Source: a bacterium (GTDB lineage: Bacteria > Vulcanimicrobiota > Vulcanimicrobiia > Vulcanimicrobiales > Vulcanimicrobiaceae). Taken from it: a stretch of DNA of 47,658 nt. This document shows positions 1-47,658 of the stretch, piece by piece. The notes under the pieces are model-generated. The model saw nothing but the letters and a program-made list of their open reading frames with translations, was not told where the DNA came from and made no database searches. Numbering within the stretch: the first letter of the stretch is position 1; every line of letters starts with the position of its first letter. The stretch covers positions 1 to 47,658 of the forward strand of contig JAGWSR010000069.1 in assembly GCA_028869385.1 (NCBI GenBank), in the 5' to 3' direction. Made by a program: the position numbers and the translations under genes.

Positions 1-57
1 GGCTTGCACTGTGTCGGCTTGGGCTTGCACTGTGTCGGCTTGGGCTTGTTTTGTGTC
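1..57. repeat. 21-bp tandem repeat, 2.7 copies
   Basis: Two perfect copies of a 21-bp unit (GGCTTGCACTGTGTCGGCTT + G) occupy 1-21 and 22-42, and a degenerate third copy runs to about 57. It abuts a copy of the dispersed repeat at 53-78. The period is a multiple of three, so the frame read on the minus strand gains QAQADTV heptads without a frameshift. The array probably continues outside the window. Confidence 0.85.
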
Positions 58-186
58 ACCCTGAGCTTGTCGAAGGGGCGCCAGGCGGTGCTGCAGGCGT
101 ATCAAGGCAGTGCCCAGCGCGAAGAAGAGCGCGCCGAGCGCGAAGACGCCGAGGAAGACGAAGATCGCGGGGTTATTCGACAGCAA
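1..186 (-). CDS. Small single-pass membrane protein, partial (C-terminus beyond window)
   Basis: A frame open from a TTG at 186 to the window edge (62 codons without a stop) starts 14 nt inside the end of the giant Ig-repeat gene. Its beginning is LLSNNPAIFVFLGVFALG followed by ALFFALGTALIRL, a convincing transmembrane helix ending in basic residues. The helix is followed by QHRLAPLRQAQGDT and then a repeated QAQADTV heptad. The tail is encoded by a copy of the dispersed repeat and its 21-bp tandem extension, so the repeat has been absorbed in frame. Start choice is weak: no Shine-Dalgarno is visible, and translation would have to be coupled to the preceding gene. No family is recognised. By position it is the fourth gene of the operon with the two Ig-repeat proteins and may be their second membrane partner. 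The hydrophobic stretch is the only strong evidence for coding. Confidence 0.4.
   Translation of the reverse strand, partial: MLSNNPAIFVFLGVFALGALFFALGTALIRLQHRLAPLRQAQGDTKQAQADTVQAQADTVQA
53..78 (+). repeat. Dispersed repeat unit (CACCCTGAGC...GTCGAAGGG family)
   Basis: One copy of the window's dispersed element: GTGTCACCCTGAGCTTG followed by TCGAAGGGG. The same core recurs near 18.2-18.6, 19.4-19.9 and 31.6 kb. Here it falls inside the open frame of the partial membrane protein and encodes PLRQAQGDT on the minus strand. Confidence 0.85.
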
Positions 187-3100
187 GATGAGCGGCGCCG
201 CGCAGTGCTTCCAGCACGTGCGCGAGCGCTTCGTCGAGCGTACGGTTGACGCTCGACGTGAGGACGCGATGGAACTCTTCGATCGGAAGTTCGTTGAGCA
301 CCGAGAAGACGTTGAGTAACTCCGCGCGGTAGGCTTCGAGGTCGTCGGAGCGCTCGCCGTCGTGATAGATCGTCGTCCCGAGCAACTGCGCGTTGATGAG
401 CCACGGTACGACCGCGCCGACCGGCGCGGTCTCGAGCTCGGGCAGCAGCGCGCGCACCACGTCGAGTTCGACGCCGCCGACGATGCGCACCATACCGCTC
501 GGCGCCGGTTGCGGCGATGCCGACGGCGCGAAGGCCAAGTCGTCGACGAGCGCGCGCATCGCTTCGCGGCCTTCACGATCTTCGATATCTTTGCCGGTGA
601 TCGTGAGGCGCGGCATGCGTAAGCGCACGAAGAGCTTTTCGAGCGGCGCGCGCAAGGCACGGCTGGCGCTTGCGAAGGTGGCGCTGACCTGCGCGGGCGC
701 GCCGAGCGCGTGCTCCGGAAAGAGCATGCGCAGCGCAAAGAGGTGCTGCACGAGCCCGCCCGCGCTGTCGCTGCGTTCGAGCATGCGAATCGTGTTGGTC
801 AGACGCTCCGCGCTGAAATCCACGTAGAGCAGCGGCGTCGGAAGTTCGGCGCTCGCCCCAATGGCGGACTGTACCGTCTCGGGGAGCACCGGCTGCGCCG
901 CGACGATCTCCGCGATCGCTCGCGGCGGCGTCGGCGCTTCGGGCGCGGGGGCGGGGGCGGGGGCGGCGAGCGCCTCGGGTTCGCGCGGCGCGTCGAACGC
1001 TTCGGCCGGGGCGGAAACCGGAAAGATGCGCGCGATCGAGATCGGCGTTCCCGCCGTCGATTCGCTCAAGCTGGGTGCCGACTGCACGCGCACGGTCGGC
1101 GCGACGACGGCGTGCGTCATACCGTCGGCCCATTCGAGTACGGCGCGCGTGTCGAGCGGCGTGCCCGCGGCGAGCGGCGACATCACCATCATCTCCCAGC
1201 GCAAGCGTAACTCGACGCCGGGATTCACGTCGGCGAGCACGAGTCCGCGCGCCGACCAAAGCTGCGAGGTGCCGGCGTCGTCGCCGAGCACGATGCCGTT
1301 CAAAAAAGTGGAAGACGGCACGTACACCGCGAGGTTCGTCGGCACGACGCGCACCGTCAAACGGTCGGCCGGACCGTCGCCGTCGTTACGCAAGCGCAAT
1401 TCGTAGAAGAGGCGTTCGCCCGCGTTCACCGTCTCCGACGGAATCGCGAAGAGCTGCGTGCTGGCTGCAAATTGCGCCTGTGCGAACGTCGGTACCTCGA
1501 GCGGCGCAAACTGGACCGGCGTGATCCCGCGTCCGTGCAGCCATCCGTCGAGTTGCAACGTGCGCGCGCCGCTCGTTCCCGCGAGCAGGCGCAACGTGAT
1601 GCGCGCTTCGTGCGTGGATTCGGCCGGAATATCCGGCAGCGCGAGACCGTCGCGATCGCGACGCGCGTCGACGGCGCGCTCGATGGCGAGATCCGGCGGT
1701 AGCGTGAGCGAGAGCCGCGCGTCGCGCAGCACGTCGCTGCCGGCATTGTGCACGCGCGCGATCACGTCCACGGTGCGATGCGGACGCAGCGGTTCGTGCG
1801 CGGCGAGCTCCCATCCGACGCTCTCGACGTGCGGGCGCGAACGCACCACGATCGTCGCCGTTCCGAGATCCACGCCGCCGTCGGCGTGTTCGAGAATGAC
1901 GCCGAGCGTCGCGTTCGAACGATCGGCGACGCGCGACGCGATGCGCGCGCGCACCGTAAAGATGCGTTCGAGGTGCGGCTGCACGACGCCGAGCGCGATC
2001 GGCTCGCCATAGGCGAAGAGCTCGTCGCCCTCGCCCACGCGAACCTCGGTCAGTTGCAGGCCCGGCGCGATGCGCAGCGAGACGTCGGATTCGGGCGCGG
2101 TGCCATCGTTATAGACGTGAATCGCGAACGAGACCTCTTCGCGCGCGTGCGCGATTCCGCGATCGGCTTCGACGAAGTTGCGCGCGCGGCTGAAGCGCGG
2201 CGCGACGCGCACCGCGAGTCGGCGCGCGAAGGCACGCTCGCCGGTCTTCCATCGCAGCGTCGCATCCACCGGAAGCGCGGTCGCCCCCGGCGCGGGGACG
2301 GCGACGGTCGCGGCGATGCCGACCTCGACCATGCGTCCCGCCGGCATCGCGCCGAGCGCGAAGTTCAATCCCTCGATGGCGTCGTCGCCGACGGGTTGAC
2401 CGTCGACGTGCGCCGAGCCCGGCGCGTAGATGAGGCCCGGCGGCAACGCGAAGGCGATCTGCACGCGCTCCGCGATTCCGGTGCCGACGTTGATGGCGCG
2501 CACGACCATGGGCACGCGCATGCCCGGCGTCACCACGTCATCGCACTGCAGCACGAGCGCGGTCTCGTCGCCGCCGAAATCCACCGGCGACACGACCACG
2601 ATCTCGGCCGACGCGATCGCGAATTCGCTCGTCTCGCGCGAACCCACGCTGCCCGCGGCGCGAATGCGCGTGCCGTCGACGAGCGGCGAATCGATCGTCG
2701 CCTGATACTCGACGAGCACCGACTGCTCCGGCGCGAGCCGCTCGCTCGCGATCGTGGTGCGGTCGTAGTCGAACGCTTCGCCCTCGACGCCCGCCACCAC
2801 GCGCCCGTCGATGCGCGCGCTATGCGCCACGTAACTCGTGTACTCGGGGACGGGCAGCATCACCACGACGTCGTGCGCGCTCGACGAACCCGTGTTGCGC
2901 ACGGTCGCGCGTACGGTGATGACGTCGCCGGGCTTGGGCTGCGGCGGCGCCGAGAGCGTGACCAGCGTCGCGCTGTTCTGCAATTCGGGCCGGCTGCGCA
3001 CCGTGACGCGCTCGACGTTCGATGCGGCGAGATCGGTCTGATCGGTTACGAGCGCCGCTTGAAAACGCAGCACGCTCGCGTCTTCGATGGTGTCGTTCAC

Positions 3101-3427
3101 GCGGAAGGTACAGGTGACGCGGCGCGCGCCGTTCGGCTCGAGATCGGCGACCGGAGCGCCGTGAGGATCGACGAACGAGGCCCCTTCGACCAGCGGCGCG
3201 TCGTCGATGAAATCTCCGCCTTCGACGTGCTCGACGCCCTGAGGATGCGCGAAACGCACGCGGACACCGGTTGCCGCCGCGCCGCCGAGGTTCGAAAACG
3301 AGAACTGGACGCGGATCGTGTCGCCCGGCTGCGCGCTACGCGCAGGCTCGACGACGAGCGTGCGCAGGGTCTCGCCCAAAGCGGGAGATCCGGGAGCGAA
3401 GAGACCGGTCAACGACGTCGGAGCCAC
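173..3427 (-). CDS. Giant Ig-like repeat protein (DUF11/CARDB-like), paralogue 1
   Basis: About 1,084 aa. I start at the GTG at 3427 because GGAAAGGAAGG lies just upstream and the N-terminus (LFAPGSPALGETLRTLVV) then aligns with the paralogue at 3873-7112; the frame is open further upstream, but in low-complexity Arg-rich shadow sequence. Roughly six repeats of 110-140 aa each begin with a pattern like PGDxIxVxxxxxNxGxxxAxxVxV and continue to LPxGLxYAPGSAxVDGxPV. This is typical of DUF11/CARDB/'conserved repeat' beta-sandwich domains. A Pro/Ala-rich linker (about residues 770-830) leads to a helical C-terminal domain (QHLFALRMLFPE, LEKLFVRLRMPRLTI, VVPWLINAQLLGTTIY) also present in the paralogue. 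There is no signal peptide, transmembrane helix, lipobox or sorting motif, which is odd for a fold usually found outside cells. Function unknown; the operon context suggests a structural or scaffold role with two small membrane proteins. Confidence 0.85.
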   Translation of the reverse strand: MAPTSLTGLFAPGSPALGETLRTLVVEPARSAQPGDTIRVQFSFSNLGGAAATGVRVRFAHPQGVEHVEGGDFIDDAPLVEGASFVDPHGAPVADLEPNGARRVTCTFRVNDTIEDASVLRFQAALVTDQTDLAASNVERVTVRSRPELQNSATLVTLSAPPQPKPGDVITVRATVRNTGSSSAHDVVVMLPVPEYTSYVAHSARIDGRVVAGVEGEAFDYDRTTIASERLAPEQSVLVEYQATIDSPLVDGTRIRAAGSVGSRETSEFAIASAEIVVVSPVDFGGDETALVLQCDDVVTPGMRVPMVVRAINVGTGIAERVQIAFALPPGLIYAPGSAHVDGQPVGDDAIEGLNFALGAMPAGRMVEVGIAATVAVPAPGATALPVDATLRWKTGERAFARRLAVRVAPRFSRARNFVEADRGIAHAREEVSFAIHVYNDGTAPESDVSLRIAPGLQLTEVRVGEGDELFAYGEPIALGVVQPHLERIFTVRARIASRVADRSNATLGVILEHADGGVDLGTATIVVRSRPHVESVGWELAAHEPLRPHRTVDVIARVHNAGSDVLRDARLSLTLPPDLAIERAVDARRDRDGLALPDIPAESTHEARITLRLLAGTSGARTLQLDGWLHGRGITPVQFAPLEVPTFAQAQFAASTQLFAIPSETVNAGERLFYELRLRNDGDGPADRLTVRVVPTNLAVYVPSSTFLNGIVLGDDAGTSQLWSARGLVLADVNPGVELRLRWEMMVMSPLAAGTPLDTRAVLEWADGMTHAVVAPTVRVQSAPSLSESTAGTPISIARIFPVSAPAEAFDAPREPEALAAPAPAPAPEAPTPPRAIAEIVAAQPVLPETVQSAIGASAELPTPLLYVDFSAERLTNTIRMLERSDSAGGLVQHLFALRMLFPEHALGAPAQVSATFASASRALRAPLEKLFVRLRMPRLTITGKDIEDREGREAMRALVDDLAFAPSASPQPAPSGMVRIVGGVELDVVRALLPELETAPVGAVVPWLINAQLLGTTIYHDGERSDDLEAYRAELLNVFSVLNELPIEEFHRVLTSSVNRTLDEALAHVLEALRGAAHLAVE

Positions 3428-3471
3428 GAGCCTTCCTTTCCCTTCGCCGGGCCGTGCAACCTCGAAGTGCG

Positions 3472-3876
3472 TCAGTCGAGGAGCGCGAGTGTCTGCGCGA
3501 TGCGGTCGGCGCGCGGTCCGGGATTGCGCGCGAGGAAGGCTTCGACCGCGGCGCGGCGGCCGCTCGCGGCGAGCGCGTGCGCCGCCGCGGTGGCCACCGC
3601 GTCGGCCGGATCGTCGAGGGCATGTTCGAGGAGCCGCCGCGAGCGTTCGTCGTCGAGCGCGGCGACCGCGAAGACGAGGTCGCAACGACGCGATTCGGAG
3701 AGGCCGGCAAACTCGTCGCCGGCCTCCTGCGTCCACGCGGTCGAGGTCTGGAGCGGCGGACCCTCAGGACGCCGCACCGGCTCCGCCGGCGCACGGCGCG
3801 GCGCGAAGTACGCGTACGCGCCGATCGCGAGGCCCGCGAGCAGCACGAGGACGAGCGCCGCGGTCATGCCGCTCAT
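3472..3876 (-). CDS. Small membrane-anchored helical-repeat protein
   Basis: 134 aa. An N-terminal transmembrane segment (TAALVLVLLAGLAIGAYAYF) is followed by a Pro-rich linker of about 25 residues. The rest is a small helical domain with HEAT-like character: a short helix at SRRCDLVFAVAALDD, then RRLLEHALDDPADAVATAAA, then AVEAFLARNPGPRADRIAQT. The ATG overlaps the stop of the upstream giant gene by four bases (ATGA), and the next giant gene begins 44 nt downstream with its own Shine-Dalgarno, so all three are one transcription unit. The topology (one N-terminal helix, helical domain presumably cytoplasmic) would suit an adaptor that tethers the signal-less Ig-repeat proteins to the inner membrane; this is inference. 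The HEAT resemblance rests on pattern only. Confidence 0.75.
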   Translation of the reverse strand: MSGMTAALVLVLLAGLAIGAYAYFAPRRAPAEPVRRPEGPPLQTSTAWTQEAGDEFAGLSESRRCDLVFAVAALDDERSRRLLEHALDDPADAVATAAAHALAASGRRAAVEAFLARNPGPRADRIAQTLALLD

Positions 3877-6800
3877 CGTTCGGATGCGCCCGCGTGCAAC
3901 GACGTGCGAACCACGTCGAGCGCGGCATCGAGCGTCACGTCACGACGGCGCTGCAGCGCGTCGAGAAACTCGCTCGCCTCGGTTTCGGCGAGTTCGTCGA
4001 AGCGCGCGACGAGCCGCGTGCGATAATGCGCCAACTGCGCGCTCGCGTCGGGCAAGAGCCGCGCCATGATCGCCCACGGCAGCGCGGTCGCGAGATCGCA
4101 CTCGCTCAAGCGCTCGGTGAGCTCGGCGAGCTCGTGCGGATCGAAACCGCCGCGCAAGGTGAGCGCCGCGCCCGGCATCTCGGCCGGCGTGCCGCGCACG
4201 CCGCTGACGTCGTGCAGTAGGCGCTCGAGCGTCGCGCGCAGCGACGGCGTCTCCACGTCGCGCGGCGCGATCACGCGATCCGGCACCTGGAGTTTGATGA
4301 AGAGTCGATCGGTCTCGTCGCGCAACGCTTCGCGCATCGAGGCGGTCGCGCCGAGGTGCGTGTCGCCGATCGCTTCGGGGAAGAACGCCCGGATCGCGAA
4401 GAGGTGGGTCACCAACCCTTCGAAGCGCGCCTCGTCGAGAAAGCGCAGAACCCGCGCGTGGCGCTCCGACGTAAAACTCACCGAGACGCCGACGCGTCCG
4501 CTCGCAATCGCTCCGTCGAAGACGCCGCCGTCGCTCCCAACGAGCGCCGGAACCTCATCGTCGTCCACCCACGAGCGCGGCGGTTCCGCCGCCGCCACCG
4601 GCGTCGCCGGCGGAAGCTCGACGAACCGATCTTCGGTGAGCGCCTTCACGCCGCCGAAGGACGGGCCGATCATGCCGTCGAGTCCGAACGGCAGACCGGG
4701 GATCGCATTCGCGAAGACCGGCGCCGCGCGCACCTTGAGATCGTTCGACGCGATCTCGTCCGCTCGTTCGCCGTCGTAGGCGACTAGCGCGAGCCGCGCG
4801 AGCGTCTCGCCCGCGCCGAGATCGTTGTGCGCGACGTCGCGCCAGCGAATGGTAGCCTCGACGCCGGGATCGACGTCGTTGAGCACGATGCCGCGCTCGC
4901 TCGCGAGCGCGGAGCGCACGCCGACGTCGCGAATCGGAACGTCGTTGACGGTCGTCGAGTTCGGAACGTAGATCAGCGACGACGGCTGCTCGCAACGAAT
5001 CTGCACGCGACGCGCGGGGCCGTCGCCGCCGTTGCGAACGTGGAGCACCCACTCGATCGTCTCGCCCGCGTCGACTACGTCGCCCGGTACGCTGCGCAGC
5101 GTGCCGACGGAGAAATCAGGCTCCGCCGTCGTCGCGATCGTCAGACGTTCGAGCGGCACGGGCAGCATCGCATCGGCGGTCAGCACCGCGTCGATCGTCA
5201 CCGGAAACTCTTTGGCCAGACTACGCAACAACCGCAGCCCCAATCGCGCCTCGACGCTCGCGCCGGGCGGCACTTCGCCGAAGACGAGTTTGGATTTTTC
5301 GCGCGTCGCGCCATCGACGGTTTCGAGCCGCGCTTCGGGCGAGACGTAGAGGCGAACGCGCACGTTGTGCGCGATGTCGCTGCCGACGTTCGTCAGACGA
5401 ACCGTGACGTCGGCGAGTTGATTCGGGCGAAGAACCTCGCCGCTCTCGAGGTGCAGCTTCGAGCTTGCCGCAGCGAAGGCGGGATGCGAGTCAACGCGCC
5501 ACGTCACGTCGCCGAGCGTCGTCTCGCCGAGCTCGCGCGAGTGCGCGCTCGCGCCGACGCGTAGTTCGCTGCGATCGGGATAGGGTGCGCGAACGCGCGC
5601 GCGGAGTGCGAAGCGGCGTTGCGCGTAGGGTTCGAGCACGCCGACCTCGGCGGCGTCGCCGTCGAGCGTGACGCGCCCGTTGCGTTCGTAGAGACGAACC
5701 TCTTCGAGAGCCGGATCGAGACGCAGGTGCAGCACGACGTCGCTCGCCGCGGCGCTGCCGTCGTTGGCGAGCACGATCGTCGCCTCGAGCTCTTCACCCG
5801 GATGCACCGTCTCCGCGCCGGCGCGCGCGATCGTGTTGCGGCGCGCCGCCAGCGCGGGCTCCGCGCGAATCGCGACCGTGCGCTCGAATCGACGCTCGGC
5901 ACCCTCGCCGGGTTGCCAGGCGAGCGTCGCCGTGAGGTCGAGCGTCGTGCCTTCGGGCAGCGGCGCGCTTACGACGGCTTCGCAGCGCAGCTCGACGCTC
6001 TCGTCGGCATCGATCCGTCCGAGATCGAAGAGCAGGCCCTTCTTCGACTCGCGCACGGGACGCCCGTCGATCTGGGAGGCACCGCGGACCGGCAGCAGTG
6101 CGTCGGGCAGCGCGAGCGTTGCGCTCACGCTCTCGGCAGCGGCGGTTCCGGCGTTATGCGCGGTGAGCACGAGCGTGACGCGCTGACCCGGACGCACGTC
6201 GTGCGCCGGCTCGACCACGAAGGTCGTGCGGTCGTCGCCGAAGTCGGGGGCCGCGCGCACGACGAGCGTGGCGGGCTCGATCTCGAAGGCGGCGGTCTCC
6301 TGCGATGCGACCTGCGCGCGCGCCACGATCGCGGTGCCGTCTTCGAGCGGCGATGCGATCCGGACGCGATAGACGAGCGTCGCGCTCGCACTCGCGGCGA
6401 GCGACGGCGCGACGATCGGCGCGTAGAGCCGGTCGAAGGGCAGGCCGAAATCGCGCTCGATCTCGCGACCGTTCACGCGCGCCGAATTGGGCACGTAGGT
6501 CGCGTGCTCGGGGATCGGCGCCACGACGACCACGTCGCGCGCGCTCGACTCGCCCGCGTTGTGCAGGCGCACGGTTATCTGGGCCTCGGTTCCGGGCGCG
6601 GGCTCGGAGCGCGGCTCGATCGCGATCGTGGTGAGCGCGTTCCGCAGCTGCGGGCGGCTGCGAGCGATGAGCCGGACGACGTTCGAGCCGACCGGTGGTA
6701 CTTCGAACGAGGCCACGGCCGCTTGCAGCTCGATCGTGGTACCGTTCTCGATGGCGCCCGCCACGCTGTACGCGATCTCGATGCGCCGCTCTTGACCGGG

Positions 6801-7112
6801 TGCCACGTCACCGATGTGGGCTCCGCTGCGTGCGAGCAGCGGCGAGTTCCCCGCTTCGTCGTCGAGATCGACGCCGTCGAGTTGACCCGTCCCCACCAGA
6901 TAGACGAGACCGTCGGGAAGATTGAAACGCACGCGGACGCCCGTCGCGGGCGCGCCGCCTTGATTGCGGAACGTGAACGTGGCGCGCACCGTCATTCCAG
7001 GTTCCAACTCGCGGTCGGGCGAAACGACGAGCGTTCGGAGGCCCTCCGGCAGCGTCGGTGCTCCTGGCGCGAAAACTTCCGACAGGGTGCGCATGACGCG
7101 CGTTTCGCGCAT
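3873..7112 (-). CDS. Giant Ig-like repeat protein (DUF11/CARDB-like), paralogue 2
   Basis: About 1,079 aa from the ATG at 7112 (AAGGTGG lies 10 nt upstream; a GTG at 7160 and an ATG at 7094 are in frame). The layout matches the product of 173-3427. About six beta-sandwich repeats each start with PGxxVxxxxxxxNxG, for example EPGMTVRATFTFRNQGGAPA, RPGQRVTLVLTAHNAGTAAA and HPGEELEATIVLANDGSAAA. A linker and a helical C-terminal domain follow (THLFAIRAFFPEAIGD, DRLFIKLQVPDRVIAPRDVE, TALPWAIMARLLPDAS). No signal peptide, membrane helix or anchor is seen. The pair evidently arose by tandem duplication and has diverged. It is the first gene of its operon and is divergent from the aminotransferase across a 64-bp gap. 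A TATTGT -10-like element lies near 7159-7164 on this strand. Function unknown. Confidence 0.85.
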   Translation of the reverse strand: MRETRVMRTLSEVFAPGAPTLPEGLRTLVVSPDRELEPGMTVRATFTFRNQGGAPATGVRVRFNLPDGLVYLVGTGQLDGVDLDDEAGNSPLLARSGAHIGDVAPGQERRIEIAYSVAGAIENGTTIELQAAVASFEVPPVGSNVVRLIARSRPQLRNALTTIAIEPRSEPAPGTEAQITVRLHNAGESSARDVVVVAPIPEHATYVPNSARVNGREIERDFGLPFDRLYAPIVAPSLAASASATLVYRVRIASPLEDGTAIVARAQVASQETAAFEIEPATLVVRAAPDFGDDRTTFVVEPAHDVRPGQRVTLVLTAHNAGTAAAESVSATLALPDALLPVRGASQIDGRPVRESKKGLLFDLGRIDADESVELRCEAVVSAPLPEGTTLDLTATLAWQPGEGAERRFERTVAIRAEPALAARRNTIARAGAETVHPGEELEATIVLANDGSAAASDVVLHLRLDPALEEVRLYERNGRVTLDGDAAEVGVLEPYAQRRFALRARVRAPYPDRSELRVGASAHSRELGETTLGDVTWRVDSHPAFAAASSKLHLESGEVLRPNQLADVTVRLTNVGSDIAHNVRVRLYVSPEARLETVDGATREKSKLVFGEVPPGASVEARLGLRLLRSLAKEFPVTIDAVLTADAMLPVPLERLTIATTAEPDFSVGTLRSVPGDVVDAGETIEWVLHVRNGGDGPARRVQIRCEQPSSLIYVPNSTTVNDVPIRDVGVRSALASERGIVLNDVDPGVEATIRWRDVAHNDLGAGETLARLALVAYDGERADEIASNDLKVRAAPVFANAIPGLPFGLDGMIGPSFGGVKALTEDRFVELPPATPVAAAEPPRSWVDDDEVPALVGSDGGVFDGAIASGRVGVSVSFTSERHARVLRFLDEARFEGLVTHLFAIRAFFPEAIGDTHLGATASMREALRDETDRLFIKLQVPDRVIAPRDVETPSLRATLERLLHDVSGVRGTPAEMPGAALTLRGGFDPHELAELTERLSECDLATALPWAIMARLLPDASAQLAHYRTRLVARFDELAETEASEFLDALQRRRDVTLDAALDVVRTSLHAGASER

Positions 7113-7176
7113 GCCCGAGGGGCCACCTTGATGCACTTCGTTCACGATCACGGATCGCACAATAGAAGAGGTTCCA

Positions 7177-8373
7177 ATGCTCGCTGTTCATGAGAATCGC
7201 ATCGCGGACGCCGTCTCGCGTCTCGGCGCGGAAAACGCGTTCCAGGTGCTCGCGCGTGCGCGCGAGATCGAAGCGACCGGTCGTCGCGTCGTGCACATGG
7301 AGATCGGCGAGCCGGATTTCGACACGCCCGAGCACATCAAGAAGGCCGCCGTCGAATCGATGATGGCGCACGACACGCACTACACGCCCTCGGCCGGCAT
7401 CGTGGAGCTGCGCGAGACGATCGCCGAGTACGCGTCGCGTCTGCGCAAGATGCCGAAGGCCTACACCGCCGCGAACGTGACCGTGTCGCCGGGCGCGAAG
7501 CCGATCATTTGGAACATTCTCTCGGCGATCATCAATCCGGGCGACGACTTCATCTATTTCGACCCCGCCTATCCGGCCTACGGCTCCGCCTCGACCTACC
7601 TCCAGGCGAACGTCATCCGCATTCCGCTCCTCGAGTCGCGCAACTGGCGCATGGATCTCGACGAGCTCGCGAGCCGCGTGAGCGACAAGACCAAGGCGGT
7701 GGTGATCAACTCGCCGCACAACCCGACCGGCGGCGTGCTGATGCGCGAAGATCTCGAGCGCATCGCCGAACTCGCGCACAAGCACGACTTCTTGGTGATC
7801 TCCGACGAGATCTACAGCCGCAATTTCTACCTCGACAGCGACTTCGTCTCGATCGCGTCGTTGCCGGGCATGCAAGAGCGCACGATCATCGTCGACGGCT
7901 TCTCGAAGGCCTATGCGATGACGGGCTGGCGTCTCGGCTACGCGATCATGCCCGAGAAGCTCTGCCAAACGGTGACGCTCTTCAACAACAATACGTTCAG
8001 CTGCGTCGCGACCTTCGTGCAGAAGGCCGGTATCGCCGCGCTCACCGGGCCCGACGAACCCGTGCAGAAGATGAACGCGATCTTCCGCGAGCGCCGCGAC
8101 CGCCTGGTGACCGGCCTCAATCAGATCCCCGGCATGAGCTGCACGCTCCCCGAGGGTGCGTTCTACGCCTTCCCCAACGTGCAGCAGATCACGCAAGACG
8201 ATAAGGCGCTCGCGAGCTTCTTGTTGGAAGAGGGCGGCATCGCGTGCGGCGGCGGCTCGTCGTTCGGACCGGCCGGTAAGGGTTACCTGCGCTTCAGCTA
8301 CGCGGCGTCACTCGACGACATCGACTACGCGCTGGCGCAGATCCGCGACGTACTCCCCCGCTTCAAAGGCTAG
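7177..8373 (+). CDS. PLP-dependent aminotransferase, class I/II (aspartate-aminotransferase-like)
   Basis: 398 aa, full length for fold-type I aminotransferases. Visible landmarks are the N-terminal GEPDFDTPEHI, the substrate-side YTPSAGIVELRE, the cofactor motifs INSPHNPTGG and VISDEIYS, the Schiff-base lysine in DGFSKAYAMTGWRLGY (Lys244), and the carboxylate-binding arginine in GYLRFSYA (Arg372). These place it in the AspC/PatA-type subgroup that moves amino groups between amino acids and 2-oxo acids. The exact substrate cannot be told; aspartate, alanine and aromatic amino acids are all possible. The ATG has AGAAGAGG a few bases upstream. It is transcribed divergently from the Ig-repeat operon and ends 9 nt from the convergent solute-binding gene. 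It is not linked to a biosynthetic pathway here. Confidence 0.9.
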   Translation: MLAVHENRIADAVSRLGAENAFQVLARAREIEATGRRVVHMEIGEPDFDTPEHIKKAAVESMMAHDTHYTPSAGIVELRETIAEYASRLRKMPKAYTAANVTVSPGAKPIIWNILSAIINPGDDFIYFDPAYPAYGSASTYLQANVIRIPLLESRNWRMDLDELASRVSDKTKAVVINSPHNPTGGVLMREDLERIAELAHKHDFLVISDEIYSRNFYLDSDFVSIASLPGMQERTIIVDGFSKAYAMTGWRLGYAIMPEKLCQTVTLFNNNTFSCVATFVQKAGIAALTGPDEPVQKMNAIFRERRDRLVTGLNQIPGMSCTLPEGAFYAFPNVQQITQDDKALASFLLEEGGIACGGGSSFGPAGKGYLRFSYAASLDDIDYALAQIRDVLPRFKG

Positions 8374-8382
8374 CACGCGGGG

Positions 8383-9963
8383 TCAGTCGAGCGTCCAGCG
8401 ATAGGCGTTCCACGTTTGCGTCGTTCCATTCGGAGCGACGCCGTGGAGGCGCTTCACGAACGCATCGCCCGGAGCTCCGTAAAACAGAAAGACGCCGGGA
8501 ACATCTTCGATCAGGAGACGCTCGATGGTGCGCAGCGCCGCGATGCGCGCGCGCGGGTCGGCGCTGCGCAACTGCACGCGTTCGGCCGCGTCGATACGCG
8601 GGTCGCAGAGACGCTCCATATTCTGCCCCTCGGGCGGAATCGCCGCACACGCGAAGCGCGCGGAGTTATCGGGATCTTGACCGCCGACGTACGGCATCAC
8701 CGCGAGATCGAATGTTCCGCTCGCGAGCAATCCGCCCATCGCCTCGGGTGCGCCGAAGAGCATCGGACTCACCGCGCGCACGTTGACGCGCACGCCGACG
8801 GCCGCAAGCATGGCCTGCACCTGCACCGCGATGGATGACGAGGTGGGGTTGCCCGCGACCGCGAGCAGCTCGAGCGGGCGACGAAGCGCGCCGAGCCCGC
8901 GCTTCGCCGCCGCCGGATCGTAGGGCTGCGCGCGCAGCGCGGGATCGTACGCCGGCGAGTGCGGATAGGCATCGGCGGTCGCGACGGTGCCGAATCCGTA
9001 GGTCGTGGTGCGCGCGATCGCGGCGCGGTCGATCGCCTGCGCGAGAGCGCGCCTCACCCGCACGTCGTCGAGCGGCTTGCGCGCCGCGTTCATCGCGAGT
9101 TCGTAAACGATCGGCGCGCTCGGCGCGAGCACGCGCAAGTTCGGCACGTCGGCGAGCGCGTGCATCGTGGCGAACGAAACGTAGTCGGCGAAGTCCGCCT
9201 CGCCGGTTCGCAATTCGGTCGCGCGCGTCGTGTCGTCGGGCACGAAGCGCACCACGATACGCGCGATGCGCGGCTTGCCGAGAAAGTAGTCGTCATTCGC
9301 GGCGTACTCGGCTTCGTCGCCGCGCACGTATTTGACCAAGCGGTACGGCCCCGTACCGATCGGCGCTGCGTCGAACGATCGATGCACGAGATCGGGATAG
9401 CGTGCGAGCAGATGCGCGGGTACGATTCGCAACGGCGCGTCGTTCTCGCCGAAGACCGTCTCCACGAAGGGCGCAAACGGCTCCTTGAGATGAAACACGA
9501 CGGTGAACGCATCCGGCGTCGCGACGCTCGTCACGTCGTCGTAGCCGCGCCGTTCGGCGACCGGATTGCGCGGATTCATCACCGCATGAAACGAGAAGGC
9601 CACGTCGGCGCTCGTGAACGGCGCGCCGTCCTGCCAACGTACGTTTCGCCGCAAGTGATAGGTGACCGTGCGGCCGTCGGCGCTGATGCCGCCGTTCGCG
9701 AGCGTCGGCACCTCAGCCGCGAGATCGGGCGTCGGATGCCCCTGCGCGTCGTTCGTCACGAGCAGGTCGAAGGCGAGCGCGGCGAGATCGTTGTCGTACG
9801 GCGTCTGCGCGAGCAGCGGGTCGAACGACGCGGGCTCGTTGCGAACGGCGATGCGCAGCGTGGATGGCGACGCGCTCGGCCGCGCGCATCCGGCAGCAAG
9901 CAATGCGAAGAGGAGAAGCGCGACACCCGTTCGTTTCATGTCGGGTGAGGTACTACGGCGCAT
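8383..9963 (-). CDS. Family-5 solute-binding lipoprotein (peptide/nickel type ABC importer)
   Basis: 526 aa from the ATG at 9963, chosen because GAAGGTGAAG lies about 8 nt upstream; the ATG at 9939 has no ribosome site. The N-terminus KRTGVALLLFALLAAGC is a lipoprotein signal peptide with the lipobox cysteine. The mature part shows the SBP_bac_5 pattern: LRIAVRNEPASFDPLLAQT, DLAAEVPTLANGG, TVTYHLRRNVRWQDGAPFTS, ADVAFSFHAVMNPRNPV, IGTGPYRLVKYVRGDEAEY, VRRALAQAIDRAAIA. These proteins capture oligopeptides or other small ligands and deliver them to a DppBC/OppBC permease. No permease or ATPase gene is adjacent, so the transporter partner must be elsewhere. It is a paralogue of the product of 24354-25916, with the same order of motifs. 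Confidence 0.9.
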   Translation of the reverse strand: MRRSTSPDMKRTGVALLLFALLAAGCARPSASPSTLRIAVRNEPASFDPLLAQTPYDNDLAALAFDLLVTNDAQGHPTPDLAAEVPTLANGGISADGRTVTYHLRRNVRWQDGAPFTSADVAFSFHAVMNPRNPVAERRGYDDVTSVATPDAFTVVFHLKEPFAPFVETVFGENDAPLRIVPAHLLARYPDLVHRSFDAAPIGTGPYRLVKYVRGDEAEYAANDDYFLGKPRIARIVVRFVPDDTTRATELRTGEADFADYVSFATMHALADVPNLRVLAPSAPIVYELAMNAARKPLDDVRVRRALAQAIDRAAIARTTTYGFGTVATADAYPHSPAYDPALRAQPYDPAAAKRGLGALRRPLELLAVAGNPTSSSIAVQVQAMLAAVGVRVNVRAVSPMLFGAPEAMGGLLASGTFDLAVMPYVGGQDPDNSARFACAAIPPEGQNMERLCDPRIDAAERVQLRSADPRARIAALRTIERLLIEDVPGVFLFYGAPGDAFVKRLHGVAPNGTTQTWNAYRWTLD

Positions 9964-10116
9964 ACGCACTTCACCTTCGCCACATGAGAGATCGCTTAGA
10001 TCGCGCGCGAACACAGGTGACTTTCAGCTTCGCCTAATGATCGCACCGCTTCGCCACCCTACGCTTGTGGAGCAAACGCACACCACGCTCACTCTCCAAG
10101 CAAAGGACGAATCGTC

Positions 10117-11286
10117 ATGCGCACTCGCATACTTCTCGTGACCCTCGCCGCGTCGCTCACCCTCGCCGCTTGCGGCGGCGGCGGAGCGGCCTCGGGCGGA
10201 TCCTCGCTCACGCCTCCGACCGGCGGCGGTGGGACGACCTCCACACAATCCACCTCCGAAGCGGCGATCGAGACCGCGAACGCGGTGGGCGATCCGGTCA
10301 AGACGCTCGCATCGTTCAACAGCAACACGACCGGCGTCATGCTCGCGTCGCGCGGCGCGAGCGCGCAGGTCGTACCGATGGCGAGCGGTACGTGCAACGG
10401 CGGCGTGGAGTTCTTCGCGCCCGATAAAAACGGCGACGCCAACTCGACCGAGTCCATCATCTTCTACGACGCCGCGTGCACGGAGATGGCGCGCGACACC
10501 GTGCGCATCTTCAGCGCGAACGGCACGTCGGAGTCCGTCAATCGCACGCAGAAACAGTACGCACTCGGTAACGCGACGCCGATCGCGCAGCGCACGTCCA
10601 GCATCGCCTACGCCAACGCCACGTTCGGCAGCAACGGCTATCCCACGACCGCGAGCGGCTTCGACCGCTCCGCGACGAACGAACTCGATCTCGGCGGTGC
10701 AAAGACGATCCTCGGCGACGACGAACTCGTGATGCTCCCCGCGACGAGCGGCGGCGTCAACACCTTCTGCGGTGATTCCGCGGGGTATAACGCAACCGGC
10801 ATCGCTTCGCTCGGCGAGACCTTCGGTTGGCAGGGCAGCGTGACCAACGGCACGCGCACGGTCAACGGCGACGGTTCGGTGACGTGGTCCTCGACGCACG
10901 CCGGTACCGCGTACAAAGGCGCGATCGGCTCGCTCGCGATCTCCGTCGGCGCGGCCAACAGCAGTTGTCCGATCGCGACGCCGGAGTACGCACTGAGCGG
11001 CGGTGCGAGCGGCGGCACCTCGAACATTCCGGTGAGCGCGACGTTCCTCCACGGCGAACTCACCAACCTGACGATCTCGAACGCCACGCTCGCGAACGGC
11101 AACTCGCTCGACGTGACGACCAATAGCGGTACGTCGCCGACGAGCAACGGCTTCATCACCGGTTCGATCTCGAACGCCGGCACGCAGCTCGCGAGCTTCG
11201 CGGTCGACACCTTCGGCGACGGCACGCTCACCGTCACCGGCAGCGGCGCGCAATACGTCATGCAAGACTGGCACGTGGTGAAGTAG
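10117..11286 (+). CDS. Secreted lipoprotein of unknown function, Gly/Ser/Thr/Asn-rich
   Basis: 389 aa. MRTRILLVTLAASLTLAAC is a lipoprotein signal peptide with the lipobox cysteine at residue 19. A Gly/Ser/Thr linker follows (GGGGAASGGSS... to about residue 45) and then a region rich in small polar residues and short beta-like stretches. It contains repeated N-x-T/S and G-T/S patterns (FNSNTTGVMLAS, ATFGSNGYPTTASG, SLAISVGAANSSCP) and several cysteines. AAGGA lies 9 nt before the ATG. The composition suggests a beta-rich surface lipoprotein. No family is recognised. It is monocistronic, with a strong hairpin after the stop shared with the convergent LprI-like gene. It is divergent from the solute-binding gene across 153 bp in which I saw no clear promoter or operator. 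Confidence 0.8.
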   Translation: MRTRILLVTLAASLTLAACGGGGAASGGSSLTPPTGGGGTTSTQSTSEAAIETANAVGDPVKTLASFNSNTTGVMLASRGASAQVVPMASGTCNGGVEFFAPDKNGDANSTESIIFYDAACTEMARDTVRIFSANGTSESVNRTQKQYALGNATPIAQRTSSIAYANATFGSNGYPTTASGFDRSATNELDLGGAKTILGDDELVMLPATSGGVNTFCGDSAGYNATGIASLGETFGWQGSVTNGTRTVNGDGSVTWSSTHAGTAYKGAIGSLAISVGAANSSCPIATPEYALSGGASGGTSNIPVSATFLHGELTNLTISNATLANGNSLDVTTNSGTSPTSNGFITGSISNAGTQLASFAVDTFGDGTLTVTGSGAQYVMQDWHVVK

Positions 11287-11311
11287 CGCCGCGCGGCACC
11301 TCGGAAAAGCA

Positions 11312-11337
11312 GCGAGCCCGCCGATCGGCGGGCTCGC
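11312..11337. terminator. Bidirectional intrinsic terminator between convergent genes
   Basis: A perfect 11-bp inverted repeat, GCGAGCCCGCC and GGCGGGCTCGC around a GATC loop, sits between the stops of the lipoprotein (11286) and the LprI-like gene (11345). The T content after the hairpin is modest on either strand (ATTGCATTT; CTGCTTTT), but placement between convergent stops supports termination in both directions. Confidence 0.8.
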
Positions 11338-11344
11338 ATTGCAT

Positions 11345-11896
11345 TTACCAGACCGGGTCTCCCAGCCAGGAGTCCGTGAGGTTCTTGGTTCGGTCTCGCT
11401 CCATCGTCGTGGAGCACGCGCCACCGATCAACGCGCACATCGCGTCGCGGTAGCGTATCCACGCAAGCTCCGAATCCAACAGCAGCGGACGCTCCGAGGC
11501 GTCGAGATTCGAAGCGATCGCACCGTAGACGTGATTCAAACGCTTGTCGACGGCGGGATCGGTCGGCTGCAGCCGCGGCGCCGAGTGCGAGCGCGGCGGA
11601 ATGCGCGCGAGATCGGCGGTGCGCTGGTTCGCGAGCGCCGCGACGCACTCCGCGGCGACCATCGGCTCCAACGAGCCTCCGGCGACCAGCGCGCGTTCGT
11701 ACGCGCAGGTCGTATCGCGCATCGCCATCCAGAGCTGCTGCGTGCGCGCGAGGCGGGGATCGTTTCCCGTCGCCTCGCGCGCATGCCGATACGCCGCGGA
11801 CATGCGCGTCATCGACGCTTTCGCCTCGGCACCACTCGACACGTCGAGCTGCATCTGCGTCTGCGCGAGTACGAACACGAGTGCGAGGTGCAGCAT
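11345..11896 (-). CDS. Secreted LprI-like (DUF1311) protein with two modules
   Basis: 183 aa. A short hydrophobic N-terminus (MLHLALVFVLAQTQM) may be a signal peptide. The C-terminal half carries the lysozyme-inhibitor LprI/DUF1311 pattern: DKRLNHVYGAIASNL, then LLLDSELAWIRYRDAMCAL with a later paired cysteine (GGACS). The N-terminal half looks like a degenerate second copy: MSAAYRHAREATGNDP, then RTQQLWMAMRDTTCAYE with a cysteine in AAECVAAL. Family members often act in the periplasm or envelope, and Mycobacterium LprI binds lysozyme; the role here is inference. The gene starts 4 nt after the stop of the small secreted protein at 11901-12257, so the two are probably co-transcribed. It ends at the shared terminator. 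Confidence 0.75.
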   Translation of the reverse strand: MLHLALVFVLAQTQMQLDVSSGAEAKASMTRMSAAYRHAREATGNDPRLARTQQLWMAMRDTTCAYERALVAGGSLEPMVAAECVAALANQRTADLARIPPRSHSAPRLQPTDPAVDKRLNHVYGAIASNLDASERPLLLDSELAWIRYRDAMCALIGGACSTTMERDRTKNLTDSWLGDPVW

Positions 11897-11900
11897 CGCG

Positions 11901-12257
11901 CTAGAGCTCGCGAATGTTCCACGCCTTCTTGGAGCGATCCCAGAAGATCTCGTACCGGTGACCCGCGGTCAGCGAATACGTAAACGTCATCTCCTCGCCG
12001 CTCGCGTTATCGGTCGTCGACTTCTTGATCGTATAGACGGTGCAGCCGTTCTTCACCCAGTAGTAGTAGCCGCGAGCCGGCGCAATCGTCCTGGAGTACA
12101 TCCTGCCACCGGAGCACCCGTACTGAAAGTGCAACGTCGTGGTCGAGCTGTTCTGCAGGTAGAACGCATTCTCGGGAGCGGCCATCGCGGGAACGACCGA
12201 GCTCACGAAGGCCAGGACGAACGCCGCAACCGCGACGCGAATAAAACGCAACGACAT
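11901..12257 (-). CDS. Small secreted protein of unknown function
   Basis: 118 aa. Sec signal peptide (RFIRVAVAAFVLAFVSSVVP, cleavage likely after AMA). The mature part of about 90 aa is rich in aromatic residues and Thr, with two cysteines (FQYGCSGG and KNGCTVYTI) positioned for a disulfide. Its short alternating strands (TTTLHFQYG, GYYYWVKNG, TFTYSLTAGHRYEIFW) suggest a small beta-sandwich. GGAGG lies about 10 nt before the ATG. The LprI-like gene follows by 4 nt. I do not recognise the family. The 87 bp between it and the trpS stop carry only a weak GGCC hairpin and no clear terminator. Confidence 0.75.
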   Translation of the reverse strand: MSLRFIRVAVAAFVLAFVSSVVPAMAAPENAFYLQNSSTTTLHFQYGCSGGRMYSRTIAPARGYYYWVKNGCTVYTIKKSTTDNASGEEMTFTYSLTAGHRYEIFWDRSKKAWNIREL

Positions 12258-12344
12258 CGAAAATCTCCTCCATCGGCCGCTATGGCCTACCTTCGTATTT
12301 TCGGCCGGAGCGAACGCTTGCTTGACGGGTCGAAGGTTCCGGCG

Positions 12345-13346
12345 TTAGAGCAGCCGCATCGCGCGCTTGACGTCGGCGATGACGGCGCTCGCGATCTCGC
12401 GGGTGCGCGCGGTACCCTCGGCGATGATGCGCTCCACCTGCGCGGGATCGTCGCGATAGACGTTCAGGCGCTCGCGAACCGGACGGAGATAGGCGTTCAG
12501 CTGCTCCGCGAAATCGCTCTTGTCGGCGACGCACCCGAGCGCGCCCGAGCGGCACTCCGCCGCGATGCCGTCCACCTTGAGCGGATTGACGAACTTCCAG
12601 AGCGCGAAGACCGGGCAGACCTCGGGATGCCCCGGATCGCCCTTGCGCAGCTTCTGCGGATCGGTGATGAAGCCGCGGACCTTCTTCGTCGTCGTCTCTT
12701 CGTCGTCGGCGATCAGGATCGCGTTGTTGTAGGACTTCGACATCTTGCGGCCGTCGGAACCGGGGACTTCGGCGAACTCGGTGAGCGTCGGCTGCGGCTC
12801 GACGAGCACGTCGTTGCCTTCGCCGTAGAGAAAATTGAAGCGGCGCACGACTTCGCGGCCGAACTCCAGATGCGCGACCTGGTCGCGGCCGACCGGAACG
12901 CGCTCGCCGCGCACGATCGCGATGTCGCAGAGCTGCAGCAACGGATAGCCCAAAAATCCGTACGTCGCGACGTGCTGACCGAGCGCGTCGATCTGGCCCT
13001 TGTAGGTCGGAACGCGTTCGAGCCAGGAGACCGGCGTGATCATCGAGAGCATCGTATGCAGCTCCGCGATCTCCGGAACGGCGGACTGGAGAAAGATCGT
13101 GGATTTTTGCGGATCCACGCCCGCCGCGAGCCACACCGCGACCATCTCGTTGCGCGCGTCGCGAATCGATTGCGGATCTTCATACCCCGTCGTGTACGCG
13201 TGAAGATCGGCGATTTCGAAGTAGGCGTCCGACGTATCGCAGTAGGTCGCCCATTGCGTGAGCACGCCCACCAGATGGCCCAAATGCAGACCGCCCGTCG
13301 GGCGCATGCCCGACATCACGCGCGGTTTCACGGCTGTCGTCGTCAT
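12345..13346 (-). CDS. trpS: Tryptophanyl-tRNA synthetase
   Basis: 333 aa, the normal length for bacterial TrpRS. It charges tRNA-Trp with tryptophan in the cytoplasm. The class I signatures are clear: RPTGGLHLGHLVG (HIGH-type) near residues 15-27 and GRKMSKSYNN (KMSKS). Further TrpRS features are EIADLHAYTT, FLQSAVPEIAELHTML, TYGFLGYPLLQLCDIAI and VGRDQVAHLEFGREV. I start at the ATG at 13346, where homology begins; the frame is open upstream into the leader region, but that part is not conserved-looking. The gene is preceded by its own promoter, a Trp-rich leader peptide and a terminator hairpin (separate entries), so it is probably regulated by charged tRNA-Trp supply rather than read from thiD. 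Confidence 0.97.
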   Translation of the reverse strand: MTTTAVKPRVMSGMRPTGGLHLGHLVGVLTQWATYCDTSDAYFEIADLHAYTTGYEDPQSIRDARNEMVAVWLAAGVDPQKSTIFLQSAVPEIAELHTMLSMITPVSWLERVPTYKGQIDALGQHVATYGFLGYPLLQLCDIAIVRGERVPVGRDQVAHLEFGREVVRRFNFLYGEGNDVLVEPQPTLTEFAEVPGSDGRKMSKSYNNAILIADDEETTTKKVRGFITDPQKLRKGDPGHPEVCPVFALWKFVNPLKVDGIAAECRSGALGCVADKSDFAEQLNAYLRPVRERLNVYRDDPAQVERIIAEGTARTREIASAVIADVKRAMRLL

Positions 13347-13389
13347 CTCGTTTCTCGTCGCTCTCTTCTCGTAAACGTCGGTAGGAATG

Positions 13390-13416
13390 AAAAAAGCCGC
13401 CCGGAGTTCCGGCGGC
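13390..13416 (-). terminator. Terminator hairpin of the trpS leader (attenuator)
   Basis: Read on the minus strand: GCCGCC, then GGAACTCCG, then GGCGGC followed directly by TTTTTT. This is a textbook intrinsic terminator. It lies 44 nt upstream of the trpS ATG and 37 nt after the stop of the leader peptide. Part of its loop and 3' arm (GAACTCCGG) can pair with CCGGAGGGTTC just after the leader stop, which would break the hairpin, as expected for an antiterminator. Confidence 0.85.
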
Positions 13417-13452
13417 TCACGTCTTGCGTCGCGGCACGGGCGAACCCTCCGG

Positions 13453-13494
13453 TCATCGATCGGTTTGGGGACGCCACCACGCGTGCTGCAACAT
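13453..13494 (-). CDS. Trp-rich leader peptide for trpS attenuation
   Basis: A 13-residue reading frame, MLQHAWWRPQTDR, with two consecutive TGG codons at positions 6 and 7. The ATG is 9 nt downstream of a TACGAT -10 box, so the transcript would begin within a few bases of it and be leaderless. The stop codon abuts CCGGAGGGTTC, the predicted antiterminator strand. Ribosome stalling at the Trp pair when charged tRNA-Trp is scarce would free that strand to pair with the terminator and allow trpS transcription. This is trp-operon-type attenuation applied to the synthetase gene. The peptide itself need have no function. Confidence 0.75.
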   Translation of the reverse strand: MLQHAWWRPQTDR

Positions 13495-13503
13495 GCAGGC
13501 TGC

Positions 13504-13533
13504 ATCGTACCAGCGCGCGCTTCGACGCGTCAA
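13504..13533 (-). promoter_or_regulatory. Housekeeping-type promoter of trpS
   Basis: On the minus strand TTGACG (13533-13528) and TACGAT (13509-13504) are separated by 18 bp, with a TGG just before the -10 (extended -10). The -35 overlaps the thiD stop codon. The predicted start near 13497 is only a few bases before the leader-peptide ATG. Confidence 0.75.
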
Positions 13534-14285
13534 TACGCGACGCGCAGTCCGCCGCGTTCGCGCGCGTGCGCGATCTTCTCGCGAACGAACGCGCGCGCGA
13601 AGGCGACGGCGTCGCTCAGCGCGTCGCCGCGCCCGAGCGCGCAGGCGAGCGCCGCGGCGAGCACGCAACCGGTGCCGCGCATGCCGTGCGCGAGGCGGTC
13701 GTCCGCAAAGGTCGTCACGCCGTCGACCGTCGCGAGCGCGTCGCACGGGGCGCCGTCGAGGTGCCCGCCCTTGAGCAACACGGCTCGCGCACCGCGCGCG
13801 CGGAGCTTCGCGGCCGCGTCGGCCAGGTCGTCGCGCGCGATCGTCTCGCGGCCGAGTAGCCGCGCGGCCTCATCGAGATTCGGCGTGAGGATGACATTCG
13901 GGAGCCCCGCCAGCCGCTCGCGCAGCGCGGGCAGCACCGCGTCGTCTCCGAGCGCGCCGCCCCGCGTCGCCGCGACGACCGGATCCACGACCGCCGGCGC
14001 TCCGCTCGCGACGAGCGCTTCGGCCACGGTCGCGACCGCGGCGGCGTTCGGCAGCGCTCCCACGCGAATCGCCGCCACCTCGCGCCACGGGACGCACGCG
14101 AGTTGGGCCGCGAAGGTCGCGTGCGGCACCGGATGCAGGTCGCGCACGCCCGCCGCATCTTGCGCGGAGACCGCCGCCACCACGGTCAGGACTGTCGCAC
14201 CGAGCTCGGCGCCGACCGTGAGATCGAGCCCCACCCCCGCGATGTTCCAGGGGTGCGTGGTGCCGATCGAGAGGATGCTAGCCAC
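13530..14285 (-). CDS. thiD: Hydroxymethylpyrimidine / phosphomethylpyrimidine kinase, divergent N-terminus
   Basis: 251 aa from the GTG at 14285, which overlaps the thiE stop (GTGGCTAG). Ribokinase-fold kinase that makes HMP-PP for thiamine synthesis. Supporting motifs: VVDPVVAATRGGALGDDAVL, VILTPNLDEAARLLG, AVLLKGGHL and the anion-hole loop HGMRGTGCVLAAALA with the catalytic cysteine. The N-terminus reads LSIGTTHPWNIAGVGLDLTV instead of the usual GSDPSGGAGIQADLKT, so the HMP-binding glycine-rich loop is altered while spacing to the rest is kept. It is either a divergent ThiD or a related kinase, but the thiE neighbour supports thiamine. Last gene of the cca-par-thi operon; the trpS promoter overlaps its end. 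Confidence 0.82.
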   Translation of the reverse strand: MASILSIGTTHPWNIAGVGLDLTVGAELGATVLTVVAAVSAQDAAGVRDLHPVPHATFAAQLACVPWREVAAIRVGALPNAAAVATVAEALVASGAPAVVDPVVAATRGGALGDDAVLPALRERLAGLPNVILTPNLDEAARLLGRETIARDDLADAAAKLRARGARAVLLKGGHLDGAPCDALATVDGVTTFADDRLAHGMRGTGCVLAAALACALGRGDALSDAVAFARAFVREKIAHARERGGLRVAY

Positions 14286-14931
14286 GGAAGCCGCGCACGA
14301 GCGCCGCACTCGCCGCCCGGGGATCCGGCGCCGCCGAGATCGCCGAGATCACCGCCGCCATCGCGACGCCGGTCGCGCGAACCTCGTCGATGCTCGCGAG
14401 CGCGATCCCACCGATCGCCGCGACCGGCCGCGTGCTCTCGGCCACGACGGCGCGCAGGCCGGCGATCCCGATCGGCGCGCCCGCATCGGCCTTCGACGCC
14501 GTCGCGTACACCGCGCCCACGCCGTAGTAATCCACGTCGAGCCGCTCCGCCGCGCGCAGCTCTTCCGGCGTGCCGCACGAAAGCCCGATGAGCGCTTGCG
14601 GCAACGCCGCGCGGATCGGGGCCACGTCGAGAAAGCCGTCGTCGTCGGGGCCGAGGTGCACGCCGTCGCACGCGTGGTCGCGCGCGGCGCGCCAGTCGTC
14701 GTTCACGATGAGGAGCGCGCACGCGTCGCGCGTGAGCGCGCGCATCGCCTGCAGATGTTCGGGAACGATGCCGCGTTTCGCGCGATACTGAACGATTCCG
14801 ACGCCGCCCTCGAGCGCGGCGCGCGTGATGGCGATCGGATCGGGCACGCCTTCGTTGACGATCGCGTAGATGCCGCGCAGCAGCGCCGCGCGCGCGGCAC
14901 GCGTTACGAGCGCCGTTTCATGCGTTGCCAT
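14278..14931 (-). CDS. thiE: Thiamine phosphate synthase
   Basis: 217 aa, a TIM-barrel enzyme joining HMP-PP to thiazole phosphate to give thiamine phosphate. Motifs in order: VGIVQYRAKRG (pyrophosphate contacts), ALLIVNDDWRAA, CDGVHLGPDD, LIGLSCGTPEELRAAE, DYYGVGAVYATASKAD and RPVAAIGGI. The thiazole-phosphate loop GxGxVxxTxSK is intact. Its ATG lies 28 nt inside the 3' end of a 59-codon membrane-protein gene and its stop overlaps the thiD start, so both are translationally coupled. No other thiamine gene is present in the window. Confidence 0.95.
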   Translation of the reverse strand: MATHETALVTRAARAALLRGIYAIVNEGVPDPIAITRAALEGGVGIVQYRAKRGIVPEHLQAMRALTRDACALLIVNDDWRAARDHACDGVHLGPDDDGFLDVAPIRAALPQALIGLSCGTPEELRAAERLDVDYYGVGAVYATASKADAGAPIGIAGLRAVVAESTRPVAAIGGIALASIDEVRATGVAMAAVISAISAAPDPRAASAALVRGFRG

Positions 14932-15083
14932 AAGATCAAATTCGTCACGAGATAGGCGACAAAGAGCACGACGATGCCGATGGCGAGCGGCGTGTTATGC
15001 CCTTTGAGCGCGGTCGGAACGATCAGCATGAAGCAGATCGCGCCGAACATCACGACCGTCATGATGCGCGTGAAGGAAATCAT
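14904..15083 (-). CDS. 59-aa two-helix membrane protein between parB and thiE
   Basis: An uninterrupted 59-codon frame whose ATG overlaps the parB stop (ATGA) and whose end overlaps the thiE start by 28 nt. It begins MISFTRIMTVVMFGAICFML, then IVPTALKGHNTP, then LAIGIVVLFVAYLVTNLILW, ending QRMKRRS. That gives two hydrophobic helices joined by a short polar loop, with basic residues at the C-terminus (likely both ends cytoplasmic). The four-base coupling on one side and the tight operon on both argue that it is real. No family is recognised. It might anchor a partner at the membrane, but nothing ties it specifically to ParB or to thiamine. Confidence 0.75.
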   Translation of the reverse strand: MISFTRIMTVVMFGAICFMLIVPTALKGHNTPLAIGIVVLFVAYLVTNLILWQRMKRRS

Positions 15084-15961
15084 TCGGGTTCGCCGAGCAA
15101 GAGATCGCCGAGGCGGATCAATTCTTTCTCGCTCGCAAAGCGCAGTTCGATGCGTCCGCCCTTGCCGCCGCGAACGATCGCGACGTGCGTGCCGAAGCGC
15201 TCGCGTAGGCGCGATGCGAAATCGGCCTCTTCGGGCGAGAGTTCGCGCGCACGCGGCAGCGGCTTGGCGGCCGAGACGGGCGTCGTCACCGCGCCGCAGA
15301 GGCGCTCAAGTTCGCGCACGCTCAACCCTTCGTTCGCCGCGCGTTGCGCGAGCGCGAGTTGTTTGTCGGCCGGGGCCGCGAGCAGCGCGCGCGCGTGACC
15401 GGCGCTTAGGCGCGCGTCGGCCACCATCGCTTTGATCGCATCGGGAAGCGCGAGCAACCGCAGCGCGTTCGCGATCGCCGGGCGGCTCTTGCCCAGACGC
15501 TTCGCCACCTCTTCTTGCGTGAGGCCGTACTCGTCGAGCAGATGGCGCATGCCTTCGGCCTCTTCGAGCGGATTCAGATTCTCGCGCTGGAGGTTCTCGA
15601 CGATCGCGACTTCGAGCGAATCGCGGTCGTCGGAGTCGCGCACGATCGCAGGAATCGTCGCGCGCTGCAGCGCAGCGCTCGCGCGCCAACGCCGCTCGCC
15701 CGCGATCAGTTCGAACGCATCGCCGCGCTTGCGCACGATGATCGGCACGAGCACGCCGAATTCCGCGATCGACGCTTTGAGATCGTCGAGCGCGCCCGCT
15801 TCGAACGTCTTGCGCGGTTGGAACGGGTTGGGCTTGATCTGGCCCACCGGAATCTCGCGCAGGCCGTCGCGCTGCGGCATCGTCGGCGAGGTCGGAACGG
15901 GCGCATCGCCGAGCAGCGCGCCAAGTCCGCGTCCGAGTCCACGTTTCTGCGGCTGGCTCAC
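15080..15961 (-). CDS. parB: Chromosome-partitioning protein ParB
   Basis: 293 aa, GTG start overlapping the parA stop (GTGA). CTP-dependent DNA clamp that loads at parS and spreads, organising the origin with ParA and SMC. Order of features: N-terminal GLGRGLGALLG, the ParA-contacting type of leader; IKPNPFQPRKTF (box I); the CTP-binding GERRWRAS; ENLQRENLNPLEEAEG; then the helix-turn-helix TQEEVAKRLGKSRPAIANALRLL; and a C-terminal dimerisation region (GGRIELRFASEKELIRLGDLL). Two candidate parS sites lie nearby, at 18507 and 19580. Confidence 0.97.
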   Translation of the reverse strand: MSQPQKRGLGRGLGALLGDAPVPTSPTMPQRDGLREIPVGQIKPNPFQPRKTFEAGALDDLKASIAEFGVLVPIIVRKRGDAFELIAGERRWRASAALQRATIPAIVRDSDDRDSLEVAIVENLQRENLNPLEEAEGMRHLLDEYGLTQEEVAKRLGKSRPAIANALRLLALPDAIKAMVADARLSAGHARALLAAPADKQLALAQRAANEGLSVRELERLCGAVTTPVSAAKPLPRARELSPEEADFASRLRERFGTHVAIVRGGKGGRIELRFASEKELIRLGDLLLGEPE

Positions 15962-16728
15962 ACGTGCACCTGCATCTCCGCGAGCTCCTTCGCAAGCGAC
16001 AGATACGCCTGCGCGCCGCGACTCTTCACGTCGAATAGGATCACCGGCTTGCCGAACGACGGCGCTTCGGAGAGACGCACGTTGCGCGGAATCTGCGTCT
16101 TGAACATCTGTTGCGGGAAGAACTTCTCGAGTTCGTCGAGCACTTCCATCGCGAGACGCGTGCGTCCGTCGAACATCGTGACGAGCACGCCGCTGACGTG
16201 AAGCGTGGGATTGAGCGCTTCGCGCACGCGCCGAACGACGGCGGTGAGCTGCGAGAGACCTTCGAGTGCGTAGTATTCGGCCTGCACGGGAATCACGATC
16301 TCTTCGGCGGCGGTGAGCGCGTTGATCGTAAGCAATCCGAGTGACGGCGGGCAGTCGATCAGCACGTAATCGTAGCGTGCGGCGACCGGCACGACCGCTT
16401 GCCGCAAACGCGTCTCGCGCGAGAGCGCGGAGACGAGTTCGATCTCGGCGCCGGCGAGGTTGATCGTCGCGGGCACGAGCATGAGCGTTTCGAGTTCGGT
16501 CCGCTGCGCGACGTCGTCGATCGTCGCTTCCTGCATGAGGACGTTGTAGATATCGCGCTCCAGGTTTTGCTTTTCGACACCGAAGCCCGTCGTGGTGTTG
16601 CCTTGCGGATCGCTGTCGATGACGAGCACGCGATGCCCGTGCGACGCGAGCGCCGCGCCGAGATTCACGGCCGTCGTGCTCTTACCGACGCCGCCTTTTT
16701 GATTCACGAGGGCGATTATGCGACTCAA
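15958..16728 (-). CDS. parA: Chromosome-partitioning ATPase ParA (Soj)
   Basis: 256 aa from the TTG at 16728, which overlaps the cca stop (TTGA) and has GGAAG 6 nt upstream; this gives the typical N-terminus SRIIALVNQKGGVGKSTTAV. Deviant Walker A KGGVGKST, Walker A' region VLVIDSDPQGNTTTGFG and Walker B YVLIDCPPSLGLLT are intact. ParA dimers bind DNA nonspecifically with ATP and pull ParB-parS complexes. The frame extends 14 codons upstream, but that part would lie inside cca and adds nothing conserved. Coupled on both sides, so cca, parA and parB are made together. Confidence 0.97.
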   Translation of the reverse strand: MSRIIALVNQKGGVGKSTTAVNLGAALASHGHRVLVIDSDPQGNTTTGFGVEKQNLERDIYNVLMQEATIDDVAQRTELETLMLVPATINLAGAEIELVSALSRETRLRQAVVPVAARYDYVLIDCPPSLGLLTINALTAAEEIVIPVQAEYYALEGLSQLTAVVRRVREALNPTLHVSGVLVTMFDGRTRLAMEVLDELEKFFPQQMFKTQIPRNVRLSEAPSFGKPVILFDVKSRGAQAYLSLAKELAEMQVHV

Positions 16729-18146
16729 CCGTTGCTTCCAGTGCGCGAAGAGAGTGCGCTCGACGCGCACGTCATCTCGGCGAAAAAGTCGTCTAGTAGT
16801 GCGAGGAGCGTCTCGCGCGAGTTACGCTCGGGCGCGTCCGTGACCTGCTCCAAGAGCCAGGCCAACGCGCGCCCCACACGTGCGTCGCCACGAAAGTTTG
16901 GCGCGACGATCTCGCGCCGCACCATGGCCTCGATCACCTCGCCGCCTCCGATCGCAAGGTCGGCAACCGAGAAGGCGGGCTGCCGCGCGACCTCGGCCCA
17001 CACGCGCGCCTCGAAGCGCTCGTTGGAGTCGTCGCGCTTGGTTAACCCAGAGCCCGCGATGTCTGCCAAGCGCAACGCGAACTGGCGGTCGAGCCGCTCG
17101 GGGCCGATGCGCCGCACGAACCGCCGCACCGCGGCGTCGGTGAGTCCCGGATCCTGGTTATACATGTGGTGCCGCACGAGATGTTCGACCGTCTGCACGG
17201 CGTCGGTCGGAAAGCGCAGGCGTGAGAGCATCTCGCGCGCCATCTCGGCCCCAACGAGTTCGTGCCGATAGAAGTGCGGGCCGTCCTTCGTGCGCGGCTT
17301 TCCGACATCGTGCAGCAGCGCCGCTATACGGAGGATGGGATCGCCGGTAGGCGTGGCGTCGAGCGTGTGCAGGTTGTGCTCCCAGACGTCGTAGGCGTGC
17401 CACTCGTTCTGTTCGACCCCGACGCCCTCGAGCAACTCCGGCCAGACGTAGCGCAGCACACCCGTCTCGGCGAGAATACGCAGCCCGATCGAGGGCTGAG
17501 GAGCCTGTCCGAAGAGCTTCAGGAACTCATCGTAGATGCGTTCGGCCGAGACCGTCGCCACGAGCGGGGCCGCCGCGACCATCGCGTCGCGCGTCGCATC
17601 GGTCAGGTGATAGCCAAAGCGCGCCGCGAATTGCGCGGCACGCAGCATCCGCAGCGGATCTTCGTCGAAGCTCCGGGGCGTGAGGATATCGATGCGGCGA
17701 GCCCGGATATCGGCCTCACCGCCATAGGGATCGACGAGATCTCCGCTCGGAAGCGCACGCGCGATCATATTCATACGGAAATCACGCCGAGCGAGGTCAT
17801 CCGCTAGGGAGACCTCGGGCCCCGACTGCACCGAAAAGTCGCGGTGGCCATGCCCGGTCGATCGCTCGCGGCGCGGCAATGCCACATCGACCGTCGTGCC
17901 GTCGCGCGTCACCTTGAGCACGGCGAAGGCCACCCCGACGAGATCGACGCGCCCAACCTGCCCGAGCCGCGCCTGCAAATCGTCGAGGGCGACGCCGGTC
18001 ACGACGTAATCGAGGTCTTTAACGGGAATCTCGACGCCCTCGAGCGCACCACGCAGCTCATCACGCACGCGACCGCCGACCGCATAGAGCGATCCGGCCG
18101 GCAACGCCGCCGCCAGCAGCGCATCGAAGGGGTGAGGCTGATACAT
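16725..18146 (-). CDS. cca: CCA-adding / poly(A) polymerase-type tRNA nucleotidyltransferase with HD domain
   Basis: 473 aa. N-terminal nucleotidyltransferase domain with YAVGGRVRDEL and the metal-binding KDLDYVV; then RRDFRMNMIAR and DPYGGEADIRARRI, the template-arm region PRSFDEDPLRMLRAAQFAARF, and a helical tRNA-binding part. A C-terminal HD domain follows (RIAALLHDVGKPRT, HELVGAEMAREML, VRHHMY). The family repairs or adds the 3' CCA of tRNAs; it could instead be a poly(A) polymerase, which sequence alone cannot exclude. First gene of the par-thi operon. An extended -10 (TGGTACGAT) ends 9 nt before the ATG, so the mRNA may be almost leaderless. Confidence 0.92.
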   Translation of the reverse strand: MYQPHPFDALLAAALPAGSLYAVGGRVRDELRGALEGVEIPVKDLDYVVTGVALDDLQARLGQVGRVDLVGVAFAVLKVTRDGTTVDVALPRRERSTGHGHRDFSVQSGPEVSLADDLARRDFRMNMIARALPSGDLVDPYGGEADIRARRIDILTPRSFDEDPLRMLRAAQFAARFGYHLTDATRDAMVAAAPLVATVSAERIYDEFLKLFGQAPQPSIGLRILAETGVLRYVWPELLEGVGVEQNEWHAYDVWEHNLHTLDATPTGDPILRIAALLHDVGKPRTKDGPHFYRHELVGAEMAREMLSRLRFPTDAVQTVEHLVRHHMYNQDPGLTDAAVRRFVRRIGPERLDRQFALRLADIAGSGLTKRDDSNERFEARVWAEVARQPAFSVADLAIGGGEVIEAMVRREIVAPNFRGDARVGRALAWLLEQVTDAPERNSRETLLALLDDFFAEMTCASSALSSRTGSNG

Positions 18147-18155
18147 CAGACCCCT

Positions 18156-18164
18156 ATCGTACCA
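18156..18164 (-). promoter_or_regulatory. Extended -10 promoter element of the cca-par-thi operon
   Basis: On the minus strand TGGTACGAT ends 9 nt before the cca ATG, exactly as in the trpS leader promoter. No good -35 is visible at 17-18 bp. The predicted start is within about 4 nt of the ATG. Confidence 0.5.
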
Positions 18165-18190
18165 GCCCTGTCACCCGCCCTCACGCCCAC

Positions 18191-18467
18191 GCGTCACCCC
18201 GAGCCCGTCGAAGGGCCGCCGCCCACATACACGTGTGTCACCCTGAGCGCGTCGAAGGCCCACCGCCCACACACACGTGTCACCCTGAGCCCGTCGAAGG
18301 CCCACCGCCCACACATACGTGTCACCCTGAGCCCGTCGAAGGGCCGCCGCACACACACACGTGTCACCCTGAGCCCGTCGAAGGGCCACCGCACACACAC
18401 GTGTCACCCTGAGCGCGTCGAAGGGCCACCGCACACACACGTGTCACCCTGAGCGCGTCGAAGGGCC
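18191..18467 (+). repeat. Tandem array of seven dispersed-repeat units, 40-44 bp period
   Basis: Seven head-to-tail copies of a 27-bp core (GTGTCACCCTGAGC, then C or G, then CGTCGAAGG with C/G ends) start near 18191, 18235, 18277, 18319, 18361, 18401 and 18441. They are separated by CA-rich spacers (ccaccgcacacacac). The array lies just upstream of the cca promoter. A single inverted copy lies at 18538-18562. Frames read through the array give low-complexity peptide only. The remaining bases to 18686 hold the parS-like site and otherwise nothing I can name. Confidence 0.9.
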
Positions 18468-18506
18468 GCCGCGGTCAATGCGCGCGTGCCAAAGCGCTGC
18501 TCGCGC

Positions 18507-18522
18507 TGTTTAACGTGAAACA
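18507..18522. other. parS-like ParB-binding site 1
   Basis: TGTTTAACGTGAAACA differs from the widely conserved bacterial parS 16-mer TGTTTCACGTGAAACA at one position. It lies 2.5 kb from parB in a gene-free zone near the origin, which fits a centromere site. Confidence 0.8.
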
Positions 18523-18537
18523 TTGTTAGGCCGCCCG

Positions 18538-18562
18538 CCCTTCGACAGGCTCAGGGTGACAC
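18538..18562 (-). repeat. Single inverted dispersed-repeat unit
   Basis: CCCTTCGACAGGCTC followed by AGGGTGACAC, the reverse complement of the array core at 18191-18467, sits just beyond the parS-like site. Confidence 0.85.
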
Positions 18563-18686
18563 GGGGAGGACAAGGGCGACACGAGGCTAGGCACGGTAAT
18601 ACCCATTTGGCCCTTGGCGCGCGGGACGTATGGATCAGACCAAGCAAGAGGCTGATTCCCGATGCTGGCGGAAACGAGCCTGAACC

Positions 18687-19382
18687 ATGAAAATCGGCTT
18701 GAGCTACGACGAGGGCACGCCGAAATATCGCCTCTACACAGGGGCCCTGATCGCCGCTGCGGAGCGCGCGAATATAGATGCTACGCCGCTTTGGCTCGCC
18801 GGAGCGGGTCAAGCGCTCGATGAGACCGCCCTCCAGACGATCGACGGCCTCATCCTGACCGGCGGCGCGGACGTCGAGCCCAGCCGCTACGGCCGAACCG
18901 ATGCCGAAGGCCTCTGCACCATCTCTCCCGGCCGAGACGACGTCGAGCTGAGGATTCTCAAGCGCGCCATCGCCCGCCGTCTTCCGATTCTCGCGATCTG
19001 CCGCGGCATGCAGCTGCTGAACGTGCTCCAAGGCGGATCGCTCATACCCGACCTCGCGACACGGAGCGCACACCAACTTCCCGACGAGCAACGACATCCC
19101 GTGAACGTTGACGCAGACTCCGCCCTGGCGATCCTGGTGGGGACCCTGACCGGCGACGTTACTTCGTCTCACCACCAGGCAGTAGATCGCCTCGGCGAGG
19201 ATCTCCGGGTCTCCGCTCGACACGCGGACGGCACCGTCGAGAGCATCGAATGGACGCAACCGATGCGCAAGCCGTGGCTTGCAGCGGTCCAATGGCATCC
19301 CGAACGCATGGGACCCGACGAGCCCCTCGCCGGCCCCATCTATAAAGCATTTCTCCAAGCCGTCGCAGCCTCGCACGGCTAA
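18687..19382 (+). CDS. Class I glutamine-amidotransferase-like hydrolase (peptidase C26, PuuD type)
   Basis: 231 aa. The fold and catalytic triad of the gamma-glutamyl-gamma-aminobutyrate hydrolase family are visible: LILTGGADVEPSRYG, LAICRGMQLLNVLQGG (nucleophile cysteine), TSSHHQAVDRLG, and VQWHPERMG (His and Glu of the triad). The family removes glutamate from gamma-glutamyl compounds, for example in putrescine breakdown; the actual substrate here is not known. It stands alone between two repeat blocks and two parS-like sites, so it is probably an insertion into the par-rsmG junction. The ATG has only a weak GAAACGAG upstream, and I could not define the promoter. It is convergent with rsmG. 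Confidence 0.88.
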   Translation: MKIGLSYDEGTPKYRLYTGALIAAAERANIDATPLWLAGAGQALDETALQTIDGLILTGGADVEPSRYGRTDAEGLCTISPGRDDVELRILKRAIARRLPILAICRGMQLLNVLQGGSLIPDLATRSAHQLPDEQRHPVNVDADSALAILVGTLTGDVTSSHHQAVDRLGEDLRVSARHADGTVESIEWTQPMRKPWLAAVQWHPERMGPDEPLAGPIYKAFLQAVAASHG

Positions 19383-19420
19383 CGCCTCGCTCACCACTAA
19401 CCCGTCGAAAGCCCCCATAT

Positions 19421-19556
19421 GTGTCACCCTGAGCTTGTCGAAGGGCTGAGCTTGTCGAAGGGCTGGACCTGTCATAGGGCCGCCACGCCCCCATGTGTGT
19501 CACCCTGAGCTTGTCGAAGGGCTGAGCTTGTCGAAGGGCTGAGCCTGTCGTAGGGC
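19421..19556 (+). repeat. Dispersed-repeat cluster, direct orientation
   Basis: Two full units (GTGTCACCCTGAGCTTG + TCGAAGGGCT) at 19421 and 19497, each followed by one or two truncated copies of the right half (GAGCTTGTCGAAGGGCT). The truncated copies at 19447, 19523 and 19541 have a period of about 17-18 bp, showing local duplication of half-units. Confidence 0.88.
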
Positions 19557-19579
19557 TGAGCTGCTGCACAACAAGCGCC

Positions 19580-19595
19580 CGTTTCACGTGAAACG
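19580..19595. other. parS-like ParB-binding site 2
   Basis: CGTTTCACGTGAAACG is a perfect 16-bp palindrome that matches the conserved parS core GTTTCACGTGAAAC in full and differs from the 16-mer only in the two outer bases. It lies 1.07 kb from site 1, between repeat blocks. Confidence 0.85.
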
Positions 19596-19634
19596 CGAAC
19601 GAAGGCTCCTGAGCAATCGCATCGGCATCCAACC

Positions 19635-19872
19635 GTGTCACCCTGAGCCTGTCGAAGGGTGAGCTTGTCGAAGGGGATGGACGCGGAATACGCGGGCGGC
19701 CCTTCGACAGGCTCAGGGTGACACATGGGGGTGGCGCGGCGCGGCGGCCCTTCGACAGGCTCAGGGTGACACGCGCGAAGGCGGGGGCGCGGTGGGCGGC
19801 CCTTCGACAGGCTCAGGGTGACACACGGGGGTGGCGGGGTGGGCGGCCCTTCGACAGGCTCAGGGTGACACG
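19635..19872. repeat. Inverted dispersed-repeat block with higher-order duplication
   Basis: One direct unit (19635-19659, plus a half-unit to 19676) faces four inverted units at about 19698, 19747, 19798 and 19845. The first pair forms a perfect 25-bp inverted repeat over a spacer of about 40 bp. Spacers between the inverted units alternate (gggggtggcg type, gcgcgaaggcggggg type), so the right side is a 98-bp two-unit duplication. It lies between the convergent ends of the C26 hydrolase and rsmG and could form strong hairpins that act as terminators. Confidence 0.85.
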
Positions 19873-19895
19873 CGCGAAGGCGGGGGCGGGTGGGG

Positions 19896-20576
19896 TTAGA
19901 GGCAGAGGGGGCGTTTTTCGGGGATGCCGATTCGGCGGGGGAAGCGGTTTTGCGTCGGGGCGACCTTGCGAACGAAGATCACGCGGCGCTCGCCGTCGAG
20001 CGGTTCCTCGCGCTCCACTTCGGCTCCGAGCATGAGCGCGGCATCGGCTAGCGCGTTGCGCTCGCGGTCGTCCATTGTGCCCCGTTGCATTACGGCGACG
20101 CCGCCGATCGCTAGGAACGGGAGCAGCAGCTCCGCCACGGTCGGCGCGCTCGAAACCGCGCGCGCCGTTCCGGTCGTGAACGCGCCGCGCAGGCGCGCCT
20201 CGTGGGCCGCCACTTCGGCACGTTCCGCGACGACCTCACCCCGCAGGTCGAATGCCGCGAGCATCTCGCCGAGGAAGCGCGCCTTCTTCACCGTCGTTTC
20301 GACCATCGTCACCGGCACGCCGGTCGCCAGGGCGAGCGGAATCGCCGGCAACCCACCCCCAGATCCGATGTCCACCAGTGAGTCCGAGACGTATGGCGCA
20401 ATGGTGAGGCTGTCGAGCAGGTGCGGCGCCAGCTCCGCGGCGCTCTTCGCGCCGGTGAGGTTGAAGCGCTGATTCGCCTCGAGCAGCAACGCGCCATAGC
20501 GAGCGACACGCTCGCGTACCGCACCCTCGACCCCGCCGGTCTCGAGCAGCGTTTGGAGCTCGTCGGTCGGAGTCAT
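19896..20576 (-). CDS. rsmG: 16S rRNA (guanine-N7) methyltransferase
   Basis: 226 aa. GidB family, which methylates N7 of G527 in 16S rRNA with SAM. Motifs: [20 protein letters not shown] (family N-terminal signature), [17 protein letters not shown] (SAM-binding motif I), [18 protein letters not shown] (motif II) and [15 protein letters not shown]. The ATG overlaps the mnmG stop (ATGA), the common mnmG-rsmG coupling. The C-terminal 20 residues ([17 protein letters not shown]) are the usual ending of the family. It is the last gene of its operon and runs into the repeat block. Confidence 0.96.
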
Positions 20577-22438
20577 GCGCTCGCCACGCTCCGCTCGCGA
20601 TGCACGTACAGACTCAAAATCGCCACGTCCGCCGGCGTTACGCCGGGGATCCGGCTCGCCGCTCCGAGTGTCGCGGGGCGCTGCGCGCTCAACTTCTCAC
20701 GTGCCTCCACCGATAATGCCGCAATCTCGGCATAGTCGAGCGCATCGGGAATGGTGACCCGCTCGCTCTTGGCGGCCTTCTCGATCGCGAGCTGCTGGCG
20801 ACGCACGTACCCTTCAAGTTTGATCTCGATGGCGACGCGCTCGCCGATCTCCGGTGAGAGCCGCGCGTCGAATCGATCGGCAATATCACCAAACTCTATC
20901 GACGGCCGCCGCAATGCGTCCGCAACGGTTGCGCCGGCGTCGAACTGCTGGCCGCCGATCGCCCCGGCGCCGACGCGGAGTTTCTCGGCCCGCGCGATCG
21001 CGCCGCGCAGCGTCGAGCGGCGCTCCTCGAACGCCGCCCACGTCGCGTCGTCCACCAGTCCCATCGCGCGACCGATCGGGGTCAAGCGCGTATCGGCGTT
21101 ATCGTGACGCAACACCACACGATGCTCGGCGCGCGAGGTGAGCATACGATACGGCTCGTCCACGCCTTTGGTGACGAGATCGTCGATCATCACGCCGATG
21201 TACGCGTCGCTGCGCGCGAGCCGCAGCGCCTCGCGGCCCTGCGCCGCACGCGCGGCATTGATTCCCGCGACGAGTCCCTGCGACGCGGCCTCTTCGTATC
21301 CCGACGTTCCGTTCAACTGTCCGCAATGATAGAGTCCGGCGACGCGATGCGTCTCGAGCGTGTCGCGCAATTCGGTCGGCGGAACCATGTCGTACTCCAC
21401 CGCGTATCCCGCGCGCAGCATCACGCACGATTCCAAACCCGGTAACGTGTGCAGCATCTCGAGTTGCACTTCCGCCGGCAACGACGTCGAAAACCCGCCG
21501 ACGTAGAGCGTCGGCTCGTCCCATCCTTCGGGCTCGATAAAGAGTTGATGCGATGGATTGTGCGCGAACTTGATGACCTTATCTTCGATCGAGGGACAGT
21601 AGCGCGGGCCGATGCCTTCGATCAAATCCAAGCCGTAGAGCGGCGAGCGATGCAGATTCGCGCGTACGAGCGCATGCGTGCGTTCGTTGGTCTCGGTGAT
21701 GTAGCACGGCACTTGCGGACCGCCGAAGCGTGCATCGCTGCGATACGAAAAGAGCAGCGGCACGTCGCTCGGCGGCTGCATCTGCATCGCATCGTACGCC
21801 ACGCTCGTGCGATCGATGCGCGGTGGCGTTCCGGTCTTCAATCGTCGCGTGGGAAATCCGAGCGCGCGCAGTGCGTGCGACAATCCGATCGCCGGAGCTT
21901 CGCCGTGCCGCCCTTCGGCCTGCACCACGTCACCGCGAAACGTTTTGCCGCCGAGAAACGTGCCGGTCGCGAGCACGACGCTTCGCGCGAAGTAGCGCGC
22001 GCCGTCCGCGCAGATGACGCCGCGCACCGAACCGGCCTCGACGACCAGTCCTTCGACGAGACCGCGCACGATGGTCAGGCCCGGCTGCGCGCGCAGCACC
22101 TCGATCGCGAGTCGCGCGTACGACGGCTTGTCCATCTGCTGACGCAGCGCGCGCACCGCCGGCCCCTTCGACTCGTTGAGGAAGCGCGCGTGGAGGCTGC
22201 ACCGATCGGCGAGCACGCCCATCGCGCCGCCGAGCGCATCGATCTCGCGCACGAGCTGCCCTTTTGCGCTGCCGCCGATCGACGGATTGCAGGGCAGCGT
22301 GCAGATCTTCTCCGGCTCGCCGGTCACGAGCAGCGTCGGCACGCCGAGGCGCGCCGCGGCCAGGGCGGCTTCCACCCCGGCATGACCTCCCCCGACGACG
22401 ATCACTCCCGCGTCGTCGCTGCGCAGCGCGTCCTTCAC
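20573..22438 (-). CDS. mnmG: tRNA uridine 5-carboxymethylaminomethyl modification enzyme, FAD subunit
   Basis: 621 aa, full length. With MnmE it installs the cmnm5 group at U34 of certain tRNAs. Visible: the FAD-binding [20 protein letters not shown], the family signature [20 protein letters not shown], the region [19 protein letters not shown], and the second signature [20 protein letters not shown]. The C-terminal helical domain that binds MnmE is present. GTG start at 22438 with only a weak GGGTC upstream. Separated from mnmE by the hdeD-like gene. Coupled to rsmG downstream. Confidence 0.97.
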
Positions 22439-22469
22439 GACCCGTAACTATAGCACAGGCCGCGGCGTG

Positions 22470-23006
22470 CTAGTGCGCGTGTTGGCGCAGACGCAGGCCG
22501 AAGCCGATGAGGACGACGCCAAAGACGATCGCGTAGGCGCCGATGAGATAGATGACCGTCACCGCGCCCGCCAGCGGAAACGCCACCATCAGCGCGCCGA
22601 AGACGATTGAGGCGATGCCGCCGAGCAGCAGCAGCCAGTCGTTCGGGAGCACCTTGCGCAGCTGAATCGCCGCCACGATCTCGAGGATGCCGGTCAGCAC
22701 CGCCCAGGCGGCGATGGTCAGGAAGAGCGCCGACGCCGTCAGACGCAGGTCGAAATACGTGACCGCCGCGATCGCGATGCCCACCACGCCCTCGAGCGCG
22801 AGCGCCATCCATCGCTCGTGCGACTCGACCGCGCGTACCGCGGCAACGAGCGCGAAGATGCCGTCGACGAGGGCATACGCGCCGAAGAGGATCACGAGCG
22901 CGATGCCCGCCGCCCCCGGCCAGAAGAGCGCGCAGAGACCGAAGACGAGCGCCGCGATTCCGCGCAGCAAGATCGCCCACCAGTTGCGGGCCAGAGCGTG
23001 AAGCAT
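22470..23006 (-). CDS. HdeD-family (DUF308) membrane protein
   Basis: 178 aa with six hydrophobic helices in three related pairs: GIAALVFGLCALFWPG, ALVILFGAYALVDGIFAL, ALALEGVVGIAIAAVTYF, ALFLTIAAWAVLTGILEIVA, LLLLGGIASIVFGALMV and VIYLIGAYAIVFGVVLIGFG. The recurrent 'WP...A' and 'GAYAxVxGxxxL' patterns are those of HdeD, an inner-membrane protein linked to acid resistance in E. coli, though most members are uncharacterised. AGGGGA lies 5 nt before the ATG. It begins 7 nt after mnmE and ends 31 nt before mnmG, an unusual gene between two partners of one enzyme complex. Confidence 0.9.
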   Translation of the reverse strand: MLHALARNWWAILLRGIAALVFGLCALFWPGAAGIALVILFGAYALVDGIFALVAAVRAVESHERWMALALEGVVGIAIAAVTYFDLRLTASALFLTIAAWAVLTGILEIVAAIQLRKVLPNDWLLLLGGIASIVFGALMVAFPLAGAVTVIYLIGAYAIVFGVVLIGFGLRLRQHAH

Positions 23007-23013
23007 TGGTCCC

Positions 23014-24357
23014 CTACTTTCCGATGCAGAAGCGCGCGAAGACGCCCGTGACGACCTCCTCGGCAGCGATATCTCCGCTCACATGCCCGAGCGCGGCAAA
23101 CGCGTCCTGCAAGTCGCCCACGATCAAATCCGTCGGTTGACCGCCCGCCAGCGTCGCGCGCGCCTGTTCGAGCGCGGCCAGCGCGGCGTTCACCGCGTCG
23201 AACTCGCGCAGGCTCGCGAGATGGGGGCGCTCGAGGTCGGGAACCTCGCCGCCCCATCCGATTCGAGCGACCGCGGCGCGCAGCGACCGCAGCGTCTCCG
23301 CATCGCGGACCGAGCCGCACACCGCGCCGGAGATCGCCGCGGCGCGCGCGCCGACGTCACCGAGATCGCCCTTATTAAAGAAGACGACGCGCTCGCGCCC
23401 GGCGGTCTCGGCGAGCAGCGCGCGGGCATCCGCGCAGAGGTCGCGCGAGCCGTCGAGCACCACGAGCGCCACGCGCGCACTCGCGAGCGCGCGATGCGTG
23501 CGCTCGATCCCCGCGGCCTCGAGCCGATCCGCATGCTCGCGAATGCCGGCCGTATCCACCAGTCGCACGCGCACGCCGTCGATCGAGATCGTCTCCTCGA
23601 TCGTATCGCGCGTCGTACCGGCGATCTCGCTCACGAGCGCACGTTCGTCGCCGAGCAACGCATTGAGCAACGACGACTTGCCCGCGTTCGGCGGGCCGAC
23701 GATCGCGACCGTGACGCCCTCGCGCACGAGCCGCCCCACTTCGCCATCGCGCCGCAACGCATCCAACGCCTCGCACACGCGCTGCAGAACGGCCGCGATA
23801 CGCGCGCGATCCGGTTCGGGCACCTCCTCGGGAAAATCGATCGCGCCGCTGCACTCCTCGACGATCGCGGTGATCTCGGCACGCAACTCGCGAACGCGCG
23901 CGGCGAGGCCGCCGCCGAGATTCGCGAGCGCGGCACGGGCCGCGGAGCGCGTCTCCGCGTCGATCAAATCCGCCACCGCCGCGGCGGCATGCAGATCCAT
24001 CTTGCCGTTGAGGAACGCGCGGCGCGTGAACTCACCGGGATCGGCGAGGCGCGCGCCCAACGCGAGCAGCGCGCGCAGCACCTCGCGCGCGACGACGGGC
24101 GAGCCGTGCACGTGCAGTTCGAGCGTATCTTCGCCGGTGTAACTGTGCGGCGCGGGCGCGAAGATCGCGATCGCGTCGTCGAGCGCATCGCCGCGTTCGT
24201 CCACGATGCGCGCGTGGTGCGCGCGATGCGCGTGCAATCGCACGTTCGGCACCATGCGCGATGCGAGATCGCGCACGCCCGGTCCGCTCGCGCGCACGAT
24301 CGCGATCGCGCCGCGACCCGGAGGCGTCGCGATCGCGGCGATCGTGTCGGCGTTCAT
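23014..24357 (-). CDS. mnmE: tRNA modification GTPase
   Basis: 447 aa. N-terminal formyl-THF-binding domain (IAAIATPPGRGAIAIVRASG, GEDTLELHVHGSPVVAREVL, REFTRRAFLNGKMDLHAA-type stretch reading GEFTRRAFLNGKMDLHAA), a helical domain, and a G domain with G1 GPPNAGKSS, the switch GTTRDTIEE, G3 DTAG and G4 NKGD. The last residues CIGK are the catalytic-cysteine tail typical of MnmE. It works with MnmG on U34 of tRNAs. The ATG overlaps the stop of the solute-binding gene (ATGA). Confidence 0.97.
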   Translation of the reverse strand: MNADTIAAIATPPGRGAIAIVRASGPGVRDLASRMVPNVRLHAHRAHHARIVDERGDALDDAIAIFAPAPHSYTGEDTLELHVHGSPVVAREVLRALLALGARLADPGEFTRRAFLNGKMDLHAAAAVADLIDAETRSAARAALANLGGGLAARVRELRAEITAIVEECSGAIDFPEEVPEPDRARIAAVLQRVCEALDALRRDGEVGRLVREGVTVAIVGPPNAGKSSLLNALLGDERALVSEIAGTTRDTIEETISIDGVRVRLVDTAGIREHADRLEAAGIERTHRALASARVALVVLDGSRDLCADARALLAETAGRERVVFFNKGDLGDVGARAAAISGAVCGSVRDAETLRSLRAAVARIGWGGEVPDLERPHLASLREFDAVNAALAALEQARATLAGGQPTDLIVGDLQDAFAALGHVSGDIAAEEVVTGVFARFCIGK

Positions 24358-25916
24358 CGCAGCTCCCAGTCCTGCGTCTGCGAGAAATCGTAGAGCATGT
24401 TCGGCGCGAAGCCGCGTAGCCCCGGATTACGCGCCGCAAATTCCGTGCGATTCACGAGCACCACCGTGGGCAGCTGCTCGCGAATCTCCGCTTGCATCGT
24501 TGCGAAGTCACGCGTGCGCACCGCGGCGTTCGTCGCGAGTTGCTGCGCGCGAAACGCCGCGTCGTAGCGCGCATCGCACCAGCGCGCGAGGTTCGGCCCG
24601 TTCGGCGCGCGGTTCGCGCAGATCCACGCCTCCGACGACTCCGGATCGAGTCCCCCGAACCATCCCGTCACCGCGATGTCGAAACGCCCGCCGTAGTAGA
24701 TGCCGCCCGACGCGGCCGCGCCGTAGAGCAGGCTCGGCGCGTAGGCGTGCAGCCGCGCGGCGATGCCCGCACGCGAAAGATCGGCCTGCACCATCGTCGC
24801 GATCTCGCGTTCGGTCTGATCGGCCGAACTGTAGACGATCTCGAGCGGCGCCATCGCACCGTGCGCGGCGGCGAGCGCACGCGCCGCCTGCGGATCGTAG
24901 CGAATCGGCGCGATCGACGCGTCGTGTTCGGGAAAGAGCGGCGGGATCTCGGTCGTCGCAACCGGTGCGTAGCCGAAGAACGCCGAGCGCGCGATCGCGG
25001 CGCGATCGATCGCGGCGGCGACCGCGCGGCGCACGCGCGGATCGCGCATCGCGGGGCGTTCGGTCTGCAGTTCGAGTTCGTCGGTCTCGTTGCGCGGAAT
25101 CGCGACGAGCGCGAGGTCGTGCGCGGACTTCACCTGCGCGATCTGCGCGTAGGTGATGTCGCTCAAATCGATCGCGTGCGCGCGCATCGCCACGAGCGCG
25201 GCGTTCTGATCGGGAATGATCTTCATCACGATGCGTCGCAGCTTGGGCGACTGCCACGAGTACGGATTGCGCTCGAGCACGACTTCGTCGCCGCGCTTCC
25301 ACTCCGTCACGCGAAAGGGTCCCGTGCCGAACGGGTGCTGGTTCCACGCGGCGTGCGTGATATCGGTGTTGCCGCCGAACGCGTGCGCCGGGAGAATGCC
25401 GTAGATGTAATCGGACTCGGCGAAGAGTTCGCGCACGGCGCCCGCCCACGGCGACTTCAAACGAATGCGGACCGTGTATGGATCGGGTGTCTCGAGCGCG
25501 GCGATGCGCTGATACGGCGCGACTTCGGTCACCGGATTGCGTGGATCGATCACCGCGCGGTACGTGAACGCGACGTCCTTCGACGTGAACGGCACGCCGT
25601 CGGCAAAACGTATGCCGTGGCGCAGATGATAGGTGATCGTCAGACCGTCGGCCGAGACGCCGCCGTTCTCGCGCGTGGGAATCTCGGTGACGAGCAGCGG
25701 CTGCGCGCGGTCGTCGGGTCCCACCGCGACGAGCGGCTGGCAATAGATCTGCGTGAGATCGATCAGTCGTTGCGAGAACGCGAGCAGCGGGTTGAGCGTC
25801 CAGATATCGCCGCGAAACGCATAGCGTACTTCTCCGGGCGTTCCCCAGTGCGCACCGGATCGCGAACATCCGGCAACGGCGAGAGCGATGAGGGCGAGAG
25901 CGACTTTACGCAGCAC
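24354..25916 (-). CDS. Family-5 solute-binding lipoprotein, second copy
   Basis: About 520 aa from a GTG at 25916; a TTG at 25934 is an alternative, and both lie downstream of the khpB terminator. LRKVALALIALAVAGC is a lipoprotein signal peptide with its lipobox cysteine. SBP_bac_5 landmarks: GDIWTLNPLLAFSQ, LTITYHLRHGIRFADGVPFT, DVAFTYRAVIDPRNPV, GTGPFRVTEWKRGDEVVLE, VRRAVAAAIDRAAIARSAFFG. It shares the motif order of the product of 8383-9963. No permease gene is adjacent. Its stop overlaps mnmE, so an import protein is translationally coupled to a tRNA-modification gene, which is not the usual neighbour. Confidence 0.87.
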   Translation of the reverse strand: MLRKVALALIALAVAGCSRSGAHWGTPGEVRYAFRGDIWTLNPLLAFSQRLIDLTQIYCQPLVAVGPDDRAQPLLVTEIPTRENGGVSADGLTITYHLRHGIRFADGVPFTSKDVAFTYRAVIDPRNPVTEVAPYQRIAALETPDPYTVRIRLKSPWAGAVRELFAESDYIYGILPAHAFGGNTDITHAAWNQHPFGTGPFRVTEWKRGDEVVLERNPYSWQSPKLRRIVMKIIPDQNAALVAMRAHAIDLSDITYAQIAQVKSAHDLALVAIPRNETDELELQTERPAMRDPRVRRAVAAAIDRAAIARSAFFGYAPVATTEIPPLFPEHDASIAPIRYDPQAARALAAAHGAMAPLEIVYSSADQTEREIATMVQADLSRAGIAARLHAYAPSLLYGAAASGGIYYGGRFDIAVTGWFGGLDPESSEAWICANRAPNGPNLARWCDARYDAAFRAQQLATNAAVRTRDFATMQAEIREQLPTVVLVNRTEFAARNPGLRGFAPNMLYDFSQTQDWELR

Positions 25917-25983
25917 CCTTGCGAAATCGCTCAACCGCCTCGCAGAGTCCTTGCGGATCGTCGGTTCCGATAAGGCCAAGAGA

Positions 25984-26009
25984 AAACGGCGCCGGTTACG
26001 GCGCCGTTT
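25984..26009 (-). terminator. Intrinsic terminator after khpB
   Basis: An 11-bp perfect stem (AAACGGCGCCG and CGGCGCCGTTT, GTTA loop) begins 23 nt after the khpB stop and is followed on the minus strand by a T-rich run (TTTTCTC). It separates the rpmH-khpB operon from the solute-binding/mnmE operon. Confidence 0.85.
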
Positions 26010-26032
26010 CGGGAAGCGGATCGTTCCGGCGC

Positions 26033-26692
26033 TTACGCCGGGTACACGACCAAGCGGCGTTCGGGCTCTTCGCCCTCGCTCTCGGTGCGAACGCGTTCGT
26101 CCTCGGCGAGCGTGATATGGATGATCTTGCGCTCCGAGGGCAGCATCGGCTCCAAACGCACCGGCTTTCCGTCGCGCAGGCAGCGTTCGAGCGTCTCTTC
26201 CGCGAGCTCCTTGAGTTGATCGGCGCGCCGCGCGCGATAGCCCTCGGCGTCGATGGTGTAGTACTTGCGGTTGCTGCGATTGCCCGCGTTGATCATGTTG
26301 TTGAAGACGAGGTTGATCGCTTCGAGCGTGTTGCCGTGGCGGCCGATCAGCATCGCGAGATCGGGCCCGGTCACTTCGAGATACTCGCCCTCTTGGCGCG
26401 GAATGTAGTGGATCTCCGCGTGCTGCACGCCCATGCGCTCGAGCAAGTCTGCGAGCAAGTCGCGCGCGGGCTTCGCCGAGTCGGGAAGCGCGTGGCTCGT
26501 ATCGCTCGGACCGCGGTGCGGCTGGTAGCCACCGCGACGGCCGTAACCGCCGCCGTAGCCTCCGCCGTTTCCGCCGCGGCGTCCGCCGCCGCGCGGGCCG
26601 CCGTCGCGCGGCGCGCCGCCCTTACCGGGGATCTGGCGGTCGCGAATGTTTGCAGGCTGTTCTTCGAACTCGAAATCGTCTTCGTAAAGCAT
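26033..26692 (-). CDS. khpB: RNA-binding protein KhpB (Jag/EloR), with RGG-type N-terminal tail
   Basis: 219 aa. A KH-II domain (AEIHYIPRQEGEYLEVTGPD, then LAMLIGRHGNTLEAINLVFN) is followed by an R3H domain (LEPMLPSERKIIHITLAED, ERVRTESEGEEPERRLVVYP). The KH GxxG loop reads GRHG and the R3H R-x3-H motif reads RKIIH. The usual N-terminal Jag-N domain is missing. In its place is an acidic start (YEDDFEFEEQP) and a Gly/Arg-rich stretch of about 35 residues (GGPRGGGRRGGNGGGYGGGY). KhpB binds many small RNAs with KhpA in Gram-positive bacteria. The ATG overlaps the yidC stop (TAATG), keeping the classical yidC-khpB pair; a terminator follows. Confidence 0.93.
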   Translation of the reverse strand: MLYEDDFEFEEQPANIRDRQIPGKGGAPRDGGPRGGGRRGGNGGGYGGGYGRRGGYQPHRGPSDTSHALPDSAKPARDLLADLLERMGVQHAEIHYIPRQEGEYLEVTGPDLAMLIGRHGNTLEAINLVFNNMINAGNRSNRKYYTIDAEGYRARRADQLKELAEETLERCLRDGKPVRLEPMLPSERKIIHITLAEDERVRTESEGEEPERRLVVYPA

Positions 26693-27543
26693 TACGGTTG
26701 AGCGCCTTTCGTCTTTTTCTTCACCTTATAGGTCTTGGGCGCGCCGTTCGCGTTCGGCAGCTTCTTCTTGGCCGGCGCGGGCGGTTCGTCGGGAACGTTC
26801 TCGACGATCGCGTGTTCGCTGTCGATGGCCGAGAGCGGCGTGTGATAGCGGCGCAGCAGATAGAACTGCTGACCCATCGTGAAGAGGTTGTAGGAAAGCC
26901 AGTAAAGCACCATCGCCGACGGCCACTGCGCGCGGAAGCCGAAGAACCCGATCATCACGGGCGAGAGCACCTGCATCATCTTGAGCTGCGAGGCCTGCGA
27001 CGGATCGGTGGGCGGCATGGTGGTGAAGCGCATCGCGATGTACTGCGAGACCATGTAGATGACGATCAGCAGCACGTCGGGGTGCGCGAGGCTCGCCGCC
27101 AAGAGCGGCTCGCCGAAGATGTGCGGCGGATTCGCCGAAAGCGCGGAGCCGATCCAGAGGAACGGCGTGTCGAACAGTTCCTTATGGAAGACGACCGCGT
27201 AGTACACGCTGAAGAGAATCGGGAGCTGCACGAGGGTCGGCCAACAGCCCGAGAGCGGATTGACGCCTTCGCTCTTGTAGAGCGCCATCGTCTCCGACTG
27301 CATCTTCTGCGGATCGCTCTTATAGCGTTCTTGGAGCTTTTTGATCTTCGGCGCGATCTTCTGCATGCCGATCATCGACTTGAACTGCGCGGTGTTCAGC
27401 GGCCAGAAGATCAGGCGAATCAGCGCGGCGAGAATAACGAGCGAGAGGCCGGGGTTGTGCACGCCGGCGTTGATGACGGCGATGATCGAGGAGAGCAGGT
27501 TGACGATCGGGTCGAGCCAGCTGGCGGCGATTACGAGGTGCAA
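26692..27543 (-). CDS. yidC: Membrane protein insertase YidC, short form
   Basis: 283 aa from the TTG at 27543, which has GAAAGG 6 nt upstream and sits 10 nt after the yidD stop. Five-helix insertase core: LSLVILAALIRLIFWPLNTAQ holds the conserved groove arginine, then the cytoplasmic hairpin KMQKIAPKIKKL-type region (GMQKIAPKIKKLQERYKSDP), then CWPTLVQLPILFSVYYAVVF, VLLIVIYMVSQYIAM and AMVLYWLSYNLFTMGQQFYL. The basic tail (KTYKVKKKTKG) suits ribosome contact. The large periplasmic domain of proteobacterial YidC is absent, so this is the short form common in Gram-positives, here in an organism with LPS genes. Confidence 0.95.
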   Translation of the reverse strand: MHLVIAASWLDPIVNLLSSIIAVINAGVHNPGLSLVILAALIRLIFWPLNTAQFKSMIGMQKIAPKIKKLQERYKSDPQKMQSETMALYKSEGVNPLSGCWPTLVQLPILFSVYYAVVFHKELFDTPFLWIGSALSANPPHIFGEPLLAASLAHPDVLLIVIYMVSQYIAMRFTTMPPTDPSQASQLKMMQVLSPVMIGFFGFRAQWPSAMVLYWLSYNLFTMGQQFYLLRRYHTPLSAIDSEHAIVENVPDEPPAPAKKKLPNANGAPKTYKVKKKTKGAQP

Positions 27544-27553
27544 CGGATACCTT

Positions 27554-27781
27554 TCAACGATGCGGCGTCGTCTCGGGCACGAGATCGACGCCGCCGGGAT
27601 GCCCGGGGTGACAGCGAACGAGGCGGGCGAGCGCGAGCCATCCGCCGCGGAACGCACCGTGTTTCTCGATTGCCTCGAGCGCGTACTGCGAACAGCTCGG
27701 GTAAAACCGACAATGCGGCCCGAGCAGTGGGGAGAGGATCACTTGATAGATCCGCAGCGGCAGGGTGAGCAGCACGCGCAT
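27554..27781 (-). CDS. yidD: Membrane protein insertion efficiency factor YidD
   Basis: 75 aa. Small amphipathic, membrane-associated protein with the family signature [25 protein letters not shown], including the conserved cysteines, then [23 protein letters not shown] and GGVDLVP. It is thought to help YidC-dependent insertion. Starts 14 nt after rnpA. Confidence 0.97.
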
Positions 27782-27795
27782 AACGATCGAGGTCT

Positions 27796-28113
27796 CTAGA
27801 TCAGCGCTCGCTCGAGCTCGCTGCGGAGCTGGGCGAAGCTCGCCTCGGCGGCCGCAGGACGGGCGACGACGAGCACGCGCAGGCGGCGCCCGGCGAGCGC
27901 CTCCTGCAAAATCGCCGCCACGCGGCGGCGAACTCGGTTGCGAACGACCGCTTTGCCGACGGGCTTACCTACCGTAATACCCGCGACGGCCGCGCGATCG
28001 CGCGGCGCCGAGTCGGTACGGAAGACCGTCAGGAACGGTGAGGCGACCCGCCGCCCACGCTGACGCAGGCGGGCAAAATCCGCACTACGGCGCAGGCTGG
28101 CGAAGGAACGCAT
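27796..28113 (-). CDS. rnpA: Ribonuclease P protein component
   Basis: 105 aa, basic. The RNP motif [19 protein letters not shown] and the N-terminal [20 protein letters not shown] are those of RNase P protein, which helps the RNA subunit mature tRNA 5' ends. The ATG overlaps the rpmH stop (TGATG). The RNA partner rnpB is not in the window. Confidence 0.96.
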
Positions 28114-28247
28114 CAGACGCTGAGGCGGTGACGCCCCTTCTTGCGGCGGCGCGCAAGCACGGCGCGGCCGTTCTTGGTGCTCATACGCTCGAGGAATCCG
28201 TGCACGCGCTTACGGCGGCGGTTATGCGGCTGGAACGTCCGCTTCAT
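28113..28247 (-). CDS. rpmH: 50S ribosomal protein L34
   Basis: 44 aa: [38 protein letters not shown] and RHRLSV. It matches L34 throughout and has the normal length. TAGGAGAG lies about 10 nt before the ATG. It is the first gene of the rpmH-rnpA-yidD-yidC-khpB operon. A strong promoter and a leader hairpin precede it. Confidence 0.98.
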
Positions 28248-28266
28248 AGCTAGCTCTACTCTCCTA

Positions 28267-28292
28267 GGTAAAAATAGCCGCCAACCGGCGGC
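28267..28292 (-). terminator. Terminator-like hairpin in the rpmH leader
   Basis: On the minus strand GCCGCC-GGTT-GGCGGC is followed by TATTTTTACC, then the rpmH ribosome site. It lies about 10 nt after the predicted transcription start, so it may attenuate the operon; it could also merely stabilise the 5' end. Confidence 0.55.
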
Positions 28293-28304
28293 ACACAGCC
28301 CCTA

Positions 28305-28334
28305 AGTATAGGCCGCCCCCCACCGCAGCGTCAA
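28305..28334 (-). promoter_or_regulatory. Housekeeping-type promoter of the rpmH operon
   Basis: On the minus strand TTGACG (28334-28329) and TATACT (28310-28305) with an 18-bp spacer, the same -35 and spacing as the trpS promoter. Predicted start near 28298, giving a leader of about 50 nt. Confidence 0.8.
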
Positions 28335-28367
28335 GGCCGCGAGCGCAGAAAGAAGGCGCCTGGTGGG

Positions 28368-28560
28368 GATTTCCACACCTGTGGATGAGCCTGTGGAAAA
28401 CCCCCTTCGGCGGGGTTCGCTCGTCGCCCGCATCATACCGGATTTCCGGGCTTTTTACGGGCTGTCAAGGGCCGGTTGGACGACCCGTCCCATGCGGCGG
28501 AAAGCCCTGAAAATACGTTCACAAGGGCCTGTGGATAAGTGGATAAAGTCGTGGGATAAA
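28368..28560. other. DnaA-box cluster upstream of dnaA (candidate oriC)
   Basis: In the 437-bp gap between rpmH and dnaA: TGTGGATAA (28530-28538) is the exact reverse complement of the consensus TTATCCACA. TGTGGATGA (28380-28388), TGTGGAAAA (28392-28400) and AGTGGATAA (28538-28546) differ by one base. ATTTCCACA (28369-28377) and CGTGGGATAA (28550-28559) are weaker. Genes on both sides are transcribed away from this gap. Confidence 0.75.
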
Positions 28561-28684
28561 TTCGCAGGAGCGCTGCTTGATTAAGCCAACCGAAAGCGAC
28601 CTCACGAACCGCATGGGGTCGCCACGGGTGACGCCTCCGGGTGGTTCGAGTTTCTCTTTTTGGCCCGGCAAAGGACGCACGAGG

Positions 28685-30061
28685 ATGGCGCTTGCGGTTG
28701 GAGACCCCGACATCTCCCAAGAGCTTTGGAAATCAGCTCTGGAGGCGCTGGCGGGTACGTTTTCCAAGCCGATCTTCGAGATGTGGATCAAACCGATCCG
28801 TCTCATCTCGATGACCGGCGAAGAGCTGCATCTCTCGGTTCCGACGAAATTCGCCCGCGAATGGGTCGAGAACCGTCTCAAGAACCAGATCGTCGATGTG
28901 CTCTCCGAAGTCTTCGGGATGACGCTCGCGCTTCGGTTCACCGTTGCCGAGAACGAAGCGGCCCCCACCCCGGTGAGTGCCCAGGCGGCGCCCGCGGCGG
29001 TCACGAGCCCCGTTCGTCCGCCCGAAGAGCTGCGCAGCTCCACGCTCAACGCCCGCTACACGTTCGAAGAGTTCGTCGTGGGCAATTCCAACCGGTTCGC
29101 GCACGCCGCGGCGCAGGCCGTCGCCTGTGCGCCCGCGCGAGCCTACAATCCGCTCTTTCTCTACGGCGGCGTCGGGCTCGGCAAGACGCATCTCATGCAT
29201 GCGATCGGCCATCGCGTCATTCAAGACAATCCGAGCGCGAACGTCGTGTACGTGACGTGCGAGAAATTCACCAACGAATTCATCATCGCGCTGCAAAATA
29301 ACCGCACGCCCGAGTTCCGCAATCGGTACCGGCAAGTCGACGTGCTCTTGATCGACGACATCCAATTCCTCGCCGGCAAAGAGACGACGCAAGAAGAGTT
29401 CTTCCACACCTTTAACACGCTGCACGAGTCGGGCCGGCAGCTGATCATCAGTTCGGATCGTCCGCCCAAAGAGATTCAAACGCTCGAGTCGCGCCTGCGC
29501 TCGCGTTTCGAGTGGGGCTTGTTGACCGACATTCAAGCGCCCGACATCGAGACGCGCGAAGCGATTCTGCGTAAGAAGGCCGAGAGCGAGAAGATTCCGG
29601 TACCCGACGAGGTGACGTCGTTCGTCGCCAAGGTGATCCCGTCGAACATCCGCGAGCTCGAAGGCGCGCTGATTCGCGTCGTCGCCTACGCGTCGCTCAC
29701 CAAGTCGCCGATCACGCTCGACCTCGCGGCCGAAGTGCTCAAGAGCGCGGTCGCCAATGCGCCGCTGCAGCGCATCACGATCTCGAAGATCAAGGAGACG
29801 GTCGCGAGCGCGCACGGTCTCACGGTGAAAGAGATGGACAACGGCCGCCGCGATCAGCGCCTAGCGGCGCCGCGGCAGATCGCCATGTACATCGCGACCG
29901 AGCTCACCAACTACTCGCTTCCGCAGATCGCTCGCGACTTCGGTAAGAAGGACCACACCACGGTCATGTACGCGCGCGACAAGATCAAAGATCAGATGCA
30001 GCGCGACGAAGCCTATCGCAATAAGATCCGCCAACTGATCGCAATGTGCCAGAATCCCTAG
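28685..30061 (+). CDS. dnaA: Chromosomal replication initiator protein DnaA
   Basis: 458 aa from the ATG at 28685, with AAAGGA 9 nt upstream; the frame is open 36 codons further but that part is unlike DnaA. Domain I (LWKSALEALAGTFSKPIFEMWIKP), a short Ala/Pro linker, and the AAA+ domain with Walker A YGGVGLGKTHLMHA, Walker B VDVLLIDDIQFL, sensor region LIISSDRPPKEIQTLESRLRSRFEWGL and IRELEGALIRV. Domain IV ends with IATELTNYSLPQIARDFGKK and the DnaA-box-reading DHTTVMYARDKI. DnaA binds the boxes on both sides of its gene to open the origin and may repress itself through them. Confidence 0.98.
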   Translation: MALAVGDPDISQELWKSALEALAGTFSKPIFEMWIKPIRLISMTGEELHLSVPTKFAREWVENRLKNQIVDVLSEVFGMTLALRFTVAENEAAPTPVSAQAAPAAVTSPVRPPEELRSSTLNARYTFEEFVVGNSNRFAHAAAQAVACAPARAYNPLFLYGGVGLGKTHLMHAIGHRVIQDNPSANVVYVTCEKFTNEFIIALQNNRTPEFRNRYRQVDVLLIDDIQFLAGKETTQEEFFHTFNTLHESGRQLIISSDRPPKEIQTLESRLRSRFEWGLLTDIQAPDIETREAILRKKAESEKIPVPDEVTSFVAKVIPSNIRELEGALIRVVAYASLTKSPITLDLAAEVLKSAVANAPLQRITISKIKETVASAHGLTVKEMDNGRRDQRLAAPRQIAMYIATELTNYSLPQIARDFGKKDHTTVMYARDKIKDQMQRDEAYRNKIRQLIAMCQNP

Positions 30062-30375
30062 CCGAATATGAGACCTCGGCAATCGGACGGCTCGGACGTA
30101 ACGCTCCGGGCCGTTCGGCTTTTCGGGAGCCGTCCGACAATACACACGTTCCACGAACAAGGGCGGGCCTTCGCGCGTGGATAACTGCACGGGGGCTCGA
30201 AACGGTGGAAGTGTGTATCGGCCGCCCGCGATCGTCCACACCTTATTCCCGGCGCAAACCCGCATGGGAACAAGCGAAAACGGACTTATCCGCGAAATAC
30301 ACCGCCTTACTACTGTTACGGCTATATTGCTAAATACTTACCCGGAACGAACGCGAGCTAGGAATCGGTGGAATC
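30062..30375. other. dnaA-dnaN intergenic region with DnaA-box-like sites and AT-rich stretch
   Basis: 314 bp without a gene. CGTGGATAA (30176-30184) is one base from the DnaA box; TCGTCCACA (30232-30240) and TTATCCGCG (30286-30294) are partial matches. The stretch 30295-30345 (ttactactgttacggctatattgctaaatac) is strikingly AT-rich for this genome. It could be the unwinding element, the dnaN promoter or both. I could not fit a -35/-10 pair with good spacing. Confidence 0.55.
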
Positions 30376-31491
30376 ATGAAGTTCACCTGTAATACGAAGG
30401 ACATCGCCGCCGCCGTCGGCGCGGCGAGCAAAGTGGTCAACGCGCACACGACCGTGCCGATTCTCTCGAACGTCCTGCTCCAAGCCGAGGACGGAAAGAT
30501 TTCGGTCCGCGCGACCGATCTCGAGCTGACCCTCGAGCACGCGTTTCCGGCGGAGATCGGCGAGAGCGGCTCGGTAACGGTTCCGGCCAAGCTCTTCTCG
30601 AGCTACCTCGGCAACCTGCCGGCTGGGCTGCTCGAGCTTACCGGCACCCCGACCCGCGCATCGGTGAAGTGCGAGCGCAGCAACTACGATTTCCACGCGC
30701 TTCCCGCCGACGAGTATCCGCCGCTCCCGAGCGCATCCGTCGGATCGTCCTTCACCATCGGCGCGAAACGCCTGCGCGAAGGCATCGACGCGACGATCTT
30801 TGCGGCGTCCAACGAAGAGGCGCGCGGCGCCGTGCTCATGGGCACGCTGCTCGAGATCGAGAACGACTCGCTCACGATGGTCGCGACCGACGGCTATCGC
30901 CTCGCGAAGTATCAAACGACGCTCGCCGAAGGCATCAACGGCGTCGAGAAGTACATCGTGCCGTCGCGCGCGCTCGCGGAGGCCGCCCGTAACCTCGGCG
31001 GTGCCGAGTCCATCACGGTGCGAGCGCTCGGCGCGCAGAGCAACCAGCTCCAACTCACCTCCGGCGACACCACGATCACGGTGCGTCTGGTGGACGGACA
31101 GTACCCGAACTACGGTCAGGTGATTCCGGCTAAGTTCGACCGCTCGGTGACGGTCAACACGCAGGCGCTCATCGGCAGCCTGCGCCGCGCCGAACTCGTG
31201 GCGGGCGACCGCGCGAGCATGGTTAAGCTCGCCGTCGCGAACCAGACGCTCATCGTCACGGCGTCGAGCGATGTCTCCGGTAACGCGTACGAAGAGATCG
31301 AAGTCGAGCAGACCGGCGACGACCTCACGATCGCTTTCAACGCGCGCTACCTGGTCGAGATCCTCAACCACGTCAAGAGCGCCCAAACCGCGATCGAATT
31401 CCTCGGGCCCCTCTCGCCCGCCGCGATCCGCCCGGTGGAGCCGCCCGAGGGCGGCCAGCAGCTCTACGTGCTCATGCCGCTGCGCCAGTAG
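30376..31491 (+). CDS. dnaN: DNA polymerase III beta subunit (sliding clamp)
   Basis: 371 aa, three clamp domains. Recognisable segments: AAVGAASKVVNAHTTVPILSN, ISVRATDLELTLEHAFPAE, RLREGIDATIFAASNEEARG, VATDGYRLAKYQTTL, TVRLVDGQYPNYGQVIPAKF and ending AAIRPVEPPE...LYVLMPLR, the conserved C-terminus that lines the protein-binding pocket. TAGGAA and GGTGGA precede the ATG. The clamp holds polymerase III on DNA. Classical dnaA-dnaN-recF order is kept, but a repeat block has entered between dnaN and recF. Confidence 0.98.
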   Translation: MKFTCNTKDIAAAVGAASKVVNAHTTVPILSNVLLQAEDGKISVRATDLELTLEHAFPAEIGESGSVTVPAKLFSSYLGNLPAGLLELTGTPTRASVKCERSNYDFHALPADEYPPLPSASVGSSFTIGAKRLREGIDATIFAASNEEARGAVLMGTLLEIENDSLTMVATDGYRLAKYQTTLAEGINGVEKYIVPSRALAEAARNLGGAESITVRALGAQSNQLQLTSGDTTITVRLVDGQYPNYGQVIPAKFDRSVTVNTQALIGSLRRAELVAGDRASMVKLAVANQTLIVTASSDVSGNAYEEIEVEQTGDDLTIAFNARYLVEILNHVKSAQTAIEFLGPLSPAAIRPVEPPEGGQQLYVLMPLRQ

Positions 31492-31499
31492 TGAACCAC

Positions 31500-31717
31500 C
31501 CACGCGTCACCGTGAGCCTCACCACGTGTCACCGTGAGCCTCACCACGTGTCACCGTGAGCCTCACCACGTGTCACCCTGAGCCTGTCGAAGGGCCTTGA
31601 TGACCTCCCCCTTCGACAAGCTCAGGGTGACACGGGCCAAGCTTACGGTGACACGGGCCAAGTTCAGGGTGACACGGGCCAAGCTTACGGTGACACGGGG
31701 CGAGCTTGGGGTTACAC
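31500..31717. repeat. Mirror-like repeat block: 22-bp arm, inverted pair, 21-bp arm
   Basis: Three 22-bp units (ACGTGTCACCGTGAGCCTCA+CC, from 31502) run into a full dispersed-repeat unit at 31568-31594. A facing inverted unit (CCCTTCGACAAGCTC + AGGGTGACAC) lies at 31609-31633, followed by four 21-bp units (GGGCCAAGCTTACGGTGACA+C; starts 31634, 31655, 31676, 31697) that grow degenerate outward. The block fills most of the 297-bp gap between dnaN and recF. The remaining 70 bp hold only TGTCACG fragments. Confidence 0.9.
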
Positions 31718-31788
31718 GGTGTGCCGTGCTGGTGCGTGAGACACGCGCTCCACTCATGCGTGTCACGTTTGCAGTACTCGGCTGAATC

Positions 31789-32892
31789 ATGCAATTAACG
31801 CGCGTCGCGCTTTCCAACTTTCGTAATTACGCGCTGCTCGATCTCGAGCCCGTGGCGGGGCTCAATGTGTTCGTTGGGCAGAACGCGCAGGGCAAGAGTA
31901 ATTTGCTCGAAGCGATCGCGATGCTCGGTACCGGAAAGTCGTTTCGCACCAATCGCGATGCCGATCTCGTGCGCGAAGGGCTCGAACTCGCGGTCGTGCG
32001 CGGCGATGCGGAGATTCGCGCGGGCATCGTGCATCTCGGCTGCACCGTCGCCAAGAGCGCGCGCTCGACGCGCAAGACCTACACGATCAACGGACAAGGC
32101 GTGCGCTACGCGCGCTTTTTGGGCAGCATTCGCGTGGTGACGTTCGTTCCGGCCGATCTGCATCTCGTCGGCGGGCCTCCGACGCTGCGTCGCGCGCTGC
32201 TCAACATCGCGCTCGCGCAAGAGGATCGCACCTACTATCACGAGCTCGCGCGCTATCAGAAAGCGTTGCAGCAGAAGTCCGCCATGCTGCGCGGCATCGT
32301 GAGTTTCGATCCCGATCTGCTCGCGATCTACGATCACGCGCTCGTCGAATCGGGCACGGTGGTCATGCTCGCGCGCAACCACTTCGTCTCCGAACTCAAA
32401 CGCGAGGCCGAGCGCACGCACGCGCTTTGGACCAAGCAGGCGGAGCGCCTCGACGTGAGCTACGCGCCGAACGTGCCGTTCGATGCGCCGACCGTCGAGG
32501 CGGTCGCGGGCGCGTTCGAGCGGCGCTTGCGTCAAGTGGCGGAGGCCGAGCGCGTGCGGCGCACCACGCTCGCCGGTCCGCATCGCGACGACCTCGCCCT
32601 GACCCTCGACGGACATCCGCTCGCGGCCTACGGCTCTCAGGGTCAGCAGCGCACGGCGGTGCTTGCGCTCAAGGTTGCCGAATATGCCGTCATGCGCGAC
32701 CGCTCGAACGAGGCTCCGCTGCTGCTCCTCGACGACGTGCTCTCGGAACTCGACCGCGAGCGCGCCGCCGCGTTTCTCGCCGGCATCGGCGAGTACGCCC
32801 AGGCCTTCGTGACGGCGACCCACCTGCCCGACGGGCTGCCCGGCGGCGCGAGCGTCTTCGAGATCGCGAACGCCACGGTGCGCGCGTGCTGA
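31789..32892 (+). CDS. recF: DNA replication and repair protein RecF
   Basis: 367 aa. SMC-like ATPase loading RecA at gaps with RecOR. N-terminal LTRVALSNFRNYALLDLEP, Walker A FVGQNAQGKSNLLEAI, then MLGTGKSFRTNRDADLV; signature LAAYGSQGQQRTAVLALKVAE and Walker B LLLLDDVLSELDRERAAAFL, then VTATHLPD. Full-length. The stop (TGA) overlaps the following start by reading frame (GTGCTGA). The ATG lacks a clear ribosome site. Confidence 0.97.
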   Translation: MQLTRVALSNFRNYALLDLEPVAGLNVFVGQNAQGKSNLLEAIAMLGTGKSFRTNRDADLVREGLELAVVRGDAEIRAGIVHLGCTVAKSARSTRKTYTINGQGVRYARFLGSIRVVTFVPADLHLVGGPPTLRRALLNIALAQEDRTYYHELARYQKALQQKSAMLRGIVSFDPDLLAIYDHALVESGTVVMLARNHFVSELKREAERTHALWTKQAERLDVSYAPNVPFDAPTVEAVAGAFERRLRQVAEAERVRRTTLAGPHRDDLALTLDGHPLAAYGSQGQQRTAVLALKVAEYAVMRDRSNEAPLLLLDDVLSELDRERAAAFLAGIGEYAQAFVTATHLPDGLPGGASVFEIANATVRAC

Positions 32893-33743
32893 AGCTGGGC
32901 GCCGCGCTCGGCGGATTTCGACCCGGCGCGGGCGAGACGCAGGCGACCGAACCGATCGTGCTGCTCGGCGCGGCGTGGGCCGAGATCGCGGGCGAAGGCA
33001 TGGCCGCCAACTCGCATCCGGCAAAGCTCGATGGCGACACGCTCCTGGTCACCACGAGTTCGAGCGGCTGGAGCCAGCAGCTCAGCTTTCTCTGCGAACC
33101 GATCCTCGCCGCGATTCGTGCGCGGCTCCCGCACGCGGGGATCGAGAAGCTCCGCTTCCGCGTCGGCAAGCTGCCGAAGCGCGGCGCCTCGGCGCGCGGC
33201 GCGCGTACGGAGACGGCCGCGCGCGCTGTCGTCGCCGAGCGCCCGCCCGCGCGCGATGCGGACGAGGCACTCGCGCGCTTCCGCGCCGACGTGGATGCCT
33301 CGGAGCGGGCCAAACGCGAGCGCGGGTGGAATGAGTGCGACGGGTGCTCCGCCTTGATCGCGCCCGGTTCCGGTTCGACGTGCGTATCGTGCGCCGTCGC
33401 ACAGGGCCAGGAGCGCGAACGCCTCGTGTCCCGGCTGCTCTTTGAGGCGCCGTGGCTCGGGTATGCGGGCACGGCTTCGCTGGTCGAGGATCTGGATCGC
33501 GATGCGTACGATTCGATCCGCCTGCGCCTACTCGGGCGCTGGTGGGAACGATTGAATCGTGCTCGCGCGGCCGGACGCCTCTCCCGGGACGGGTCGGAAC
33601 GGTCGGTCGCGAGTTCGTACGTCTTGCTCAAGAGCGAACTCCCACCCGAGCGGATCACGCCCGCAACGGTACGCAACGTGCTCGGCGACGAGCTGCACGA
33701 ACTTCTCTACGGTAGGTCAGAACAGCAGAACGATGTCCAATAA
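32886..33743 (+). CDS. DciA-like protein (DUF721) with C-terminal zinc-ribbon extension
   Basis: 285 aa from a GTG at 32886 overlapping the recF stop. The first 100 residues fit DUF721/DciA, the replicative-helicase operator: IVLLGAAWAEIAGEGMAANS, HPAKLDGDTLLVTTSSSGW, QQLSFLCEPILAAIRARLPH, EKLRFRVGKLP. The position between recF and gyrB is typical for DciA. Beyond that lies ECDGCSALIAPGSGSTCVSC, two CxxC-type pairs that could bind zinc, then a helical region of about 120 aa (RLVSRLLFEAPWLGY, YDSIRLRLLGRWWERLNRAR, SSYVLLKSELPPERITPATV). The extension is larger than in common DciA proteins. The stop lies 11 nt inside gyrB, so the two are coupled. Confidence 0.8.
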   Translation: MLKLGAALGGFRPGAGETQATEPIVLLGAAWAEIAGEGMAANSHPAKLDGDTLLVTTSSSGWSQQLSFLCEPILAAIRARLPHAGIEKLRFRVGKLPKRGASARGARTETAARAVVAERPPARDADEALARFRADVDASERAKRERGWNECDGCSALIAPGSGSTCVSCAVAQGQERERLVSRLLFEAPWLGYAGTASLVEDLDRDAYDSIRLRLLGRWWERLNRARAAGRLSRDGSERSVASSYVLLKSELPPERITPATVRNVLGDELHELLYGRSEQQNDVQ

Positions 33744-35631
33744 TTACACGGGCGAACAGATCGAGGTCCTCAAGGGACTCGAAGCCGTGCGGAAACGCCC
33801 GGGCATGTATATCGGCAACACGTCGGAGCGCGGGCTGCATCAGCTCGTGTACGAAGCGGTGGATAACGCCGTCGACGAAGCGCTCGCCGGTTTCGCCAAA
33901 AACGTCAACGTCACGATCTACAAAGACGGTTCGTGCTCGGTCGAAGACGACGGCCGCGGCATTCCCGTGGACATGCACGCCGAGGAGCGCCTACCGGCGG
34001 TCGAAGTCGTCATGACGATCCTCCACGCCGGCGGCAAGTTCGGCAAGGGCGGCTACAAAGTTTCGGGCGGCCTGCACGGCGTCGGCATCTCCGTCGTCAA
34101 CGCGCTCTCCGAGTGGATGTACACGCGCATCAAGCGCGACGGTGCCGTCTACGAGATCAAGTTCGAGCGCGGCATCACGGTGCAGAAGCTCAAGAAGATC
34201 GGCAAGACCGACGAGACGGGCACGTTCCAATGGTGGAAGCCCGATCCCGAGGTGTTCGAGACGCTCGACCTGCATTGGGATATCCTGCAGAAGCGTCTGC
34301 GCGAACTCGCCTTCCTCAATCGCGGGCTCGCGATCACGCTGCGCGACGAACGCCCCGACGAGCCGCGCGAGCGTGCGTACAAGTTCGAGGGCGGCATCGT
34401 CTCGTTCGTCGAGTGGCTGAACGAAAAGAAAGACGCGCTGCACCCGATCATCTCGACGCACGTCGAACGGGACAGCGTCGATGTCGAAGTCGCGATGCAG
34501 TGGACCGACACGTACTCCGAGCAGATCTTCAGCTACGCGAACAACATCAACACGATCGAAGGCGGAATGCATCTGCAAGGCTTCCGTCAGGCCGTCACGC
34601 AAGCGGTGAACGGCTACGCGAAGAAGCGCGGCATGCTCAAAGAATCCGACGGATCGCTCTCGACCGACGACATCGTCGAAGGTCTCACCGCCGTCGTCTC
34701 GGTCAAGCTGCAAGAGCCGCAGTTCGAAGGGCAGACGAAGACCAAGCTCGGCAACGCGCGCGTGCGCTCCATCGTGTACGGTCTCGTGAACGAGCGCCTC
34801 GAGTTCTTCTTCGAAGAGAATCCCAAGCACGCGCGCTCCATCATCGAAAAAACGATGCAGGCGCAGCGCGCGCGGGAAGCCGCGAAGAAGGCGCGCGATC
34901 TCTCGCGCCGCAAGAACGCGCTCGAAGGTTCGGGCCTGCCCGGTAAGCTCGTGGATTGCAAGAACAACGATCCGACCGAGAGCGAAATATTCTTGGTCGA
35001 GGGCGACTCGGCCGGCGGCACCGCTAAAGGCGGACGCGACCCGAACACGCAAGCGATCCTCCCGCTGCGCGGCAAGATCTTGAACGTCGAGAAGGCGCGT
35101 CTCGATAAGGTGCTCTCGAACGAAGAGATTCGCACGATGATCACCGCACTCGGCACCGGCTTCGGCGACGAATTCGACGTCGCGAAGCTGCGCTATCACA
35201 AGATCATCATCATGACCGACGCCGACGTGGACGGTTCGCACATCCGCACCCTGCTGCTGACGTTCTTCTACCGTCAGATGCGCCCGCTCGTGGATGGCGG
35301 ACACGTCTACATCGCACAGCCGCCGCTCTACGGCATCAAGAAGGGTAAGAAGCAGTGGTGGGCGTTCAGCGAGGCCGACCTCAAGAGCGTCCTCGACGGC
35401 GCCGATCCTAAAGACTTCACGATCCAGCAGTACAAGGGCTTGGGCGAGATGGATGCCGAGCAGTTGGCGGAGACCACCATGGAGGTCGGTCATCGCCGTC
35501 TCAAGCGCATCACCATCGAAGACGCCGTCGAAGCCGAGCAGATCTTCACCGATCTGATGGGCGACAAAGTCGAGCCGCGCAAGCAGTACATCTTCGACTA
35601 CGCACGCTCGGTCAAGAATTTGGATCTCTAA
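33733..35631 (+). CDS. gyrB: DNA gyrase subunit B
   Basis: 632 aa from the ATG at 33733. GHKL ATPase: GLEAVRKRPGMYIGNT, VDNAVDEALAGF, EDDGRGIPVDMH, GGLHGVGISVVNALS; transducer domain; then the TOPRIM domain EGDSAGGTAKGGRD, LPLRGKILNVEKARLDKVL, IIIMTDADVDGSHIRTLLLT and the C-terminal QQYKGLGEMDAEQLAETTM. It introduces negative supercoils with GyrA, which is not in the window. It lacks the long insertion seen in proteobacterial GyrB, as expected outside that group. Overlaps the DciA-like gene. Confidence 0.97.
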   Translation: MSNNYTGEQIEVLKGLEAVRKRPGMYIGNTSERGLHQLVYEAVDNAVDEALAGFAKNVNVTIYKDGSCSVEDDGRGIPVDMHAEERLPAVEVVMTILHAGGKFGKGGYKVSGGLHGVGISVVNALSEWMYTRIKRDGAVYEIKFERGITVQKLKKIGKTDETGTFQWWKPDPEVFETLDLHWDILQKRLRELAFLNRGLAITLRDERPDEPRERAYKFEGGIVSFVEWLNEKKDALHPIISTHVERDSVDVEVAMQWTDTYSEQIFSYANNINTIEGGMHLQGFRQAVTQAVNGYAKKRGMLKESDGSLSTDDIVEGLTAVVSVKLQEPQFEGQTKTKLGNARVRSIVYGLVNERLEFFFEENPKHARSIIEKTMQAQRAREAAKKARDLSRRKNALEGSGLPGKLVDCKNNDPTESEIFLVEGDSAGGTAKGGRDPNTQAILPLRGKILNVEKARLDKVLSNEEIRTMITALGTGFGDEFDVAKLRYHKIIIMTDADVDGSHIRTLLLTFFYRQMRPLVDGGHVYIAQPPLYGIKKGKKQWWAFSEADLKSVLDGADPKDFTIQQYKGLGEMDAEQLAETTMEVGHRRLKRITIEDAVEAEQIFTDLMGDKVEPRKQYIFDYARSVKNLDL

Positions 35632-35678
35632 AGCGCGCGCGGGGAGGCCCCGGCTTGCGATACGGGTATTAGGTTTTC

Positions 35679-38600
35679 GTGCGCAGGTGGGGCTTCGCCG
35701 CGGTGGCGCTTGCCGTCGTTCTCATCGGGCTCCTCGTGTCGAACCGCCATGCGGTGATCGGCTATGTGTTGCCGCGCGCGATCGGCCTCGCCACCGGCTA
35801 CGACGTCACGATCGGAACCTTTCGCCTCGGCACCACGCACGGCGCGCTCTTGCACGTCCACGTGAGCAAAGGAGGCGAGCCGGTGCTCGCGGCGCGCCGC
35901 GTGGACCTCTGGTACAACGTACGCGACCTCTTGCCGGGCAGTCGCCATCGCTACGGCGTCAACGAGATCGCGATCGACGCGCCGTCGCTCACGCTGGTTC
36001 GCCACAAGGACGGTAGCTACAACGTCGCCTTGCCGCACGCCGAGGCGCCCGCACCCACCATCCCCACGCCGATCAACCGCGTGCCGATCGCGCTGACCGT
36101 TCGCATCCGTAACGGCTCGGGTGCACTGCGCGCACCCTACGCGCTCGATCCGCAATCGCGCAACCTCGCGGTGCGCGACGTCTCGCTCGACGCCTCCATC
36201 GACACCGCCGCGCGCACGCGCTATCAACTCCACGGCGCGTTCGTCGAATCGAAGCTCGAGCCGTTCGGCGCCAAGGGAACGATCGACGTCGTGCGCGGCT
36301 TCGCGATGCACCACGCGTACGCCGCCGCGATCCCCATGCGCGCGATCGGAAACTACTTCATCAATTCCGATGCGGCGCGCATTCTCGGCGGCACCGCGCA
36401 CGGATTCGATATCCGCGCGTACGCGCTCGACGTGCAGCCGTTCGAGCCGATCGCGTATCACCTCTCCGGTCGACTCGACGTGAGCGACGGACAGTTGCAC
36501 ATCGTCGGCCTCGCGCCGCCGCTCGCGCACATCGCCGGCCGCCTGCAGTTGGTCGACGACGCGTTCTTCTTCGATCGTCTCTCCGCGTCGCTCGCCGACG
36601 TGCCGGTCGCGGTGAGCGGCGGTATCATCGATTTTGCCGATCCGCAGTATCGTCTCGGCATCGCGGCGCGGGGCGATCTGCGGCGTCTGCGCGCGCTCTT
36701 CGCCTTCTCGCAAGCGGAGCCGGTCGCGGGCAACGCCGAGGTGCGCGCGCTCGTCGAAGGGCCGCTCGACGACCCGGTGATCACGGCGCAACTCGACGCG
36801 GAGCGCGCGCGCTACGATCGCGTCGCGCTCGAGCGCGTGCACGCGGCGATCGCCTATCACGACAGCACGGTCTTCATCGCGCCGCTGCAAGCCGACGGTG
36901 CGGGCGCGCAGATCGCCCTGCGCGGCACGCTCGAAATCGGCGATCAGGTGCGGACGCGCGCGGCGCTGCACCTCGCCGGGCCGGCGGATCGGTTGCCGTA
37001 TGCGGGCGAGCTGCTCGGCCGCGAACCCTTGCTCGTCGACGTCATGCTCGACGGCCGAGACACCACCTTTCGAGCGTACGGCGCGCTCGCGGCGGCGAGC
37101 GGCGTGCGGCGCGCCGCCGCGGTCGTGCACTTGGAGCCGAGCGGACTCGTCGACGTGGCGCCGTTTCACGTGCAGAGCGCGCGCGGATCGCTCGACGGCG
37201 GCTATCATCTGAACCGCGCGACCGACGAGAGCGCGTTCTGGCTCCAGGGCGAGGGCGTCGCGCTCACCGCCCCGCCCCGCGCGTCGTTCCTTGGTGAAGA
37301 GCTGCCGCAACTTCCCGCGATCGCCGGCACGGTGGATCGCGTCGCGCTCGTGGGCGGCGGCAAGAGCGGCACGCACGCGCTGGTGGCCGGATCGCTGCAG
37401 GCCCACGACACCACGGTCGCGGGCGTGCGCTTCGACCGGCTGCAAGCGCGCTTCGCCGGAACGCTCGCGGGAGCGGCGGTCTCGCCGGTGCTCGCGAGCG
37501 GTCCGTGGGGCACGCTCGCCGGCTCCGGGGTGCTCTCGACGAACGCGCTTGCGGTGCGGGGAGCCTATCGCGGCACGCTCGCGGGACTGCGCCCCTATTT
37601 CGCCGACGCGCCCGCGACCGGTACGCTCGACGGTACGGCGGCGCTCGCCATCGCGCCCGATCGCATCACGATTCAAGCCGACGATCTCCACTTGCACGGT
37701 GCGAGCGTGCGCGGCATTCCGATCGAGCGCGTGCGTGGCACGCTCGCGGTCGAAGGCGGCGTCGTCCACGTGTTGAGCGCCGATGCGGGGGTCGCGGGCG
37801 GCAGCGTCGTCGCGGCGGGATCGTATGCCAAGGGTATCGCCGTCGTCGCGACCGGACTCGCGGGCGCGCAGCTGCACGGACTCGGACTCCCGCTCGACGG
37901 CGGGCGCGTCGACGCGAGCGGAACGGTCGCCGAGGGCGCGCCGCTGCCGCGCTTCGACGGCGGCATCACGCTTGCGGGCGGTCGCGTTCAGGCCAACGCG
38001 GTCGCGGGCAGTGGGCTCGTGAGCGTGCGCGGCGACGGCGCGCGACTCTCCCACGTCGTCGGCGCGCTCGACGGCATCTACGCGCGCGCGAGCGGCGATC
38101 TCTCGGGGCTGACCACGGGCGATCCCGGCTACGCGGTGCGTGCCGACGTGCCCGCGGGCGACGTGACGCGCGCGCTGCACGCACTCCAGCTGCCGACGCT
38201 CGCGAGCGACGGTACCTTCAACGCGCAACTCGACGTGCGCGGCCACGGACTCGAGCCGTTCGTGCGCGGTCCGATCGCGGTGCCCGCGGGCTCCATCAAC
38301 GGTCTCCCGTTTCTCGACGGTCGCGCGGTGATTTCGGCGGATCGCAGCGGCGTGATCGCGCGCGGCGGCAGCGTCGTCGTCGGGTCGACGCGTCTCGCGT
38401 TCGCCGCGGGCGATCGTCCGCACATCAGCGGTGTGCGCGTGCGCGCCGCGCACACCGATCTCTCCGACTTCAACAATTACTTCGATACCGGCGACACGCT
38501 CGACGGCGCCGGTTCGATGCGGTTCGACCTCATCTCGCAACTCCACCGCATCTCGTCGAACGGCGACGTGAACATCCGCGGCTTTCGCTATCGCAACCTT

Positions 38601-40886
38601 GCGATCGGCGACACGCGCGCGTCGTGGTCGAGTTCGCGCAACGTGCTGAAAGGATCGCTCGCGGTGAGCGGCGCGCAAGGATCGCTGCGCACGCACGGCT
38701 CGATCGGCTTCGCTCCGTCGCCGCTGTGGCAGCGCGTCGTGCGCGATTCGCGCTACGATCTCGCGCTCGACTTCGACGACGTGGACGTGCCGACGTGGCT
38801 CGCCGCGCTCGGCTTTCCGCAGATTCCGATCACCGGCCGCGCCGACGCCGATGCGACGGTCGCCGGGCGCTATCCGCGCTTGCGTCTGCAGGGCAGCGCG
38901 TCGTTGAATCAGGGTTCGATCTGGCGTCTGCCGCTCGAGTCGTTTGAACTCGCGTTCAGTTCGTCCGACCTCGGCCGCGTGAAGCTCGATCGCGGAACGC
39001 TCGTCGCGCCCGGCATCACCGCCAACGGCAGCGGCGATTTTGGGCTCTCGCCGAACGATCCGGTGCATCTCTCGGTGTATGCGAATACCGACGACCTGCC
39101 CAAACTCGTCGCACAGCTCGCGCACGTGCGGATTCCGGTCACCGGCACCTTCGAATCCACCGCCACCGTGAGCGGATCGTTCGCGAAACCCGTCTTCGCG
39201 GCGGCGTTCGACGCGACCGACGCGACCGTGGACGGCGTCGCGATCCCGCTGCTCTACGGATCGCTGCAGCTTCAGAACTCGTCGATCGAGCTGCGCAACG
39301 CCGGCGTCGAATTCACGCGCGGCCAGATGACGCTCGCGGGCTCGCTCCCCCTGCAGCTCCAGCCATTCGGCATCGGCCCGGTGAAGGCGCCCGTCTCGCT
39401 CGACCTCGCCCTCAAGGGGCTCGATCCGAGCGATTTCGCGGTGCTGCTCGGCAACCACACGCAACTCGGCGGCAGCATCGACGGGCAGCTCGGCGTCTCG
39501 GGAACGATCGGCGAGCCGCGCATCTACGGACGCTTCGGAATCGCGCGGGGCAGCTATCAGAGCGATCTCGAGCACATGCCGATCACCGGCATTACCGCCG
39601 ACCTCAGCTTCGACCGCACGCAGGCCCGCGTGAACCGGCTCTTCGCGCGGCTCGGCGCGGGTACGCTCGACGCCTCGGGTTCGGTGCACTTCCCGAACGG
39701 TTTCACCAACGTGAACGCGGGCGGCGGCGCGAGCTTCTCGGTCGACGCGCTCGCGCGCGGCGCGCAGCTCGACCTGCCGGCCTACGGGAGCGGCACGATC
39801 GACGCCAAGCTCGCGCTCACCCGCACGTCGGGTTCCACGGCCGTACTCTCGGGCAATGCCACGCTCTCGAATGCGGTCATCCCGTTCGCGGCCTTCCTCG
39901 GGGCGGCCCAGGGCGGGCCGACCCCGGGCACCCTGCCGGTGGCGCTCGGCTTCGACCTTGGCCTCGCGGCGGGAAAGAACGTGCGCGTGCGCGGCGGCGG
40001 CTACGGCGCGGGCCTCGACATCGGCGCGACCGGCAGCGTCAAGCTCGCCGGCACCCTCGCCTCGCCCACGCTCGACGGCGGCTTTACGGCGACGAGCGGC
40101 ACGCTGACCTACTTCGACCGCGCCTTCCGCGTGCAGCAGGGCACGGTGACCTTCGTCCCGGCCGACGGCATCATTCCCACGCTGCACGCGAGCGGCGTGA
40201 CCCACGTGGTGAACGCCGACACCAACCTGGCCCGCAATCCCTACGGCTCGGCCGACATCACGATCGACGTGGATGGACCGTTGAACGGTCTGAAGATCGC
40301 GTTCTCCTCGAATCCGGCCGGGTACACGAACGAGCAGATTCTGGCGATGATCGCGCCCTTCGGGGGCCTGATCAGCGGTGCGTCCTACGCGCCCTCGCTC
40401 AACGGCACCACCTCGAACCAGCTCGGCGCGCTCTCGGTCGTGCCCGGCGCGCAACTCGGGCAGACGAGCGGCTCGAGCTCACTCAATCTCGGCCAGGAGG
40501 CGTTCAACATCCTCAATGCCCAGTTCACGGCCGGCCTGCTCTCGCCGTTCGAGAATGCCCTCTCCGAGGGGCTCGGATTCCAAAACGTCAACGTGACGGT
40601 CGACTTCTACGGGAACGTCGGCTTCTCGGCGCAGCGCCTGCTGGGCAAGACCGTGAGCTTCATCTATTCGCAGACGTTCGGCGTGCCCGAGCGCACCTCG
40701 TTCGGCCTGCAGCTCCTTGGGAGCCGCGCCACCAACGCCCAGCTGAACTTCTACGTGGTCAACGGTCCGCAGCGGCTCTTCGAGACCCCGGTCGCCGGAA
40801 TCAGCGCTTCGGGGCGCACGGTCATCGGCGAACCGATCCAGGGCTCGAGCGGCTTCTCGTTCACGCTCCAGCGGCTCTTTTGGTGA
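35679..40886 (+). CDS. TamB-like translocation/lipid-transport protein, 1735 aa
   Basis: GTG start at 35679. One N-terminal signal-anchor helix (WGFAAVALAVVLIGLLVS) then a very long region of alternating short beta strands typical of AsmA/TamB proteins, with many DGxxxGxxxL and 'GxIxV..G' patterns. The last 350 residues resemble the TamB C-terminal DUF490 domain: GTLDASGSVHFPNGFTNVNA, TLDGGFTATSGTLTYFDRAF, VQQGTVTFVP, DITIDVDGPLNGLKIAFSSN and ending SGFSFTLQRLFW. Such proteins bridge inner and outer membranes through a hydrophobic groove and take part in lipid transport or outer-membrane assembly. It lies directly before bamA, with 107 bp between. No separate TamA is seen in the window, so BamA or an unlinked Omp85 may be its partner (inference). 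Confidence 0.9.
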   Translation: MRRWGFAAVALAVVLIGLLVSNRHAVIGYVLPRAIGLATGYDVTIGTFRLGTTHGALLHVHVSKGGEPVLAARRVDLWYNVRDLLPGSRHRYGVNEIAIDAPSLTLVRHKDGSYNVALPHAEAPAPTIPTPINRVPIALTVRIRNGSGALRAPYALDPQSRNLAVRDVSLDASIDTAARTRYQLHGAFVESKLEPFGAKGTIDVVRGFAMHHAYAAAIPMRAIGNYFINSDAARILGGTAHGFDIRAYALDVQPFEPIAYHLSGRLDVSDGQLHIVGLAPPLAHIAGRLQLVDDAFFFDRLSASLADVPVAVSGGIIDFADPQYRLGIAARGDLRRLRALFAFSQAEPVAGNAEVRALVEGPLDDPVITAQLDAERARYDRVALERVHAAIAYHDSTVFIAPLQADGAGAQIALRGTLEIGDQVRTRAALHLAGPADRLPYAGELLGREPLLVDVMLDGRDTTFRAYGALAAASGVRRAAAVVHLEPSGLVDVAPFHVQSARGSLDGGYHLNRATDESAFWLQGEGVALTAPPRASFLGEELPQLPAIAGTVDRVALVGGGKSGTHALVAGSLQAHDTTVAGVRFDRLQARFAGTLAGAAVSPVLASGPWGTLAGSGVLSTNALAVRGAYRGTLAGLRPYFADAPATGTLDGTAALAIAPDRITIQADDLHLHGASVRGIPIERVRGTLAVEGGVVHVLSADAGVAGGSVVAAGSYAKGIAVVATGLAGAQLHGLGLPLDGGRVDASGTVAEGAPLPRFDGGITLAGGRVQANAVAGSGLVSVRGDGARLSHVVGALDGIYARASGDLSGLTTGDPGYAVRADVPAGDVTRALHALQLPTLASDGTFNAQLDVRGHGLEPFVRGPIAVPAGSINGLPFLDGRAVISADRSGVIARGGSVVVGSTRLAFAAGDRPHISGVRVRAAHTDLSDFNNYFDTGDTLDGAGSMRFDLISQLHRISSNGDVNIRGFRYRNLAIGDTRASWSSSRNVLKGSLAVSGAQGSLRTHGSIGFAPSPLWQRVVRDSRYDLALDFDDVDVPTWLAALGFPQIPITGRADADATVAGRYPRLRLQGSASLNQGSIWRLPLESFELAFSSSDLGRVKLDRGTLVAPGITANGSGDFGLSPNDPVHLSVYANTDDLPKLVAQLAHVRIPVTGTFESTATVSGSFAKPVFAAAFDATDATVDGVAIPLLYGSLQLQNSSIELRNAGVEFTRGQMTLAGSLPLQLQPFGIGPVKAPVSLDLALKGLDPSDFAVLLGNHTQLGGSIDGQLGVSGTIGEPRIYGRFGIARGSYQSDLEHMPITGITADLSFDRTQARVNRLFARLGAGTLDASGSVHFPNGFTNVNAGGGASFSVDALARGAQLDLPAYGSGTIDAKLALTRTSGSTAVLSGNATLSNAVIPFAAFLGAAQGGPTPGTLPVALGFDLGLAAGKNVRVRGGGYGAGLDIGATGSVKLAGTLASPTLDGGFTATSGTLTYFDRAFRVQQGTVTFVPADGIIPTLHASGVTHVVNADTNLARNPYGSADITIDVDGPLNGLKIAFSSNPAGYTNEQILAMIAPFGGLISGASYAPSLNGTTSNQLGALSVVPGAQLGQTSGSSSLNLGQEAFNILNAQFTAGLLSPFENALSEGLGFQNVNVTVDFYGNVGFSAQRLLGKTVSFIYSQTFGVPERTSFGLQLLGSRATNAQLNFYVVNGPQRLFETPVAGISASGRTVIGEPIQGSSGFSFTLQRLFW

Positions 40887-40993
40887 AACGCTCAGCCTTG
40901 CGCGCGAGGCAAGGACGCCGGTCCGATAGCGCGAACCTGGGGCCGGAATCCCAAGCTGGATTCGTATTCCCTTCTCGAGGACACCAACTCCGC

Positions 40994-43273
40994 ATGATCT
41001 CTGACCTCCGGCGCGTACCGCGCGCTCTGGTACGGTGCGCCGGCGCCCTGCTCGCTCTCGTAGCCGCGTTGATCCTTCTCGGCACGCCTGCCGCCCATTC
41101 GGCGGCCGCGCCCAAGATCGTCTCCGTGGACATCACGGGGAACCTGCACGTGCCGACGGCCACGATCATGCAAGCGATCCAGGCTCGCCCCGGCGAGACG
41201 TACGATCCGCAGATCGTGCAGGGCGACTTGCAGCACTTGAACGCGCTCGGCTACTTCGCCGACGTGGCGCCGCCGCTCGTGCGTGCGCGTCCGAACGGCG
41301 TCGCGATCACCTACCGCGTGGTCGAGAACCCGGTCATCTCCAAGATCAGCTTCACCGGCAACGCGCACGTGCCGACCGACACCCTGCTCGCGCTCATGGA
41401 TCTTTCCGTCGGACAGGTCTTCAACACGAATACCTTCCGCAACGACGTTCTCAAGATCAACAACTATTACGAGCGCATCGGATACGGCGGTCAGGTTCCG
41501 ACGCACGTCAAAGATATCAACCTCGATCCCAAGACCGGCGCGCTCGCGCTCACGATTCAAGAGGGCCTCACGGTCCGCCGCATCATCATCGGCGGCGACC
41601 CGCTGCTGCCGCCGCCGTACATCGCGAAGCAACTCGCCCTGAAGCCCGGCATGGAATATTCCGACGAGATGCGCGATAAAGACGCGCAGGCGCTGCGGAA
41701 GTTCTACGAGGACAAGCTCAAGGTCGAGCTCGGCAACTTCGAGGGCGGCATCGATCCGTCGTCGATCGACCTCAAGAACGGCACGGCCGACGTCAAGTAC
41801 AACGTGTACGTGGCGCGCATCGCCGCGGTGCAGATCGTCGGCAACACGCGCACGAAGGACCAAGTGATTCGTCGCGAGCTGCGCGTCGTGCCCGGCATGG
41901 TCGTCAACACCGCGTGGATCAAAGCCGACTACGAGCGCTTGAACGCGACGCAGTACTTCTCCAAGGTCGAACCCGATATCAAAGAAGGTCCCGACCCGAA
42001 GAAGCCGCAGGACGTGACGCTCGTGTGGCACGTCACCGAGCAGCGCACGGCGCAGGCCCAGGTCGGCTTCGGCTACTCGGGCGGTATCACGGGCCAGGGC
42101 CTCTACGGTACGCTCGGATACTCCGATAACAATCTTCACGGCACCGGCAACTCGGCGACCGTGCAGTTCCAGCGCGGCGCGCGCACCTACTCGACGCAGA
42201 TCGGGACGGTGATTCCGTACGTCGGCAGCACGCGGAAGTCGCAGCGTTACTCGCTCGGCGTCAACCTCTTCTCGAGCGGCTCGACGTACTACTATCCGGT
42301 GTACTCCGTCTCGCAGACGATCGTCGCGCCCGCGCCCGTGGTCGGCGGCACCCCGCTGCCGGTTCCGGTCACGCTCTACCCGAGCTCGAACTCCTCGCTC
42401 ATCGGCGGCATCGTCTCGACGAGCAGTTCGTCGGCGACCGGCGGTAACGTCACCATCGGCCGCCGCTTGAGCGACTACCTCACGCTCTCGGTCACTCCGA
42501 CGCTGCAGCGCGTGAAGTACTCGACGACGGTTCCATCGCCGTACTACTTCCAAGGTTCGCAGCCGAACGTGCTCACCGGCCCGACGCCGAATCCGCTGAC
42601 GTCGAACGTCAACTCGGTCAACGGATCCTTCGGTATCAGCGCGGGTTCGATCGCAAACGTGAACACGGGCCTCCCGTATCAGCTCAACACGCTGACCTTC
42701 GGGCTCGGCACGTCGCCGATCACGGTGGACGATCCGTATAATCCGCGTCACGGTTGGAAGGCGACCTTGAGCGAATTGATCTCGTCGTCGCACGTGCTTC
42801 GCTCGAGCTTCAACTTCACGCAGACGACGATCGACGTGGCGCGCTTCGTCCCCGTGCTGAAGACGGCCACCTTCGGCCTGCACGGCGTCGCCGATCTCTC
42901 GACTGGCGTCATTCCGCCGAGCTCGCTCTTCACGTTCTCGGATCAGCAGACGCGCGGCTACAACAACGTGTTCTACGGAACCGACGCGTTCTTCGGTCAG
43001 GCGGAGTTCCGCCAGCCGCTGACCGCGGATCGCAAATTGACCCTCGCGTTCTTCGTTGACGAACTGCGCTACCGCATTCGCGATGCGTCGCCGCTCGTCG
43101 ATCCGTACACCAACCGCATCGTCGGTTACCCCGGCGACTGGACGGTGCGCGGCGACGCCGGCTTCGGCTTGCGCTTCGACGTACCCCAACTCGGACTGCA
43201 CACGGTGCGCATCGACTTTGCCCGCGGCGCCGACGGCACCCACACGAGCTTCGGCATCGGCCAGAGCTTCTAA
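40994..43273 (+). CDS. bamA: Outer-membrane protein assembly factor BamA (Omp85)
   Basis: 759 aa from the ATG at 40994 (GAGGA about 13 nt upstream; the frame runs upstream into tamB without conserved sequence). Sec signal peptide (VRCAGALLALVAALILLGTP, then AHSA). Four POTRA domains can be seen by their openings: IVSVDITGNLHVPTATIMQA, ISKISFTGNAHVPTDTLLAL, VRRIIIGGDPLLPPPYIAKQ, IAAVQIVGNTRTKDQVIRRE; there may be a degenerate fifth. The barrel follows (QAQVGFGYSGGITGQGLYGT, to the end) and terminates in the aromatic C-terminal FGIGQSF. It inserts beta-barrel proteins into the outer membrane. Next come Skp-like chaperones, as in many diderms. Confidence 0.95.
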   Translation: MISDLRRVPRALVRCAGALLALVAALILLGTPAAHSAAAPKIVSVDITGNLHVPTATIMQAIQARPGETYDPQIVQGDLQHLNALGYFADVAPPLVRARPNGVAITYRVVENPVISKISFTGNAHVPTDTLLALMDLSVGQVFNTNTFRNDVLKINNYYERIGYGGQVPTHVKDINLDPKTGALALTIQEGLTVRRIIIGGDPLLPPPYIAKQLALKPGMEYSDEMRDKDAQALRKFYEDKLKVELGNFEGGIDPSSIDLKNGTADVKYNVYVARIAAVQIVGNTRTKDQVIRRELRVVPGMVVNTAWIKADYERLNATQYFSKVEPDIKEGPDPKKPQDVTLVWHVTEQRTAQAQVGFGYSGGITGQGLYGTLGYSDNNLHGTGNSATVQFQRGARTYSTQIGTVIPYVGSTRKSQRYSLGVNLFSSGSTYYYPVYSVSQTIVAPAPVVGGTPLPVPVTLYPSSNSSLIGGIVSTSSSSATGGNVTIGRRLSDYLTLSVTPTLQRVKYSTTVPSPYYFQGSQPNVLTGPTPNPLTSNVNSVNGSFGISAGSIANVNTGLPYQLNTLTFGLGTSPITVDDPYNPRHGWKATLSELISSSHVLRSSFNFTQTTIDVARFVPVLKTATFGLHGVADLSTGVIPPSSLFTFSDQQTRGYNNVFYGTDAFFGQAEFRQPLTADRKLTLAFFVDELRYRIRDASPLVDPYTNRIVGYPGDWTVRGDAGFGLRFDVPQLGLHTVRIDFARGADGTHTSFGIGQSF

Positions 43274-43294
43274 CCCAAGACCTGTAAGGACAGC

Positions 43295-44098
43295 ATGAAG
43301 AAACGTCTCATTTCGTTCCTCGTCGCGACGGTCGCGGCCGTCTCCCTCGTCGTACCGTCGGCGATCGCAGCCGACCTCACCGACGTCGGATTCCTCGACC
43401 AAGCGCAGCTCGCCAGCCTGCCGGTTTTCCAGCGGGCCCAGGGCCAACTCGCACAGTACCAGTCGCAGCTGCGTTCGCAGTACGACGGCCAGTACCGCGC
43501 GGCCAAGACCGACGCCGACAAGCAGCGCGTCGCGATGGCGTACCAGCAGGCGATGAGCGACAAGCAGCGCGAGCTGATCGGACCGCTCTACGCGCGCGCG
43601 CAGATGGCGATCGCGAACGTGGCGGATTCGAAGCATCTCTCGATCGTCGTGGACAAGCGCATCGTCGTGTACGGCGGACAGGACATCACGAAAGACGTCA
43701 TCTCGCTCGTGACGAGCAGCAAGGCGATCACGCCGCCCGCGACCGCGGCTCCGAGTTCGGAGATCGGCTTCGTGGATCAGACCGCGCTCGAAACGGCGCA
43801 GAAGGTCAAAGACGCTGCCGATCAACTCGCGAAGTACCAGGCCGACCAACAGAAGGTCTACGGCGAGAAGCTCAAAGGCGTGAAGGGCGACGTTGAAAAG
43901 CAGCAGATCATCGCCGACTACAACAAGGCGATGCAGGACAAGCGTAACCAGCTGCTCACCCCGCTGATCGACCAGACGAAGTCGGCCACGCAGACGATCG
44001 CGAAATCGAAGAATCTGCTGCTCGTGATCGACCGCGCCGACGTGGTCTACGGGGGCACGGACATCACGCAAGATGTCCAAAATGCGCTCGGCAAGTAA
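43295..44098 (+). CDS. Periplasmic Skp/OmpH-like chaperone with two tandem modules
   Basis: 267 aa. Signal peptide (KKRLISFLVATVAAVSLVVP, cleaved near AIAA). Two OmpH-like modules, about residues 27-135 and 150-265, each opening with GF(L/V)DQ, continuing as a Gln/Lys/Asp-rich coiled coil (QRAQGQLAQYQSQLRSQY; DAADQLAKYQADQQKVYG), and closing with the hallmark VVYGGQDITKDV or VVYGGTDITQDV. Skp holds unfolded outer-membrane proteins on the way to BamA. A normal Skp carries one module, so this is an internal duplication. Begins 21 nt after bamA. Confidence 0.88.
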   Translation: MKKRLISFLVATVAAVSLVVPSAIAADLTDVGFLDQAQLASLPVFQRAQGQLAQYQSQLRSQYDGQYRAAKTDADKQRVAMAYQQAMSDKQRELIGPLYARAQMAIANVADSKHLSIVVDKRIVVYGGQDITKDVISLVTSSKAITPPATAAPSSEIGFVDQTALETAQKVKDAADQLAKYQADQQKVYGEKLKGVKGDVEKQQIIADYNKAMQDKRNQLLTPLIDQTKSATQTIAKSKNLLLVIDRADVVYGGTDITQDVQNALGK

Positions 44099-45371
44099 GG
44101 CTGCGATCGTGGCCCTCGCGTGCGCGGCCGCCCTTGGCGGCTGCGCGCGCGTTGACGTGCATGCGCCGAACGTTCGCGGTATCGCGTACGTGCGCATGGA
44201 CGAGGTCATGAAGCACCATCCGCTCCACGCACAGCTCGCACAGCTGCAAGACTCGATCGCCGCGATCAACCTCGAGGCGACGCTTCCGCACGAGCCGCTC
44301 TCGGCCGCCCAGATCGCCGCGCAGACCAAAGATCTCAAGGCGCAGTTCAAGACGGCCGAGGATCGCGCGGGCAAGGCGATCGCCGCGCTGCAGCAGACGT
44401 ACGCGCAGAAAGAGCACGACGCCGACGTCGCCGCCGCGAAGGCGGCCGGCGTTGATCCCGCCGCGATCGGCATCGGGGCGGCGATGAGCGCGCAATCGCA
44501 AGCGCAGGCCGAGTCGGCGGCGCAGGCGGCCGCGCAGGGCTACGTGACCTATCAGCAGAGCGTCGTCGCGCAAGACGCGGAGGCGATGAAGGCCATCTCG
44601 GCACAGCTCTCCAAGCAGGCCGACCAAAAGTTGCGCGCGCGCGTCGAGCAGTACCAGCAAGACGAAAGCGATCTCTCGCTGCGTCTCGCGCAGCAAGATG
44701 CGCCCGAGCGTATCGCGCTGAAGACCAAGCTCAATAATCTCGCGCTCGATCCCGCCGCGCGCAAGAGCGTGCAATCGCAGATCTCCGCGATCGACAAGAA
44801 AGAGAGCGCTCAGGTGAGCGCGCTGCACGCCCAGCACGAAAAGGCGCTCGACGCCTATCGCGCCCAGGTCGCCAAAGAGACGAACGCCGAGATCGCCAAG
44901 CAGACGGCCGCGATTCGCGACGAGAGCGCGGCGAAGATCAACGCTCGACGGGTCGCCGTCGGCGCACAGTTGCGCAGCCTCGGCGGCCCCCCGGTCCCGA
45001 CGCAGAGCATCCCGCCGCAACTCGCGAAATCGCTCGGTCAGATTCACCAGCAGCTGATCGCGCAGTACCAAACCGACGCGCAGAAGATCGCAAGCGACTT
45101 CAGCGCCACGCAAGACGACCTCAACCGGCAGTTCGAGGCGCTTCACGGCGCCGACGTCGGCGCGACCGGCGCCGCCGCGAAGGAACTCAAGGATCTGCAA
45201 CAGCGCCACGATGCGCTGCAGCAGCAGATGATCGCCCAGATTCAGAGCGAAGCCAAACGCATCGCTTCCGAAATGGGATTCTCCGTTGTGTTGGATAGCG
45301 TCGACGCCGCCCCCGGCGGTTACGACCTTACCAACGACCTCATCCACGACGTCGAAAGTCTACACGAGTGA
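44073..45371 (+). CDS. Coiled-coil lipoprotein, Skp/OmpH-related, Ala/Gln-rich
   Basis: 432 aa from the ATG at 44073 (an ATG at 44082 is possible), overlapping the preceding gene by 26 nt. Lipoprotein signal KAAIVALACAAALGGC. The mature protein is almost wholly helical and rich in Ala, Gln and Lys: RMDEVMKHHPLHAQLAQLQD, then long heptad stretches (SQAQAESAAQAAAQGYVTYQ; ARVEQYQQDESDLSLRLAQQ; DLQQRHDALQQQMIAQIQSE). It ends VVLDSVDAAPGGYDLTNDLI, a worn form of the neighbours' YGG-DIT motif. A membrane-tethered, elongated Skp relative is the best guess. Confidence 0.8.
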   Translation: MSKMRSASKAAIVALACAAALGGCARVDVHAPNVRGIAYVRMDEVMKHHPLHAQLAQLQDSIAAINLEATLPHEPLSAAQIAAQTKDLKAQFKTAEDRAGKAIAALQQTYAQKEHDADVAAAKAAGVDPAAIGIGAAMSAQSQAQAESAAQAAAQGYVTYQQSVVAQDAEAMKAISAQLSKQADQKLRARVEQYQQDESDLSLRLAQQDAPERIALKTKLNNLALDPAARKSVQSQISAIDKKESAQVSALHAQHEKALDAYRAQVAKETNAEIAKQTAAIRDESAAKINARRVAVGAQLRSLGGPPVPTQSIPPQLAKSLGQIHQQLIAQYQTDAQKIASDFSATQDDLNRQFEALHGADVGATGAAAKELKDLQQRHDALQQQMIAQIQSEAKRIASEMGFSVVLDSVDAAPGGYDLTNDLIHDVESLHE

Positions 45372-45769
45372 AAAAACAACTACTGATCGCAACCCTCGCC
45401 GCAACGGTTCTCGCCGGCTGCGCGAACTCGAGCCCCATCGGTCTCGTTGACGTGAATCGCATCGTCACCAACTGGCCGGTCTACCAGCAGTACCAGCAGC
45501 AGCTCTTCGTCGATCAGCAAACGATCGCTCAGAGCCATACGTCGACCGCGGCGAAGGCCGCGCAAGAGCAGGCGCTCGAGAAGAAGTATGCCGGTATCAC
45601 GCAGCAGCTCACCGAGCAGATTCGCGACGCCGCGACCAAGGTGGCGGCGAGCAAGAATCTCAAGCTCATCGTCACCAAAGAGGGTGTGGGCTACGGCGGC
45701 ATCGACATCACGCCCGACGTCGAGAAGCTGATGAACATCACCGAGAAGGCGACGCCGTCGCCCAAGTAA
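45368..45769 (+). CDS. Small Skp/OmpH-like lipoprotein
   Basis: 133 aa, GTG start overlapping the preceding stop (GTGA). KKQLLIATLAATVLAGC is a lipoprotein signal with lipobox cysteine. One OmpH-like module: GLVDVNRIVTNWPVYQQYQQ, a Gln-rich coiled coil, then KVAASKNLKLIVTKEGVGYG and GIDITPDVEKLM. The length is close to a normal single-module Skp but it is lipid-anchored rather than soluble. The third chaperone-like gene in a row between bamA and lpxD. Confidence 0.87.
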   Translation: MKKQLLIATLAATVLAGCANSSPIGLVDVNRIVTNWPVYQQYQQQLFVDQQTIAQSHTSTAAKAAQEQALEKKYAGITQQLTEQIRDAATKVAASKNLKLIVTKEGVGYGGIDITPDVEKLMNITEKATPSPK

Positions 45770-45774
45770 GCGCG

Positions 45775-46800
45775 ATGCTCGGAACGCTCGGAGAACTCCA
45801 CGCGCGCGTCGGCGGTCGTCTCGTCGGGGACGGGACGGTCAAAATCGAGCGCGTCAGCGCGATCGACGACGCAAGCGCCGAGGCGCTCACATTCGCGACC
45901 GACGATCGGTACCTGGCGGCGGCCCTCGCGGGCAACGCCGGTGCCGTGCTCGTCGATGCGAGCGTGGCGATTCCCGATGCGCCCGCCAAGCCGCTGCTCG
46001 TGGTGGAGAACGCGCGTGCCGTCCTCGCGACGCTGCTCGCTTCGCTCAAACCGCCGCGTCCGCGCGGGCCGTTCCGCCATCCGAGCGCCGTCATCGAAGA
46101 CGGCGCGCAGGTTGCCGACGACGTGTATCTCGGCGCGCAGGCGTACGTGGCGGCCGGAGCGGTCGTCGGTCGCGGCTGCACGCTCGGCGTCGGCGCATAC
46201 GTCGGCGCGCACGCGACGATCGGCGACGAGTCGTGGCTGCATCCGCGCGCGACCGTGCACGAGCGCTGCGAGGTCGGCAAGCGCGTGGTGCTCCACACCG
46301 GCGCGGTCATCGGCAGCGAAGGCTTCGGCTGGGCGTTCATCGACGGGCGACTCGAGCGCATTCCGCAAGTCGGCAACGTGGTGCTCGGCGACGACGTCGA
46401 GATCGGCGCGAACACGTGCGTGGATCGCGCGCAGACCGGCAGCACGACGATCGGTGAGGGCACCAAGCTCGACAACCTCGTGCAGATCGGCCACAACTGC
46501 CGCATCGGCAAACATTGCGCGATCGCCGCGCAGACGGGCCTCGCCGGTTCGACCAGCATCGGCGATTACGTGAAGATCGCGGGGCAAGTCGGCACGCGCG
46601 GTCACATGCATATCGGCTCCCGTTCGACCGTCGCCGGACAGTCGGGCGTGTGGGGCGACGTGGCGGACGGTGCGATGGTCTCCGGGAATCCGGCGCGCGA
46701 CCATCGCGAGACGCTGCGTACGGAGGTCATGCTCCGAAAATTGCCAAAGGTCATCGCTCGTGTGGATGCCTTGGAGCGCGAGCGAAACGCGCAATCGTAG
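45775..46800 (+). CDS. lpxD: UDP-3-O-acylglucosamine N-acyltransferase
   Basis: 341 aa. Adds the second acyl chain in lipid A synthesis. The N-terminal uridine-binding domain (LTFATDDRYLAAALAGNAGA) is followed by a left-handed beta-helix of hexapeptide repeats (VIEDGAQVADDVYLGAQAYV; TIGEGTKLDNLVQIGHNCRI) with the catalytic histidine in QIGHNCRIG, then IAGQVGTRGHMHIGSRSTVA and the helical C-terminus (MLRKLPKVIARVDALERE). Starts 5 nt after the Skp-like lipoprotein gene. Confidence 0.97.
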   Translation: MLGTLGELHARVGGRLVGDGTVKIERVSAIDDASAEALTFATDDRYLAAALAGNAGAVLVDASVAIPDAPAKPLLVVENARAVLATLLASLKPPRPRGPFRHPSAVIEDGAQVADDVYLGAQAYVAAGAVVGRGCTLGVGAYVGAHATIGDESWLHPRATVHERCEVGKRVVLHTGAVIGSEGFGWAFIDGRLERIPQVGNVVLGDDVEIGANTCVDRAQTGSTTIGEGTKLDNLVQIGHNCRIGKHCAIAAQTGLAGSTSIGDYVKIAGQVGTRGHMHIGSRSTVAGQSGVWGDVADGAMVSGNPARDHRETLRTEVMLRKLPKVIARVDALERERNAQS

Positions 46801-46809
46801 CGCGAACGC

Positions 46810-47616
46810 ATGAACGCCGCGACCCTCTCCGCCCCGATTCGTTTCGAAGGCGTCGGACTGCATACCGGCGCCGATGCGCGCATGGAGTTGCGCCCCGCCG
46901 ATCCCGGCACCGGGATCGTCTTCGTTCTCGACGGCGTGCGCGTTCCCGCGTTGGCCGATTTCGCGCAAGAGTCTCCGCTCGCGACGGTTCTCGCGCGCGA
47001 CGGCAAGAGCGTCACCACCATCGAACACGCGCTTTCGGCGCTGCTCGCGATGGGCGTGAGCGACGTCGAGATCGCGCTCGATGGACCGGAGGCGCCGATC
47101 CTCGACGGGAGCGCGCGCCCGTACGTCGAGGCGATCGCGACCACCGGCCTGCGCGAGTCGCCGCACGCGCGCCCCGTGCTCGAAGTGACGGCGCCCATCG
47201 AATTGCGCGACGGCGATCGTGCCGTGATCGTGATGCCGTCCGATGCGTTCCGCGTGCGCTTCGTCGGCGACTATCCCGCGCCGATCGGCACGCACTACAT
47301 CGACATCGCGATCGATCCGGAGCGCTACCGAACCGAGATCGCGTCGGCGCGCACGTTTACGTTTCTGCGCGACGTTGAAGCGATGCGCGCGCGCGGGCTC
47401 GCGCGCGGCGGAAGTCTGGAGAATGCGCTCGTCTACGACGAAGACGGGCCGATGCAACCGCTGCAATGGCCGAACGAGGTCGTGCGGCACAAAGTGCTCG
47501 ACTTGATCGGGGATCTCGCGCTCGTCGGCGCCTATCCGCGCTGCGAGGTGATCGCGATCAAGAGCGGGCACGCGCTGCATACGCGCGTCGCGCGTGAATT
47601 GAGGAAACGTGGCTGA
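46810..47616 (+). CDS. lpxC: UDP-3-O-acyl-N-acetylglucosamine deacetylase
   Basis: 268 aa. The zinc-dependent committed step of lipid A synthesis. FEGVGLHTGADARMELRPAD, the first zinc histidine in TTIEHALSALLAMG, then DVEIALDGPEAPILDGSARP, SARTFTFLRDVEAMRARGLA, the zinc and acid motif VVRHKVLDLIGDLALVG and the last histidine in SGHALHTRVAR. All expected zinc ligands are present. It is shorter than the roughly 300-aa proteobacterial enzymes. Begins 9 nt after lpxD and overlaps fabZ by 8 nt. Confidence 0.97.
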   Translation: MNAATLSAPIRFEGVGLHTGADARMELRPADPGTGIVFVLDGVRVPALADFAQESPLATVLARDGKSVTTIEHALSALLAMGVSDVEIALDGPEAPILDGSARPYVEAIATTGLRESPHARPVLEVTAPIELRDGDRAVIVMPSDAFRVRFVGDYPAPIGTHYIDIAIDPERYRTEIASARTFTFLRDVEAMRARGLARGGSLENALVYDEDGPMQPLQWPNEVVRHKVLDLIGDLALVGAYPRCEVIAIKSGHALHTRVARELRKRG

Positions 47617-47658
47617 ACTCGACATCCGGCAGATCATGGAGATCCTGCCGCACCGCTA
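47609..47658 (+). CDS. fabZ: 3-hydroxyacyl-ACP dehydratase FabZ, 5' part only
   Basis: A GTG at 47609, with GAGGAAAC immediately upstream, opens AELDIRQIMEILPHRY. The IMEILPHRY stretch is the diagnostic N-terminus of FabZ, which removes water from 3-hydroxyacyl-ACP in fatty acid synthesis. The window ends after 16 full codons. lpxC-fabZ overlap fits the lpxD-lpxC-fabZ order of lipid A clusters. Confidence 0.85.
   Translation, partial: MAELDIRQIMEILPHR

Follow-up and report, generated by a model that had tools for sequence, protein, structure and literature searches.

Two paralogous giant proteins are encoded in tandem on the minus strand at positions 1-7112 of the window, a 47,658-nucleotide stretch of DNA from a Candidatus Eremiobacterota MAG. 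To judge from the sequences, the locus is one cassette of a giant and a membrane-HEAT protein that was anciently duplicated, and we consider it rather probable that this duplicated two-gene cassette encodes a membrane-tethered cytoplasmic scaffold, the family of which serves envelope machines. The pairing of a HEAT protein with a C-terminal domain (CTD) protein in one cassette is new. The proposal draws on sequence and prediction: signal-less giants, the conserved cassette, partner topology, a two-domain architecture, a CTD without PDB relative, fusions and genomic contexts.

Giants and small genes of the locus

A sequence-only reading of this DNA had described two tandem paralogs of about 1,080 aa, and the giants A and B, which are 35% identical, agree with that description (Table 1). 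It had also placed between them a 134-aa single-pass protein with HEAT-like helices, coupled by ATGA. This was borne out by small A, which has one TM segment, overlaps giant A through ATGA and gives a weak match to HEAT_2 (E 0.0011; score 19.7, below the Pfam cut-off of 27.7). The second small membrane protein stood in part. Its TM segment is present, but the gene is truncated by the contig edge at position 1; since the relatives of small B are TM-HEAT proteins, we take it to be the partner of giant B. The small B frame reads through a copy of a dispersed 22-bp repeat, which has 54 exact copies genome-wide and none in the reversed control.

Table 1. Features of the giant locus, with positions in the window
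Feature	Position	Strand	Remarks
Small B, TM segment only	1..186	-	C-terminal part missing (contig end); 33 bits to small-B profile
Dispersed 22-bp repeat, one copy in small B linker	54..75	-	
Giant B (P0001), paralog of giant A	173..3427	-	GTG start preceded by GGAAGG
CTD of giant B	176..850	-	CTD profile E 3.9e-87
Small A (P0003), 134 aa	3472..3876	-	N-terminal TM, basic cytoplasmic flank, HEAT-like domain
Giant A (P0002)	3873..7112	-	~1,079 aa; conserved start 7094 (MRTLSEVF...)
CTD of giant A, two strand-plus-helices halves	3876..4505	-	AF2 pLDDT 93.9, pTM 0.90
Disordered linker from rod to CTD, giant A	4506..4721	-	pLDDT below 50, residues 792-863
Six DUF11-type beta-sandwich domains, giant A	4725..7037	-	DUF11 E 1.8e-33; AF2 mean pLDDT 85.6
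Class I/II aminotransferase, divergent	7177..8373	+	Conserved neighbor of giant locus

Comparison of giant A with its congener in L036 gave dN 0.082 and dS 0.516, and the dN/dS ratios against the congener were ~0.16 for giant A, ~0.18 for giant B and ~0.25 for small A. These ratios show the giants and small A to be real genes, and both giants are under purifying selection.

Rod repeats and signal peptides

Both giants consist of six DUF11 beta-sandwiches, followed by a disordered linker and a helical CTD. The AF2 model of the giant places six beta-sandwich domains at about residues 20-790, and DUF11 was matched at E 1.8e-33 in giant A and 2.7e-20 in giant B; the bit scores of the two giants, one 73 and the other 116, both exceed the curated cut-off of 24.6. 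NPCBM_assoc and CARDB matches were also obtained, and the repeats are significant by both Pfam and NCBIfam (PF01345, PF07705, PF10633 and TIGR01451). Model and matches together confirm the six repeats that had been read from the sequence. TIGR03900 (MXAN_5808 family serine peptidase) matched the repeat region only, at 27 bits, which is below its cut-off of 661.

Long Ig-repeat rods of bacteria are regarded as adhesins and wall proteins that point outward, and DUF11 proteins are as a rule exported. The giants have the same rod repeat unit as exported DUF11, CARDB and NPCBM-associated proteins, but they lack a signal peptide, anchor and sorting signal and are highly charged; their CTD and membrane-HEAT partner are undescribed for that family. 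Searches of the open-licence literature turned up no account of a cytoplasmic DUF11 rod.

Neither giant leaves room for a signal peptide. No hydrophobic stretch occurs in the first 60 aa (15-residue Kyte-Doolittle maximum of 0.49-0.69), and upstream of giant A the reading frame ends shortly ahead of the divergent aminotransferase gene, which leaves no way to add a signal peptide. Alignment of N-termini revealed no signal peptide or TM segment in any giant homolog across the order. The absence of signal peptide, membrane helix and anchor, claimed earlier, thus held up, also when upstream signal peptides were sought in homologs. The giants could in principle be ordinary exported DUF11 surface proteins with a signal peptide missed through a wrong start, given that DUF11 proteins are usually exported and that L106, L108 and L110 are examples here. 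We consider this extremely unlikely because the frame of giant A is closed and the aligned N-termini are signal-free across the order; an upstream start with a signal peptide is excluded on these grounds.

The three exported DUF11 controls (L106, L108 and L110) each carry a signal peptide. Charged residues make up 20.6-24.6% of the giants compared to 11.5-12.5% of exported DUF11 proteins from the same genomes, and the corresponding S/T/N contents are 11.5-15.3% and 20-23.5%. By this comparison of sequences, the composition of the giants is cytoplasm-like.

C-terminal domain and membrane-HEAT partners

The helical C-terminal domain attributed to both giants was recovered in the AF2 model of giant A and by profile in giant B (Table 1). 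Foldseek found no relative of the CTD fold in the PDB (best E 0.57), and no sequence relative was found in Pfam, NCBIfam or the PDB, with 40 members giving no consistent Pfam match. CTD homologs are present in 71 of the 96 genomes of the class, all within one order. A scan of genome contigs with giant A returned four loci, three from Candidatus Eremiobacterota and one titled 'bacterium'.

For 47 of the 51 CTD copies, the gene directly 3' is of HEAT type; 45 of these were called by script, and the other two (L036 and L037) had been dropped by it solely for the overlap limit. The partner is missing or was missed in one G040-type copy and one L040 copy. The survey upholds the claim that the small genes are conserved with the giants. 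The pairing in the earlier 'giant-small-giant-small operon' is conserved, but a cassette of two genes that has been duplicated describes the arrangement more accurately.

The predicted topology of the partners is N-out/C-in in 34 of 35 cases. Their family profile matches HEAT/alphaRep structures in the PDB at E 8.8e-36, and Pfam HEAT_2 (PF13646) was found in 7 of 10 members, the HEAT match of divergent partners being weak at 16-50 bits. Thus, the soluble domain of the partners resembles HEAT_2 and alphaRep-type HEAT repeats by profile, but it comprises just one to four helix pairs behind the N-terminal TM segment.

Some copies lack the rod. In L043, a TM-HEAT gene still comes after a CTD that lacks the rod, and L051 carries a natural fusion in which small A is joined to the giant-B CTD; the sequences suggest the same HEAT-CTD fusion arrangement for the rest of genus g25. 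The rod is dispensable, as seen from the CTDs that stand alone and from the HEAT-CTD fusion.

Genomic contexts and the candidate scaffold

Short CTD proteins are found in the type IV pilus operons of L087, L088, L090 and L091, with the order pilQ-CTD-HEAT-pilT in the last three and a similar order in L087. The CTD is absent from the source genome's own pilus operon (L097). A sister family at flagellar cap/glycosylation loci combines an AAA ATPase, one DUF11 and a CTD-like domain (E 5.4e-6 against the CTD profile) beside FliD/FliS/FlaG, and in L142 the sister protein is fused to the AAA ATPase. Pfam itself gives only AAA_22 (PF13401) for this ATPase, which we take to be ExeA/GspA-like. Such an ATPase is the partner of the flagellar-locus family, whereas the giant locus has no ATPase at all.

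The ATPase-linked family tracks flagellar FlhA (21/2/2/16 of 41 genomes, p 3.6e-7), as does full-length giant B (24/2/10/26, p 3.3e-7; at the genus level 13/1/3/9, p 8e-4), all uncorrected for phylogeny. Giant A showed no co-occurrence with flagellar FlhA and is present without it in G004, G010, G014, G020 and G027. G010 is a single 3,508,363-bp contig and carries cassettes; the only isolate, Vulcanimicrobium alpinus WC8-2, has a genome of 3.50 Mb [PMC9758169].

In G027, giant A is intact without flagella, the type IV pilus ATPase/platform or any FHIPEP protein, and in G002 and G028 the giants are intact without pilB/pilC (completeness is 96-98% for G002 and G027 and 86% for G028). Since these three genomes keep an intact giant A, its client would be neither pilus nor flagellum. 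The same genomes led us to reject the giants as a strict type IV pilus part. A strictly flagellar role was rejected for giant A on the five FlhA-less genomes, and for giant B the link is kept as a correlation. The cassette might nonetheless be a dedicated flagellum or type IV pilus accessory only, acting as a positioning, motor-control or glycosylation hub; the sister proteins within pilus and flagellar loci, the co-occurrence of giant B with FlhA, and L066, which brings secretin, GGDEF, HD-GYP, giant and HEAT together, point that way. We find this unlikely given the intact giant A of G002, G028 and G027.

The cell-elongation machinery is another candidate client. In most genomes of family f1, the cassette converges with the opposite-strand genes mrdA-mreD-mreC-maf that come after it, and a membrane-tethered topology would suit a cassette that organizes the elongasome. 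The mre genes do not share the strand of the cassette, however, and in sister family f2 the giant retains the aminotransferase/thi/par side while the mre side is taken over by flagellin and other genes, which makes such a role quite unlikely.

The earlier interpretation had also offered non-classical secretion of a cargo with its own helical export domain. The giants would then be exported without Sec, the CTD serving as signal and the small membrane proteins as dedicated factors for export. In favor of this are the usual outward orientation of DUF11 repeats, the position of the CTD at the C-terminus, which several non-Sec export signals share, and a second FHIPEP protein in most genomes of the group. 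Against this, the giants are cytoplasm-like in composition, some CTDs stand by themselves or are joined to the membrane HEAT protein, a sister protein forms a fusion with a cytosolic ATPase, G027 has giant A without an FHIPEP protein, and no secretion genes were found adjoining the cassette. The partners look like anchors, and we judge export highly unlikely. The part of that interpretation that survives is the membrane-tethered intracellular scaffold, which is well supported by the signal-less homologs, composition, partner topology, conserved pairing, and HEAT-CTD and ATPase fusions.

In the proposed scaffold, the giant would be a rod inside the cell, built of six Ig-like domains and followed by a flexible linker and a terminal CTD, and each giant would be made with its own inner-membrane partner, the HEAT domain of which faces the cytoplasm. 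We infer that the CTD docks on this HEAT domain, which would tether the rod to the inner face of the inner membrane, where it may hold or space client proteins. The CTD family would be deployed with TM-HEAT proteins at pilus operons, with the AAA ATPase at flagellar cap/glycosylation loci, and as giants at the par/aminotransferase locus.

By fold, the full giant model comes closest to Ig rods found inside cells in the ciliary central apparatus (7som_D, E 3.5e-25); Foldseek ranks beta-sandwich proteins from outside the cell (complement, integrin) only slightly lower, and global TM-scores are low. These ASH/MSP-type rods (7som, 7sqc and 9ijj), the best structural match, are also tandem Ig-like intracellular scaffolds, but they are eukaryotic, lack a CTD or HEAT-TM partner and were compared by fold only. 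Because the global TM-score is low, we treat the likeness as architectural analogy rather than homology. Proteins such as FimV and HubP serve pili and flagella as hubs at the pole or membrane; the scaffold might work similarly, although the giants lack their sequence features in family searches.

A broader reading, which we put forward tentatively and at less than even odds, is that a modular scaffold system operates inside the cells of Eremiobacterota. Its CTD proteins, carrying anywhere from 0 to ~6 Ig domains, would dock on a partner specific to each machine, either a TM-HEAT protein or an AAA ATPase. From the cytoplasmic side of the inner membrane, they would organize pili, flagella and the cell pole or cell body, in an architecture analogous to ciliary Ig-rod scaffolds. 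The family also cautions against reading surface location from a DUF11 annotation. If the scaffold proposal is true, the giants would represent a new, order-wide kind of scaffold inside bacterial cells, equipped with membrane or ATPase partners of its own, and would provide a handle on pilus and flagellum arrangement in an almost uncultured phylum.

Genomic setting and conservation of the cassette

Contig C29 of a 3.08-Mb assembly (genome G000) makes up the window, whose position 1 is the contig end. The paralogous giants A and B, whose homologous records bear the title Candidatus Eremiobacterota, each precede a small membrane protein gene. Comparison with a congener gave dN/dS values of ~0.16 for giant A, ~0.18 for giant B and ~0.25 for small A, indicating that these genes are under purifying selection. 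The rest of the window (12345-47616) appears to be an origin-proximal housekeeping region, with parA/parB, mnmG, mnmE, dnaA, dnaN, recF and gyrB, together with BamA-, OmpH-, LpxD- and LpxC-like genes (names read from translations). Exact copies of a 22-bp dispersed repeat (CTTCGACAAGCTCAGGGTGACA) number 54 across the genome, against 0 for the reversed control; the copy at window 54-75 lies in frame within the small B linker at the contig end, and a similar stretch, VILSVSKGG, seemingly occurs in the small B linker of locus L036.

Coordinates of the features discussed
Feature	Position or loci	Strand	Remark
Giant A	7112/7094 to 3873	minus	
Small A	3876 to 3472	minus	ATGA overlap
Giant B	3427 to 173	minus	
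Small B	186 to contig end	minus	
Aminotransferase gene	start 7177		divergent from giant A
Second FHIPEP protein	G000:C5:15471-17414		window genome
SADMRLLELQR family	L121-L125, L138-L141, L143		
SADMRLLELQR family, L138	G000:C66:6236-7738		window genome
Decayed giant A, L056	G006:C22:14853-18093		

A profile of the helical C-terminal domain (CTD) matched 71 of 96 genomes of the class. Every one of them belongs to family f1 or f2 of a single order, and sister family f3 gave no match. Giants A and B form separate clades throughout f1, pointing to an old duplication. By script, 45 of 51 CTD copies have a HEAT-type gene directly 3'; the overlap limit alone excluded two more such neighbours, small B of L036 and of L037. 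Divergent HEAT partners score low (16-50 bits). The second copy in G020 (L043) is a rod-less CTD with the TM-HEAT gene still next to it, and a giant-B CTD is fused to small A in G026 (L051). Across these genomes, the conserved unit is the CTD plus TM-HEAT, with the DUF11 rod being optional. In the small genome G006, giant A has decayed, with an internal TAG and the CTD split off; matches to pilB, pilC and FHIPEP are absent there.

Folds and predicted cellular side

Both giants gave Pfam matches to DUF11, NPCBM_assoc and CARDB. In an AF2 model of the full giant from 38 homologues, six beta-sandwich domains are joined by a disordered linker to the helical CTD (mean pLDDT 85.6), although its pTM of 0.35 leaves the domain arrangement uncertain. 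Among solved folds, those nearest to this model belong to Ig rods that lie inside the cell, in the ciliary central apparatus (7som_D, E 3.5e-25). Beta-sandwich proteins from outside the cell rank close behind; we regard the likeness to the ciliary rods as an analogy. Modelled alone (pLDDT 93.9, pTM 0.90), the CTD is a strand followed by helices, twice over. Searches of the PDB yielded no relative of it, whether by sequence (best E 0.59) or by fold (best E 0.57, TM-score <=0.24 among the rows listed), and 40 members gave no consistent Pfam match. Small A combines a single TM with a HEAT-like segment, and its family profile matched HEAT/alphaRep structures at E 8.8e-36.

No signal peptide or TM was found in giants across 30-odd loci, and the divergent aminotransferase gene leaves giant A no space for an upstream signal peptide. 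The giants contain 20.6-24.6% charged and 11.5-15.3% S/T/N residues, compared with 11.5-12.5% and 20-23.5% in three exported, signal peptide-bearing DUF11 proteins taken as controls from the same or related genomes. Positive charges follow the TM in 34 of 35 small proteins, corresponding to an N-out/C-in topology; the lone exception has a miscalled start. Together, composition, absent signals and partner topology predict that the giants and HEAT domains share the same, cytoplasmic, side.

Relatives in pilus and flagellar loci

In G019, G016 and G018, the type IV pilus operons (gene names read from translations) run pilM-N-O-P-Q, a short CTD protein, TM-HEAT or HEAT, and pilT, often with GAF/GGDEF downstream. 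A CTD-HEAT pair lies 3' of a secretin in G005, and a divergent giant stands alongside secretin, GGDEF and HD-GYP genes in G038. Other divergent giants (L063 in G021, L092 in G010) adjoin clpP/clpX, a Crp-type regulator and a GGDEF gene.

Another family of signal-less proteins (~500 aa) has one DUF11, a CTD-like end and a conserved N-terminal motif, SADMRLLELQR. Genes for an AAA_22 ATPase and a glycosyltransferase flank it, and it is convergent to flagellar cap genes (FliS, FliD and FlaG). Its C-terminus matched the CTD profile at E 5.4e-6 with one half aligned to the other half, as expected from internal duplication. ATPase and SADMRLLELQR protein form a single 888-aa frame in G031 (L142). In G056, from a different family of the phylum, the ATPase, the CTD-like part and the DUF11 part occupy distinct adjacent frames. 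Its locus L062 (G056:C343) has two AAA_22 ATPase genes in alternation with a CTD-like frame and with a DUF11 frame of eight repeats, the latter followed by a further CTD-like frame.

Taking as flagellar the high-scoring FHIPEP class (>830 bits) found in genomes with FliD loci, FlhA is tracked by the SADMRLLELQR family (21/2/2/16 of 41 genomes) and by full-length giant B (24/2/10/26; at genus level 13/1/3/9, p 8e-4), all without phylogenetic correction. Giant A is retained without flagella in G004, G010, G014, G020 and G027, and without pilB/pilC in G002 and G028. The 98% complete G027 has no FHIPEP at all, and its T2SSE and T2SSF matches look Tad-like. The phylum's sole cultured representative carries type IV pili and lacks flagella (PMC9758169). 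A second, lower-scoring FHIPEP protein (~630 bits) occurs in nearly all f1 genomes, even without flagellar FlhA, and may represent a type III export gate of non-flagellar kind.

A putative membrane-tethered scaffold

The best reading of the giants is a membrane-tethered intracellular scaffold. We infer that the CTD would dock on the HEAT domain, which would be held at the inner membrane, while the rod would project from, or lie beneath, that membrane. The L051 fusion supports nearness of CTD and HEAT domain, as L142 does for the SADMRLLELQR sister protein and its ATPase. Our literature search found no published description of cytoplasmic DUF11 rods. Neither the CTD, which was compared with Pfam and the PDB, nor its pairing with TM-HEAT matches any known family, and the scaffold function proposed here is putative.
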